This document shows positions 1-64,000 of a DNA stretch of 64,000 nucleotides, one piece after another. The number at the start of each line of letters is the position of its first letter. The stretch's first letter is position 1. A program made the translations under genes and the position numbers. The notes under the pieces are model-generated. The model did no database searches. It worked only from the letters and a program-made list of their open reading frames with translations, and was not told where the DNA came from. This stretch comes from Cladocopium goreaui (lineage: Eukaryota; Sar; Dinophyceae; Suessiales; Symbiodiniaceae), in NCBI GenBank assembly GCA_947184155.2, contig CAMXCT020001480.1, positions 212,001-276,000 of the forward strand, given 5' to 3'.

Positions 1-2526
1 ACCGCCAAGGGCGCCATGAAGGGTTTTAGAGGCAGCTCAGGGAGCCGGGGGGGGTTAAGGGCAGCCTTACTGCCTAACGTTGCTTTCTGAACCAGAAGAA
101 AAGAAGAAAAATACGAGGAAAGCGCCCGGCAGGTGGGCCAAAGGACATGCTGCTAGGCCGCCAAGGGCGCCATGAAGGGTTTAAGGGCAGCTCAGGGCGC
201 CGGCGAGGGGGTTTAAGGCCAGCCTACTGCCTAACGTTGCTTTCTGAAACCAGAAGAAAATCTCCAGGAAAGCGCCCGGCAGGTGCCCAAAGGACATGCT
301 GCTAGGCCGCCAAAGGCGCCATAAAGAGTTTAAGGGCAGCTGAGGGCGCCGGGGGGGGTTTAAGGCCAGCCTACTGCCTAAAGTTGCTTTCTGAAACCAG
401 AAGAAAATCTCCAGGAAAGCGCCCGGCAGGTGGCCAAAGGACATGCTGCTAGGCCGCCAAGGGCGCCATGAAGGGTTTAAGGGCAGCTCAGGGCGCCGGG
501 GGGTTTTAAGGGCAGCCTACTGCCTAACGTTGCTTTCTGAAACCAGAAGAAAATCTCCAGGAAAGCGCCCGGCAGGTGCCCAAAGGACATGCTGTTAGGC
601 CGCCAAGGGCGCCATGAAGGGTTTAAAGGCAGTTCAGGGCGCCGGGGAGGGTTTAAGGGCGCCTACTGCCTAACGTTGCTTTCTGAACCAGAAGAAAATC
701 TCCAGGAAAGCGCCCGGCAGGTGGCCAAAGGACATGCTGCTAGGCCGCCAAAGGCGCCAGGAAATGTTTAAAGGCAGCTCAGGGCGCCGGGGCGGGTTTA
801 AGGGCAGCCTACTGCCTAACGTTGCTCTCTGAAACCAGAAGAAAATCGCCAGGAAAGCGCCCGGCAGGTGGCCAAAGGACATGCTGCTTGGCTGCCAATG
901 GCGCCATGAAGGGTTTAAGGGGAGCTCAGGGCGCCGGGGGGGGTTTAAGGGCAGCCTACTGCCTAACGTTGCTTTTTGAAACCAGAAGAAAATCTCCAGG
1001 AAAGCGCCCGGCAGGTGGCCAAAGGACATGTTGCTAGGCCGCCAAGGGCGCCATGAAGGGTTTAGAGGCAGCTGGGGGGTTTAAGGGCAGCCTACTGCCT
1101 AACGTTGCTTTCTGAAACCAGAAGAAAATCTCCAGGAAAGCGCCCGGCAGGTGGCCAAAGGACATGCTGCTAGGCCGCCAAGGGCACCATGAAGGGTTTA
1201 AAGGCAGCTCAGGGCGCCGGGGGGGTTTAAGGGCCTACTGCCTAACGTTGCTTTCTGAAACAAGAAGAAAATCTCCAGGAAAGCGCCCGGCAGGTGGCCA
1301 AAGGACATGCTGCTAGGCCGCCAAGGGCGCCATGAAGGGTTTAAAGGCAGCTCAGGGCGCCGGGGGGGGGTTTAAGGGCAGCCTACTGCCTAACGTTGCT
1401 TTCTGAAACCAGAAGAAAATTTCCAGGAAAGCGCCCGGCAGGTGGCCAAAGGACATGCTGCTAGGCCGCCAAGGGCGCCATGAAGGGTTTAGAGGCAGCT
1501 CAGAGCGCCGGGGAGGGTTTAAGGGCAGCCTACTGCCTAACGTTGCTTTCTGAAACCAGAAGAAAATCTCCAGGAAAGCGCCCGGCCAGTGGCCAAAGGA
1601 CATGCTGCTAGGCCGCCAAGGGCGCCAGGAAGGGTTTAAAGGCAGCTCAGGGCGCCGGGGGGGGGTTTAAGGGCAGCCTACTGCTTAACGTTGCTTTCTG
1701 AAACTAGAAGAAAATCTTCAGGAAAGCGCCCGGCAGGTGGCCAAAGGACATGCTGCTAGGCCGCCCAGGGCGCCATGAAGGGTTTAAGAGGCAGCTCAGG
1801 GCGCCGGGGGGGGATTGCCTAAGTTGGAAACCAGCTCCAGGAAAGCGCCCGGCAGGTGGCCACATGCTGCTAGGCCGCCACGCCATTGCTTTCTGAAACT
1901 GCCTAGAAAACCAGAAAAATCTCCAGGAAAGCGCCCGGCAGGTGGCCAAATGAAGGGTTTACATCAGGGCTGCTACTGCCTAACGCTTTCTGAAACCAGA
2001 GGGCGCGCATGAAAGGGTTTTTAAGGGCAGGGGCAGCTACTGCCTAACGTTGCTTTCTGAAACCAGAAGAAAATCTCCAGGAAAGCGCCCGGCAGGTGGC
2101 CAAAGGACATGCTGCTAGGCCGCCAAGGGCGCCATGCCTACTGGGCAGCCTACTGCCTAACGTTGCTTTCTGAAACCAGAAGAAAATCTCCAGGAAAGCG
2201 CCCGGCAGGTGGCCAAAGGACATGCTGCTAGGCCGCCAAGGGCGCCATGAAGGGTTTAGAGGCAGCTCAGAGCGCCGGGGGGGGTTTAAGGGCAGCCTAC
2301 TGCCTAACGTTGCTTTCTGAAACCAGAAGAAAATCTCCAGGAAAGCGCCCGGCAGGTGGCCAAAGGACATGCTGCTTGGCTGCCAAGGGCGCCATGAAGG
2401 GTTTAAAGGCAGCTCAGGGCGGAAAATCGCCAGGAAAGCGCCGGCAGGTGGCCAAAGGACATGCTGCTAGGGCGCCGGGAAACGTTTAACGGCAGCTAAC
2501 ATCGCTTTCTGAAACCAGAAGAAAAG
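1..2526. repeat. 147-bp tandem repeat array
   Basis: About 17 units of roughly 147 bp, each running from GGCCGCCAAGGGCGCCATGA through a G-run, GCCTACTGCCTAACGTTGC and AAAGCGCCCGGCAGGTGGCC. Units are nearly identical up to about 1780, scrambled with internal deletions at 1790-2050 and 2380-2526, and the array continues off the left edge. The unit is 49 codons long, so the minus strand stays open across consecutive units and gives a repeated peptide starting MSFGHLPGAFLEIFFWF. That frame looks like a by-product of period and composition; nothing supports a real protein. Confidence 0.95.
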
Positions 2527-2579
2527 GTGCCGCGAAGCCACTTTTTCTCGGGCGCGCTCCCCCTGCAGATGGCTGGGGT

Positions 2580-2690
2580 CGGCGGATATATCATATTACA
2601 TATTACATGATACATATTACATATTATATATAATTCCATATATTACATATAATTATCTATGAATCTATTAAGTACGATTGCAAATTGTAT
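2580..2690. repeat. AT-rich low-complexity segment
   Basis: Runs of ATATTACAT and related words between the GC-rich tandem array and the 116-bp duplication. No coding or structural signal is visible. Confidence 0.7.
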
Positions 2691-2920
2691 ATAATTGTAT
2701 ATTTTATATGTAATATTATATTAATTGCATGTGTCAACATTCTGCACGCTTGAACTTTTATCCCAATTAAAGTCCAAAAAGTGAAGAGGTGCGACATATA
2801 ACGAATATAATTGCATATTTTATATGTAATATTATATTAATTGCATGCGTCAACATTCTGCACGCTTGAACTTTTATCCCAATTAAAGTCTAAAAAGTGA
2901 AGAGGTGCGACATATAACGA
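2691..2920. repeat. 116-bp direct tandem duplication
   Basis: Two nearly identical copies, starting at 2691 (ATAATTGTATATTTTATATG) and 2807. Both contain CAACATTCTGCACGCTTGAA and end in GCGACATATAACGA. They differ by a few substitutions, so the duplication is recent. Confidence 0.9.
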
Positions 2921-2941
2921 AATGCAAAAACACTTTTGACT

Positions 2942-3051
2942 TACCCTCTGGTAAACGAACAGTTTGCGAACTTGAAAATGGCCCATTTATAGTTGATTTA
3001 CCTATTTTAGTGGTGTTTTTCCATAGTTTTTTGTATGTTTACCAGAGGGTA
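2942..3051. mobile_element. TIR element, family A
   Basis: 110 bp between TACCCTCTGGTAAAC and its inverse GTTTACCAGAGGGTA. The internal part has the family words AAAATGGCCCATTTATAG and TTTTCCATAG. Intact ends. Confidence 0.85.
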
Positions 3052-3260
3052 TCTCCCAAGATCGCCCTTCAATTCACACATAAAGCACACATTGGCACCT
3101 TGTCGTGAGGAGTACTGGCTTTGCCTTTATGCAGATTGGACCAAATTTGAACAATCCAGGCAGGCTGCTGGAATTGGGAGACTGGAGTGATTGAGTGATT
3201 GTGGGGAATGACTCTGGCTGACTCTGGTGTACTTCGTGTACTTCGGAGTATCAGGTAGGT

Positions 3261-3374
3261 TACCCTCTGGTAAACGTTAACAAAAAAACTATGGAAAGAT
3301 CCACCATTTTTCATGGGAAAATCCACTATAAATGGCCATTTTCAATAGCTATTTTGACATAACCAGGCCGGGTA
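3261..3374. mobile_element. TIR element, family A, variant right end
   Basis: The left end is TACCCTCTGGTAAACG. The right end is ACCAGGCCGGGTA, a CCGGG variant also seen at 13975, 14391, 15947, 24438 and 50825, marking a subfamily in which AGAGGG is replaced by GGCCGGG. Confidence 0.8.
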
Positions 3375-4002
3375 CGTATTAAAGCGGTCAGCGTCTACAG
3401 CGTATGGATCGTGCGCTTGAAGTTGACTCCCACATCTAGCCAGATATGGAAAGGCGTCTCATGAGGTAACGGGCCATAATTTGAGATGGCAATTAAGGAA
3501 ACAGAAAAACAAAAAGGACAGGAACGATTGATTAACTAATATAGTTATGTTTCATATAACTATATCATCAGTTATCAGGAACGTGATTTTTGCAGGTAAT
3601 GTTTCATTGACAGCATTTCGAACAAGAAGTTGATTTAATGGATATAGGTATTTCCATGTCTTTCCCATTGTCATCTTTCTTTGCTAGTGGGGATTCAACA
3701 CCCCCCCAGTTCGCTGACCCCCGCAATAATGGCTGACTAAGATTCACCCAGATCAACGCGGTTGTTGGTGGTTCGTAAGCCGTTCACAAATCTTGATGGA
3801 AAGCAAAGGTGGGGCCCTTCAACTATAGCAAAGTTATGCTACTGCTAAGGCTAAGTTGGTAAACACAACTCCAACAACTATGGTAACAAAAAAATGGACA
3901 AGACATTGGATAAGTATGCTAGATCTATCGAACTACTTCATCGGGATTCTAAACCAACAAACTTTTCCCGGGGGGGTTCAGGGTGGTCCCATTTTTTCCG
4001 TG
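3375..4002. other. Non-coding stretch, nothing recognised
   Basis: No convincing exon or repeat except a CGTAAGCCGTTC word near 3774 that is shared with the motif cluster at 8.1-8.8 kb. Probably intron or intergenic. Confidence 0.4.
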
Positions 4003-4110
4003 ACAGCTGTGCTTCGATCGTCGAGGAATGGCCTGGCACGACCCAACTTCCAAGCCGTGAGTGACGTGCAGATCCGCTTGGGAGAGAACTCGCACGAGGA
4101 TGGCGATGGC
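4003..4110 (+). CDS. Candidate internal exon, unknown protein
   Basis: A GC-richer island reading NGLARPNFQAVSDVQIRLGE, followed by an acidic stretch, and ending before GTTTCTGG (donor at 4111, phase 0). It is flanked by AT-rich repeats on both sides, as are all the exon candidates here. The 5' boundary is not fixed. No family recognised. Confidence 0.4.
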
Positions 4111-4399
4111 GTTTCTGGGGTTTCTGGCCACCCGGGATATGATTTTTTTCGCACAAGATGGGGAAGATATGTGAAAATCCATGGGAAAATCCATGATGAG
4201 GTTTCAAACAACCGGAGTTAGTCATTTTGAAGGTACAATTTGGAGCTATTGAGTGAGATTTGTTTTTTAGTTTTCGAAGCAGAAAGGAGTTTTGGGGTAT
4301 ATAGCCCATTTTCACTAAAACCCAAGGGATGTGGGGCCAGGGGATATCAGAAGCGCCACAAGTGATGAGGAGAAGCACCCTAGATTCATGATACTCAAA

Positions 4400-4505
4400 C
4401 TGGTTGGTGGTTTGGAACACGACTTTTATTTTTCCATATATTGGGAATAATCATCCCAACTGACTTTCCTATTTTTGAGAGGGGTAGGGCTCAACCACCA
4501 ACCAG
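4400..4505. mobile_element. TIR element, family B
   Basis: 106 bp from CTGGTTGGTGGTTTGGAACA to ACCACCAACCAG. Contains CCCAACTGAC followed by a T-rich run and GAGAGGGGT in place of the usual CAGAGGGGT. Confidence 0.85.
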
Positions 4506-4603
4506 CAAAGGTTGATCAAAAAGCTGAGGGAAGGCCCTTCGGCAGGATTGGCACCTAATATCGGAGCGAAGACCAGATTCTTTTGGTGATGACCAGATAG
4601 AAT

Positions 4604-4712
4604 TACCCTCTGGTAAACAAACAGTTTGCTATTGGAAATGGCCATAGAAATAGTTGATTTACCCATTAAAAATGGTGATTTCCCATAGTTTTTTTTTGTT
4701 TACCAGAGGGTA
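4604..4712. mobile_element. TIR element, family A
   Basis: 109 bp, TACCCTCTGGTAAACAAACA to GTTTACCAGAGGGTA. The arms pair over about 15 bases; the inner right arm is overwritten by a T-run. Confidence 0.85.
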
Positions 4713-4825
4713 AACCTTATCTAGGAATCTAGGGTAACTAGAATATTGATTGCCAGAATGATCCAATACCTTTTGGGTTTATTCTGGTTTATTGATTTGA
4801 GAGGTTAATTGGTGCAATCTTTCAG

Positions 4826-4877
4826 GCCAACATTGGAGAGATGCTATTGCACGGACGCCTAGCGCTGTCTGACTCTT
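4826..4877 (+). CDS. Candidate short exon, unknown protein
   Basis: After a CTTTCAG acceptor (ends 4825) the sequence reads ANIGEMLLHGRLALSDS and then TGA. Phase 0 matches the donor at 4111. It could be an internal exon whose donor lies just before the TGA, or a terminal exon. Weak because it is short. Confidence 0.25.
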
Positions 4878-5318
4878 GAGTCAGTGCATCCAAAGAGTTT
4901 TTTTAATCCATTGTATCCATCCCCGAACGTTAAAAAATGTGCTACCCTCCTTCAATCTCGTAAGACTACCTCTGGGAGGGACAGTGGAATTCAGCTTTTC
5001 CACAATGAATAAGGATTTAACCCGCACATGCGGAATTTGATCTGGTAATTATGGTACATTTCCCAAGACATATTATATGTAGCTGACCAGGCTGACCAAT
5101 ATAATGATGATCAATATAGGAGGATCGGTTTTGGATACCCTAGCACAAGAAACTGCAGTTAAAGCATGTTAAAGCCTTTTACATCAGTTGTAAATGGCTA
5201 TCAATGGGATTCTCATTCCATTTTGACGGGCTTATAACTGACTAAAACTGATAAAGAGCCGTAATTTGGGGGGTAATTTCTTGTGCAAAAAAACTTGCAA
5301 TTTCCTCTGGAAATCGAG

Positions 5319-5427
5319 GTCTGGACCTTTCGTATGCCCGGGCTACACCAACCAGCAGTTGAATGATGAGTGCTTCATCATCGATGGCCGAGGAATGAGG
5401 TTGGGAGCGGCTACAAAGTTGGATCAG
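5319..5427 (+). CDS. Candidate internal exon, unknown protein
   Basis: Reads SGPFVCPGYTNQQLNDECFI, then IDGRGMRLGAATKLDQ, between an AATCGAG acceptor and CAG|GTTTCG donor (phase 0). The family-B element at 5453 starts 26 bases into the intron. No domain recognised. Confidence 0.45.
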
Positions 5428-5452
5428 GTTTCGATGAAAGCTGGGATCTTAT

Positions 5453-5550
5453 CTGGTTGGTTGTTTGGAACATTTTTTATTTTTCCACATATTGAGAAGA
5501 ATAAACCAAACTGACTAATATTTTTCAGAGGGGTTGAAACCACCAACCAG
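5453..5550. mobile_element. TIR element, family B
   Basis: 98 bp, CTGGTTGGTTGTTTGG to CCACCAACCAG, with CCAAACTGAC, TATTTTTCAGAGGGG and the GTTGAAACC variant near the right end. It lies in the intron between the exons at 5319 and 5960. Confidence 0.85.
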
Positions 5551-5787
5551 CTGATATCTATAGATATCTAAGATCTTGTTGATTGCAGGTTAGGGCCTGG
5601 TTAGACCAGGTAAACCACGTTCCTTTTTTGTTCGGAGGTTTGAACTGGTGGCCAACTGGTCAGCCGATCGGCTGAGCAGGGTGACACAAAAAAACTCAGT
5701 TCGGTGAATGCGTCAAACTCATCATTTTCAATCGGTTTTTAGTGCTTTCAGTCCAGTTATCTTTTTTTGGGGGGGGTCATGGTTATG

Positions 5788-5910
5788 GCATGTTCTTGGT
5801 CAATCTTGGATGGGTAGAAACTCATCCTTTAGTCTTTTAATGTATGGGATTATCTACGTTCACCAGGCAAGAATTTGTCATTTTTTTGCGTATCTAAGAT
5901 TGGCCATGTA
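5788..5910. repeat. Dispersed repeat, family L
   Basis: Shares GGTCAATCTT, TTTAGTCTTTT, AATTTGTCATTTTTT and TATCTAAGATTGGC in order with 46305-46418. The two copies are diverged direct repeats. Confidence 0.7.
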
Positions 5911-5959
5911 AATTCGCCATGTCTGATGAAAGATGAAGATTTCATTTCAGATTTCCCAG

Positions 5960-6130
5960 GTCGCTAGGCCTCTGATGGTTATGGCTTTCGTCGCACGTCC
6001 GGAGGTGGTATCGGACTCGGGATTGCCTGGAACGCCACACCCGGGGATACACCTTCGCTGGCCGATCGGACGAGATGGTCAAGGCCGCGGAACGTGGACG
6101 GGGAACGTGGGGGGAACGTGTCGCACGAAG
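5960..6130 (+). CDS. Candidate internal exon, unknown protein
   Basis: 171 bp (57 codons) between TTTCCCAG (ends 5959) and AAG|GTATTG. Phase 0 at both ends matches the donor at 5428. The frame joined to the upstream exon reads ARPLMVMAFVARPEVVSDSG and onward. An alternative acceptor at 5967 opens another frame (ASDGYGFRRTSGGGIGLG), so the frame is not certain. Confidence 0.4.
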
Positions 6131-6364
6131 GTATTGGGTTTATTTCAGCCATGGGAAAGATAGGATATATCACAGATATAACACAGTAATACATATATAT
6201 CCAGAAATGTCCAATGAAGCTATAGTTCAATATGGTTGATAGTTGGTGGTTTCAATCATGATCAATGTTTCAATCGTGGTTTCCCTCCTAACTGACGGTT
6301 TTGAAGGCATGGAAACTAACAATCAGAATGTGTTTCATCTTGTGTGGGATAACCCTCCTCTATC

Positions 6365-6490
6365 TGGAGGTTTCCTAAGTCATGGGGGTATCCGGGTACC
6401 CCTAAATCATCATCCATTTGAATAGGATTTTCCATTACAAACAATCCAATCATCCAGCTATTGGAGATCCCCCATTTCAGGAAACTCCAT
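6365..6490. mobile_element. Inverted-repeat element, family I
   Basis: GGAGGTTTCCTAAGTCATGG at the left and CCCCCATTTCAGGAAACTCC at the right, with GGTACCCCTAAATCATC inside. Related copies lie at 6686, 15449, 19329 and 55771. Confidence 0.7.
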
Positions 6491-6500
6491 ATAATTCACA

Positions 6501-6604
6501 TACCCTCTGGTGAACTAACATAGCAATGGAAAATCACCATTTTTCATGGGAAAATCCACTATAAATGGCCATTTTCCATTGCTATGTTAGTTCACCAGAG
6601 GGTA
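6501..6604. mobile_element. TIR element, family A, perfect arms
   Basis: 104 bp. The first 34 bases (TACCCTCTGGTGAACTAACA and on) are an exact inverse of the last 34, making this one of the youngest copies. The loop is the conserved CACCATTTTTCATGGG core. Confidence 0.95.
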
Positions 6605-6685
6605 ATTCATATAATTCCATTAATATCTCCTCTGTTACAATTTTGGACAGTGTCCGAACAGCCCCTTACTTAATGCGGAAGCACG

Positions 6686-6957
6686 GGAGTTTCCAGAAAT
6701 GGGGGTACCCCCAAATGGATGGATAATGGATAGTTTATAATAGAAAATCCATCTACAATAGATGGATAATGGATGGATAATGGATGGATAATGGATGGAT
6801 AATGGATGGATAATGGATGGATAATGGATGGATAATGCTGGATGGTTTATTTATAATTATATTATATAGTATTTATAGTATAGTTTATAGTATTAATAGA
6901 AAATCCCACTAAAATGGATGATGACTGGGGGTACCCCTATTTTAGGAAACCTCCATA
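6686..6957. mobile_element. Inverted-repeat element, family I, with internal minisatellite
   Basis: Ends GGAGTTTCCAGAAATGGGGG and CCTATTTTAGGAAACCTCC. The centre has expanded into about eight copies of the 11-mer GATGGATAATG (6755-6840). Confidence 0.75.
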
Positions 6958-6992
6958 TCCTTTCAACTCATCCTTTTCCGGAATTGCACGAT

Positions 6993-7085
6993 CTGGGTAA
7001 ATTTCATTCCGACCGAACCCTGTTCTCCCGGTTCGCCTGGAAGAATGGTTAGGATTCGGGGAATTATCCCAATATTTCAGTGAGG
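6993..7085. repeat. Dispersed repeat, family E (diverged)
   Basis: CTGGGTAAATT, GACCGAACC, TGTTCTCCC, ATCCCAA and TTTCAG in the same order as the copies at 51861, 55656 and 56134. Confidence 0.6.
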
Positions 7086-8050
7086 TCGCTCCAATGACTC
7101 CAATGTTCCAGGGGAATATCCCAATTATATTAATACACTAACCCGAAATAAGAATTATTATAAGTATATTATAATTATCCCTTATTTCAGGTTAGTGAAT
7201 GATAAAAGAAACATACCCAGCACCATGCGCTCCCTTCTTCAGATTCATTCAATCCCCGTCTCAGTTGATTTGACCAACAAAACGACGCATGGCACAAGTG
7301 GTTCAAGGATCTCTTTGTTGCTGCATTGCTAGAGAGAATTTCAATGTTCGACTTTTTGATACGGCTTCAAAGAAACCATGGATCATAGTTTCGATGCAAT
7401 CTTTCACTTTTGGGTTGTCTACAAGACCACTGAAAACTAAGCCGCCCCAAATTGCCCTAAGATAAACCTCGAATGTCCTTGGTTTTCCCCGTTTCCCTTG
7501 TTGAGGTGTTCCTTCTAAACTTTAAATACGGTCTTCATTTGTGTTGTTTTGTTGGGGTCTTAGGAAAGACTGCATCAAAAACACCCGATGACACCCTACG
7601 AAAGTAGAGGAGAATCAGCAAGGAAACCAGACACTCTACAGGATCACCCCCGAACCTTTTTAGTTTTTATTAGTTTGTTTATTTCACTGACTTCCAGGGA
7701 TAGGACGCTGCTTTTCCAATTTTTTTGAGACCTACTGCAAGCGGCAGCAGGGAAGGACATCCTTTAGCGCCAGTGAAGTGAAGAAGACGTTTATTTCACT
7801 GTTTTTGCCCTTATTTCTCCAAACCGAAACAGCCGCAATCCCTGGGATTGACATTCTTTTCCACAAGAAAACATAAGACCCTGGGAACATAGAGTCGTTA
7901 TGTTACTAGAAAGGTGGCTGCAGAAGGTTCTCTCCAAATACCATTGAGGTTAGAAATGATTACTGTATAACATATTATAACATATCATAACCATATGAGC
8001 AGCGTTCTAAATTCCCCTTTACTTGTTTAGTATTGGGCTTGAAATAATTC
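7086..8050. other. Non-coding stretch with one small hairpin
   Basis: At 7131-7197 CACTAACCCGAAATAAG pairs with CTTATTTCAGGTTAGTG around an AT loop. Nothing else is recognised; long open frames are absent on both strands. Confidence 0.4.
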
Positions 8051-8059
8051 CATCAAGTC

Positions 8060-8815
8060 GTAAGACTTTCCTTGGGTTTCGTAAGCAGTGCGAAAGGTTT
8101 GACGTAAGCATTGGTCACAAACATGTTGCCGTAAGCCGTTCGTAAGTCCATGTCGGGCCATGAGAGCTGGGGCTCAAACAAGGTTGTGTGCTTCATTTGG
8201 TGCATGCTATTGCATGCTATTGAATGTCGATGATTAATTATGCCATTATGCCATTGCATATAGGGAAAGCAGGCCAGAGCGAATGCTACTTTCTTCGCGG
8301 TATTGTTTGAACATCAAACCAAAATTCACAGAATCCGAATCGGAGATCGGAAATTGCCGTAAGCTCGGCGTAAGCAATCCGTAAGCGAGTCGTAAGCGAA
8401 GGTTGCCTTCAGTGACCCCTGGCACAGAGTTGGCAAGGCCGAAGCCGGCAGTTGAGGTCCAGCAGTGCCCACTGCGCACGGAAGTTGGCGAAGAGTTGGC
8501 AAGGCGGAAGTGGACGTGGAAGTTGATGCAGACATGGTCGAGGAGAAACTGGAGGCGGAGGAAGAGGAGGAGGCGGAGGAGGAGAAGGAGGAGGAGGAGG
8601 AGGCGGAAGAACAGCTCTGATAAAATCTAACAACCTCACCTGGTAGGTGGGGAAAAATGCATCTTCCTAGCACGTGTTTTTCACTAAAATTTCACTCTTT
8701 GGTTTGCCGGGAAAGTTTGCCGTAAGAGATGCGTAAGCTAGTTCTTTGAAGTTGCTGTGCCGTAAGCAAAACCTTGGAAAACGTAAGCGAACGTAAGCTC
8801 CTACGTAAGCTTTGA
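8060..8815. repeat. Cluster of dispersed CGTAAGC motifs
   Basis: About 16 occurrences of CGTAAG(C), often as GCCGTAAGC, for example three within GCGTAAGCAATCCGTAAGCG at 8350-8395 and three at 8780-8811. Spacing is irregular, so this is not a simple tandem repeat. One more lies near 3774. Confidence 0.75.
8403..8660. repeat. GGA/CTC-rich dispersed repeat, family N (reverse copy)
   Basis: Contains a GGAGGAGGAGGCGGA run next to TAAAATCTAACAACCTCACC. The reverse complement reappears at 21301-21475 (GTGAGGCTTGTTAGATTTTA followed by CTCCTCCTCC). The frame over the run gives poly-Arg on + and poly-Ser on -. I do not call a gene. Confidence 0.65.
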
Positions 8816-8821
8816 ATTGTT

Positions 8822-9340
8822 TCTCAGGAGATCAAAAGGAATTTTGAACACAGCTCATATGTGAAATAACCCCCATTAGTTGGGATAGAACATGATATAA
8901 GCCCACCTGTTGCTACACATCCAATTCTAAGTGGAACGGCACTCCGAAACTGACGGAATTCAGGTGGCGGGCGAGTGGGTCGACACCAGGAGAGTCGAAC
9001 CGAACGGGGCTTGGGGTACCGAACTGAGCAGTTGATGGAACTTGCTGATGGAACCCGCAAGCAGCACTTCTTTCACTTTTCTTGACACATGTTGTTTCAT
9101 GATACTTCACGCAGAATAATTCCAGACTTATTCTACATTTGGCAGTTTCGTTTTTGTTGGTTGTCCAAAAGTCAAGTATAGCTCAAACTGCCAGTGAAAA
9201 TGGGTTAATGTGTGCCTCTGATTAGTGTGAGGGGCCCCCCCCCCTAAACAATTTGAGGATACTCTATAACTCGCACTTTTTTTCGCCCCCCCCTCAGCAT
9301 TTTTTTGGTCAATCAACTTAAGAAAGGATTTCAATTTACT
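8822..9340. other. Non-coding stretch, nothing recognised
   Basis: Contains C-runs at 9235 and 9285 and no recognisable repeat or exon. Confidence 0.35.
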
Positions 9341-9586
9341 TTCAATTGATTTCAATTTACTTTTAATTTACTTTCAATTGATTTCAATTGATTTCAATTG
9401 ATTTCAATTTACTTTTAATTTACTTTCAATTTACTTTCAATTGATTTCAATTTATTTTTAATTTACGTTCAATTTACTTTCAATTGATTTCCATTTACTT
9501 TTAATTTACTTTCAATTTACTTTCAATTGATTTCAATTTACTTTCAATTGATTTCAATTTACTTTTAATTTACTTTCATTTTTTTT
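9341..9586. repeat. Low-complexity TTTACTTTCAATT repeat
   Basis: Irregular alternation of TTTCAATTGATTTC and TTTAATTTACTTTC with a period near 10-12 bases, directly abutting the 246-bp array. Confidence 0.85.
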
Positions 9587-11945
9587 TCACTCCCAAAAGT
9601 TGGTGCTCACAATAGAGTACCATCCAAACAATTATATTATTGAGTAACTGAGCCACTCATGAGGTACACCCTTGAAAAATTGTCTGGATGCTGTTTTTTA
9701 ATAAGGGTTTAATAAGGCATCTAATTATTTGGGAAACCTTGCATTTTAAAGTTTTATCACAACTATGGCTTTCTAAAGTGAAAGGACCAGCTTTACCCAA
9801 AGAAAGGTGGAGAAAGGGTTTCGTTTTTTTTTTCACTCCCAAAAGTGGATGCTCACAATAGAGTACCATCCAAACAATTATATTATTCAGTAACTGAGCC
9901 ACTCATGAGGTACACCTTTGAAAAATTGTCTGGGTGCTGTTTTTAAATAAGGGTTTAATAAGGCATCGAATTTTTTGGGAAACCTTGCATTTTAAAGTTT
10001 TAACACAACTATGGCTTTCTACAGTAAAGGGGCCAGCTTTACCCAAAGAAAGGTGGAGAAAGGGTTTTGCTTTTTTTTTCACTCCCAAAAGTTGGTGCTC
10101 ACAATAGAGTACCATCCAAACAATTATATTATTGAGTAACTGAGCCACTCATGAGGTACCCCCTTGAAAAATTGTCTGGATGCTGTTTTTTAATAAGGGT
10201 TTAATAAGGCATCTAATTATTTGGGAAAGCTTGCATTTTAAAGTTTTATCACAACTATGGCTTTCTAAAGTGAAAGGACCAGCTTTACCCAAAGAAAGGT
10301 GGAGAAAGGGTTTCGTTTTTTTTTCACTCCAAAAAGTTGGTGCTCACAATAGAGTACCATCCAAACAATTATATTATTCAGTAACTGAGCCACTCATGAG
10401 GTACCCCTTTGAAAAATTGTCTGGATGCTGTTTTTAATAAGGGTTTAATAAGGCATCTAATTATTTGGAAAGCCTTGCATTTTAAAGTTTCAACGCAAAT
10501 ATGGCTTTCTAAAGTAAAGGGACCAGCTTTACCCAAAGAAAGGTGGAGAAAGGGTTTTGCTTTTTTTTTTCACTCCCAAAAGTGGGTGCTCACAATAGAG
10601 TACCATCCAAACAATTATACTATTCAGTAACTGAGCCACTCATGAGGTACCCCCTTGAAAAATTGTCTGGATGCTGTTTTTTAATAAGGGTTTAATAAGG
10701 CATCTAATTATTTGGAAAAACCTTGCATTTTAAAGTTTTATCACAACTATGGCTTTCTAAAGTGAAAGGACCAGCTTTACCCAAAGAAAGGTGGAGAAAG
10801 GGTTTCGTTTTTTTTTCACTCCAAAAAGTTGGTGCTCACAATAGAGTACCATCCAAACAATTATATTATTCAGTAACTGAGCCACTCATGGGGTATCCCC
10901 TTGAAAAATTGTCTGGGTGCTGTTTTTTAATAAGGGTTTAATAAGGCATCTAATTATTTGGGAAAGCTTGCATTTTAAAAGCTTTAACACAAATATGGCT
11001 TTCTACAGTAAAGGGACCAGCTTTAGCCAAAGAAAGGTGGAGAAAGGGTTTTGTGTTTTTTTTCACTCCCAAAAGTGGGTGCTCACAATAGAGTACCATC
11101 CAAACAATTATACTATTCAGTAACTGAGCCACTCATGAGGTACACCCTTGAAAAATTGTCTGGATGCTGTTTTTTAATAAGGGTTTAATAAGGCATCTAA
11201 TTATTTGGGAAACCTTGCATTTTAAAGCTTTAACACAAATATGGCTTTCTAAAGTGAAAGGGCCAGCTTTACCCAAAGAAAGGTGGAGAAAGGGTTTTGC
11301 TTTTTTTTTCACTCCAAAAAGTTGGTGCTCACAATAGAGTACCATCCAAACAATTATATTATTCAGTAACTGGGCCACTCATGAGGTACCCCTTTGAAAA
11401 ATTGTCTGGATGCTGTTTTTTAATAAGGGTTTAATAAGGCATCTAATTATTTGGAAAGCCTTGCATTTTAAAGTTTTATCACAACTATGGCTTTCTAAAG
11501 TGAAAGGACCAGCTTTACCCAAAGAAAGGTGGAGAAAGGGTTTCGTTTTTTTTTTCACTCCAAAAAGTTGGTGCTCACAATAGAGTACCATCCAAACGAT
11601 TATATTATTCAGTAACTGAGCCACTCATGAGGTACCCCTTTGAAAAATTGTCTGGATGCTGTTTTTTAATAAGGGTTTAATAAGGCATCTAATTATTTGG
11701 GAAACCTTGCATTTTAAAGCTTTAACACAAATATGGCTTTCTAAAGTAAAGGGGCCAGCTTTAGCCAAAGAAAGGTGGAGAAAGGGTTTTATTTTTTTTT
11801 CACTCCCAAAAGTGGGTGCTCACAATAGAGTACCATCCAGACAATTATATTATTGAGTAGTTGAGCCACTCATGAGGTACCCCCTTGAAAAATTGTCTGG
11901 ATGCTGTTTTTTAATAAGGGTTTAATAAGGCATCTAATAAGGGTT
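9587..11945. repeat. 246-bp tandem array with alternating subtypes
   Basis: About 9.6 units, each beginning in a T-run plus TCACTCCCAAAAG and containing CAATAGAGTACCATCCAAAC, CACTCATGAGGTACCCC and ACCAAAGAAAGGTGGAG-like words. Two subtypes alternate: type 1 (TTTTATCACAACTATGG, AAAGTGAAAGGACC, GGGTTTCG) in units 1, 3, 5 and 8, and type 2 (TAACACAAATATGG, AGTAAAGGG, GGGTTTTGC) in units 2, 4, 6 and 9, with unit 7 intermediate. The period is 82 codons, so minus-strand frames of 81 aa recur; I treat these as spurious. Confidence 0.95.
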
Positions 11946-12130
11946 TTAAAGGAAACAATGAAAAAAATGAAACAATAGTAAATAAACATAAAATTAAAAT
12001 AGAAAAGTAAAAAGTAAAAATAAAAAATAAAATAAAAATAGATGAACTAAAACTAAAAATAAATTAATTCATTTCAAAACAACCTTAAAGCATTTGGAAT
12101 AAAAATAAAAGTTGAAAAAAAACATCTGGA
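11946..12130. repeat. A-rich low-complexity tract
   Basis: AAATAAAATAAAAATAG-type sequence directly after the 246-bp array. Confidence 0.7.
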
Positions 12131-12473
12131 AAAAAATTCTCACAATAGAGGCTCCCCCCCAACAATTAGCATGTTACTGAATTAGGAGCAAGAAATTTCT
12201 CACAATAGGGTACCAGGCTTCTAATCAGAGGCAAACATTAAATTGGAAACATCTTAGAACCCCTTGGAACTTCCTGGGAAAACTGGGGAAAAAACCAATC
12301 TTTTCAAGCCCCCTGCCTGGCCTGGAATTCTGCATGGAGGTCTTGCTGCGCTATGGTTTATTAACTATGGTTGTGATAGCCATGATCGGCCACATCTATA
12401 CGTGGAATTCACATGAATTATATAGTTATAAGGTCAACATGAAAGAACTTCCAGGTCATCTTCCCTCAAACAA
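12131..12473. other. Non-coding stretch with degenerate echoes of the 246-bp unit
   Basis: CTCACAATAGAGGCTCCCCC and CTCACAATAGGGTACCAG resemble the array word CTCACAATAGAGTACCATCC, so decayed units may extend to about 12215. No coding signal. Confidence 0.4.
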
Positions 12474-12573
12474 TACCATCTGGTTATGACTAACATAGCC
12501 ATGGTATAGATGGCCCATAGAAATTAAAAATGGTGGATCTTTCCAAGGCTATGTTAGTCATAACCAGAGGGTA
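12474..12573. mobile_element. TIR element, family A, TTATGAC variant
   Basis: TACCATCTGGTTATGACTAA to GTCATAACCAGAGGGTA. This subfamily has GGTTATGAC in place of GGTAAAC; other copies are at 18891, 47784 and 54393. Confidence 0.85.
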
Positions 12574-12733
12574 ATCTTTGATGCAGGAGAGTCGTTGAGT
12601 CCCTCTGCGAGTTGCCAGGTGGGACAGATTCGCCTCTTTCAGTCATGTTTGATTCGTGGGTCTTCCTGGCTTTGTCTGAACATGGTGTACCCAACAATTG
12701 GTGGTGGTATGTTGTGGTAGACCCAATCATCAA

Positions 12734-12766
12734 CTACCCTCTGGTAAACTGTTACATAACGAACTG
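12734..12766. mobile_element. Family A left-end fragment
   Basis: TACCCTCTGGTAAACTGTTA without a matching right arm. Confidence 0.6.
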
Positions 12767-13850
12767 GAACACCTCTATTTCGTGTTTTATCCTCATTTGG
12801 GGGATAGACATGGATAGACCCCATTTCCATACACACCCAAATAGTTTAAGCCAACAGTTTTTACAAAAGGAAACCCTGGCATGGTTGAATTGGCTTTACC
12901 ACATTAGATCTAGTTCACGTTTTAATATGTTTCATCATGTCTAAAGCCTAAAGCCCATGGTCTTGAATGCTCGCCATTCTGCACCACATCTGCTGCTTGA
13001 GCAGTGTTCAGCAGCAATCCTGAAACACCAACTGGTCCACTATTGCTTAATTTTGAATCTCTTTATTTGGGGGTTGCTCAAAAATTGGAAATTCATCTTT
13101 CGATGATGTTCCCAGCCAAAATATACCTCCATGGCTAGGTCGGAAACAACAAGTCCTCCGACAAAAAATCCAGCTACTGTTTCCATTTTTTGGGGGGAAT
13201 GGTCCAATATGGAGCTGTCCTAAAATGGGGAATTTCTATGAATTTCCCCAATCATGTGTGACACACACATGTTGTACATCCAGAACCATAGTTATGGGGG
13301 GTTATAATTGTCCAATATGTTCCAATATCCTTCACATCCATCTTTGCTCTTTTCCTGCGTCTCGTGTCTCGTTCCATGGCGAAGAGAAAAGCTGAGGAGG
13401 TGGAACAGGCCCGGCATGATGGGAACTGAACTCACCAAGATATCCATAGAACAATGGGGATACAATCGTTAATAGGTTCATATATGGAGAGAATATACAT
13501 AGGTATGGCTCAAAATTGACCAACCAGATTCACTTGTTGGTTGGTTTTCCCAAGATTTTTAGACAAACCATACAAACCTGGATATGGCATGATATGGCTA
13601 TCAGTCAAAAATGTGGGACCCAAACGGTACCCATCCAGTCATAGCTGGTTTAGCTGGATGTTTCTTCCCCCAGTCTGGTAAATTTCACGGGTAACTTGAC
13701 CCATCCTGACATAGGTTTGCCTTGTGCTATGGTAAACCAATATTGTTACTGGTAATTACATTATAGTACCAGGTAGGTATGGGTCAAAATTCAAGCCCTA
13801 TGGGACCACAGATTCCGGTATATGTTCAGTATTAACCATCTCATTATTGG
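12767..13850. other. Non-coding stretch, nothing recognised
   Basis: Ordinary AT-leaning sequence. Short frames lack exon-like composition. A small inverted pair ATGTGTGACACACACAT is at 13254-13270. Confidence 0.35.
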
Positions 13851-13854
13851 GGTA

Positions 13855-13968
13855 CTGCTTTGGAACATGACTTTTATGACTTTCCATTCAGTTGGGAATG
13901 TCATCATATATCCCAACTGACTTTCAGTCCATCATTTTTCAGAGGGGTAGGGTTCAACCACCAACCAG
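13855..13968. mobile_element. TIR element, family B, left end truncated
   Basis: Starts in TTTGGAACATGAC, lacking CTGGTTGGTGG. The rest is typical: CCCAACTGACTTTCAG, ATTTTTCAGAGGGG and ACCACCAACCAG. Confidence 0.8.
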
Positions 13969-14036
13969 ATGGTTACCCGGCCTAGTAAATGTTTACATTC
14001 AGCGAACTGGAAAGATCCACCATTTTATAGCCCATA

Positions 14037-14127
14037 GGATCCATGGTGCTGCTATATATGGTAACATTTACCATCAATATACCCCAGTCATGTTAGCATA
14101 TATACCAGCACCATGGATCCGTCATGG
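14037..14127. mobile_element. Inverted-repeat element, family F
   Basis: GGATCCATGGTGCTGCTATA at the left and CAGCACCATGGATCC at the right. A second copy at 35131-35222 carries the same core in the opposite orientation. Confidence 0.8.
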
Positions 14128-14128
14128 G

Positions 14129-14232
14129 TAGCTGGCTACATCCACGAACTTTCGACTGGCGAGTTGACATGGGCTCATCATGTTCATCTTCGGAGAACCC
14201 GAAGCGAAATCATGGGATCGGGGACGAAAAGA
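14129..14232 (+). CDS. Candidate exon, unknown protein
   Basis: GC-richer island between GTCATGGGTAG and a donor-like site before GGTGTACCCC. Two open frames compete (GYIHELSTGELTWAHHVHL and HPRTFDWRVDMGSSC); neither is recognised. The family-A arm at 14238 starts immediately downstream. Confidence 0.3.
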
Positions 14233-14391
14233 TGGTGTACCCCGGCCTGGTCAACGGTTAACGTAAAGCGAAGTGGATCGATCCCAGCATGCTTTTCATA
14301 GGTAAATCCATGGTAAATCCCATGGGTTTTTATCAGCTATTTTTATAGGCCATTTTCCAGTTCACTATGTAAATGTTTATCAGGCCGGGTA

Positions 14392-15032
14392 GATTCTGCA
14401 CCTTTCTGAGATGGGATGAACCAGTTGACCGTTTTTAGAAGCGATCCAATGAGTCAAATGAACAACGGCTGAGCCGCGGTTTGGGTCCTGGAAACAAACT
14501 TGGATTACTTTGTCCAAATGGCCGAAAAAAGGGTATTCGTGGAGTCGTGGAGGGCATTTAGTTGGATGAAGTGTTCATAAAAAGTGCGTGCTATCACTGT
14601 TCAAGTGGTGATTTTAGCTAGATGAAGTCTCAACATATCCTAGTGCCAAGAGCTTGTGATCCAAGCCATTTTTGGGATCTCCATTTCCATCCAATTTGGG
14701 CAATGAAGAACTTTGAGCCAACCCCAACTGATGTTGAAGCCCCAGAATGCATCATCCAAAAAAAATAATCATTTGGGGGTCCTTTCAGATCCGTTCAAAT
14801 CATCCTACATATAATGTAATACCCAATAGTAAACCATAGTAAACCCTAATTGGGGATGATCTATTTCATAATTCCGACACTTTGAGCCACAATTGACTAA
14901 GATATTTATTCAAAATGTAGGTTATTTGGTCCAAATACCACAATTGAACCAATCATACAGTGGGATGGGCCAGCGAAATCCGAATCACCAGTTGATAGGT
15001 GGTTCATCCATGTTCATCCCATGTTTTCATAG
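14392..15032. other. Non-coding stretch, nothing recognised
   Basis: Probably intron or intergenic; no repeat family matched by eye. Confidence 0.35.
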
Positions 15033-15090
15033 GGATTCAACCATCCAAAATTGGTGGTGCAGGATTTTTCAACCATCAACAGTTTCTCGA
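15033..15090. repeat. Dispersed repeat, family M fragment
   Basis: GGTGGTGCAGGATTTTTCAACCATC resembles CAGGATTTCGCAACCATCCA at 36358-36380 and 39853-39873. Confidence 0.5.
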
Positions 15091-15448
15091 ATCTTTGAAG
15101 TTGAGTAGTCAAATGTCAACAAGTCAACATGAGATAAGGTGCTATGATTATATGGTTGATATATTTATATATAAACCCACAGCAGCCCCTGGATCAACAG
15201 TACTAATGTCATGAAATAGTATCACAAATAATTACTAATATAAAGTAAGTAGCTTGCAATTATTTGCAATAACATTCAACAGTATTAGACATTATTTATT
15301 TTATATATCATTATCCCACAGGCAATGTGATCATTACAATAAGAAGTTGTATAAAATTCACATATAACACATGTTAATCAGAAATTATTGAATTTCACCA
15401 TATATATATTATAGATATATAATCACAGAAATGATACAAAACCATATG

Positions 15449-15545
15449 GGGGCGTTTAAATGGTGATACCCCCCAATCATCCATGTTATTTTGGCTTTTC
15501 CATTCTCAACCATTCATGGGTACCGCCCATATTAGGAACCCCCCT
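15449..15545. mobile_element. Inverted-repeat element, family I (diverged)
   Basis: GATACCCCCCAATCATCCAT at the left and GGGTACCGCCCATATTAGGA at the right. Confidence 0.55.
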
Positions 15546-15851
15546 CATCTATACGTATATCTATATATAATACATCCAGAACCATAGTTATTGCCGGGTA
15601 ATAAACCCATATCAAACACGATTTTGGTTGGTTAAATCCCATTGAATCACAACGAATCAGCATTTTTTATATGCAAGTCCCGTTGAGAAAAAAGATCGTG
15701 CCGTGCCCTTCGAAATATGGGGGTGGGTCAAAACCTATTATTATCAATTCTAATGGGATGAACATCCATTTACCGGCTATTTTGGGGTTCACTAGGTGCC
15801 AGGGTTTTGACCAATAGCCATATCCTCCCCTCCAAATTGCCTCAGAGGTGC

Positions 15852-15930
15852 CCGCAGCGTCCTCAAAGCCGCCCCGAAAAAACGGCGCTTCGCGCAGCAC
15901 ACGAGCACCGTACACGGAGCAGCAGCATCT
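15852..15930 (+). CDS. Candidate exon, unknown protein
   Basis: CGC-rich island between a CCCGCAG acceptor and CTG|GTCGCA, directly before the family-A element at 15947. All three + frames are open here, so the reading frame cannot be chosen. Strand is inferred from the neighbouring exons. Confidence 0.3.
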
Positions 15931-15946
15931 GGTCGCATTGGGGATG

Positions 15947-16057
15947 TACCCGGCCTGGTAAATATACAAAAAGCTATTGAAAATGGCCCAGTTATAGTTG
16001 ATTTACCCATCAAAAATGGTGATTTTCCATAGTTCTGTAAACGTTTACCAGAGGGTA
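15947..16057. mobile_element. TIR element, family A, CCGGG variant
   Basis: TACCCGGCCTGGTAAATATA to CGTTTACCAGAGGGTA. The preceding base makes GTACCC, so the insertion creates a GT at its own left edge. Confidence 0.85.
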
Positions 16058-16191
16058 ATGGGAAGATTTTCTTAGGCCCAAACTAGTTAAACTAGGGCCT
16101 TTCCACGGACTTTGTTCGTGGCGTACGGGTGAAGTTTCGGGGCAATGTCCGTGGTGTATGTGCCCACCTTTGATGATCTTGATGGAAGTTT

Positions 16192-16303
16192 TGTGGTTGG
16201 TGGTTTGGAACATGAATGTTATTTTTCCATTTAGTTGGGAATGTCAGACATCATCCCAACTGACGAACTCCATCATTTTTCAGAGGGGTAGGTCAACCAC
16301 CAA
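16192..16303. mobile_element. TIR element, family B, right end altered
   Basis: TGGTTGGTGGTTTGGAACAT to GTCAACCACCAAG. The terminal CCAG is replaced by GTGGATTATAAGTTGTAA, the same junction as at 17039. Confidence 0.75.
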
Positions 16304-16671
16304 GTGGATTATAAGTTGTAATTAACCATTTTGTAAGCCCATAAATGGACTTTGCAAATCCCCTACAACTGGGGTTATTGCACCACCAACCGATGGACGT
16401 TTTTTGTTTTTCCGTTTCTGGGAACAGCCACAGTTTCTGGGAAATCCTCCGGTGATCAGTTTCTGGGCTGGAAACTCCCAGCCATTTCGTTCGAGGATTT
16501 CTCCAGCAAAGATCTTTGAATAACATCGGGGATTTCCCCGCTATGTATGTTTGATTCCAAAGATATTAACCTATTCCAATCAATATTCGATTGTTAATGT
16601 TTGGGATTTTATATCTTTGGGATATTAACATTAATATTCCATGAGATCATACCTTTTACACATAGCCTCAG

Positions 16672-16795
16672 TGGACCCCCACGACTTAATATCGCCACAA
16701 ACGTTGAGGCGATTGGAGGCGTTCGGGAAGGCAGAATGGATCGCCAAACTCATGGAACTGTCCGACGTGGACAGCCACTCGATTGATTCATGGAG
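16672..16795 (+). CDS. Candidate exon of the J-domain gene
   Basis: After CCTCAG (ends 16671) it reads DLISPQTLRRLEAFGKAEWI and AKLMELSDVDSHSIDSW, then AG|GTACTT (phase 2). The donor GT overlaps the start of a family-H fragment (TACTTGGTGGCTCATCCCA). The phase fits the exon at 17543. Helical, no family recognised. Confidence 0.5.
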
Positions 16796-16796
16796 G

Positions 16797-16817
16797 TACT
16801 TGGTGGCTCATCCCAGT
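16797..16817. mobile_element. Family H left-arm fragment
   Basis: TACTTGGTGGCTCATCCCAG matches the arms of the full hairpins at 17706 and 37198. It is cut by the family-A insertion at 16818; GTGGGTTATAAC resumes after that element. Confidence 0.65.
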
Positions 16818-16923
16818 TACCCTCTGGTAAACTAACAGTTAACTATGAAAATGGCCCAGTTATAGTTGATTTACCTATTAAAAATGGTGATTTTCCATAG
16901 TTATGTTCATTTACCAGAAGGTA
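16818..16923. mobile_element. TIR element, family A, nested in family H
   Basis: TACCCTCTGGTAAACTAACA to CATTTACCAGAAGGTA (one mismatch in the right end). Confidence 0.85.
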
Positions 16924-16934
16924 GTGGGTTATAA

Positions 16935-17039
16935 CTGGTTGGTGGTTTGGAACATGAATGGATTATGATTTTCCATGCAGTAATGTCATCATCCCAACTG
17001 ACTTCCAGTCATATTTTTCAGAGTAGGTTGAAACCACCA
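16935..17039. mobile_element. TIR element, family B, nested in the H remnant
   Basis: CTGGTTGGTGGTTTGGAACA, CATCCCAACTGACTTCCAG, TATTTTTCAGAG and AACCACCAAG. It starts directly after GTGGGTTATAA of family H. Confidence 0.75.
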
Positions 17040-17064
17040 AGTGGATTATAAGTTGTAACCATTT

Positions 17065-17175
17065 CTGGTTGGATGTTCCAAACATGACTTTTATGACTTT
17101 CTATTCAGTTGGGAATGTCATCATCCCAACTGACGAACTCATATTTTTCAGAGGGGCAGGTATACCACCAACCAG
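17065..17175. mobile_element. TIR element, family B
   Basis: CTGGTTGGATGTTCCAAACA (altered left arm), CATCCCAACTGACGAACTCA, TTTTTCAGAGGGG and ACCACCAACCAG. Confidence 0.75.
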
Positions 17176-17542
17176 ATTAATATTAACCATCATTATATAA
17201 CCATATTATAACCATATATTAACCATTATTAGCAGTATATATTCAATTGGGATTTTGTAACCCCATAAATGGACTCTACGAATCTCCTACACATAACTGG
17301 GGTGATCACTGAGGATTAGACCGGTTGACCCATTTCGGTGACTGGACCAGTTGAAAGTTTGAAACTTTGTGAGAATCTCAGCTTGAAACTGAACTTCACT
17401 ATGATTTCATGTGATTTCATGCAAATCCAGACATGATTATATGATTAATTGTAAATTATATATAAGCTATAATTATTGCTCAGTTCGGAAGAAAGCTGGG
17501 GATACTAACTATCAAACATGATCAAACGATCATATCCCCCAG

Positions 17543-17618
17543 TTCATTGTTCGGCAACGCACCCATGGATATCAAAGTCCAGAGGTCAGTTGGCCACTTG
17601 GTCGAGGCAACAAAAAAG
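17543..17618 (+). CDS. Candidate exon of the J-domain gene
   Basis: From the CCCCCAG acceptor: one base completes the split codon from 16795 (AG+T), then SLFGNAPMDIKVQRSVGHLV and EATKK, then GTGGTG. Ends phase 0 and joins 18701 in phase. The two in-phase junctions are the main evidence. Confidence 0.5.
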
Positions 17619-17705
17619 GTGGTGTAAAGTCCTTCCAAGAGCTGAAGAGCCAGGTGGGCATGTAGTGCACGTGGTGCACTGGATCAATGGATCAGAGAGA
17701 AATGC

Positions 17706-17830
17706 TACTTGGCCACGGCTCGTTTTTGTGGTTTATAACCCCAGTGATTTACATGGGACAAGTAGGGTTAATCCACTGAAATAACTGGGGTTATAACCCA
17801 CTTACGAGCCGTGGGATGAGCCACCAAGTA
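17706..17830. mobile_element. Inverted-repeat element, family H
   Basis: TACTTGGCCACGGCTCGTTT to ACGAGCCGTGGGATGAGCCA and CCAAGTA, with TTATAACCCCAG and CTGGGGTTATAA inside. The left arm has lost part of GGTGGCTCATCCCA. Confidence 0.8.
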
Positions 17831-17963
17831 GTGGTGAAACTAGCCGTTTAGCCCCGCTGTCGGTCATGCTGTCCGAATTTGAGCCTCAAGAGATCATCGA
17901 TTGGTGAAAATTGTCCGACAGATTCAAAGCTCGTGGTTTACTGGGATCTCCCTTGAAGCTTGT

Positions 17964-18091
17964 TACAATGTGAGGCCCCCAAGATAGCTAAGTTGGTGCA
18001 AATAACTCCAATAACTATGGTTTATGGTATTTATAACTATAGTTACTGGGGCTTATAACCAACAAACATCACTGGGGGGCCTCACATTGTA
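17964..18091. mobile_element. TIR element, family C
   Basis: TACAATGTGAGGCCCCCAAG to GGGGGGCCTCACATTGTA, with AGTTGGTGCAAATAACTCCA and TTATGGTATTTATAACTATA inside. Intact. Confidence 0.9.
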
Positions 18092-18320
18092 TGATTGATA
18101 TATTCAATATAACCTTTGGGTGTTCATGAAGGTGGGGTTCATCATCATCATCGTGCTCGAAAAAAAGGGCCAGATTTTTTTTGGCTACTTTTCAGACACA
18201 TACCATGTGTCTATACCATGGTTGTCTAGGTACCACTTTGTCACCTCTATCAGTGGGATGATTGATGGGAAACAATGCAGGAAACTATGGAGTTTACCAT
18301 CAAACCTGAGGGAAAAAACC

Positions 18321-18424
18321 TACCCTCTGGTAATTTAACGTAGCTATTGAAAATGGCCATTTATAGTGAGTTTTCCCATTAAAAATGGTGATTTTTCATA
18401 TTTATGTTAGTTTACCAGAGGGTA
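18321..18424. mobile_element. TIR element, family A
   Basis: TACCCTCTGGTAATTTAACG to TTAGTTTACCAGAGGGTA; 104 bp. Confidence 0.9.
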
Positions 18425-18539
18425 AGAACATTGCCTGCGTCACCAGTCCAATGATTCAGAAGGTCATCTACTGGAATGGCTGATACACTGATACTGTTGA
18501 TGGAAGAAATTCTGCACCAGTTCATAGGTTCTTTGTCCC

Positions 18540-18660
18540 ATTATTTGTAGATAGATATATAAATATATATATATACGTATATATAATGTATATATGCACA
18601 TATATATATGTATACATGTATGGATATATATATATTATATATTATATATTATATATATAG
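18540..18660. repeat. TA-rich microsatellite
   Basis: Imperfect TATATA blocks before the exon at 18701. Confidence 0.8.
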
Positions 18661-18700
18661 GGTTTCAACCATTCAAGAAAGGGCAGGATTTCTTCCACAG

Positions 18701-18800
18701 CTTCTCCTTTTTTCTCCTGCGGATCGCCAGGTGCTGAGTCTGGCGCCGGAGAGCTTCAGAGACCGGATCCAATGGATGCCCTTCAAGGAGCGAGCCAATA
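18701..18800 (+). CDS. Candidate exon of the J-domain gene
   Basis: Starts after a strong acceptor TCTTCCACAG in phase 0, as needed from 17618. Reads FSPADRQVLSLAPESFRDRI and QWMPFKERA. The donor is unclear: no good GT lies near the end of the coding-like part; GCCAAT at 18798 could be a GC donor. Confidence 0.5.
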
Positions 18801-18890
18801 TTACGACCCCTATACCACCACTGTATATACTAGTACTGTTTTTTTTTTTTAATGGATGTTTTTTGATGGGAAAATGATGGTCATATATTA

Positions 18891-19001
18891 TACCATCTGG
18901 TTATGACTAACATGGCCATGGAAAGATCCACCATTTTTAATAGGTAAACCATCTATAAATGGGCAATGGCTTCCATGGCTATGTTAAATAACCAGAGGGT
19001 A
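18891..19001. mobile_element. TIR element, family A, TTATGAC variant
   Basis: TACCATCTGGTTATGACTAA to GTTAAATAACCAGAGGGTA. Confidence 0.85.
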
Positions 19002-19009
19002 TCACCAAC

Positions 19010-19316
19010 AAAAACCATAGTGAAATTGGAGTTACAAGTGGCTAAGTTGTCTAAAATAAGTGGCTGAATTCTATGGTTTATGGTGAAATTGTGGCTTACC
19101 CTCTGGTAAACTAACAGTTTGCTATTGAACATGGCTCATTTATAGTTGATTGATCCATCAAAAATGGTGATTTTCCACAGTCATGTTTGTTTACCAGAGG
19201 GCAAGTTGTCGAACATAAGTGGCTGAATTCTATGGTTTATGGTAGATATAACGATAGTTAATGGATGTTATAATGGTGTTTATAAACCAACTTATAACTG
19301 GGGGGCACCATCCTGT
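19010..19316. mobile_element. Degenerate family C sequence holding a family A insertion
   Basis: ACCATAGTGAAATTGGAGTT and GGCTAAGTTGT lie left of the A element; GTGGTTTATGG-like words and AACTTATAACTGGGGGGCAC lie to its right. The unit AAGTGGCTGAATTCTATGG is duplicated on both sides. Confidence 0.5.
19097..19203. mobile_element. TIR element, family A
   Basis: TACCCTCTGGTAAACTAACA to TTGTTTACCAGAGGGCA. Confidence 0.85.
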
Positions 19317-19328
19317 ACACATCTATAT

Positions 19329-19440
19329 GGAAGTTTCCATAAATGTGGGGACCCCAAGCTCGCTGGATGGTTTATTATGGGAAAAAATCAAATAAAATTA
19401 GGATGATGAAAACGGGTATCCCCATTTTAGGAAACCCCTA
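19329..19440. mobile_element. Inverted-repeat element, family I
   Basis: GGAAGTTTCCATAAATGTGG at the left; GGGTATCCCCATTTTAGGAA at the right. Confidence 0.65.
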
Positions 19441-19886
19441 TATTATATATTTGGGGTGATGATTTTGCATGACTTAGATGGGATTTGTATGGCGATCTAT
19501 ATGGGATAAATGGGATTCATCAGACAAAATCGTGATTTGACTCACGAAAATATGGCTGTGACCAATGAAGAATGGACATTTTGATGTCTGACCATTTCCA
19601 ATTTCCGATATTGCCAGAGTGCATCAACACTCATCAGGGACGTAGGTCTTTCAAGTGTGTGTCTGTGTGTGTTTCCACAAAAAGGGCACTCCTAAAATCC
19701 CCAAGATTATCATCATCTTGACATTCTACTTTTCATAATATTTTGGGGATATGACATTCATCATTAACACTCATACTGTAGATCATAATTATTCTATCAT
19801 TTTGGGGTTGCTATATAACATCGATCATATCCCAATCATATCCGCATTTTTTTGGGATTTCTGCCCTTTCTGCACCACATCGCCAG

Positions 19887-19979
19887 GGCAACACTCGTTC
19901 GGTCCACAGAGCGGCATGCGACAAGATCATCGAGGCCGGTTGCGCGGGTTGAACCAGCAACAGGGGTATTCTCATCAAG
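19887..19979 (+). CDS. Candidate exon, frame unresolved
   Basis: After CATCGCCAG, one frame reads NTRSVHRAACDKIIEAGCAG then stop; a second reads QHSFGPQSGMRQDHRGRLRG to a GTTAAAG donor. Neither joins in phase to both neighbours, so membership in the J-domain gene is open. Confidence 0.3.
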
Positions 19980-20427
19980 GTTAAAGCATGTTGAAGGCCA
20001 CTCCCAAAGAAAGTGGCAATCCATTCAGGATATATCTCATATCCTATGAAAAATCCTATTAAAAATCCTATTTTATCCTATTTTATTCGATTTTCCATCA
20101 CAGCCCCTGTCGCCTCATCATACTTCATCATACCCTGTCGCTGAAGCCCCTACTTCACCGATTCTTGGGAGCCAAAAAAAATGGTGTGGTCAACACCAGC
20201 TAATTAACGTTAGTAAATACCATGAACACTCCATTAACGTTAGTAAATACAAAAGATACATTAAATATGGGATAATCATGTTGATATAGAATTGATAATC
20301 CATATATAAATATGAGAATACCATACATTATTAGTCACTATTAATACATTATATATACAATAATTGATAACAACATTTTTTCTGCATGTCGGTCTGGAGG
20401 AACACCAACTCATTGGATTCTCCCCAG

Positions 20428-20540
20428 GAGGTGATGAAGGACACCGAGCCGGCTGTGGAAAGCCCAGCAGCAGCTCCAGCTCCGGCTGCTGAAGCGCCAG
20501 CGGAAGCGGTGCGCGAAGTGAAGCGCAGACCAAACACCAG
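20428..20540 (+). CDS. Candidate exon of the J-domain gene, Ala/Pro-rich
   Basis: After TCTCCCCAG it reads EVMKDTEPAVESPAAAPAPA, then AEAPAEAVREVKRRPNT, and ends AG|GTATGG (phase 2). The coding-like frame is open further upstream (MSVWRNTNSLDSPQ from 20386), so the acceptor may be earlier. A disordered acidic/Ala-rich linker. The donor joins 21980 in phase. Confidence 0.55.
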
Positions 20541-21300
20541 GTATGGCTGGGATGGGGATTGGTTTGATGATAGGAATAGCTTTTTTGATAGTACTCAAAG
20601 CCAGCAAAATAGCATTGTTTTTGGTTTAATCGTCTATAATTACTAGTTATGATGGATTATTTATGGATGGGAATGGGATAGTAATTAACCCGATGATATA
20701 GTTACTAAGTATATCTAAGTATCGATAAAGACATATTTGTTCACTATGATTCCCATTGTACAGCTACATTATTTACTAAGTATCCATATGGGTATCTCTG
20801 AAAACACGGTATCTCCCAGAGTGACTATGACTTTCTCTAATGAATAGGAAAATTATGATTATGATCATATATAATATCCATTGAAATGTCTAAGACAAGC
20901 CGATACATGGATTACATAATAGCTGATGTCCAATAGGTCCAAAACACCGAGAATCACTTGGATTTGGGACCAAAAACCATTTTTTGTTTCGGGTAAAGAT
21001 GTTCCCCTGGCCCTAATCCATTGATTGATATTCAGGTTTTATGAGGGTCAATAAACCCCGGAACATAACATAAGGCTGGAAAATATGTTGGGGCACTATC
21101 CTGACTGGGGCGGTACCATAGACTTTGCAGCCATGTATCTCGGTATATACAGTCACGTTCGTGACGTTGCTGGGAAAGATGGCTAAGATTGGGGTAATTA
21201 TATATCCCAAAATGGCCGAACTTTTCAGCTACGGTGTGTGCTCTTGGCCAGCTGGGGGGCATGCACCTTTCTTTCGAAGTAAGTAAATAAATATTTTTTT
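20541..21300. other. Intron sequence, nothing recognised
   Basis: AT-rich with no repeat family matched. Confidence 0.35.
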
Positions 21301-21475
21301 CTCCACCTGTCAGGTGAGGCTTGTTAGATTTTATGTCAGCTGGCCCGCCTCCTCCTCCTCCTCCTCACCCTCCTCCTCCTTCCTCCGCTGGACCTCAACT
21401 GCAAGCGCTAGATCACAGTGTTCCCCGCTTGACCCTGACAGCAAGTGTTCCCCGCCGGACCTCAGCCACAAAGAA
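21301..21475. repeat. CTC-rich dispersed repeat, family N (forward copy)
   Basis: CCACCTGTCAGGTGAGGCTT, GTTAGATTTTA, then a CTCCTCCTCC run and TGACCCTGACAGCAAGTGTT. Matches the reverse complement of 8403-8660. Confidence 0.65.
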
Positions 21476-21765
21476 TATCTGAAGATATACCATATAGAAT
21501 GCCAGAAAAAATGTCAGAAGATATGCCAGATACATATACCAGAAAGAATGTCATAAGATATGGCATATATCAGGTTGCTGTCTTGCTAAAATAGAATGTC
21601 AGACAGAATGACAGAATAGATGCCAGAAAGAATGTCGTCAGAATAGATGCCAAATAGAAGATCAGAATGAATGCCAGATAGAATGCCAGAGAAAATGTCA
21701 AAATAGATGCCAGATAGGATGTCAGACTAAATGCCAGAATAGAATGTCAAAAAATATGTGCCATA
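21476..21765. repeat. Degenerate AATGCCAGA/AATGTCAGA tandem repeat
   Basis: More than a dozen variants of ATAGAATGCCAGA and AATGTCAGA with a period near 18-25 bases. Confidence 0.8.
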
Positions 21766-21810
21766 TATCCAGATGAGATATGAGAAACTATGACAAAATC
21801 ATGTTATCAA

Positions 21811-21938
21811 TGGCAATTTCAGGAACCTAAATTGCAGGTACCTACCATATATAAGGCCTATTTTTCAGGCTTAAGGGAATATCCCAACAACATATTGCCT
21901 TATATGGTACTAACGTACCTCCATTCTAGGATCCTGAA
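21811..21938. mobile_element. Inverted-repeat element, family D
   Basis: TTTCAGGAACCTAAATTGCA, GGTACCTACCATATATAAGG at the left; CCTTATATGGTACTAACGTA and CCTCCATTCTAGGATCCTGA at the right. Confidence 0.8.
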
Positions 21939-21979
21939 GATCTCCCATTGATGTTATGGTGGGATCCCACTGTCGCCAG

Positions 21980-22085
21980 GTCCCAAAACGCCTGTCGCGA
22001 CACGCGGCCGAAGCAGCCTGGGCTGGAGCGCTTCTTCAAGTCCTCGGCCACCGCATTGGCCAGTCCGACACCGAGGCTGGGAATG
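21980..22085 (+). CDS. Candidate exon of the J-domain gene
   Basis: The first base completes the codon from 20540 (AG+G); then SQNACRDTRPKQPGLERFFK and SSATALASPTPRLGM before GTGGGTG (phase 0). Basic, with PKQPGLERFF as the most protein-like part. Not recognised. Confidence 0.55.
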
Positions 22086-22416
22086 GTGGGTGAATGGTGG
22101 GTCACTGATGGGTGATTGCTTGGTTTTTACCGTTTTTTTTTGATTGGGTCAAAAGCAAAAACATCATCACCACCCTGGTGGTCACAGGGGAATGGTTACC
22201 GAACTTATTGCGGAAACCTATTATTGTTATTATTATTTGTTTATATGTTTTTATGATTTTTAATTCAATGATAGGAGGGTGATAGGGTGGGTCAAAACCT
22301 GACAATTTTAGTGGGATAAACTTCCATTAATCTCAGCTATCTTGGGACGATGATTTTCCCAATGATCTGATGGCCATTTGGATGGTGAACCCCCCCCTTT
22401 TCAAAGGCACTTATGA

Positions 22417-22520
22417 TACCCTCTGGTAATTTAACATAGCAATTGAACATGGCCATTTATAGTGGATTTTCCCATTAAAAATGGTGATCTTCCATTGCTA
22501 TGTTAGTTCACCAGAGGGTA
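22417..22520. mobile_element. TIR element, family A, near-perfect arms
   Basis: TACCCTCTGGTAATTTAACA to TTAGTTCACCAGAGGGTA; flanked by ATGA and TCAT, extending the palindrome. Confidence 0.9.
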
Positions 22521-22550
22521 TCATATTGTGTGATTGATAATAAATATATA

Positions 22551-22769
22551 CGGTAACAACATTTAAATATGTGGAGGGCGGGCCAGACCGCAAGGCCCCG
22601 GAGGTAGTATGAAATACCAGTTCGTATATTTATATTAAGTGTAGTTGCAGTATGTTTAAATGAATTGGATGCCGTATGTTTAAATGGCTGGGCCGGCCAA
22701 GGAAAACCTTCCCGGAGCTAGTCTAAAATACCTGTTCGTATATTTCAACAAGCCCGTATATTTAAATGT
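22551..22769. repeat. Dispersed repeat, family J
   Basis: GCGGGCCAGACCGCAAGGCC, GAGGTAGTATGAAATACCAG and TAGTCTAAAATACCTGTTCG; a direct copy lies at 54712-54916. Contains GTTTAAATG repeated at regular spacing. Confidence 0.85.
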
Positions 22770-22804
22770 AGTTACCGTATATATATATATATACGCATAA
22801 ACAT

Positions 22805-23095
22805 ATGTCGTATTGTCATGTCATCCATTTGATGTCATATTATGTGATCTCATATCATCTGATGTCATGGCATATCATACATATTACAGATATCACACAT
22901 ACCTATCATACCATACAAACCCAGTATAAAACATATCATACATATCACACATGTCATACATATCATATATGTCGTAAAAATGTCGTGATTCATCATTGAT
23001 CCATCGATTACATCTTCCTTATATCATTATATTTGTCATAAATCATTTCATATCATGTATGATATATCATACATCATAATTTGTTCCAAGTACAT
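22805..23095. repeat. Degenerate CATATCAT/GATGTCAT repeat
   Basis: Short words TCATATCAT, ATGTCATA and ATATCACACAT recur irregularly. The frame across it is compositional. Confidence 0.75.
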
Positions 23096-23580
23096 GCATT
23101 GAATACTGCATGAAACGTTTAAAGAGCGAATTAGATGTAACATATTGTTTGTAAGGAATTTAACGTTTGCCATGATGGTGACCAGTTTGGTCACACCAAG
23201 AACTTTGATATTTTATCAAACGGCAGTTGAAAAACTTGTATCGGAGTGACTAAGGCCGGGTTATCCACGCCTACTTGCTAAAGAACTTGCTAATTCAAAA
23301 CCGTTTTATACCTTTTCTCTTCGCCTGTTGATCCTTTCACTTTGAGCGCCTGTTGATCCTGCTGACTGCTAAACCTTCAGCTTTTCATCCGTTAAAGCAT
23401 TAATTATATCATTAAATATCATTTCTCCAAATACAGGGTTGTCACAAACATATCGAACGTATGGTATGCCCCCAAATCCACCATGATACCCATTACTTTA
23501 GCCCCCACTCTGAGGCAAACTTGTAATTATTCTATCAATTATCTATAGTAAAATCATTTAAATCCACATTCTCCATCCTG
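23096..23580. other. Intron sequence, nothing recognised
   Basis: A short direct repeat GCGCCTGTTGATCC / CGCCTGTTGATCC lies at 23324-23360; otherwise featureless. Confidence 0.35.
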
Positions 23581-23582
23581 AA

Positions 23583-23660
23583 ATATAAGTCATATATATA
23601 TATATTATATATATATTATATATATATTATATATATATATTATATATATATATATATTAA
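23583..23660. repeat. TA microsatellite
   Basis: ATATATAT blocks separated by single-base shifts, just upstream of the J-domain exon. Confidence 0.9.
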
Positions 23661-23716
23661 AGTTTACATTTTGCCAGACTTCCCCAAATTCTCGGTGGCA
23701 CCTCATTTCACCCGAG

Positions 23717-23877
23717 GCCTGAAACTGCCCCTTCCGCGCGACGTCGCGCTTGCGAGCAGCGAGCTGAGAGCTACCAGTGTCACTACACCAAGCTGGGCAT
23801 CTCCGATGTGGCCACCCTGGCCCAGATCATCAAAGCCTACCGGCAGATGGCCCTGAAGACCCACCCGGACAAAGGAG
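23717..23877 (+). CDS. J-domain exon 1 (helices I-III, HPD motif)
   Basis: Reads YTKLGISDVATLAQIIKAYR and QMALKTHPDKGG. This matches the J domain of DnaJ/Hsp40 proteins: YxxLGI start, helix II IIKAYRQMALK and the HPD tripeptide that stimulates the Hsp70 ATPase. The upstream boundary is uncertain (acceptors at 23716, 23759, 23768 and 23777 all keep the frame). The coding match continues to G|GAGACC, giving a GA donor at 23878 that joins exon 25675 in exact frame. HPD is intact, so an active co-chaperone module is likely. The full protein is not assignable to a DNAJ subfamily. Confidence 0.8.
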
Positions 23878-24119
23878 GAGACCGGAGACCGTGCTACGTG
23901 CTGTTTGTGTGTTTTTTTTTAGTTTTGTTTGTTGATTTATAAAACCCATGAATATTATTGAATATTTTTTTTAGTTGTAAGTATATGTAAGTATCATTTT
24001 TTGGCCTATTTAAGTGAAAGTATAAGTTATAAACGCACCAACTGAACGCGAGCTCGAACGGGGGCCCAGGGCCCCTGTGGAACTTGATGGATGACTTGAT
24101 AGGATTTTAGGGGTCCCCC

Positions 24120-24330
24120 CAGGACTCGTTCGGAACCCTCCAGATATTACGTTTTTTTTTTTCCAGGAGATATTGGGATCCTTTTGGCCAACAATATCAT
24201 CATTGGGTTGAGTAAGTACCTGAAAATTGTGGGAATACCCTAAAATCTCATGGTTCTGCTCGATTTATGAGCAGTTTCCCGATTCAAATTCTTGGGGGTA
24301 TACAGACACATTAGGGAAGTTTAAGGTGAA
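24120..24330. other. Intron sequence, nothing recognised
   Basis: Lies in the 1.8-kb intron between the first two J-domain exons. Confidence 0.35.
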
Positions 24331-24438
24331 TACCCTCTGGTAAACTAACATTGCTATGGAAAATCACTATTTTTAATGGGTAAATCCACTATTTCTATGG
24401 CCATGTTCAATAGCTATGTTGGTTTACCAGGCCGGGTA
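24331..24438. mobile_element. TIR element, family A, CCGGG right end
   Basis: TACCCTCTGGTAAACTAACA to TTGGTTTACCAGGCCGGGTA. Confidence 0.85.
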
Positions 24439-25028
24439 TTTGGAAGTTCGTGTTCTACAAATTGTAGCCCAAACGCTTGGGAGATGATGTCATGTCAGAG
24501 TTGAGCTACGTTTCGCTATATTTCGAACCCAGCTGGGCAGCTGGTTTTTTTATAAAACACCCATGTAAAAAAAAAACCATAGCTGTGGGGCCCAGAAAAA
24601 AGTTTGAAGTTCCCATGTTCTGACTTGTGAACATATTACCGTAGCTCTTGCTGAACAGGCCGTATTTCAATATTTCCATATTTTTATATTTCCTACATCT
24701 TGGTTGACAACCCCATATGAGTTTTTTGTTGCAAAGATTTATCACTTGTGCCTCTTTTCTTGGATGATCCCGGATCCCATTTGACTTTCATAAATTTTCA
24801 TATTCTTCAAGTGGGCTTACACCAGCAACCGGTCACTTTGTTATGGTTCGTTTGCAGGTGAAAAATTCCCCCCAAAGGACCACCCTCCCGGACCAGGAAC
24901 ACTATGGTTTGTCTATCACGGTTTGAATCATTGGATTCAAGTGGGTCCCAGTACTGACTCTGAAAATTCCCCAAATATTGCTGATTTTTTCGTCCCATCT
25001 GAAAAATGACAGCATTTTTTCTGTGCTG

Positions 25029-25132
25029 CTGGGTGGTTTGGAACCATGGAATTTCATGACTTTCCAGATATTGGGAATGCCATCATCCCAACTGACGAAC
25101 TCATATTTTTTCAGAGGGGTAGCGCCAACCAG
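25029..25132. mobile_element. TIR element, family B
   Basis: CTGGGTGGTTTGGAACCATG, ATCCCAACTGACGAACTCA, TTTTTTCAGAGGGG and CGCCAACCAG. The left end has lost GTTGG. Confidence 0.75.
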
Positions 25133-25329
25133 TGTGATTCTTTCCCATTTGATATACCGGTAATCTAAGGTAATCACACGAGGTTGGAAATCCCAAAAAA
25201 ATTGATCGATGATTTTCCCATGACCAAACTTCCATTGGGGATTTCCTATGAACCCCATTATATATATAATATATTTATGATATAATGATCTTCCCATCAA
25301 TTATATCATATTATACCACCATTGTTTGA

Positions 25330-25359
25330 TGGTTAAATCACAATTTTTACCGGAGGGTA
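25330..25359. mobile_element. Family A right-end fragment
   Basis: GGTTAAATCACAATTTTTAC followed by CGGAGGGTA. Confidence 0.4.
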
Positions 25360-25370
25360 TCATGATTTAT

Positions 25371-25470
25371 CTGGGGAAAAAAAAACAACGACCTCATTGT
25401 TCTCCCTCAACCTGGAATGGTGGCTGGGATTGGGGTAACTATCCCAAAACAGCCATTTTCAGGTCAGTGA
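25371..25470. repeat. Dispersed repeat, family E
   Basis: CTGGGGAAA, CAACGACCTCATTGTTCTCC, ATCCCAAAACAGCC and TTTTCAGGTCAGTGAA. Confidence 0.75.
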
Positions 25471-25674
25471 ATTTCAGAAATAAACCAGATTTCTGACGTG
25501 GTATGACAATTTAACTTACCTGAAGAATTTCAGTAATGTGGGTAAAACAATGCCATAAACCATCCCCCAGTCATCACCATTTTTATAGGTGGTATAAACT
25601 TACCATTCCCAGTCATGGGTGGTGCACTTGACATTGTTTTACCCAGATTTCTTAGTCGATTCCCATCCGCTCAG

Positions 25675-25739
25675 GAACGGACAAGGAGTTTCAAGAGGTG
25701 AAGGCTGCCTTCGATATCCTTTCCTGCGCGGAGAAACGA
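25675..25739 (+). CDS. J-domain exon 2 (helix III-IV)
   Basis: After CCGCTCAG, two bases complete a Gly codon, then TDKEFQEVKAAFDILSCAEK and R. This is the helix III/IV region (E-F-x-x-V-x-x-A-F-x-x-L-S-x-x-x-K-R). The donor GTTCCTTG at 25740 leaves phase 0, as exon 26511 needs. Confidence 0.8.
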
Positions 25740-26094
25740 GTTCCTTGGTAATTGTGGGGACCTCGAAAACGATGATTAAATCCTCATGAGACCGACAAGT
25801 TTGATGTTTTTTGTTGGTTCCAAACTTAGGAAAAAACATGAAAAACGTTTGGCTTAGCATTTTGTTTTTTTGGGTTCCAACATCAAAAGAAGCTACTGGA
25901 TATGGGACTTTCTGGTACTTTGTTCTTTCATCAGATGTTGTGAATTTGGGTCAGTCTGACTGAACCATGGCTGACTGAAACAGGTACTATGATCCTGATG
26001 GTTTCTTGGTGGGGTCTGGAATGTTGATAGTCATCCAACATCATATGGAACTTGTTTGACGGATTCTTGTGCATAACCCATGATGGTTTTATAA

Positions 26095-26125
26095 TATTAT
26101 GTGTATATATATATATATACACGTA
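26095..26125. repeat. TA microsatellite
   Basis: GTGTATATATATATATATAC. Confidence 0.8.
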
Positions 26126-26218
26126 TATTCTCCAACAAATTCATACGAATTCTAACAGTATAAATTATTGCGATGATACTTTTCCTTTTATCTTTATATA
26201 TACACATTCTTATCCAAT

Positions 26219-26345
26219 ATGTTCCACAACTTTGCATGATGTGATCCAATTCATCATTTTTAGCCAATTCACAAGTCTACCGTTTTTAAATCATAATTAT
26301 TACATTATGAGACTGGATATATCTAATCTCCAATATTTTCCTTAA
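26219..26345. repeat. Dispersed repeat, family K
   Basis: ACAACTTTGCATGATGTGAT through CTAATCTCCAATATTTTCCT; about 95% identical by eye to 33013-33137 in direct orientation. Confidence 0.9.
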
Positions 26346-26350
26346 GTCCT

Positions 26351-26456
26351 TACCCTCTGGTAATTTAACATAGCTATTGAAAATGGCCATAGAAATAGTG
26401 GATTTTCCCATGAAAAATTGTGATTTTCCATAGCTATGTTAGTTTACCAGAGGGTA
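26351..26456. mobile_element. TIR element, family A, inside a J-domain intron
   Basis: TACCCTCTGGTAATTTAACA to TTAGTTTACCAGAGGGTA, wholly inside the 25740-26510 intron and 54 bases before the exon. Confidence 0.9.
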
Positions 26457-26510
26457 ACTTTGCTGGATGATATCCAATACATCCTGAAAAAAAAACTTGT
26501 GGCCACTGAG

Positions 26511-26596
26511 GCCCGCTACGATGCCAGTCGTTTTGGCCGCGACTCTCGCCGCGCGGGCGAACACGGCGAGCACGGCGAGGAGAGTGAGGAGCCGCA
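26511..26596 (+). CDS. J-domain exon 3 (end of J domain, acidic linker)
   Basis: Reads ARYDASRFGRDSRRAGEHGE, completing the J-domain ending EKR-ARYD-x-x-R, then an acidic HGEESEEP stretch. Acceptor CCACTGAG. The frame meets TGA at 26598, but a donor CA|GTGACT (phase 2) joins 27884 in phase and avoids the stop. If unused, the protein would end here. Confidence 0.75.
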
Positions 26597-26639
26597 GTGA
26601 CTCGAAATCACTGACCGAAAAAAACGAAAAAAACGACAT

Positions 26640-26945
26640 CATAGTGGATTTCATGAGATTTTCATAGTGATTTCACCATGAAATCCCATGAAATCCCATT
26701 AAATATTTCGGTGGATTTCACCGAAATGGTGGATTTCAGGGTGATTTTGTTCATGGTGTGCCATGATGGTTGAAAATCATGGTGAGACCATCCCATCCTA
26801 AGATTTTCATGGTGATTTCATGGTGTTCTCATGGGTGTTTTAAGGGTGATTTAATGGTGATCTAATGGTGATTTAATGATGTTCAATGGTAAAATTTAAT
26901 TGTCATTTAATGGTAATTTAATGGTGATTTAATGGTTTGAGTGGG
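26640..26945. repeat. Degenerate GGTGATTTAATGG repeat
   Basis: Many variants of ATGGTGATTT and TTCATGGTG with an 11-13 base rhythm. Confidence 0.75.
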
Positions 26946-27490
26946 AGAATGGTGGCTTTCACCATCAACCAATGTTTTTATATTTTTGAGGTCTCAATAA
27001 GATGATATATTCATATCCACCTGAGGTTAATGGGAATGAATAACTAACGCGGATATCATAAGAATCTACAACCAGCACATACCAGTTCTAAATTGGTTAA
27101 TAAACTTTATTAAATACTAATGAACAACTAATAGTATGACTATAGTTGGTTATAAAGTATAGTATTATATACAACTTTAACCTCAGCTAACCCAAGAATA
27201 CTATAGTGTGACTGCAGCTTTAAGTTTGAGCATTGGCGATCTGACCAGGCAATGAGGGGATCTAACCAACCAAAATCCAAAGACAAAAACGACCATGATT
27301 TCACCAAGCGAACGTTGGGCTTTAGCACACAAAACAGGATATCTAACTAAACAAAATGGAGGAGTTAGCCCACAAGCAAAATGGTTTGTCTCCCTTACAA
27401 GTCATGAATCCATATAAATCATATAAATCCAATTTTCATTTCATGGTAAAACTTCCAAACTCGTCGGTTAAATGATAACAACAAAAAACC
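26946..27490. other. Intron sequence, nothing recognised
   Basis: No exon or repeat family recognised. Confidence 0.35.
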
Positions 27491-27491
27491 C

Positions 27492-27615
27492 TACAATGTG
27501 GGCCCCTGTTTACGATAGCTAAGTTGGTTTATAACTTCAATAACTAGGGTTTATGATACTTACAACTATAGTTCATGGGGTTTATAAACCAACTTATAAC
27601 CGGGGGGGCTCCAAA
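27492..27615. mobile_element. TIR element, family C, right end lost
   Basis: TACAATGTGGGCCCCTG, GATAGCTAAGTTGGTTTATA, then CAACTTATAACCGGGGGGGC without CACATTGTA. Confidence 0.75.
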
Positions 27616-27737
27616 TCCCTGTTTTTCATGGCTAAATTCCCGTTTTTTCTTGGTTAGCCTCCGGCTTGCTGAAACGGCTTGCTGGAAATCAGCCATTTAG
27701 TTCGATGTTTTTTTCCCGTTGAAACCTCTGTGCCTTT

Positions 27738-27852
27738 CCCATTCCTACAGTGGACAAGCCATCCTGCACCAGTTACTTTTGGGATTCCTATGAAACACCG
27801 CTACTATTCTATGGGATAATGGGATGTTTACCACCTGAACAGGTGCATTTAA
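27738..27852. repeat. Dispersed repeat, family M
   Basis: CATCCTGCACCAG, then ATAATGGGATGTTTACCACC and AACAGGTGCA; matches 36270-36400 and the reverse complement of 39761-39879. Confidence 0.7.
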
Positions 27853-27883
27853 AAAATCTGTGGGACGGATATCGTCTTCCAAG

Positions 27884-27980
27884 GCCGCCATGTGTCGAAG
27901 AAGTTGCGAAGTCCATGTTGGTCGCTTTGCTGATGAAAAGACTTCCCAAGGACGGTGATTTTGGCGACCAATGGCGACAT
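27884..27980 (+). CDS. Candidate exon of the J-domain gene
   Basis: After GTCTTCCAAG one base completes Gln, then PPCVEEVAKSMLVALLMKRL and PKDGDFGDQWRH, then GTTCAT (phase 0). Helical hydrophobic segment VAKSMLVALLMKRL. The family-C element starts 20 bases downstream. Confidence 0.6.
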
Positions 27981-27999
27981 GTTCATGGGATTATTCTCA

Positions 28000-28132
28000 T
28001 ACAATGTGAGGCCCCCGTTCGATAGCGTGCAGTTGGTGCAAATAACTCCAATTTCACTATGGTTTATGGTATTTATAACTATAGTTACTGGGGCTTATAA
28101 ACCAACTTATATCTTGGGGGCCTCACATTGTA
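28000..28132. mobile_element. TIR element, family C
   Basis: TACAATGTGAGGCCCCCGTT to GGGGGCCTCACATTGTA, GATAGCGTGCAGTTGGTGCA variant. Confidence 0.9.
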
Positions 28133-28184
28133 GGAACTAATGGGAGCTTGATGGGATCAATGGTGTTTTCATGTGGTTGAATGG

Positions 28185-28291
28185 CTGGTTGTGGTTTGGA
28201 ACATGTTTGAACATTTTTTCCATTCAGTTGGCAAGAATAATCCCAACTGACGAAGTCATATTTTTCAGAGGGGTAGGTCACCACCAGCCAG
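28185..28291. mobile_element. TIR element, family B
   Basis: CTGGTTGTGGTTTGGAACAT, ATCCCAACTGACGAAGTCAT, TTTTTCAGAGGGG and CACCACCAGCCAG. Confidence 0.85.
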
Positions 28292-28598
28292 ATGGGAATG
28301 AATGGGAATTTACATGGCTATAAACTCCAAAGAAAATGTGGATTTCATGGGATTTCCTGTTGATAAAATGGGAATCTTAATGGGGATCTCACTGCGCTGG
28401 GGATTTTTATGGGATGAATATTAATGGGATCATAATTGGGATAATGGTTCTGGGATATACAATGATATACATACATTGCATACTTGCATACATGCATACA
28501 TTCATTCCTTAATTCATACATACGTACATATAAGTGTATAATATGTGGACATTGTCTCCAACAGAAATCCCATTCCCAAGTTGCAGTTGACTCACCAG

Positions 28599-28730
28599 GA
28601 GACCTTGTCGCATGTGGATCTCGCGTCACTGCTGAAAATCCACGAGCTCTTACAGCTGATGCGTGAGAGGATGAAGGGGCAGCCGAAAGAAGGCGCAACG
28701 GCGCAACGGATGCGCATTTGGATGAAGTAA
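28599..28730 (+). CDS. Terminal exon of the J-domain gene
   Basis: From CTCACCAG, phase 0: ETLSHVDLASLLKIHELLQL then MRERMKGQPKEGATAQRMRI, ending WMK and TAA at 28728-28730. An earlier acceptor (TTGCAG, ends 28586) keeps the frame and adds LTHQ. Strongly helical and basic at the C-terminus. Confidence 0.65.
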   Translation, partial: ETLSHVDLASLLKIHELLQLMRERMKGQPKEGATAQRMRIWMK

Positions 28731-28731
28731 A

Positions 28732-29184
28732 ACTGGGATTGAACTTTAACCAGCACAAAGAGTGGTTTAGAGGGTAATTACCATTGGAATATCATAGGGG
28801 GGAAAGGTTTATTTATAATAGCTAATAGCTACAGGGAATACAAAGCTTGGTTGTTCAACGGAAGTTCAAAACTCATGGTTTAATAGATGGTTAAGAATAG
28901 ATCTGGATGAATTTGATCATGACCTGAAGGTGACATCAATGACGGCAATCATCGCCAAATGGTTTTAATTATGTTCAGGTTGGTGAATTCTACCATTCTG
29001 CCAGTAATATATCTTCAGGTGTCCTCAGCTACATGAGCAGTGGCTGCTAAACCCCTGTTGGTTGATGATTAGTTGGGGGATGAAAATCCACCCTTTATAT
29101 ATTGGGGATTCCAATAGTCCAAGAACGGGATTACCAACCAGGATTACATGGAATGATTTCAACACTGCTCGCATGGCTGGGAAG
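28732..29184. other. Intergenic stretch, nothing recognised
   Basis: Between the TAA of the J-domain gene and the next exon candidate. No promoter motif identified. Confidence 0.35.
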
Positions 29185-29317
29185 CCCTTTTTGTTGAATT
29201 GGAGACTTCGAAAATCAGCGAAGTAAATGGTGGGGGATTGGCCAGCCATGTTTGGTGCATTTTGCGCGAGAGGCCTGCGGAACGATTTGTCCGAGAAGAG
29301 CGGCACAGGCTTGACTC
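29185..29317 (+). CDS. Candidate exon, unknown protein
   Basis: From GGGAAG: LFVELETSKISEVNGGGLAS, then HVWCILRERPAERFVREERH and RLD, ending TC|GTAAGAG, a strong donor (phase 2). Joins 29606 in phase. Confidence 0.5.
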
Positions 29318-29455
29318 GTAAGAGAAATGGAGAGTATCAGGTGCGGTCTTTGTGGCGGTTTCAGCAGATGGGTCCATTGTGTCAGGTCAGTGGGTCAAAA
29401 ATCAGGTGTTTTTGTGGTTATCAAAGCCTAGAAATGGCCATGGTTTGGCTGGAAA

Positions 29456-29575
29456 TACCCTCTGGTCAACACACAAAAAACTATGGAACATCACCATGTT
29501 TGATATTGTTTAATGGGAAAATTCACTATTTCTATGGCCATTTTCAATAGCAAACTATTAGTTTACCAGAGGGTA
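29456..29575. mobile_element. TIR element, family A
   Basis: TACCCTCTGGTCAACACACA to TTAGTTTACCAGAGGGTA; within the intron 29318-29605 and making up much of it. Confidence 0.85.
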
Positions 29576-29605
29576 TGCTGCGCCAATTGACGTTTTCATC
29601 ACCAG

Positions 29606-29720
29606 GCTGTTCCCATTTGACACAGCTGGCCTGGGCCATCGAAAGTCCATCTGCTGGCGGAGTTTCACAACGGGGGCTCTTTTTGAATCATCGCATTGTG
29701 GCGACTACAGCATCATTTAT
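29606..29720 (+). CDS. Candidate exon, unknown protein
   Basis: From CATCACCAG: one base completes Ser from 29317, then LFPFDTAGLGHRKSICWRSF and TTGALFESSHCGDYS. The donor was not found; the exon fades into the AGGGATTTAT repeat. Confidence 0.4.
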
Positions 29721-29790
29721 AGGGATTTATAGGGGATTTATGGTGATTTATCGGGATTTATAGGGATTTATAGGGATTTATAGGGGATGA
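29715..29790. repeat. TATAGGGATT tandem repeat
   Basis: About seven units of the 9-11-mer GGGATTTATA. Confidence 0.85.
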
Positions 29791-29799
29791 TATTGGGAT

Positions 29800-29919
29800 T
29801 ACTCTCTCTGGTAAACGTTTACATAGCGAACTGGAAAGATCCACCATGCTATAAGTTCGGTAAATCACCGAACTAAATGGTCCATTTTTTTTATAGCTAC
29901 ATTAGATTACCAGAGGGTA
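29800..29919. mobile_element. TIR element, family A (diverged)
   Basis: TACTCTCTCTGGTAAACGTT to AGATTACCAGAGGGTA. Confidence 0.75.
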
Positions 29920-30279
29920 CCAACGGAATGCGAAATAAGATGGGAATATCGCGATTTGAGTGGGGAAAAAAGAGGAATCTGCTGAATATGATCAACATTG
30001 ATCAACCCACAATGGAAAGATTTTTCACATCGTGATTTTCAACTCTTCGTTGATCTTTCCTATTAAAAAACTCATGCTACCAGCATATTCTTCGTTGACT
30101 ACATTGACAAACTGCCTTTTCATCGATGAGTATTAGTATGTAAGAAAAACAACTTAATTTGCTGTAGATTTTACATCCTCTGGTTGTTGAACTAAGATTC
30201 GCACTGTCAAGCATTTCTACTACTATATATATATTTATATATATATAAATATAGCAAAATTATACATGATATGTAACAG

Positions 30280-30425
30280 ATCTACATTATGTCGTCATTG
30301 GGCATCCATCACCGGTCGCGTCGCTGAAAAGGTGGACGTCTCTTGGCGCTGCTTCCGGGTCCGCGCGGATCACATCGTCTCGTTGGATCATGCGACGGAA
30401 CTGCACTGCGTCTCTTGGAGCGCTC
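30280..30425 (+). CDS. Candidate exon, unknown protein
   Basis: From GTAACAG: HWASITGRVAEKVDVSWRCF, then RVRADHIVSLDHATELHCVS and WSA, ending C|GTGGGA (phase 1). Cys/Trp-rich, no family recognised. Confidence 0.5.
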
Positions 30426-30515
30426 GTGGGAAATGTCGGAAGATCATGGGATTTTGGATATTTCATGGAACTTCAACAGGGACTTAAATGTGTATATAAT
30501 AATAGATACATATAT

Positions 30516-30588
30516 CTTTGTTTCAATCCCATGAAACACAGAAAATATCATCATGATATTTTCTGTGTTTCATGGGATTGAAACAAAG
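30516..30588. repeat. Perfect 73-bp palindrome
   Basis: Two 36-base arms around a single C: CTTTGTTTCAATCCCATGAA and on, inverted exactly to end TTCATGGGATTGAAACAAAG. Confidence 0.95.
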
Positions 30589-30599
30589 AGAACCTCGAA

Positions 30600-41403: not shown

Positions 41404-41480
41404 GAGACAAAAGACTTCCTCCGACTACAAGAGGAGCGGAGTTTTGCCTGTTTTTACAATCCAAAAAAACATGTTTGCCA
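41404..41480 (+). CDS. Candidate exon, unknown protein
   Basis: From CCTTTGCAG, phase 0: ETKDFLRLQEERSFACFYNP. The frame stays open to 41658, and a second frame is open over the same span, so end and frame are unsure. Confidence 0.35.
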
Positions 41481-41741
41481 GTCACCCACCGGTGTGGGTG
41501 GCCACCGACCCATCTTTTCTGCGTACATGCGCTTTTTGATGACTTTTTGGGATTTCTGGTCAAATCTAAGTAGAATCACTTCTAATGAGCTTGCAAAAGT
41601 TTGCATTTTGTCCGGAAAGATGTCTGAAGATCCGCAATTCTCGGACTTCAAAATCTGAAACTAGGATTGCCCTCCATGAAATGATCGCCACAATGGTATA
41701 GGGGTGATTTTTCTCGTGGTTTTGAGCTCTGTCATCTCAAG

Positions 41742-41859
41742 GGGCGCCAGGAGCTGTTTGCATTCGCCTCCAAAGAACTTCAAGAGCGCCCTGCAAATGG
41801 TGGGACTCTGGAACAGAAGCACGGCCGCACTGCGGAAATCTCATGGAGAAAAGATTTTT
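41742..41859 (+). CDS. Candidate exon, unknown protein
   Basis: From ATCTCAAG: GRQELFAFASKELQERPANG, then GTLEQKHGRTAEISWRKD, before GTCTAT. A competing frame (SALQMVGLWNRSTAALRKS) is also open. Confidence 0.45.
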
Positions 41860-41889
41860 GTCTATCATGGGAATCTACAAGCAGCAATA

Positions 41890-42010
41890 TTATATATATA
41901 TATTTAGTCCATTATAGTAATATAATGTAAGATATATATATATTATCATATATTATTATAGTAATATGTATATATATATGTTAATGTTATATATGTCATA
42001 TGTGTCATAT
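41890..42010. repeat. TA-rich microsatellite
   Basis: TATATATAT blocks and TATGTCATATGTGTCATATA. Confidence 0.85.
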
Positions 42011-42056
42011 ATGTACATCTATTGGTATGACTGTCGGGTTACTAAACTTCTGGGAT

Positions 42057-42273
42057 GACCCTCTGGTAATTCAACAGACATAGCTATGGAAAATAGAGCA
42101 TAGAAATAGATGTCTTGCCTATTGAAATGGTGATTTTCAATAGCTATACTGGTTGGTGGTTTGGAAGATGACTTTTATTTTCCCATATACTGGGAATAAT
42201 AATCCCATGTGACTAATATTTTTCAGAGGGTTGAAACCACCAACCAGTATATGTAAACGTTTACCAGAGGGTA
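42057..42273. mobile_element. TIR element, family A, split by a family B insertion
   Basis: Left part GACCCTCTGGTAATTCAAC to TTTTCAATAGCTATA; right part TATGTAAACGTTTACCAGAG and GGTA, with family B between. Confidence 0.9.
42149..42247. mobile_element. TIR element, family B, nested in family A
   Basis: CTGGTTGGTGGTTTGGAAGA to CCACCAACCAG, flanked by CTATA and TATAT, which suggests a TA or TATA target duplication. The CAACTGAC word has mutated to CATGTGAC. Confidence 0.9.
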
Positions 42274-42695
42274 GCCTTTCATCAACCACTATAATGGAAT
42301 GGAATAGCCGGCATGGTCCTACTTTTTGCAGCGATGGAGGAGTGAAATCCTTTCTGTTTCCACTCTTTGTCCTCTTGGGTTCTTCAGTGGTCTTCTTTAC
42401 CCTGCCGATTGTTCTCGCCTGTGTTCTTCAGTGGTCGAGAGTCTATTGCTACTCCCACAGCATTTTATATAGTTTATCTATATATTATACTATAATACAG
42501 TGAATCTACTATTATAAACTATTTGATTAATATAATACAGTTAATAGATGTTAATAGTATTATTGCTAAACTATTATATTTTTGATCAACTATATTATAC
42601 TATAGTACTATTATACTTTATATATTTGAGGATATGCATCCCTTCATGCATCCCTTCACTCCAATATTTATCCGGATCCATCCAGTTCCATTAAG

Positions 42696-42761
42696 GGCAC
42701 TGCAGACGATGAACCATCAGGCAGGGCGCGAGAGGAAAGATACGAGTGGTTTCTTCTTTGT
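42696..42761 (+). CDS. Candidate exon, unknown protein
   Basis: From CATTAAG, phase 0: GTADDEPSGRAREERYEWFL and LC, then GTTGAT. Read through, the frame hits TGA at 42783. Joins 42864 in phase. Confidence 0.5.
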
Positions 42762-42863
42762 GTTGATGACCCAGAATATAGTTGAATGATGTTAAGTGAA
42801 CAATTTCTTTTGCACAAAGTAGTCTGTAATTTCCCATTTCGAGTCATTCCTTTTATTGCGCAG

Positions 42864-42923
42864 GATTTCTTAAAAGCCTTGCAATTCTGGGCTGGCGGTG
42901 AGCTTTCAACTTCAGAAAAAAAT
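42864..42923 (+). CDS. Candidate exon, unknown protein
   Basis: Exactly 20 codons, DFLKALQFWAGGELSTSEKN, between TTGCGCAG and GTCTTG. Phase 0 on both sides. The downstream intron (42924-43107) is only 184 bp, of which 104 are one family-A element. Confidence 0.55.
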
Positions 42924-42945
42924 GTCTTGGATTACTTGGATTGGT

Positions 42946-43049
42946 TACCCTCTGGTAATTTAACATAACTATTGAAAATGGCCATTTATAGTGAGTTTTC
43001 CCATTAAAAATTGTGATTTTCCATAGTTATGTTAGTTCACCAGAGGGTA
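42946..43049. mobile_element. TIR element, family A, main content of a short intron
   Basis: TACCCTCTGGTAATTTAACA to TTAGTTCACCAGAGGGTA. Confidence 0.9.
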
Positions 43050-43107
43050 CTTGCCAATCTGCCTTGTTATGTGGGCTGACTCAGTTCTTTGTCCAAAAAT
43101 CTTCCAG

Positions 43108-43169
43108 CTGGACGAAGATCTGGACTCAGCTGGACTCCGTTTTCAGCAGATTCTGAAACTTCGATTTGG
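43108..43169 (+). CDS. Candidate exon, unknown protein
   Basis: From ATCTTCCAG, phase 0: LDEDLDSAGLRFQQILKLRF, then GG|GTGTTC (phase 2). A branch-like GCTGACTCAG lies upstream. Confidence 0.5.
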
Positions 43170-43192
43170 GTGTTCTTATGAACATATATGAA

Positions 43193-43320
43193 AACTGGTT
43201 GGTGGTTTGGAACATGACTTTGATTTTTCCATAATATATGGGATTTATAGCCAACCATAGTAGGGATATTTGATGGGATATATGATATATATATATATAT
43301 ATTTGAAAAAGCCAATGTTT
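43193..43320. mobile_element. Family B left half plus shared flank
   Basis: CTGGTTGGTGGTTTGGAACA, then GGATTTATAGCCAACCATAG and GGGATATTTGATGGGATATA. The same composite occurs at 52171-52285, so this larger unit is itself repeated. Confidence 0.75.
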
Positions 43321-43388
43321 AGTGATGGTTAATAGTGGTTAGTAATGGTTGGTAATGGTTGATGGAGAATGTGAAAAATGATCTATAA
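43320..43388. repeat. GTGATGGTTA-type repeat shared with 51985-52060
   Basis: TTAGTAATGGTTGGTAATGG and TTGATGGAGAATGTGAAAAA in both places. Confidence 0.75.
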
Positions 43389-43515
43389 CTGGTTGGTGGT
43401 TTGGAACCATGGAATTTTATGACTTTCCATTCAGTTGGGAATGGAATAATCACCCCAACTGACGAACACTCCATGATGTTTCAGAGGGGTACTGTAGGCT
43501 GAAACCACCAACCAG
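43389..43515. mobile_element. TIR element, family B
   Basis: CTGGTTGGTGGTTTGGAACC, CCCCAACTGACGAACACTCC, GTTTCAGAGGGG and ACCACCAACCAG. Confidence 0.85.
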
Positions 43516-43671
43516 ATAAAATATGTTTTTGTGTTTTTTGTTTTTTAACAATAGTATTGGAATTCCAACACATAAAATAGGCATAGATAGGCTATATGAT
43601 AGGCTATACATATTTGTTCCCCAAGTTTTGTTTTGATAAATTCGAATGTTCACCCCTGATCCCATCGCAAG

Positions 43672-43804
43672 TTGAAGTTGTCGTCGTCGTATGTGGCGTC
43701 GACAGAAATCCATGGCGAGCCCCGGTGCCACTGCCAGGCCATTGTGAGAAACCAACTGATTTGCAAGTATGAGAGGCTTCAGGCGGGATGGAGGCGTCTA
43801 GACG
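43672..43804 (+). CDS. Candidate exon, unknown protein, Cys-containing
   Basis: From ATCGCAAG: KLSSSYVASTEIHGEPRCHC, then QAIVRNQLICKYERLQAGWR and RLD, then G|GTACGA (phase 1). CxC followed by ICKYERLQ. No family recognised. Confidence 0.5.
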
Positions 43805-43883
43805 GTACGAATGGGATATGTTTATCGGAAAACATATTGCTCAACGTGCCCGAAATTTAAGTTGGAAGCCTTCAATCATCCTG

Positions 43884-43972
43884 GGGTTCCGGGACATCAC
43901 CGCGACGCCACCACACATCCCAAGTGACAAACTCATATTTTTCAGAGGGGTAGGGTTCCACCACCAAGCAGC
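43884..43972. mobile_element. Family B right half
   Basis: ATCCCAAGTGACAAACTC, TATTTTTCAGAGGGG and CACCACCAAGCAG. Confidence 0.65.
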
Positions 43973-44023
43973 TATTTTGCGTACAGGATCGAACAATATT
44001 CTTGGTCAACTCATACGAATCCA

Positions 44024-44164
44024 TACAATGTGGGGCCCCCAAACGTGATGTTTGTTGGTTTAGATTCGCACCAGTAACTAGTTCGTTATAAATACCATAA
44101 ACCATAGTGAAATTGGAGTTATTTGCACCAACTGAACGCTATCGAACGGGGGCCTCACATTGCA
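44024..44164. mobile_element. TIR element, family C, reverse orientation
   Basis: TACAATGTGGGGCCCCCAAA, ACTAGTTCGTTATAAATACC and GCACCAACTGAACGCTATCG to GGGGGCCTCACATTGCA. Confidence 0.85.
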
Positions 44165-44200
44165 TGAAATGCTGGATGAAACTTCACTTTTGCTGGTGAA

Positions 44201-44245
44201 GTTCCCATCATTTCTGGATCAAACGCCGCCGTCAGGATCGTCATT
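44201..44245 (+). CDS. Weak short exon candidate
   Basis: FPSFLDQTPPSGSS between TGGTGAAG and GTGAGCTG, a good donor. The frame is also open upstream (MLDETSLLLVK). Confidence 0.3.
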
Positions 44246-44357
44246 GTGAGCTGAAGCACAGCCTTTCGGTGTGCGAGGCGCGGATGTGTCCGTATGTTTC
44301 TATAAAAAAAAATATGCATCCCATGAGTTTATATATATATAATATATTTTATAATAT

Positions 44358-44492
44358 TACAATGTTGGACCCCACACGATAGCTAAGTTGCCGCAAATAA
44401 CTTCAAGAACTAGGCTTTATGATACTTATAGCTATATAGTTAATGGGGGTTATAAACCAACGTTCACATCACATTTAGGGGCCCCACATGGT
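44358..44492. mobile_element. TIR element, family C
   Basis: TACAATGTTGGACCCCACAC to ACATTTAGGGGCCCCACATG. Confidence 0.75.
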
Positions 44493-44777
44493 TCCTATGT
44501 TTTGAAGTACTAAGGACGGTATGATATGGGTCTGATTTTGATGGATGAGCACCCATTTGGTAGATTTTCCATAGGAAAAACGACGATTAAGAATCAAATT
44601 TCAGGGTAGCCCGATATTTATTTTCAGACAAATTGAGATAAGTTGATGAAACATTGATAAAAAAAATCAGGCTATGCATAAATGTTTGGTCTTTTTTTGT
44701 TTTTTTTTGAGTAACTCAATGACTTGACCTGATCCCTGCCAAATCAAGAGATGATTACAGCATGACAAGCAGGACAA

Positions 44778-44918
44778 TACCCTCTGGTTATTTGACGTAG
44801 CTGTGAAGATCAGCATTTTTATAGGTAAATCATCATGTTTATCATTGAACTGAATGGGCTATCAGCCGTAGCTATGTTTAAAAAAAATAAAAATTGTTTA
44901 ACAAAAAAACTGAGGGTA
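44778..44918. mobile_element. TIR element, family A (degenerate, GGTTATTTGAC)
   Basis: TACCCTCTGGTTATTTGACG; the right end is AAAAAACTGAGGGTA after an A-rich insertion. Confidence 0.6.
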
Positions 44919-45010
44919 CATGATACGTCAGTTTGATTGCCCAAGAGTCATGAACCAACATGTTGAGCAGAACCTAGGTCCCTTGCGTTTTTGGTTCGGT
45001 CGATTCTAAG

Positions 45011-45090
45011 GAGGAAAAAACGCTGCTGCAGCTCGCAAACCAAGAGCTTGCAACGAGGCACACAGCTGACACGATCGATGGGATCAAAAC
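45011..45090 (+). CDS. Candidate exon, coiled-coil-like
   Basis: From ATTCTAAG, phase 0: EEKTLLQLANQELATRHTAD and TIDGIKTP. The end is not fixed. Confidence 0.4.
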
Positions 45091-45368
45091 TCCGCCTGTT
45101 TCATATCACGGGATACCCTAAAATGGTAAATTAGTTTTTTTCCTGAGAATTCCTTGGAATAGGGGGTGTTCTATTTTGACAAGAAAAAATACATCATGGC
45201 TGTTGCATACGAAGCCCAAACATTACTTCCAAGCCCGGTAGTTCATGACCCCCGCTACCCACTTAGTGCTTGGTATGCACAGCCGAGAATTCAGGTGCAA
45301 GAATTTCAAACGAAGAGAACAGGACGACGCGGTTGGGCCTTGATTCCTTTTGTTGTGATCGTTGATTC

Positions 45369-45487
45369 ACCCCTTGGTAATTTCACATAGCTATGGCAAA
45401 TGGCAAAATCACAATTTTTCGGCAAAAACAAAGGCAATTCGTCTACAAAAGGGCCAGACTTCCCCATAGCTGTGTTAAATCCCCGGG
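45369..45487. mobile_element. Family A (degenerate)
   Basis: CACCCCTTGGTAATTTCACA to CCCATAGCTGTGTTAAATCC. Confidence 0.5.
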
Positions 45488-45714
45488 CAGTCACGTGGAC
45501 TATGGGTTCTATGGCTTCTACACCATTAACCATAAAAACGTGTTTGTTTTTTCCCAAGTTGGGAGTTTTTTGCAAATTTGAGTGTGCCCGAAAAAAGCCA
45601 TCGATTTTTCTTCAAAACAAACAACAACTTTTTCGATGGGGGGGGGACACACAATCTTTGGGACCAGTGCGAAGCTTCCGGCAGTCTGAACCCGAAGACG
45701 TTGGCGATAGATCT

Positions 45715-45810
45715 CTGGTTGGTGGTTTGGAACATGTTTTATTTTCCAATAATATAGGGGATAATCCTCCCCATTGACTAATATTTTTCAAGATGGTTAA
45801 AACCACCAAG
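45715..45810. mobile_element. TIR element, family B (diverged)
   Basis: CTGGTTGGTGGTTTGGAACA, CCCCATTGACTAATATTTTT and CAAGATGGTTAAAACCACCA. Confidence 0.75.
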
Positions 45811-46304
45811 ATCTACATCGCAGGATTTCGAGTACTTGGAGGACCATCCCACATAGTCGGTGAGTAAAAAGATGTCATAAGTGGGGAGTCACCAATTTTC
45901 TAGTTATAATTGAGTAGCCCATTTCTAAATAATATTACTGTATAGTTTGTTATTCCCAATTTTCTGGGTCCCATTGATGAGATTCACATTATGCACATTA
46001 TTTGTAAAGGTTTTCTAAGGCCACAAGACTCACCAGTGACGGTTGGTGGGTTCATCCTCCCGTGTTTGAGTAGCTGGCCACTCAGTTTTGGATGTTCTTC
46101 AAAATTTTGGTATCCCCAAATCATCTAAATTTGATGCTTTCTGAATTGAGACAGCCATGGTTAAATGAGTACCCACCTCTTTTCTCGGAAACTTCAATTG
46201 AATTCGCAACAAATTTACATCAAGTTGTTTAAGATATATATATTGAAATACCCAGTGCGGGATTTTCCATTATAGCGCATCATCCTCAGTTTTGTCTGTC
46301 ATAT

Positions 46305-46418
46305 TTGCTAGGTCAATCTTCGATGGATACTTTAATGCTTTAGTCTTTTGGTATCAATGGGAATATCTACTAACCAGTAAATAATTTGTCATTTTTTGCA
46401 CGGTATCTAAGATTGGCA
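46305..46418. repeat. Dispersed repeat, family L
   Basis: Second copy of 5788-5910; ends just before the exon at 46434. Confidence 0.7.
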
Positions 46419-46433
46419 ATATTTGCTCACCAG

Positions 46434-46493
46434 GAGCGACAAAGAATTGAAAACTCAGAGAAGAGGAATGCAGCGGAGAAGACGCTGAGCTAA
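46434..46493 (+). CDS. Possible terminal exon, unknown protein
   Basis: From GCTCACCAG, phase 0: ERQRIENSEKRNAAEKTLS then TAA. Highly charged helix. A donor could also precede the stop. Confidence 0.4.
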   Translation, partial: ERQRIENSEKRNAAEKTLS

Positions 46494-46626
46494 AAATTCA
46501 GTCTGGTGATTCAACGACCAGCAGATGTTGCAGGAATATTTGAGCATTGGTCATTCGGTCCTTCGGTTGGTGCATGAAAAAAGGGGATTTAAAATTATAC
46601 TGTACTATGCAATCTTTTAGAATCCC

Positions 46627-46761
46627 TACAATATGGAGCCCCCAAGATAGCGTTCAGTTGGTGCAAATAACTCCAATTTCACTATGGTTTATGGTATTTA
46701 AAACTATAGTATTCATGGGGTTTATAAACCAACAAACATCACTGGGGGGCCCCACATTGTA
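46627..46761. mobile_element. TIR element, family C
   Basis: TACAATATGGAGCCCCCAAG to CTGGGGGGCCCCACATTGTA. Confidence 0.85.
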
Positions 46762-47027
46762 TGAATTGCCATGTATTGGGGGCCTGGGCCCTTCATTTCC
46801 GGTCAAACATACCTATTTCATATCGTTGAGGATGTCTCGTTATATCCTGTGAACATATCCAATCCTCAGAAAATGCTTGGAGTTGTATCCAGATTTCGGG
46901 ATCAAAAAATCAGTGTTGGAAACAAATCCACATGGTTTTTCATATGGGTCTACATTCTGTTGCCACTAGTATTTGGGTATGAAACAGTTGACAACTCCAC
47001 CCAGTGGGAGACCATGTTTTCAACCAG

Positions 47028-47119
47028 GATCACCCAGCACTGCAGCACTGGCCCCAAGGAAGAAAGAAAAAGGGGCTGCGCCATCAGGAGCTGCTCGGCA
47101 CTTTCTGAAGCGCGATTGA
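47028..47119 (+). CDS. Possible terminal exon, unknown protein
   Basis: From TCAACCAG: SPSTAALAPRKKEKGAAPSG and AARHFLKRD then TGA at 47117. A second frame (TGPKEERKRGCAIRSCSAL) is open further, so this is tentative. Confidence 0.35.
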
Positions 47120-47324
47120 AACTTGGAAGAGACAGAGCTATGAAAGGCGGTACCCTTTGCCGTGTTAAAACTCGTTTTTTGGCCATGAAAAATACCCATG
47201 TTGATTGGTGATTATGGGTGTTAGATGATATAAAAGGGGAACAAACATAGCATAACATCAGAAACATACCCCATGAGAAAATCTCAAGTTGATTGGTTGA
47301 TTATTAGTTATTATTATTGGTTAT

Positions 47325-47554
47325 TTCAATGGCTATTTCAGGAACCTAAATTGGAGGTGCCTACCATAGATAAGGCCTATTTTTCAGGCCTAAATTTCAT
47401 GGAAAATACTCCCAAACAAATATTGCCCCAAAACATATTGCCCAAAAAGGTGTTCCCAACAAAATATTGCAATTTTTTTCAAGATATTTTTGAATATCAC
47501 CAGAAAATATTGCCAAAAAAAAGTACGTTAGACGTACCTCCATGTACTGGATCC
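47325..47554. mobile_element. Inverted-repeat element, family D, expanded centre
   Basis: TTCAGGAACCTAAATTGGAG and GGTGCCTACCATAGATAAGG at the left; GTACGTTAGACGTACCTCCA and TGTACTGGATCC at the right. The middle has CAAAATATTGCCC-type repeats, doubling the usual length. Confidence 0.75.
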
Positions 47555-47742
47555 ATTAATAACCCCCATTAATTATAGTCATAACCAGATGGTATAATAT
47601 ATACATATATATATATGATCATCACTTTCCCATTATAACATCCATAAACCATAGTTAATTCAGCCATTTTTTTTTAGGCAACTGAGTAAGCGAACTCGAC
47701 GTTAGGGCCGTTAGGGGGTCCCATCCTGTTGGTTATAACAAT

Positions 47743-47976
47743 GACTGGGTAAGGTGGTTTTAAACATGACTTTTATTTTTCCATACCATCTGGTTCTGAC
47801 TAACATAGCCATGGAAAATCCCTTATAAATGGAGGTTTATAGATGGGAAAATCATCTATAAATGGACCATTTTCCATGGCTATGTTAAAAAACCAGAGGG
47901 TAATATATGAATATATGGGATAATCCTTCCCATTGACGAACTCATATTTTTCAGAGGGGTTGAAACCACCAACCAG
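47743..47976. mobile_element. TIR element, family B, split by a family A insertion
   Basis: Left part GACTGGGTAAGGTGGTTTTA and CATGACTTTTATTTTTCCA; right part GGGATAATCCTTCCCATTGA, TTTTTCAGAGGGG and CCACCAACCAG. Confidence 0.85.
47784..47902. mobile_element. TIR element, family A, nested in family B
   Basis: TACCATCTGGTTCTGACTAA to GTTAAAAAACCAGAGGGTA. Family B normally reads TTCCATATAT here, so one TA was duplicated. Confidence 0.9.
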
Positions 47977-48205
47977 TATTGATTAGTATTGACTACTGTT
48001 ATGGCCATTTGCCGGGTAATAACATGTTATAACTACTGAACTAAGCCCATTTATAGAATGTATATTCCTGTTGGTTCTTATTGATTATTGCCAAGGAAAA
48101 GCTCAGGATTTTGCGGGGAAAACCCCGCAGTGTTCCCAAGTGGTAGACTGTGAAGTTTTTCATGGAGTTGCCATGATGAAACTTTACACGATATACTAGG
48201 GATAC

Positions 48206-48342
48206 TACAATGTGGGGCCCCTAAATGTGATGTGTGTTGGTTTTTGTTAAACCCATGAATACTATAGTTTTAAATACCATAAACCATAGTGAAATTGGAG
48301 TTATTTGCACCAACTTAGCTATCTTGGGCGCCTCACACTGTA
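48206..48342. mobile_element. TIR element, family C, reverse orientation
   Basis: TACAATGTGGGGCCCCTAAA to GGGCGCCTCACACTGTA. Confidence 0.85.
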
Positions 48343-48565
48343 GGGATATATATATATATATGTAATTTAATGGAATTAGAATGGGAATATCGTTGGAAGA
48401 TATGGGATTTTAATGGATTTCATATGATTTTATGCTATTGAATGGGAATATCATGGGGTACTCTCATGTTTTTTTTGTGACAGTTTGCCATGGAAAATCG
48501 CTGTTGAATATTTTGAAGTTCAGTACAGTAAATCACGGAACTAGATGAGCCATGGCTTCCAAAGC

Positions 48566-48681
48566 TACCCTCTGGTAAACTAACAGTTTGCTATTGAAAA
48601 TGGCCACTTATAGTTGATTTTTCCATTGGCAATGGTGATTTTCCATAGTTTTTTGTATGTTTACCAGTTTACCAGAGGGTA
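48566..48681. mobile_element. TIR element, family A
   Basis: TACCCTCTGGTAAACTAACA to GTTTACCAGTTTACCAGAGG and GTA; the right terminus has a small TTTACCAG duplication. Confidence 0.85.
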
Positions 48682-48689
48682 TATGAAAT

Positions 48690-49870
48690 GACCAGAGGCT
48701 ATGTGCCATGGTCCAAACATTGGTGATCCCTTACACCCGATTCCATCATAAGCCCCCAACATGCGCTGGCGCTGGCGTCGTCAATTGCCAAGTACATAGA
48801 TTGAGCTCTGTGAATTCATGGTAAAACGAACATCAATACACGCAAGGCTTGCAATGTCTACGAAGGAAATTTCCAAGTCGGACAGGTGGCATCTGTGGAA
48901 ATATTGATCGATTCTTACTGTAAGAGTAATGTTCTTGAATGTTCTTGATATCATATCTTTCATCGTCGCACCTGGTCCTGTCTCTTCAAACTGATATTAA
49001 TTCAGTGCATTCGTTTTCATCTGAATGCCCGTGCGGCCAAAGATGAGACGATCGAAAAAAGTGGTTTCGGGAGAAGTGGACTTGGGGCAGTTTGAATCTC
49101 CCGTCGGAGCAAAGTTTGATAAAAAATGCGGGTAATTACTATAGTTGAAGCAGCAAGGAATGCGGGTGTGCTCCCACGAAAAAGGGAACAAGTATATCCA
49201 GCAAACAATGTGGTAAAGAGCCAATAAAACTGAAATGTGTTTTCTTTCCCAGGGTGGGATTATGTCCTCCATGGTATTTGCGTATATTTGCATCATTTTT
49301 GGGGTGGCTGAGCCTCTGACCAATACTGTTTAGCCAAACAAATAAATCCACAAACATAGGTGACCGCAACGGGCATGTAGAAAAAGATGAATGATTGTAC
49401 GCACCGGTGTGACTTGTTTCCGTACTGAAGGTGCTATTGTGCCGAAGATATTCAACACATTTCAAAACAAACATATGGGTGACGGAATATGGCCAGTGGT
49501 CAGAGATGAAGTGCTGGTCATGAGATGGTGTAATGGGGCCCCCACAACCTTCCAAACTCGGGGTGTCGATGGTATTTTCAATGGTTGTATATGACTTGAA
49601 ATAGTTCGGGATACAGGGCATTATCCCCATTCCATGAGTTGGATCTCCTCATATCTATCATTATCTTACATTTCATATATTTATTTATTTGCGATTTCAT
49701 GGTTGATTTCTTGATAATCATATCATCATATCATCAATATAATCAAATCATAATATGTTATATTGACTATTTGTTCCCAGTTCGTTTGATGAAGGGAACA
49801 TGTTTTTGTTGCCACCGCAAAATTGTTATTAGATATAGCAGGTGGGAACCTGGAAATATGAGGTAAATAG
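48690..49870. other. Non-coding stretch, nothing recognised
   Basis: Short frames exist on both strands (longest on - at 49139-49630) but lack splice context and resemble no family. Confidence 0.35.
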
Positions 49871-49879
49871 TATCATCTA

Positions 49880-50008
49880 TACAATGTGAGGCCCCCAAGA
49901 TAGCTAAGTTGGTGCAAATAAGTCCAATAACTATGGTTCATGGTATTTATAACTATAGTTACTGGGGCGAATCTAAACCAACTTATAACTGGGGGGCCTC
50001 ACATTGCA
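49880..50008. mobile_element. TIR element, family C, intact
   Basis: TACAATGTGAGGCCCCCAAG to GGGGGGCCTCACATTGCA. Confidence 0.9.
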
Positions 50009-50059
50009 CCATCCTGGCAACACACTTTTCGGCCTCTGAATTTTGGTGTTATCATATAG

Positions 50060-50117
50060 GTTGACCCGTGGCTATCAGTATCTGCCAGGTGTGGAAGAAG
50101 CCTGTATGCACGGCAAG
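50060..50117 (+). CDS. Candidate exon, unknown protein
   Basis: From TCATATAG: LTRGYQYLPGVEEACMHGK then GTGGCG (phase 0). Joins 51629 in phase. Confidence 0.45.
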
Positions 50118-50279
50118 GTGGCGATCGTCAGAATCTGATGAACAGACTGCCATCAGCTTCATCATGACCTATGTCCATGGATGTGTTGAAAGTTTATTCT
50201 TGTTAAAAGTGAAGTTTCCCACATTCACCTGGCTTCAAGACCACACATTCTCACACGTTAGGCAAATTCCCTGAAAGCC

Positions 50280-50820
50280 AATGAAGTTTGGCATGCTTCC
50301 CCCCAACATGAGTGTTTGGTTTCTATTGGTTTCACTTTAGATACTGATTTGGGATGGTTTGGGATGATTTATCCCCCAAGATTGCGCAAGTTGACCAGAA
50401 CGTATTTTATTTCGGGCTTCAGCCAGGGATTTTTTGCACCGCTTCGATAGCTCTGAAAATTGAATCCCTTTGGAATTGGGTTTTCTCTATTTTTAGACTT
50501 AAACCCATATCAATTATCCATTGGTGAGTCTAAATATCAATTATCCATTGGTGTATCACCCTATTTTTGAACATATTTTCTGGGCTTTATCTATTTTTAT
50601 CACATCCATATCAAATCACCATTTTGACCCATTGATTCATTGATGGTTTAGTCATTTTGACAAAGCCATAAATAATCCCATCCCCAGTTCGGTGGGATTC
50701 CGCTAAAGAGGCTTGTGTAAACGGTGGTGTAACTGTAGTAGTTCCGTAAAAAAAACGCTTGATGATGTTTACTATTGTATATTTAAGTTCATTCGAAACA
50801 TATTCATAGCAGATTTAGCT
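50280..50820. other. Intron sequence, nothing recognised
   Basis: A short direct repeat TATCAATTATCCATTGGTG occurs twice at 50508-50552. Confidence 0.45.
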
Positions 50821-50824
50821 GATA

Positions 50825-50934
50825 TACCCGGCCTGGTAAACGTTTACATAACTATGGAAAATCACCATGCTATTAATGGGTAAATCCACTATAAATCACC
50901 ATTTTCAATAGCTATGTTAAATTACCAGAGGGTA
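50825..50934. mobile_element. TIR element, family A, CCGGG left end
   Basis: TACCCGGCCTGGTAAACGTT to GTTAAATTACCAGAGGGTA. Confidence 0.85.
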
Positions 50935-51016
50935 ACACATGTTAAGCCCATGATTGTTGATGCTTTACCCCTAAAAGGTGGTCCAGTGGTGTTATTTTTA
51001 CGCCATTGGAGTTATG

Positions 51017-51153
51017 TACAATGTGGGGCTCCATAGATAGCTAAATTGGTGAACATAACTTCAATAACGTTTGGGTTTATGATACTTACAACTATAGTAT
51101 TCATGGGGTTAACAAAAACCAACGTTCACATCACTGGGGGGCTCCACATTGTA
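51017..51153. mobile_element. TIR element, family C
   Basis: TACAATGTGGGGCTCCATAG to CTGGGGGGCTCCACATTGTA; compensating changes (GGGCTCC with GGCTCC) keep some arm pairing. Confidence 0.85.
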
Positions 51154-51263
51154 GATCCCAACTTAGCTCTCCAGGGTTTATAACTTGTGTTCGTCTCCTA
51201 GAGAGATGGTTTTTATTTGGTTTAGGATCTAGAATATGCTCCACCTTGTATTGATAATATTGT

Positions 51264-51370
51264 TACAAGGTAGGGGCCCCCAAACGTTATGTTTGTAGAT
51301 CATCAACCCCACGAACTAGTTCGTTATATCTACCACAAACTCAAGCGTTATTGGAGTTATGTTTAAAATT
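51264..51370. mobile_element. Family C fragment, reverse orientation
   Basis: TACAAGGTAGGGGCCCCCAA and CGAACTAGTTCGTTATATCT; the right arm is lost. Confidence 0.6.
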
Positions 51371-51483
51371 AATTATCAAAATCCCATACCAACTATTTAA
51401 AAAAAAATAAATCCATTGAACCTCATTAAATCTCATTAAATCATAGTTATTGGAATTATCTTCACCAGCCTATCTCAATGGGA

Positions 51484-51607
51484 ATTCCAGGATCCTAAAA
51501 TGGTACTATATAAGGCCATATTTTGGGGGTATATCCCCTTACATAGCCCTTACATAGGCCTTATATATATGGTAGGTACCTCCAATTTGGGTTCCTCGAA
51601 TGGCCAT
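51484..51607. mobile_element. Inverted-repeat element, family D, reverse orientation
   Basis: CCAGGATCCTAAAATGGTAC to GGTAGGTACCTCCAATTTGG and GTTCCTCGAATGGCCATTGA; ends about 20 bases before the terminal exon. Confidence 0.8.
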
Positions 51608-51628
51608 TGACTATCCGCTACCCACAAG

Positions 51629-51733
51629 AACCTGGAAGCTTCCCCACGAGAGGCGGCGTACGTTCGCATCGCCGCCATCGCCGTCGCTGTGGAGTCAACC
51701 ATCATGGCAGAGCTCCGAAGATGCTACGCCTGA
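51629..51733 (+). CDS. Terminal exon, unknown protein, Ala-rich helix
   Basis: From CCCACAAG, phase 0: NLEASPREAAYVRIAAIAVA then VESTIMAELRRCYA and TGA at 51731-51733. The segment is strongly helical and hydrophobic. Marks the 3' end of a gene on +. Confidence 0.55.
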   Translation, partial: NLEASPREAAYVRIAAIAVAVESTIMAELRRCYA

Positions 51734-51794
51734 AAAACCGCCTCGGTCCGTTTCGGGAAAACAAATGAATTGGGTGTGCTTATGAACATATATG

Positions 51795-51835
51795 ACTGGT
51801 TGGTGGTTTCAAACATGAATTTTATTCTCCATAAT
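51795..51835. mobile_element. Family B left-end fragment
   Basis: CTGGTTGGTGGTTTCAAACA and TTTTATTCTCCATAATATC. Confidence 0.6.
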
Positions 51836-51860
51836 ATCTATAAATCTTATGAACATATAT

Positions 51861-51957
51861 CTGGGTAAATTATAACGACCTCACTGTTCTCCCTCACTGG
51901 AATCATGGTTAGTAAGGGGAATCATCCCAAAATGGCCACAAGATTCAGGTTAGTGGA
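51861..51957. repeat. Dispersed repeat, family E
   Basis: CTGGGTAAATTATAACGACC, CTCACTGTTCTCCCTCAC and AAGATTCAGGTTAGTG. Confidence 0.85.
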
Positions 51958-52078
51958 AAAAAAACCAAGATATATGAAAAAAACAATTTTTAGTGATGGT
52001 TTTTCTAGTGGTTAGTAACGGTTGGTAATGGTTGATGGAGAATGTGAAAAATGATCTATAAAACAAATGAACATGATT

Positions 52079-52402
52079 ACTGGCTGGTGGTTTGGAACAT
52101 GAATATTACCCTCTGGTAATGACTAACATAGCTATATTGAAAATGGCCATTTATAGTTGATTTGCCTATTCTGGTTGGTGGTTTGGAACATGACTTTGAT
52201 TTTTCTATAATATATGGGATTTATAGCCAACCATAGGGATATTTGATGGGATATATGATATATATATATATTATATATATAGAGCCTGGTTGGTGGTTTG
52301 GAACCATGGAATTTTATGACTGTCCATTCAGTTGGGAATGTCATCATCCCAACTGACGAACTCCATGATTTTTCAGAGGGGTAGACTGAAACCACCAACC
52401 AG
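52079..52402. mobile_element. Nested stack: B left end, A left half, B left half, complete B
   Basis: CTGGCTGGTGGTTTGGAACA (52079) stops at a family-A left half (TACCCTCTGGTAATGACTAA, 52107-52170). That stops at a family-B left half (52171-52285), which stops at a complete family-B copy (52286-52402, CTGGTTGGTGGTTTGGAACC to ACCACCAACCAG). The matching right halves of the outer copies were not found here. Confidence 0.75.
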
Positions 52403-52420
52403 ATGAACATGATGAATTTT

Positions 52421-52610
52421 CCCATATGCGATTCGCATGGTGTTGGAATATTTAGCTACAAAACTGGGTGATTTTGTGGTACCCTCTGGTAAACTAACAT
52501 AACTATGGAAAATCACCATTTTTAATGGGAAAACTCACTATAAATGGCCATTTTCAATAGCTATGTTAGTTTACCAGAGGGTAAATGTTGGTGTGCATAT
52601 TCCAGCATGG
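52421..52610. mobile_element. Inverted-repeat element, family G, split by a family A insertion
   Basis: CCCATATGCG, then GTTGGAATATTTAGCTACAA and ACTGGGTGATTTTGTGG; after the A element AATGTTGGTGTGCATATTCC. Confidence 0.8.
52480..52583. mobile_element. TIR element, family A, nested in family G
   Basis: TACCCTCTGGTAAACTAACA to TTAGTTTACCAGAGGGTA. The uninterrupted G copy at 53890 has one TA at the matching point (GGGTAAATGTTGG), giving an empty-site comparison for a TA duplication. Confidence 0.9.
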
Positions 52611-52796
52611 ATATCAGACAAACCGGATGATGATGAGTTTCTTTCATAAAGGCGTGCCCTCATTTGTAATTCTACACACAGACGCTGCGTGTTGCCCAGA
52701 CATTAACATTGAGGATGTCGTGTTGTCGAATATGATAGGAGAGGCTGCAGAAAAATACTGCATATACGCAGTGTTTTCTGCTTTAGGATTCAAAGG

Positions 52797-52885
52797 TTTC
52801 AGGATTTTGGTTTTGGGGTTTAGGGTTTAAGGTTTTAGGGTTTTAGGGTTTCAGGTTTTAGGGTTTTAGGGTTTAGTGTTTAGAG
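52797..52885. repeat. Interstitial telomere-like repeat
   Basis: About eight degenerate units of GGTTTTAGGGTTTAGG, close to the TTTAGGG telomere repeat known from dinoflagellates and plants. Confidence 0.7.
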
Positions 52886-53340
52886 TTCGTCGCTTGGGAA
52901 ATCTCAAGACACTGGCCCTATGCAGGTGTTTGAGTATGTTGAAGGATAATGCATAAACACCATTTGAACTTTCCGGGCAACACGCAGCGCCTGGCCGTAA
53001 TTCTACTGTAACTGTTCTGTTGATTAATTATGGGTTAATTAAGCGCACATTCTTTTGTTGATAAAGGGCAGTCGTAGAAACACAGGCTTTCATGTTCCTT
53101 TCAGCTATCAGATCTGCCTGGGGATTCTCGCTCTGGGATAACCGTTGTAGAACCATCCCAAAACATGGGGGAGATATCTGGATAAGCCAATTCGTGACAG
53201 GGTTGGGTGGTGCATGACATGTCCGAAACGAGGTTTAAGCTCAGAGACATCGGGATTTCTCCCCGATCTAAAAATGGTGCAGTCATTTCAGGATTTTTTT
53301 TTGCCATGGCGGTGATGGAGGTTGGTGCTGGAACAAAATC
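52886..53340. other. Non-coding stretch, nothing recognised
   Basis: No exon or repeat family matched. Confidence 0.35.
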
Positions 53341-53344
53341 ATCT

Positions 53345-53476
53345 ACCCCTTGGTAATTTACGTTACGTTTCGGTTTGTTCTTGAAATTTGACAAATATGA
53401 TCAAATATGTACCATGGATAAATCATCCAACTAAATCGGCAAGGTTCTTTCGTTATTTTAGATTTTCAGAGGGTAC
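53345..53476. mobile_element. Family A (degenerate)
   Basis: TACCCCTTGGTAATTTACGT to TTAGATTTTCAGAGGGTA. Confidence 0.5.
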
Positions 53477-53666
53477 TTAGATTAAATCTTTTCCGGCTTT
53501 GCAGTGCCAGGTTTACTGAGTGGAAGTCAGGCAAAACTGAGATGATGATGGTTTAGGCCACCTATGTCTATGTGTTTCCCAGCTATTTGGCTACGTGGAG
53601 GATCCAGTAACTCAGCATTCCAATTTATGGTTATCAAATAACGTGAAATTTTAGGAAAGATGATGT

Positions 53667-53754
53667 CTGGTTGTTTTTTCCGTAAATATTGTTGGGAATA
53701 ATCATCCCAACTGACTTTCATATTTTTCAGAGGGGTAGGTCAACCACCAACCAG
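53667..53754. mobile_element. TIR element, family B
   Basis: CTGGTTGTTTTTTCCGTAAA (internal deletion at left), ATCCCAACTGACTTTCATAT, TTTTCAGAGGGG and ACCACCAACCAG. Confidence 0.8.
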
Positions 53755-53889
53755 ATGTCCTTTTCGAAAAAACCATGAGAATTTGCTACGTAGCTATGAG
53801 TAGCCACTGTGTTTTTAGCAATCAGATCACCAGACGCCAAGGACAAATTCCTCCAGACTATGCTTTGTATTTGGTGTCTTGGCAATGAT

Positions 53890-53980
53890 CCATATGCTCC
53901 ATGGTGCTGGTACTGGGTGATTTTGTTCGGGTAAATGTTGGTGTGTTGGTGTGCATATTCCAGCACCATGGAGCATATGG
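53890..53980. mobile_element. Inverted-repeat element, family G, intact
   Basis: CCATATGCTCCATGGTGCTG to CAGCACCATGGAGCATATGG, exact 20-base arms. Confidence 0.9.
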
Positions 53981-54063
53981 GTGACGAAAAAAAACGGCGA
54001 AATACGTGTCAGCAGCAGTTCTCCCTGATCTGCTGTGAGGATTCTGGGATTCATCGTGCATCT

Positions 54064-54163
54064 CTGGTTGGTGGTTTGGAACATTTTTTTATTTTCCATA
54101 TGTTGGGAATATTAATCCCAACTGAGTTTCATATTTTTCAGAGGGGTTGAAACCACCAACCAG
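54064..54163. mobile_element. TIR element, family B
   Basis: CTGGTTGGTGGTTTGGAACA, ATCCCAACTGAGTTTCATAT, TTTTCAGAGGGGTTGAAACC and ACCAACCAG. Confidence 0.9.
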
Positions 54164-54171
54164 CTAAGATA

Positions 54172-54257
54172 TCTATAATATATGGGATGTCACCCTTCCC
54201 ATTGACGAGCTCCATCATTTTTCAAGATGGTTAAAACATGTTAAAACCACCAACCAG
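54172..54257. mobile_element. Family B right part
   Basis: GGGATGTCACCCTTCCCATT, CATTTTTCAAGATGGTTAAA and CCACCAACCAG. Confidence 0.7.
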
Positions 54258-54392
54258 ATCTTGTTTTGCCATGTTGTGCCGGAAAAATGTTGGCCCTCAC
54301 CAACTTGTTGCGACTGCCTGGCACTTCTCCAAGGAGTCAGGTTCCTCTACAAAACCACAAAAAAAAAACAAGTGGTGTTGAGATGTTCGAAC

Positions 54393-54513
54393 TACCCTGT
54401 GGTTATGACTAACATAGCCATGGAAAATTGGAAAATGGCCCATTGAAATAGATGGTTTACCTATTAAAAATGATTATTTTCCATTGCTCTATGTTAGTCA
54501 TAACCAGAGGGTA
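54393..54513. mobile_element. TIR element, family A, TTATGAC variant
   Basis: TACCCTGTGGTTATGACTAA to GTCATAACCAGAGGGTA. Confidence 0.85.
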
Positions 54514-54711
54514 GATTTTTTCATGAGAAAATGTTGCCAGTTTCCTCCATGAGACATGGCCCAATGGCCCATCCTCCGAAATCGGCAAGCAATGCCATAC
54601 CTCCATTTGGACCATACAAATCCATGGCTTCCATGCCCCTTCTTGATTGAAATAAAACTTTGTGTGTTCATGTGTAGATAGTGATATAAGTTATATATAT
54701 ATACGTATAAT

Positions 54712-54916
54712 TATACCGTAACGACATTTATTTAAATATGTGGCGGGCGGGCCAGACCGCGAGGCCCCGGAGGTAGTAGGAAATACCAGTTTGTATATTT
54801 AACTGTAGTTACCGCATGTTTAAATGAATTGGATTCCATATATGTTTAAATGGCCGGGTGGGCCAAGGAAACCCTTCCCGGAGGTAGTCTAAAATACCTG
54901 TTCGTATATTCAAAAG
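54712..54916. repeat. Dispersed repeat, family J
   Basis: GGCGGGCGGGCCAGACCGCG, GAGGTAGTAGGAAATACCAG and TAGTCTAAAATACCTGTTCG; direct copy of 22551-22769. Confidence 0.85.
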
Positions 54917-54943
54917 TCCTTACCAAATTAATAGACACATTAT

Positions 54944-55050
54944 CTGGTTGGTGGTTTGGAACATGAATTTTATTTTCCATATATTGGGAATGTCATAACC
55001 CCAACAGACAAACTCATATTTTTCAGAGGGGTAGGTCAACCACCAACCAG
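54944..55050. mobile_element. TIR element, family B
   Basis: CTGGTTGGTGGTTTGGAACA, AACCCCAACAGACAAACTCA, TTTTTCAGAGGGG and ACCACCAACCAG. Confidence 0.9.
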
Positions 55051-55470
55051 TTATATATCCCATTCTGACCATGGTTTCTTCAGCTTGGACGGCTATGGAT
55101 CAGCTCACTACGGGTTTTCTGCTGTTCAGCTATCAGTTCATAGCTGGTTCTGAAATGGATGTTCCCCCATTCATCTGGAAAACGATAGGTTTTGACCATG
55201 TTTGGCCCATAATCACGTGCAAACATATAACATATAAAAGGCATGGTTTTCTGTCATTCGTTAATGATGTCAACCGGGAATGAATACAGGGCTGTGAAAT
55301 AAACGGTGGATACCATTTTAGTAGCAGTATATCACTGTGTGGGTGCGCCTGAAATATAGGGTATACCGCATACCCCTCAATTATAGCCCTTTGAAGAGGA
55401 AAAATATGATCAATCATCGGATTTTTGAACTTTTCCACGCCTTCCCCCCTAAATCTTCAGACAATCCCAT
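55051..55470. other. Non-coding stretch, nothing recognised
   Basis: Overlapping short frames on both strands; no splice context. Confidence 0.35.
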
Positions 55471-55474
55471 TTTT

Positions 55475-55619
55475 AATGGGAACTTCAGGATCTTAAAATG
55501 GTGGTATTATACCATATAAGGCCATATTTTGTAGGGATATCCCCTTACATAGCCCTGAAAAATAGGCCTTATATATGTTAGGTACCTCCAATCAATCGGT
55601 TCCTGTTGCATGGCCATTG
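55475..55619. mobile_element. Inverted-repeat element, family D, reverse orientation
   Basis: TTCAGGATCTTAAAATGGTG, CCCCTTACATAGCCCTGAAA and TTAGGTACCTCCAATCAATC. Confidence 0.8.
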
Positions 55620-55655
55620 GAATGCTTTATTTCATGGAAAATCCCATCTATAAAT

Positions 55656-55753
55656 CTGGGTAAATTATAACGACCTCACTGTTCTCCCTCATTGGAATCA
55701 TGGTTAATAAGGGAAATCATCCCCAAATGGCCGCAAGATTCAGGTTAGTGAAC
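55656..55753. repeat. Dispersed repeat, family E
   Basis: CTGGGTAAATTATAACGACC to AAGATTCAGGTTAGTGAAC; the closest relative of 51861. Confidence 0.85.
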
Positions 55754-55770
55754 TATTATAATTTTGCCAG

Positions 55771-55815
55771 ATAAATGGATGATTTGGGGCTACCCCCATG
55801 AGTTAGGAAACCTCC
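55771..55815. mobile_element. Family I right-end fragment
   Basis: GGGGCTACCCCCATGAGTTA and GGAAACCTCC. Confidence 0.5.
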
Positions 55816-55874
55816 AATTTGGGATGGTCAAAACTGATGAATCCAGGTTCAACGTTGTTGGGTCGCCCATTTTC

Positions 55875-55950
55875 TAAGGTGCCCTTCTTACCGCGCACGC
55901 CCACAGGCGCGTTGCGCCGTGGGGCTTCCGGGATTTTTTCGAATTCGGTG
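55875..55950 (+). CDS. Weak exon candidate
   Basis: CG-rich island reading PRTPTGALRRGASGIFSNS before GTGATTCC. The opposite strand is also open, so the strand is unsure. Confidence 0.2.
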
Positions 55951-56133
55951 ATTCCTGTGCTGAAATGGAATTTTGGCGTTCCCAAAAAGGATTCCCCAGG
56001 TATAACTGGGTGGAATGAATCGGAAGAAAATCATGTAAGATGAACCATATATATATACATAATATTAACCATATAATCAACCATTAATTATTAACCATAT
56101 TCTCAAATATATATATATATATTAACCATCAAT

Positions 56134-56273
56134 CTGGGTAAATTACAACGACCGAAGCCTGTTCTCCCGAAGCCTGGAATCACGGTTTTTATAGAGGAAT
56201 CATCCCAATAAAGGGAGGGAGGGCCCATTGCGAAGGGAAGGGTCCGGTGGCCGTCAATTTCAGGTTGGCGAAC
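56134..56273. repeat. Dispersed repeat, family E, with insertion
   Basis: CTGGGTAAATTACAACGACC, ATCATCCCAATAAAGGGAGG and TTCAGGTTGGCGAAC; GGGAGGGAGGGCCCATTG is extra compared with other copies. Confidence 0.75.
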
Positions 56274-56302
56274 TATTAATTAATAGAAGGACATATTAAT
56301 AC

Positions 56303-56423
56303 CTGGTTGGTGGTTTGGAACATGAATTTTATTTTTCCATATAATATATATATATTGGGAATGTCATCATCCCAACTGACGTTAACTCCATGATTTTTCA
56401 GAGGGGCTTAAACCAACAACCAG
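56303..56423. mobile_element. TIR element, family B, TA expansion
   Basis: CTGGTTGGTGGTTTGGAACA, ATCCCAACTGACGTTAACTC, TTTTCAGAGGGG and ACCAACAACCAG. Confidence 0.85.
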
Positions 56424-56669
56424 AATATAACCTAGATTAATAGATCATTTGATGATTAAATCTAATAGATTTTTCCAGGACATTTATCTAGTAGAAATTT
56501 ACTAAATGCCTAGATTAACAGATTATTAATAGATCCTCGGGGGATCATAGGGATGTGACTTGTGAGCAGATCCTCATCGTGGTGATCAGCTAGCAGTATC
56601 ATGAGGAATCCCTAGGGGCCGGTTGTGCACTATGTAGCATGAAATTACTAGATTTACTAGTGATATATT

Positions 56670-56788
56670 TACCCTCTGGTAAGCTAACATAGCTATGGAA
56701 AAATATGGAAACTGACCATCTTTTCAATGGGTAAATCAACTATTTCACTGGGCCGTTTTAGATAGCTATGTTAAATTACCAGAGGGTA
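56670..56788. mobile_element. TIR element, family A
   Basis: TACCCTCTGGTAAGCTAACA to GTTAAATTACCAGAGGGTA. Confidence 0.85.
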
Positions 56789-57059
56789 TATAGAATGGGG
56801 ATTACTAGATTTCTAGGATTTCTATAAATATAGAAATATAGTGATATCACTAGATTCACTATTGTCACTAGATAAATTTATATTTATAGTATATTTCTAT
56901 ATTGTCACTAGATTCACTAGTCGCTTTGAATCGTTTTTCAGCGGCCATTTGAGCGAATCCCTTGTCAGCCACGGTATCTCCAAGAAACATCGAGTCTACC
57001 CTACTGCCAGTGGGTAGATGTCCCACTCACTTACAGTTTGTTTGTTGTTGGATCGGAAT

Positions 57060-57100
57060 ATATAAGTTTTATATCTATATATATATATATATATGATTTT
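57060..57100. promoter_or_regulatory. TA run upstream of the retroelement ORFs
   Basis: TATAAGTTTTATATCTATAT and about 10 TA units. It could serve as a TATA-like element of the retroelement leader, or may only be a microsatellite. Confidence 0.2.
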
Positions 57101-57138
57101 CCGACCCCGGATTTAAAGACTCACTTAAGCTTTTCTGT

Positions 57139-57156
57139 GTAGCATTTCGGTTTAAG
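57139..57156 (+). other. Possible spliced-leader relic before the first ATG
   Basis: GTAGCATTTCGGTTTAAG resembles the 3' part of the dinoflagellate spliced leader (GTAGCCATTTTGGCTCAAG) with one gap and three transitions, and lies four bases before the ORF1 ATG. Could be chance. Confidence 0.3.
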
Positions 57157-57159
57157 TTA

Positions 57160-58041
57160 ATGTCAGAGGTTCCCTGTCACAACTGCGGTGGAAAGTGGCT
57201 GGCGACTGGTGGAAATCTCTGTGGGGTGTGCCGGAGTGTGGATAGACTTGCTTCCATTATCAGAAGCAATCAGACCCCACCTGAGCGCTACGAGGCAGTG
57301 CTCTTGAAATTGCGGGTGTGGATATCTGATATACTGGACCTTGGTGAGGTCGCACGGGGGGTAGTGCCAGACCCCTCCTTTGCCCGCCGGGCCAAGGGTG
57401 GACCACAACCACCTCCTCCACCTCCAGAGGGTGGAGCACCACCAGGAGCCACTCCCAAGGCGTCTGCCTTAGCGCCGCCACCGCCACCACCACCAGCCGT
57501 GCCAGGGACTGGTGGTAGAACTTCTGAGCCGGAAAGAAAAGAAGGTGAGCCTGCCGCCTCGTCCTCAAGTCGCCCAACAAAGGAGAAGAAGAAGGACCGC
57601 AAAGACAAAAGTCGCCGTCGCTCCAAGAGCCCTAGCCACCGAGATCGGAAACGGGACAGGCGCTCAAGGAGCCGCCGTCGCCCAAAGTCAAGGAGCCCTT
57701 TGCCGCGGTTGGCAAGTCCCGTCCGTCCACAAGGAGTGAAGAGTGAGGACGAGAGGAGTGAAGATCCTGCAAAGCTGCGTGCAAGGAAAGCCGCCCCTGT
57801 GTCACCCCAAAGGTCTCCTCCTCGGGGCCGCTGTGATCGAGTGGCACTGCCGAGGTTTGCTGAAGGACGCAACTGGTCGGGCCCTATTCGTGCTAGGCCA
57901 CGCCAGCCACCCCCCGGGTGTGGCAAGCACTTCAACAAGAACAAAGGCGTCACAAAGAGGAAGAAGCGGGCTGAGTTCAAGGCAAGGACTCGCAGATTCA
58001 ATCAAGGGGCTGATCGCTGGAGGAGAACACGGCAGGGGTAG
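57160..58041 (+). CDS. Retroelement ORF1, zinc-knuckle and SR-rich protein
   Basis: 293 aa from the ATG at 57160 to TAG at 58039. The N-terminus has CHNCGG (residues 6-11) and CGVC (about 25-28), a four-Cys zinc-ribbon-like pair. A helix (about 33-65, ERYEAVLLKLRVWISDILDL) follows, then poly-Pro stretches (about 85-125), an Arg/Ser-rich domain (about 145-195, RRSKSPSHRDRKRDRRSRSR) and a basic tail. Likely a nucleic-acid-binding Gag-like protein; function inferred. The stop is immediately followed by the next ATG (TAGATG). Confidence 0.75.
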   Translation: MSEVPCHNCGGKWLATGGNLCGVCRSVDRLASIIRSNQTPPERYEAVLLKLRVWISDILDLGEVARGVVPDPSFARRAKGGPQPPPPPPEGGAPPGATPKASALAPPPPPPPAVPGTGGRTSEPERKEGEPAASSSSRPTKEKKKDRKDKSRRRSKSPSHRDRKRDRRSRSRRRPKSRSPLPRLASPVRPQGVKSEDERSEDPAKLRARKAAPVSPQRSPPRGRCDRVALPRFAEGRNWSGPIRARPRQPPPGCGKHFNKNKGVTKRKKRAEFKARTRRFNQGADRWRRTRQG

Positions 58042-59454
58042 ATGCCCCCGAAACTTCGTAGGCCTGCTGCTGCCCTGGCTCGGGGTAGACGGGCTCCTGG
58101 GTTGCGCCGTCCCGCAAAGGCGGTGGATCCGGGGCTGGGTGATTTGGCCGAGGAGATTCTAACGGCTGACCTCACCCTGGAACAGTGCAAAGGATTGCAG
58201 GACATTGAGGTTATTGCTGGGTCGTATTGGGACGCCCCGGCAACAGCTGCCCTTCGGGTTCAGGACGTAGGCCTGAAAGGCGGTGAGGTAGTGCTGCAAT
58301 GTCAGGTGTTAGGTACCCAGAACGAAAGCCTTCTCCGGGATGCTTCAAACCGGGACGGGAGGGTGATCAAGGTTCACCTGTGCCCTCGGGAGTGCCCTGG
58401 CTCTCCTCACGCCGAAGGTTATCTCCACGTGACCAAGTTCAGACGTCTAGGTGCAGAGAGGCTGCCTTGGATGAGCAACATGGTTCCAGAAGCCCCAGAA
58501 GGACCGCGCCGAGACGAGCTTGCCGATCTTCGAGCCGACTTCGAGCGCAGAGTGGGCGATCCAGGCCAAGGGCGCGTGGATCTGGGAGAGAGGTCTCCTG
58601 GCAGAGAGAGAGAAGAGAGGCAGGTCAAGAAGAGGAGCCGTGGGCGAAAGAAAAAGAAAGACAAGTTGAAGGTCGACGGAAGGAAGGATCTCAAACTCCT
58701 TTTTCAGGATACGGGAGTAGACCCAGATCCAGTTGTGCGGCGACGCTTCAAGCGCCGCGCCACGAAGTTGTCACGGCGGAAAGGAAAGGATGTCAGCAAC
58801 AGTTCTTCGTCGGCAACCACGAGTACCAGCACACTGGGTCAAGAGGACGCAGGGATCTTTGGAGGAGTGGGGAAAGTGCAGAGGATAGGACGAAAGCTCC
58901 CAGGTGTGCTTACCTTGGGGGCTCTCGAAGAAGCCTCCGAGGCGCTCATCACGCAAGAGGGGGGGCTCTTCGAGACGGGGGCGGCGGCTCTCCACCCCTA
59001 TTCCTGCGCTATTACCGGATGCAACTAGCATCTCGGATGTCCCCTGCAATGGGGCGCGAAGCTCACGCTCTGTCCCAAATCCTGGACAGCCTCCTGAGAG
59101 GCCGTGTGGCCGAGGGGATGGACATTGGCGCACAGCGTCTCAAGAGCCTAGAAATGATGGCTCAAGGCGCCCACTGGACAGTGAGCCAGCAACAAGAGCT
59201 TCTGCCCCGAGAAGGAGCGAGCATGTCCACCACTACCGAGTTCCAGCTGGCGTCGCGCCAGGCGCGGGAAGAAGGCAAAGCGAAGCTGGATGCCACTCGC
59301 CCCTACGGCGCCAGGGGGGTCGAGCTCAGGGAAAGGAGAGGAGTGGACCAAGGGGTCCGGGAAGAAAGGGGGAGGCAAATACAAGGGGCAGAAGGGCGAC
59401 GGAAAGAAGAGCGAGCAGGACAAGGGCGACGCCAAGAAGGCGAAGGCAGGATGA
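58042..59454 (+). CDS. Retroelement ORF2, gag-like, with two frame breaks
   Basis: Begins at the ATG directly after the ORF1 TAG. The first frame is intact to TAA/TAG-type termination at 59026-59028 (328 aa): an ordered part (LTLEQCKGLQDIEVIAGSYW) and a Lys/Arg-rich part (KKRSRGRKKKKDKLKVDGRK). The downstream helical region RYYRMQLASRMSPAMGREAH and QRLKSLEMMAQGAHWTVSQQ lies in another frame from about 58985. Beyond a G6 run at 59314-59319 the first frame resumes with a Gly/Lys tail (GKGEEWTKGSGKKGGGKYKG) ending at TGA 59452-59454. The two breaks compensate each other. Either sequence errors or decay; the protein as read is broken. Confidence 0.65.
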
Positions 59455-61499
59455 ACAGTGCAGGTCAAATGTTGAGGATGGCAGATGAGAGAGAGGAGCT
59501 CCCCCTGCTGGCACCGGGGGGGGCGACTTTGACCGCTGGGGAGCTGAGGGGTGGACAGCCACTTGACGAATTGCAGCGCTGTCCTCCTTGTGGGCTCCTC
59601 CAGGACTTTTCACTGAGTGGCATTGCATGTGGGGTGTCAGCGGGAGGTGATCGTAATGAGTCTCCGGGTCTGACACCTCAAATTGAATTGACAGATGCAG
59701 CGACTGGTAGTCAGGCAGATCCTGGCATGGACACACCTGCGAAGCCGGGTGCGTCGGTGCCTGCAGTGGCGGCCGCTACTAGTGACTCTTTTTTAGCCTT
59801 TGCTGGGCGCACTTTTTCTGAAATGGGTGGACCCTTATTTGAATCCCTTCAGTGTTATTTATGGAGTAGGCATGGCAAGATCATGACCATGGCAAAGGAT
59901 TCTATTTTCCCTTTGCCCCTGGAGGGGTACCCGGGGGTCCACCCACAAATGTCATCTTGGCTGGGTAGCATTCTGCTGGCGTTAAACTCCCTCTATGGAG
60001 CGGGGTCGCAGACGACGGCGGGGCCGACCACAGTGCAAAAAAGATTAGTGAGTTCTGTGGTGGTTTCTCTTGAGCGCATGTGGGGCTGGACTGAAACTGT
60101 TCCAAAGACAGGGTTCGGGGAACTATTTGATGTAAAAGGTGTAGACTATCGCGGGGAAGAAGTTAAGCTGGCAAAGAGCTTCAACTGGGCTTGCATTGCA
60201 GGGGCACTTCCCCAAGAAGTGGGCACTTTGAACCTACTTGATTTCTGTACTGGCGGGTGTCGTCATTATGTTGAAGCTTTTGAGGAATACTTCCTTCCTG
60301 ATGAACAACAAACTATTGGCCGACCCCCTCGTATTCTTGTTGATCAGTCGGATTGGTTTGACGTTTGTAAGGGGCTCATTGGTACAGGGATTTGTGGGGT
60401 GCTGCCACAGCGGCTCCTCCATCATGTAGGGGACATTGCTTTGGAAAACGGACTTTTTGCTGTGAGTAAAAATGAATTTGATGATTCAGGGCTGGAACTT
60501 CATCGACTCATTATGAACATGGTGCCGCTGAATAAATTGTGTCGCTCACTAAGGGGAGACATAGGCACTCTCCCTAGTATTGCTGGCTTCTCTGCTTTTT
60601 ATTTGGACGACTCTGAGGTTGCTGTGATGTGTAGCGAAGACATAAAGTGTTTTTACTACTTATTCAAAGTCCATGATACATGGATGCGGTTCATGGGATT
60701 TGCTCGTGAAGTACCTTCGGGCCTGGTACCTCCAGAGTTTGCAGGACAGTCATGCCGGCTGGTTGCCCGGGTGTTACCAATGGGTTTTGTAAATAGTGTT
60801 GCACTGGCCCAGCACATCCATCGAAATGTTGTCAGGTGGAGTTCGAGCCCAGCTGGTTTGGATCTTCGGGGCCACTGCGAGCTTCGGCGCGACAGGCCGG
60901 CGCCATTGACGGATGTCATGTTTCGGGTTTACCTAGACAACTGGGATGAGATTAGGAAGGTTGACAGAAACTTGGTTGACGATGTACTGGGTTCCCCGTC
61001 ACCCCAACAGCTTTGTCTCCGTCAAGAATATGAAGATCTGAACCTTCCACGCCACCCCAAAAAAGCTGTTGAAAGTGCCTGCCGGGCCGAGATTCAGGGT
61101 GCCCTCCTGGACGGGAGGGCTGGCGTGGCATACGCCAAACCTGAGAAGATCTTGAAATATATGGGGTTGGCATGGGAACTCGTTCAGCGGGATGGCGCCT
61201 CGATGCGGGAATTGCAGGTAGTGGCAGGGGGTTTTGTCTATATTACCATGTTTCGGCGTGCGCTTCTCTGTGCGCTGAATGAGATCTGGGAACATATTGA
61301 AAGTATGAAGGCTTACCCCCCAGTGGTCCGCTTGCGTTTGCCCCGTGGTGTCAAGCTTGAGCTCCTGCGCTTCATGTCGCTGGTACCCCTAGCGCAAATG
61401 GATTTTCGGATGCCTATGTGCCCCCATGTCACCGCGAGCGACGCGTCCTCCTCTGGGGGAGGAATTTGTAGGTCAATAGGCTTGGCTGCCTATGGCTGA
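59451..61499 (+). CDS. Reverse transcriptase with the first strand of RNase H
   Basis: Starts at the ATG at 59451, overlapping the ORF2 stop as ATGA. An unrelated frame is open further left, but the Gly/Lys ORF2 tail shows that is not coding. About 682 aa. RT motif A is EDIKCFYYLF (Asp about 397), motif B LPMGFVNSVALAQ (about 442-454), motif C VYLDNWDE (Asp 496, Asn 497 in place of the second Asp), then ILKYMGLAWE. The end is ASDASSSGGGICRSIGL (Asp about 664), the first beta hairpin of RNase H. TGA at 61497 cuts the frame, which continues without other stops to 63149. Confidence 0.85.
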   Translation: MNSAGQMLRMADEREELPLLAPGGATLTAGELRGGQPLDELQRCPPCGLLQDFSLSGIACGVSAGGDRNESPGLTPQIELTDAATGSQADPGMDTPAKPGASVPAVAAATSDSFLAFAGRTFSEMGGPLFESLQCYLWSRHGKIMTMAKDSIFPLPLEGYPGVHPQMSSWLGSILLALNSLYGAGSQTTAGPTTVQKRLVSSVVVSLERMWGWTETVPKTGFGELFDVKGVDYRGEEVKLAKSFNWACIAGALPQEVGTLNLLDFCTGGCRHYVEAFEEYFLPDEQQTIGRPPRILVDQSDWFDVCKGLIGTGICGVLPQRLLHHVGDIALENGLFAVSKNEFDDSGLELHRLIMNMVPLNKLCRSLRGDIGTLPSIAGFSAFYLDDSEVAVMCSEDIKCFYYLFKVHDTWMRFMGFAREVPSGLVPPEFAGQSCRLVARVLPMGFVNSVALAQHIHRNVVRWSSSPAGLDLRGHCELRRDRPAPLTDVMFRVYLDNWDEIRKVDRNLVDDVLGSPSPQQLCLRQEYEDLNLPRHPKKAVESACRAEIQGALLDGRAGVAYAKPEKILKYMGLAWELVQRDGASMRELQVVAGGFVYITMFRRALLCALNEIWEHIESMKAYPPVVRLRLPRGVKLELLRFMSLVPLAQMDFRMPMCPHVTASDASSSGGGICRSIGLAAYG

Positions 61500-63152
61500 A
61501 CCGCCCAGGCCGCCCTAGTCCGGGGAGAGTCTGGTGATGCCTCCTCTGCCATTGAAGTTCTTACAGTGGGGTTATTCGATGGCATTGGCGCGTTGCGCGT
61601 GGCTGTTGATGTATTGCAAGTACCGGTTGCGGGTCATGTGAGCGTGGAATGCAACGCGTATGCCAATCGCGTGTTGGAAAGTGCTTTCCCTGGGTCTCAT
61701 GTAGTGAACACCGTACAGGATGTCACGGCTGGAGAAGTGCGGCGATGGGCTTGTGAATTTTCTTCTGTGGGGGTGGTCTTGATCGGAGCTGGCCCCCCTT
61801 GCCAAGGGGTGAGCGGGTTGAATGCCGACCGTAAAGGCTCTCAGAAAGACTTGCGCAGCTCCTTGTATAAGGAAGTTCCTCGGGTGAAAGCGCTTGTGGA
61901 GAACTTTTTCCCATGGGCGCAGGTTCACCTTTTTATGGAAAGTGTAGCTTCTATGGACGCAAAGGACCGCGCAGCCATGTCTGCCGACCTTGGCTTACTT
62001 CCCCTGCGGGTGGACGCAGCTGGAGTGTCACTTGCTCGGAGGCCGCGACTGTACTGGCTTACCTGGGAGTTGGCCTCAGAGCCAGGAATGCTCCTGCAGG
62101 AGCCAGTGGGAATGGGATGGCACGAACTGCGGGAAATCACGCTGGAGGCTGAGGTTCCCCAGCGCGATTTTCTTGAGGCTGGGTGGTTCATCCACCCTGC
62201 TGCACGGCTCGCCACCTTCACTACGTCGCGACCCTCGCCTACCCCTGGCCGGCGACCAGCTGGCTTGGCCTCTTCTGACGCCGCCACACTCCAGCGCTGG
62301 AAGGATGATTGCCACAGATACCCCCCTTACCAGTACAAACCTGAATTTTGCCTCCATCATGCAACCTCCCCCGTGCGCGTGGCTAGCATCGTCGAGCGTG
62401 AGGTGATTTTGGGCTTCCCAGCACACTATACCGCGCAATGCGTTCGGAAACAGGAGCGTCACCTTGAATGGGTGAGCGATCTTCGTAAAACCTTACTGGG
62501 GAACACCTGGTCCGTCCCGGTTGTGGTGTGTTTGCTCAAACAACTTTTCGAGAGATTGGGTTTGGTGCCTTTTGTCCCTATCTCCACCCTCCTTGCGCGG
62601 ATGACTCCTGGCTGTGGGAGTACCCTTCAAAGCATTTTGCAGCGCCCTCCGGTCAAACGTGAAGACCCACAAATTTTCCCTGAAAATGACTTGTCGCGAC
62701 GGTTAGCTGGCTTAGTGTCAGTGAAAGGAGAGGACCTCATGCTCCAGGCTCCCACGGAACACCTGGTCCGGTACCACCGGCTTCGGACAAGCATCCCTAG
62801 CAAGCTCTGGAAATGGAAAGAAATTGCGGGGTGGGCTTGGAAAAGCAAGGAGCACATCAACCAGCTTGAAATGCGCTCCGTTCTGACTACCTTGCGGTAC
62901 CTGATCTTGAAGGAAAAGCTGTCTGGATGTCGTCTGATCCATTTGACGGATAGTCTTGTTGTCCTCCACGCCTTAAGTCGAGGTAGAAGTTCTAGCAAAC
63001 GCCTCCGTAGAACCATCATGCGCATTAATGCCCTCCTCCTTACTGCTCACCTCCATCCTGTGTGGGCCTACGTCCACACAGCTCAAAACCCAGCAGACCG
63101 GCCATCGCGCCGGGTGCGTTCTATGAAATGGCGAAAAACCAAAAGCGGTTAG
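61500..63152 (+). CDS. C5-cytosine DNA methyltransferase (DNMT3-like) embedded in RNase H
   Basis: Same frame as the RT after the TGA at 61497; 61500-61565 is open and a GTG at 61566 is only an arbitrary start. Numbering from 61566: motif I GLFDGIGALR (2-11, SAM binding), acidic E29 (SVEC), motif IV GAGPPCQG with catalytic Cys79 (61800-61802), motif VI as ESV (125-127, usually ENV), motif VIII RRPRLYW (158-164), motif IX EREVILGFPAHYT (277-289), motif X LLGNTWSVPV (310-319). The GFPxHYT and GNxWSVPV forms are DNMT3-like. Residues about 410-516 carry the rest of RNase H: Glu435 (NQLEM), Asp462 (HLTDS) and Asp511 (NPADRPSR). The methyltransferase has all core motifs and appears intact. It overlaps the recombinase ORF by 25 bases. 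Confidence 0.9.
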   Translation, partial: TAQAALVRGESGDASSAIEVLTVGLFDGIGALRVAVDVLQVPVAGHVSVECNAYANRVLESAFPGSHVVNTVQDVTAGEVRRWACEFSSVGVVLIGAGPPCQGVSGLNADRKGSQKDLRSSLYKEVPRVKALVENFFPWAQVHLFMESVASMDAKDRAAMSADLGLLPLRVDAAGVSLARRPRLYWLTWELASEPGMLLQEPVGMGWHELREITLEAEVPQRDFLEAGWFIHPAARLATFTTSRPSPTPGRRPAGLASSDAATLQRWKDDCHRYPPYQYKPEFCLHHATSPVRVASIVEREVILGFPAHYTAQCVRKQERHLEWVSDLRKTLLGNTWSVPVVVCLLKQLFERLGLVPFVPISTLLARMTPGCGSTLQSILQRPPVKREDPQIFPENDLSRRLAGLVSVKGEDLMLQAPTEHLVRYHRLRTSIPSKLWKWKEIAGWAWKSKEHINQLEMRSVLTTLRYLILKEKLSGCRLIHLTDSLVVLHALSRGRSSSKRLRRTIMRINALLLTAHLHPVWAYVHTAQNPADRPSRRVRSMKWRKTKSG

Positions 63153-64000
63153 AGGGGCGCAGTAAGCAGGAGAGGCAAAAAGTGCGCAAGCAGATGGGTA
63201 CGCTGAGAAGCTTGACTATCCAACCTCGTACGCGAGCTAGATATGACAAGGCAAAAGACAAGTTTTATTCTTTTCTTCGAGCAAATGATCTCCAACTTCC
63301 TCGGGAGTACTCTCAGCTGGACGGACTCCTGTGCGATTATCTTGAACACCTTTGGTCTTCAGGAGAGGGCCGGGGACTGGCTTCAGACACCCTGGCCAGT
63401 TTGCAAGACACCAGCCCTCGGGTCAAAGGCCACATTCCAGGGGCCTGGCGATTGCTCAAGACCTGGCACGTCAATGAGATCCCCTGCCGTGCCCCACCCC
63501 TCCCTGTGCGGGTGTTAGAAAGTCTCGTTGGCTATTTCCTGTTCCATGATGATCCCCTCATGGCTCTGTCTTTGTTACTGGGCTTCTTTGCTATGCTTCG
63601 GACTGGGGAATTATTGGGTATTCGTAACAAAGATGTTACCATTGACCCTCGTGGGCAATCGGCTGTTATTTCATTGGGTTACACAAAAGGTGGCAAACGG
63701 GCTGGCGCTGCGGAGAGCGTCTCTGTCACTGTAGTGGAAGTCATTCGCCGACTTCACCAATGGAAAAATAGTTCGTCATCTGCCTCTAAACTTACCCCCT
63801 CCCCTCACGCCTGGCGAAAAGCTTTTACCAACGCGTTGGAGTCATTAGCCCTTGGGCCATGGGAATTCCGTCCGTATTCTCTTCGCCGTGGTGGGGCCAC
63901 ATTTTGGTTCAGTAAGCATGGATCGCTCGACCGGATCCTCCTGCAAGGGAGGTGGATGGCTGCAAAAACCGCACGTACTTACCTGAATGAGGGTTTAGCT
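63128..64000 (+). CDS. Tyrosine recombinase (truncated by window end)
   Basis: From the ATG at 63128, open for 291 codons to the window edge. Catalytic residues: Arg158 in FAMLRTGELLGIR, a GYTKGGKR beta-hairpin Lys, Tyr250-x-x-Arg253 in RPYSLRRGGATF (His replaced by Tyr), Trp276 in LLQGRWM, and the nucleophile Tyr285 in TARTYL. This is the Arg/His-x-x-Arg/Trp/Tyr set of phage-integrase-type recombinases used by DIRS elements to insert circular DNA without target duplication. The basic N-terminal part (KRLEGRSKQERQKVRKQ) may bind DNA. The stop codon is outside the window. Confidence 0.9.
   Translation, partial: MAKNQKRLEGRSKQERQKVRKQMGTLRSLTIQPRTRARYDKAKDKFYSFLRANDLQLPREYSQLDGLLCDYLEHLWSSGEGRGLASDTLASLQDTSPRVKGHIPGAWRLLKTWHVNEIPCRAPPLPVRVLESLVGYFLFHDDPLMALSLLLGFFAMLRTGELLGIRNKDVTIDPRGQSAVISLGYTKGGKRAGAAESVSVTVVEVIRRLHQWKNSSSSASKLTPSPHAWRKAFTNALESLALGPWEFRPYSLRRGGATFWFSKHGSLDRILLQGRWMAAKTARTYLNEGLA

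Follow-up and report, generated by a model that had tools for sequence, protein, structure and literature searches.

The closest described systems are the SymbioDIRS-Dnmt3 retrotransposons (de Mendoza et al., 2018; PMC5890265). The portions of that paper available here report two structures that differ in the order of the Pol domains, purifying selection, and enzymatic activity: in yeast, the methyltransferase domains of two distantly related copies, taken in isolation, carried out de novo CG methylation. The methyltransferase was placed within Dnmt3 in the published tree, and the DIRS methyltransferases known before it were adenine types. Methylation of the cDNA was proposed from the place of the domain in Pol together with its activity. 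DIRS elements without a DNMT also exist in Symbiodinium, and CG depletion did not differ significantly between DIRS with and without one (PMC5890265). The remark in an earlier, sequence-only reading of this locus that methyltransferase-bearing dinoflagellate retrotransposons are known is thus borne out; a Dnmt3 in a dinoflagellate DIRS Pol has already been published (PMC5890265), and the nested RNase H described below is the new part. In the available portions of PMC5890265, PMC6338049, PMC12344493, and PMC3266345 there is no statement of an interrupted RNase H, and the word "inserted" is absent from those of PMC5890265.

The 3' part of the window (the whole 64,000-nucleotide stretch of Cladocopium goreaui DNA analyzed) is one interrupted copy of a SymbioDIRS-Dnmt3-type DIRS (tyrosine-recombinase) retrotransposon. 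The DIRS-like element fills the last 6 kb and about 1 kb before, with a GC content over the last 6 kb of 0.52–0.59 (2-kb steps) vs. 0.36–0.44 between 2 and 56 kb. Its features are as follows.

57160–58041, + strand: Gag-like ORF upstream of Pol, basic and low-complexity, called Gag-like from position only; no Pfam match
58042–59028, + strand: second upstream ORF; no Pfam match
60000–61415, + strand: reverse transcriptase (RT) part of Pol, with the limits used for folding; its fold matches RTs of retroviruses and pararetroviruses, and there are homologues; no Pfam match
60930–60941, + strand: RT motif C, YLDN
61416–61445, + strand: RNase H strand b1 with the first catalytic Asp (ASDAS, codon 61440–61442)
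61455–61484, + strand: RNase H strand b2, on the N-terminal side of the hairpin that is interrupted (AlphaFold)
61497–61499, + strand: in-frame TGA of the window copy, between RNase H strand b2 and the methyltransferase
61533–62570, + strand: C5 cytosine DNA methyltransferase domain, DNMT3-like (Pfam, PDB sequence and fold matches)
62571–62801, + strand: 77-residue linker from the methyltransferase to RNase H strand b3
62802–63131, + strand: C-terminal part of RNase H: b3 (62808–62837), aA, b4, aB, aD, b5
63128–64000, + strand: tyrosine recombinase ORF (PHROG integrase, E 1.9e-07), running off the window; no Pfam match

The recombinase lies in its own ORF, separate from Pol, as in SymbioDIRS-Dnmt3 and DIRS-like elements. 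Such elements have terminal repeats arranged A - coding - B - A - B; the 3' end of the present one falls outside the window. The Pol frame ends at 63152, and the start of the recombinase ORF overlaps it by 25 nt (63128–63152) in another frame. The usual form of RT motif C is YxDD. In the YLDN found here the second Asp is Asn, as it is in all 110 readable sequences among 111 intact copies, and there is an Asp two residues further on in 109. Shortly upstream of the first ORF of the element is an inverted repeat (56666–56792; 37-nt arms, 86% complementary). At the other end of the window there are arrays of ~147 bp tandem repeats (2–2421), with a GC content of 0.58 in the first 2 kb and AT-richer surroundings, and 9579–11938 holds 9.6 tandem copies of a 246-bp unit, with 93% matches.

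The sequence-only reading referred to a 59451–63149 frame and did not mention any interruption. The frame is not open: the TGA at 61497–61499 splits it into two ORFs, so the window copy is interrupted. The RT and the Dnmt3-type methyltransferase share one frame, which is broken by this TGA here and unbroken in an intact close copy (P0001) and others. P0001 differs at 16 of the 1109 residues compared, the stop being one of these differences. A second close protein (P0121) has seven differences over 580 residues and terminates just before the position of the TGA, so two copies may have the stop in common; descent from a dead copy, a second assembly of one and the same locus, and read-through are all candidate explanations.

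The methyltransferase carries LFDGIGA, PPCQG, ESV, RRPRLYW, and LLGNTWSVPV, which we take to be C5 methyltransferase motifs, with the catalytic Cys at 61800–61802 (in PPCQG) and Glu at 61938–61940 (in ESV). Pfam matches it to DNA_methylase (E 5.5e-05), and among PDB sequences it matches DNMT3B best and DNMT3A next (E 2.9e-08 and weaker). DNMT3 is closest by fold too. The observation that a full, DNMT3-like C5 methyltransferase lies between parts of an RNase H signature was correct, with coordinates right to within a few bases. LFDGIGA comes 44 residues after ASDAS, and the remaining catalytic residues follow the methyltransferase: the Glu of NQLEM (codon 62868–62870, in aA), the Asp of HLTDS (62949–62951), and the Asp of NPAD (63096–63098).

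A first homologue search gave 728 matching proteins, the best 120 of which were aligned without selection. All six catalytic residues are kept in 111 of these 120. Residue by residue, the counts are 120 for the first Asp, 119 for the methyltransferase Cys, 116 each for the Glu and second Asp of RNase H, and 111 for the third Asp; the nine proteins missing a residue look like truncated or mispredicted gene models. Among the 111 intact copies, the first Asp and the Cys are 120 residues apart in 109, while distances of 27 residues from Glu to second Asp and 49 from second to third Asp are found in 110. Two further searches, with the best 120 matches taken from each search (of 728, 129, and 450), brought the set to 333 proteins, 284 of them matching a profile of the region and 212 holding both RNase H halves. 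At least 80% of the methyltransferase lies between the halves in 209 of the 212, and 30–80% in the other three, which is the outcome of the survey of other copies that the sequence-only reading had proposed. The four acidic residues of RNase H type 1 stand in order (Asp-Glu-Asp-Asp) in 207 of the 212; the last is a gap in three and His in one, and the first is Ala in one. These are unselected counts, covering all of the best 120 of 728 and all 284 of 333 matching the region profile; two further alignments (A1 and A2) hold 71 and 78 sequences chosen from 238 proteins, with broken or odd gene models excluded. Several of the listed homologues carry Skav names, presumably denoting S. kawagutii. 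In the copies compared, then, the methyltransferase and the 77-residue linker stand between the first Asp and the other three RNase H residues. Copies with about 50% identity still have the catalytic residues of both enzymes, and the fixed spacings and near-universal catalytic residues argue that the split arrangement is not due to chance. In pairwise comparisons of the 111 intact proteins, the median identity is 0.518 both for an RT stretch of 326 residues and for the methyltransferase, and the distances of the two regions correlate (r 0.79), as an old insertion passed down together with the element would predict.

The element order of RNase H type 1 is b1 b2 b3 aA b4 aB b5 aE. In two AlphaFold models, strands at 41–50 and 54–63 together with the elements at 505–605 read b1 b2 / b3 aA b4 aB aD b5 aE, a secondary structure whose order agrees with that fold. 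This supports the suggestion of the sequence-only reading that Pol folds as a nested two-domain enzyme. Of the structural check proposed there, the order of early and late elements came out as anticipated, while the strand partners are deduced: b2 would be the natural partner of b3, which needs one. We consider it likely (probability roughly 0.8) that the window holds an interrupted SymbioDIRS-Dnmt3-type copy in which the methyltransferase is nested within the RNase H of Pol, with the two halves predicted to close around it.

The insert would lie between strands b2 and b3, with the RNase H halves closing up around the methyltransferase. Within the RNase H sheet, the b2-b3 turn is at the end remote from the catalytic center, and the N and C termini of a C5 methyltransferase domain are near one another, so the site could tolerate an inserted globular domain. 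That isolated domains are active in yeast implies that such a domain folds by itself. A single Pol chain of this kind could hold three activities (polymerase, RNase H, and CG methyltransferase) close together in a fixed arrangement at the nascent cDNA, so that new cDNA would be methylated during or just after removal of the RNA template and prior to its integration by the recombinase. Loss of the methyltransferase would also be hindered by the nesting, because an imprecise deletion would destroy the RNase H. We offer tentatively, at somewhat under even odds, the fuller proposal that the Pol of this family carries a captured host DNMT3 in the b2-b3 hairpin of its RNase H, forming an interlocked enzyme that methylates its own cDNA as RNA is removed and is locked in by the nesting. 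A rival that we regard as credible, if on the doubtful side, accepts the nesting and gives the methyltransferase another target: chromatin or host DNA, such as that at the site of insertion, instead of the cDNA of the element. The position would then be an accident of capture with no coupling of the two activities. The isolated domains act in yeast without an RNase H, on genome and plasmid alike, and equal CG depletion of DIRS with and without a DNMT is not what strong self-methylation predicts (PMC5890265); on the other side, fusion to RT and RNase H puts the methyltransferase at the cDNA, and the equal median identity of RT and methyltransferase among copies speaks against uncoupled capture.

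The linker contains a near-invariant motif, S.KGED (62718–62735), whose Asp (62733–62735) is present in all 111 intact copies and in 211 of the 212 with both halves. This constancy favors a different domain order, RT - methyltransferase - RNase H, in which the early ASDAS strands lie outside the RNase H, and the domain after the methyltransferase is complete, with the S.KGED Asp as its first catalytic residue. A spacing of 45 residues between that Asp and the Glu would not be implausible in an RNase H. We nevertheless find this order very unlikely: AlphaFold gives no strand of at least three residues in 426–504, with low confidence (pLDDT 62–65 for 471–500), against two confident 10-residue strands at 41–63; ASDAS..GGG is what we take to be the usual b1-turn-b2 pattern of RNase H; and the early strands couple most strongly to b3 and aA. 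The couplings come from a coevolution analysis of 211 sequences (187 effective), in which the strongest two between 41–63 and residues at or beyond 84 are 57-532 (b2-aA) and 57-510 (b2-b3). Five of the top 10 coupled pairs fall in the C-terminal part of RNase H vs. 2.0 expected (p 0.03); the top 20, 30, and 50 pairs are not significant (p 0.19, 0.13, and 0.18), and the top 100 give p 0.05. In a scan of 222 registers, antiparallel b2-b3 ties for first with a parallel register, and parallel b1-b4 is third, with two antiparallel registers ahead of it; after smoothing of the scores across neighboring registers, b2-b3 (568) is fifth and b1-b4 (500) second. The control pairs b1-b2 and b4-b5 show the expected orientation, but b3-b4, which are not adjacent in RNase H, score nearly as well as b2-b3 (1.18 vs. 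1.25). Overall, coevolution lends weak support to b2-b3 and b1-b4 pairing.

Against the nested reading stand the profile searches. Pfam gave no RNase H match with the halves apart or joined, and as it also misses the RT of the same protein, this silence suggests divergence rather than absence. A PDB profile search with the joined halves returned nothing but RING-box protein matches, including RING-box protein 2 (best E 0.0033), which were judged to be chance because they are confined to positions 9–70 (the weakest to 15–70) of the 142 in the profile. An HH alignment to E. coli RNase HI places the Glu and second Asp in register, with a probability (0.65%) that is within the range of 60 shuffled controls, which reach 0.9. 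The fold-match lists hold DNMTs, other C5 methyltransferases, and two RTs, with no RNase H named and no match known to extend over the RNase H part; because one domain fills them, they are uninformative on this point. Retroelement Pol proteins are often cleaved, and the layout might be a relic, with a non-functional RNase H fold in a Pol that is perhaps cut up and acidic residues that serve something else, as the failure of any Pfam or PDB profile to recognize an RNase H would allow, but the constancy of both RNase H spacings (27 and 49 residues, 110 of the 111 intact copies) and of the DEDD residues (207 of 212) implies selection on a catalytic center, and we find this reading very unlikely.

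Relatives without the insert were also sought. The query of the third search was the two RNase H halves joined, with a length limit meant to favor short Pols. Among the 333 proteins fetched (best 120 matches per search) there was no Pol without a methyltransferase and no contiguous RNase H; one apparent case of the latter (P0241) proved to be a motif artefact. One or both RNase H motifs are lacking in 129 of the 333, mostly fragments. The absence of a methyltransferase-free Pol is weak evidence, because only the best 120 of 728, 129, and 450 matches were compared, and as no such relative was found, insertion into a once-whole RNase H is something that we infer. If a nested methyltransferase cannot be cleanly lost, this would explain why no copy without one turned up. 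An intact RNase H elsewhere, which the sequence-only reading had thought would count against nesting, was likewise not seen; Pfam matches none of the remaining ORFs of the element, although it also fails to detect the RNase H and RT described here. No relatives were found among the viral contigs or prokaryote genome contigs scanned.

If the nested reading is correct, the simple row of Pol domains is replaced by one with a discontinuous RNase H. For the capture and retention of host genes by retrotransposons, nesting offers a concrete reason for keeping the methyltransferase, and the self-methylation of cDNA proposed in 2018 becomes directly testable through the two nested active sites of one protein.

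Compared with known systems, the element is most like SymbioDIRS-Dnmt3: DIRS-like, with RT and a C5 methyltransferase of Dnmt3 type sharing the Pol frame, and with a separate tyrosine recombinase ORF (PMC5890265). The available portions of that text give distinct Pol domain orders without stating that the methyltransferase interrupts the RNase H; our guess is that the order was read as RT - DNMT - RNase H and the short early part of the RNase H overlooked. Canonical DIRS1-like elements share RT, RNase H, and a methyltransferase in Pol, plus a tyrosine recombinase, but in the order RT - RNase H - methyltransferase (PMC3266345, in the portions available). In place of an adenine-type methyltransferase downstream of the RNase H, the one here is of C5 type and lies between the first and second RNase H catalytic residues, a departure that the sequence-only reading had described accurately. 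KnitGypsy-Dnmt3, from a charophyte, also has a Dnmt3-related domain in a retrotransposon Pol but is an LTR Gypsy element and an independent capture, according to the same portions of PMC5890265. By both fold and sequence, the best match is the catalytic domain of DNMT3A/3B, with 24% identity across 271 residues for the top hit; unlike that domain, the one in this element appears to occupy a loop of a second enzyme within a retrotransposon Pol.
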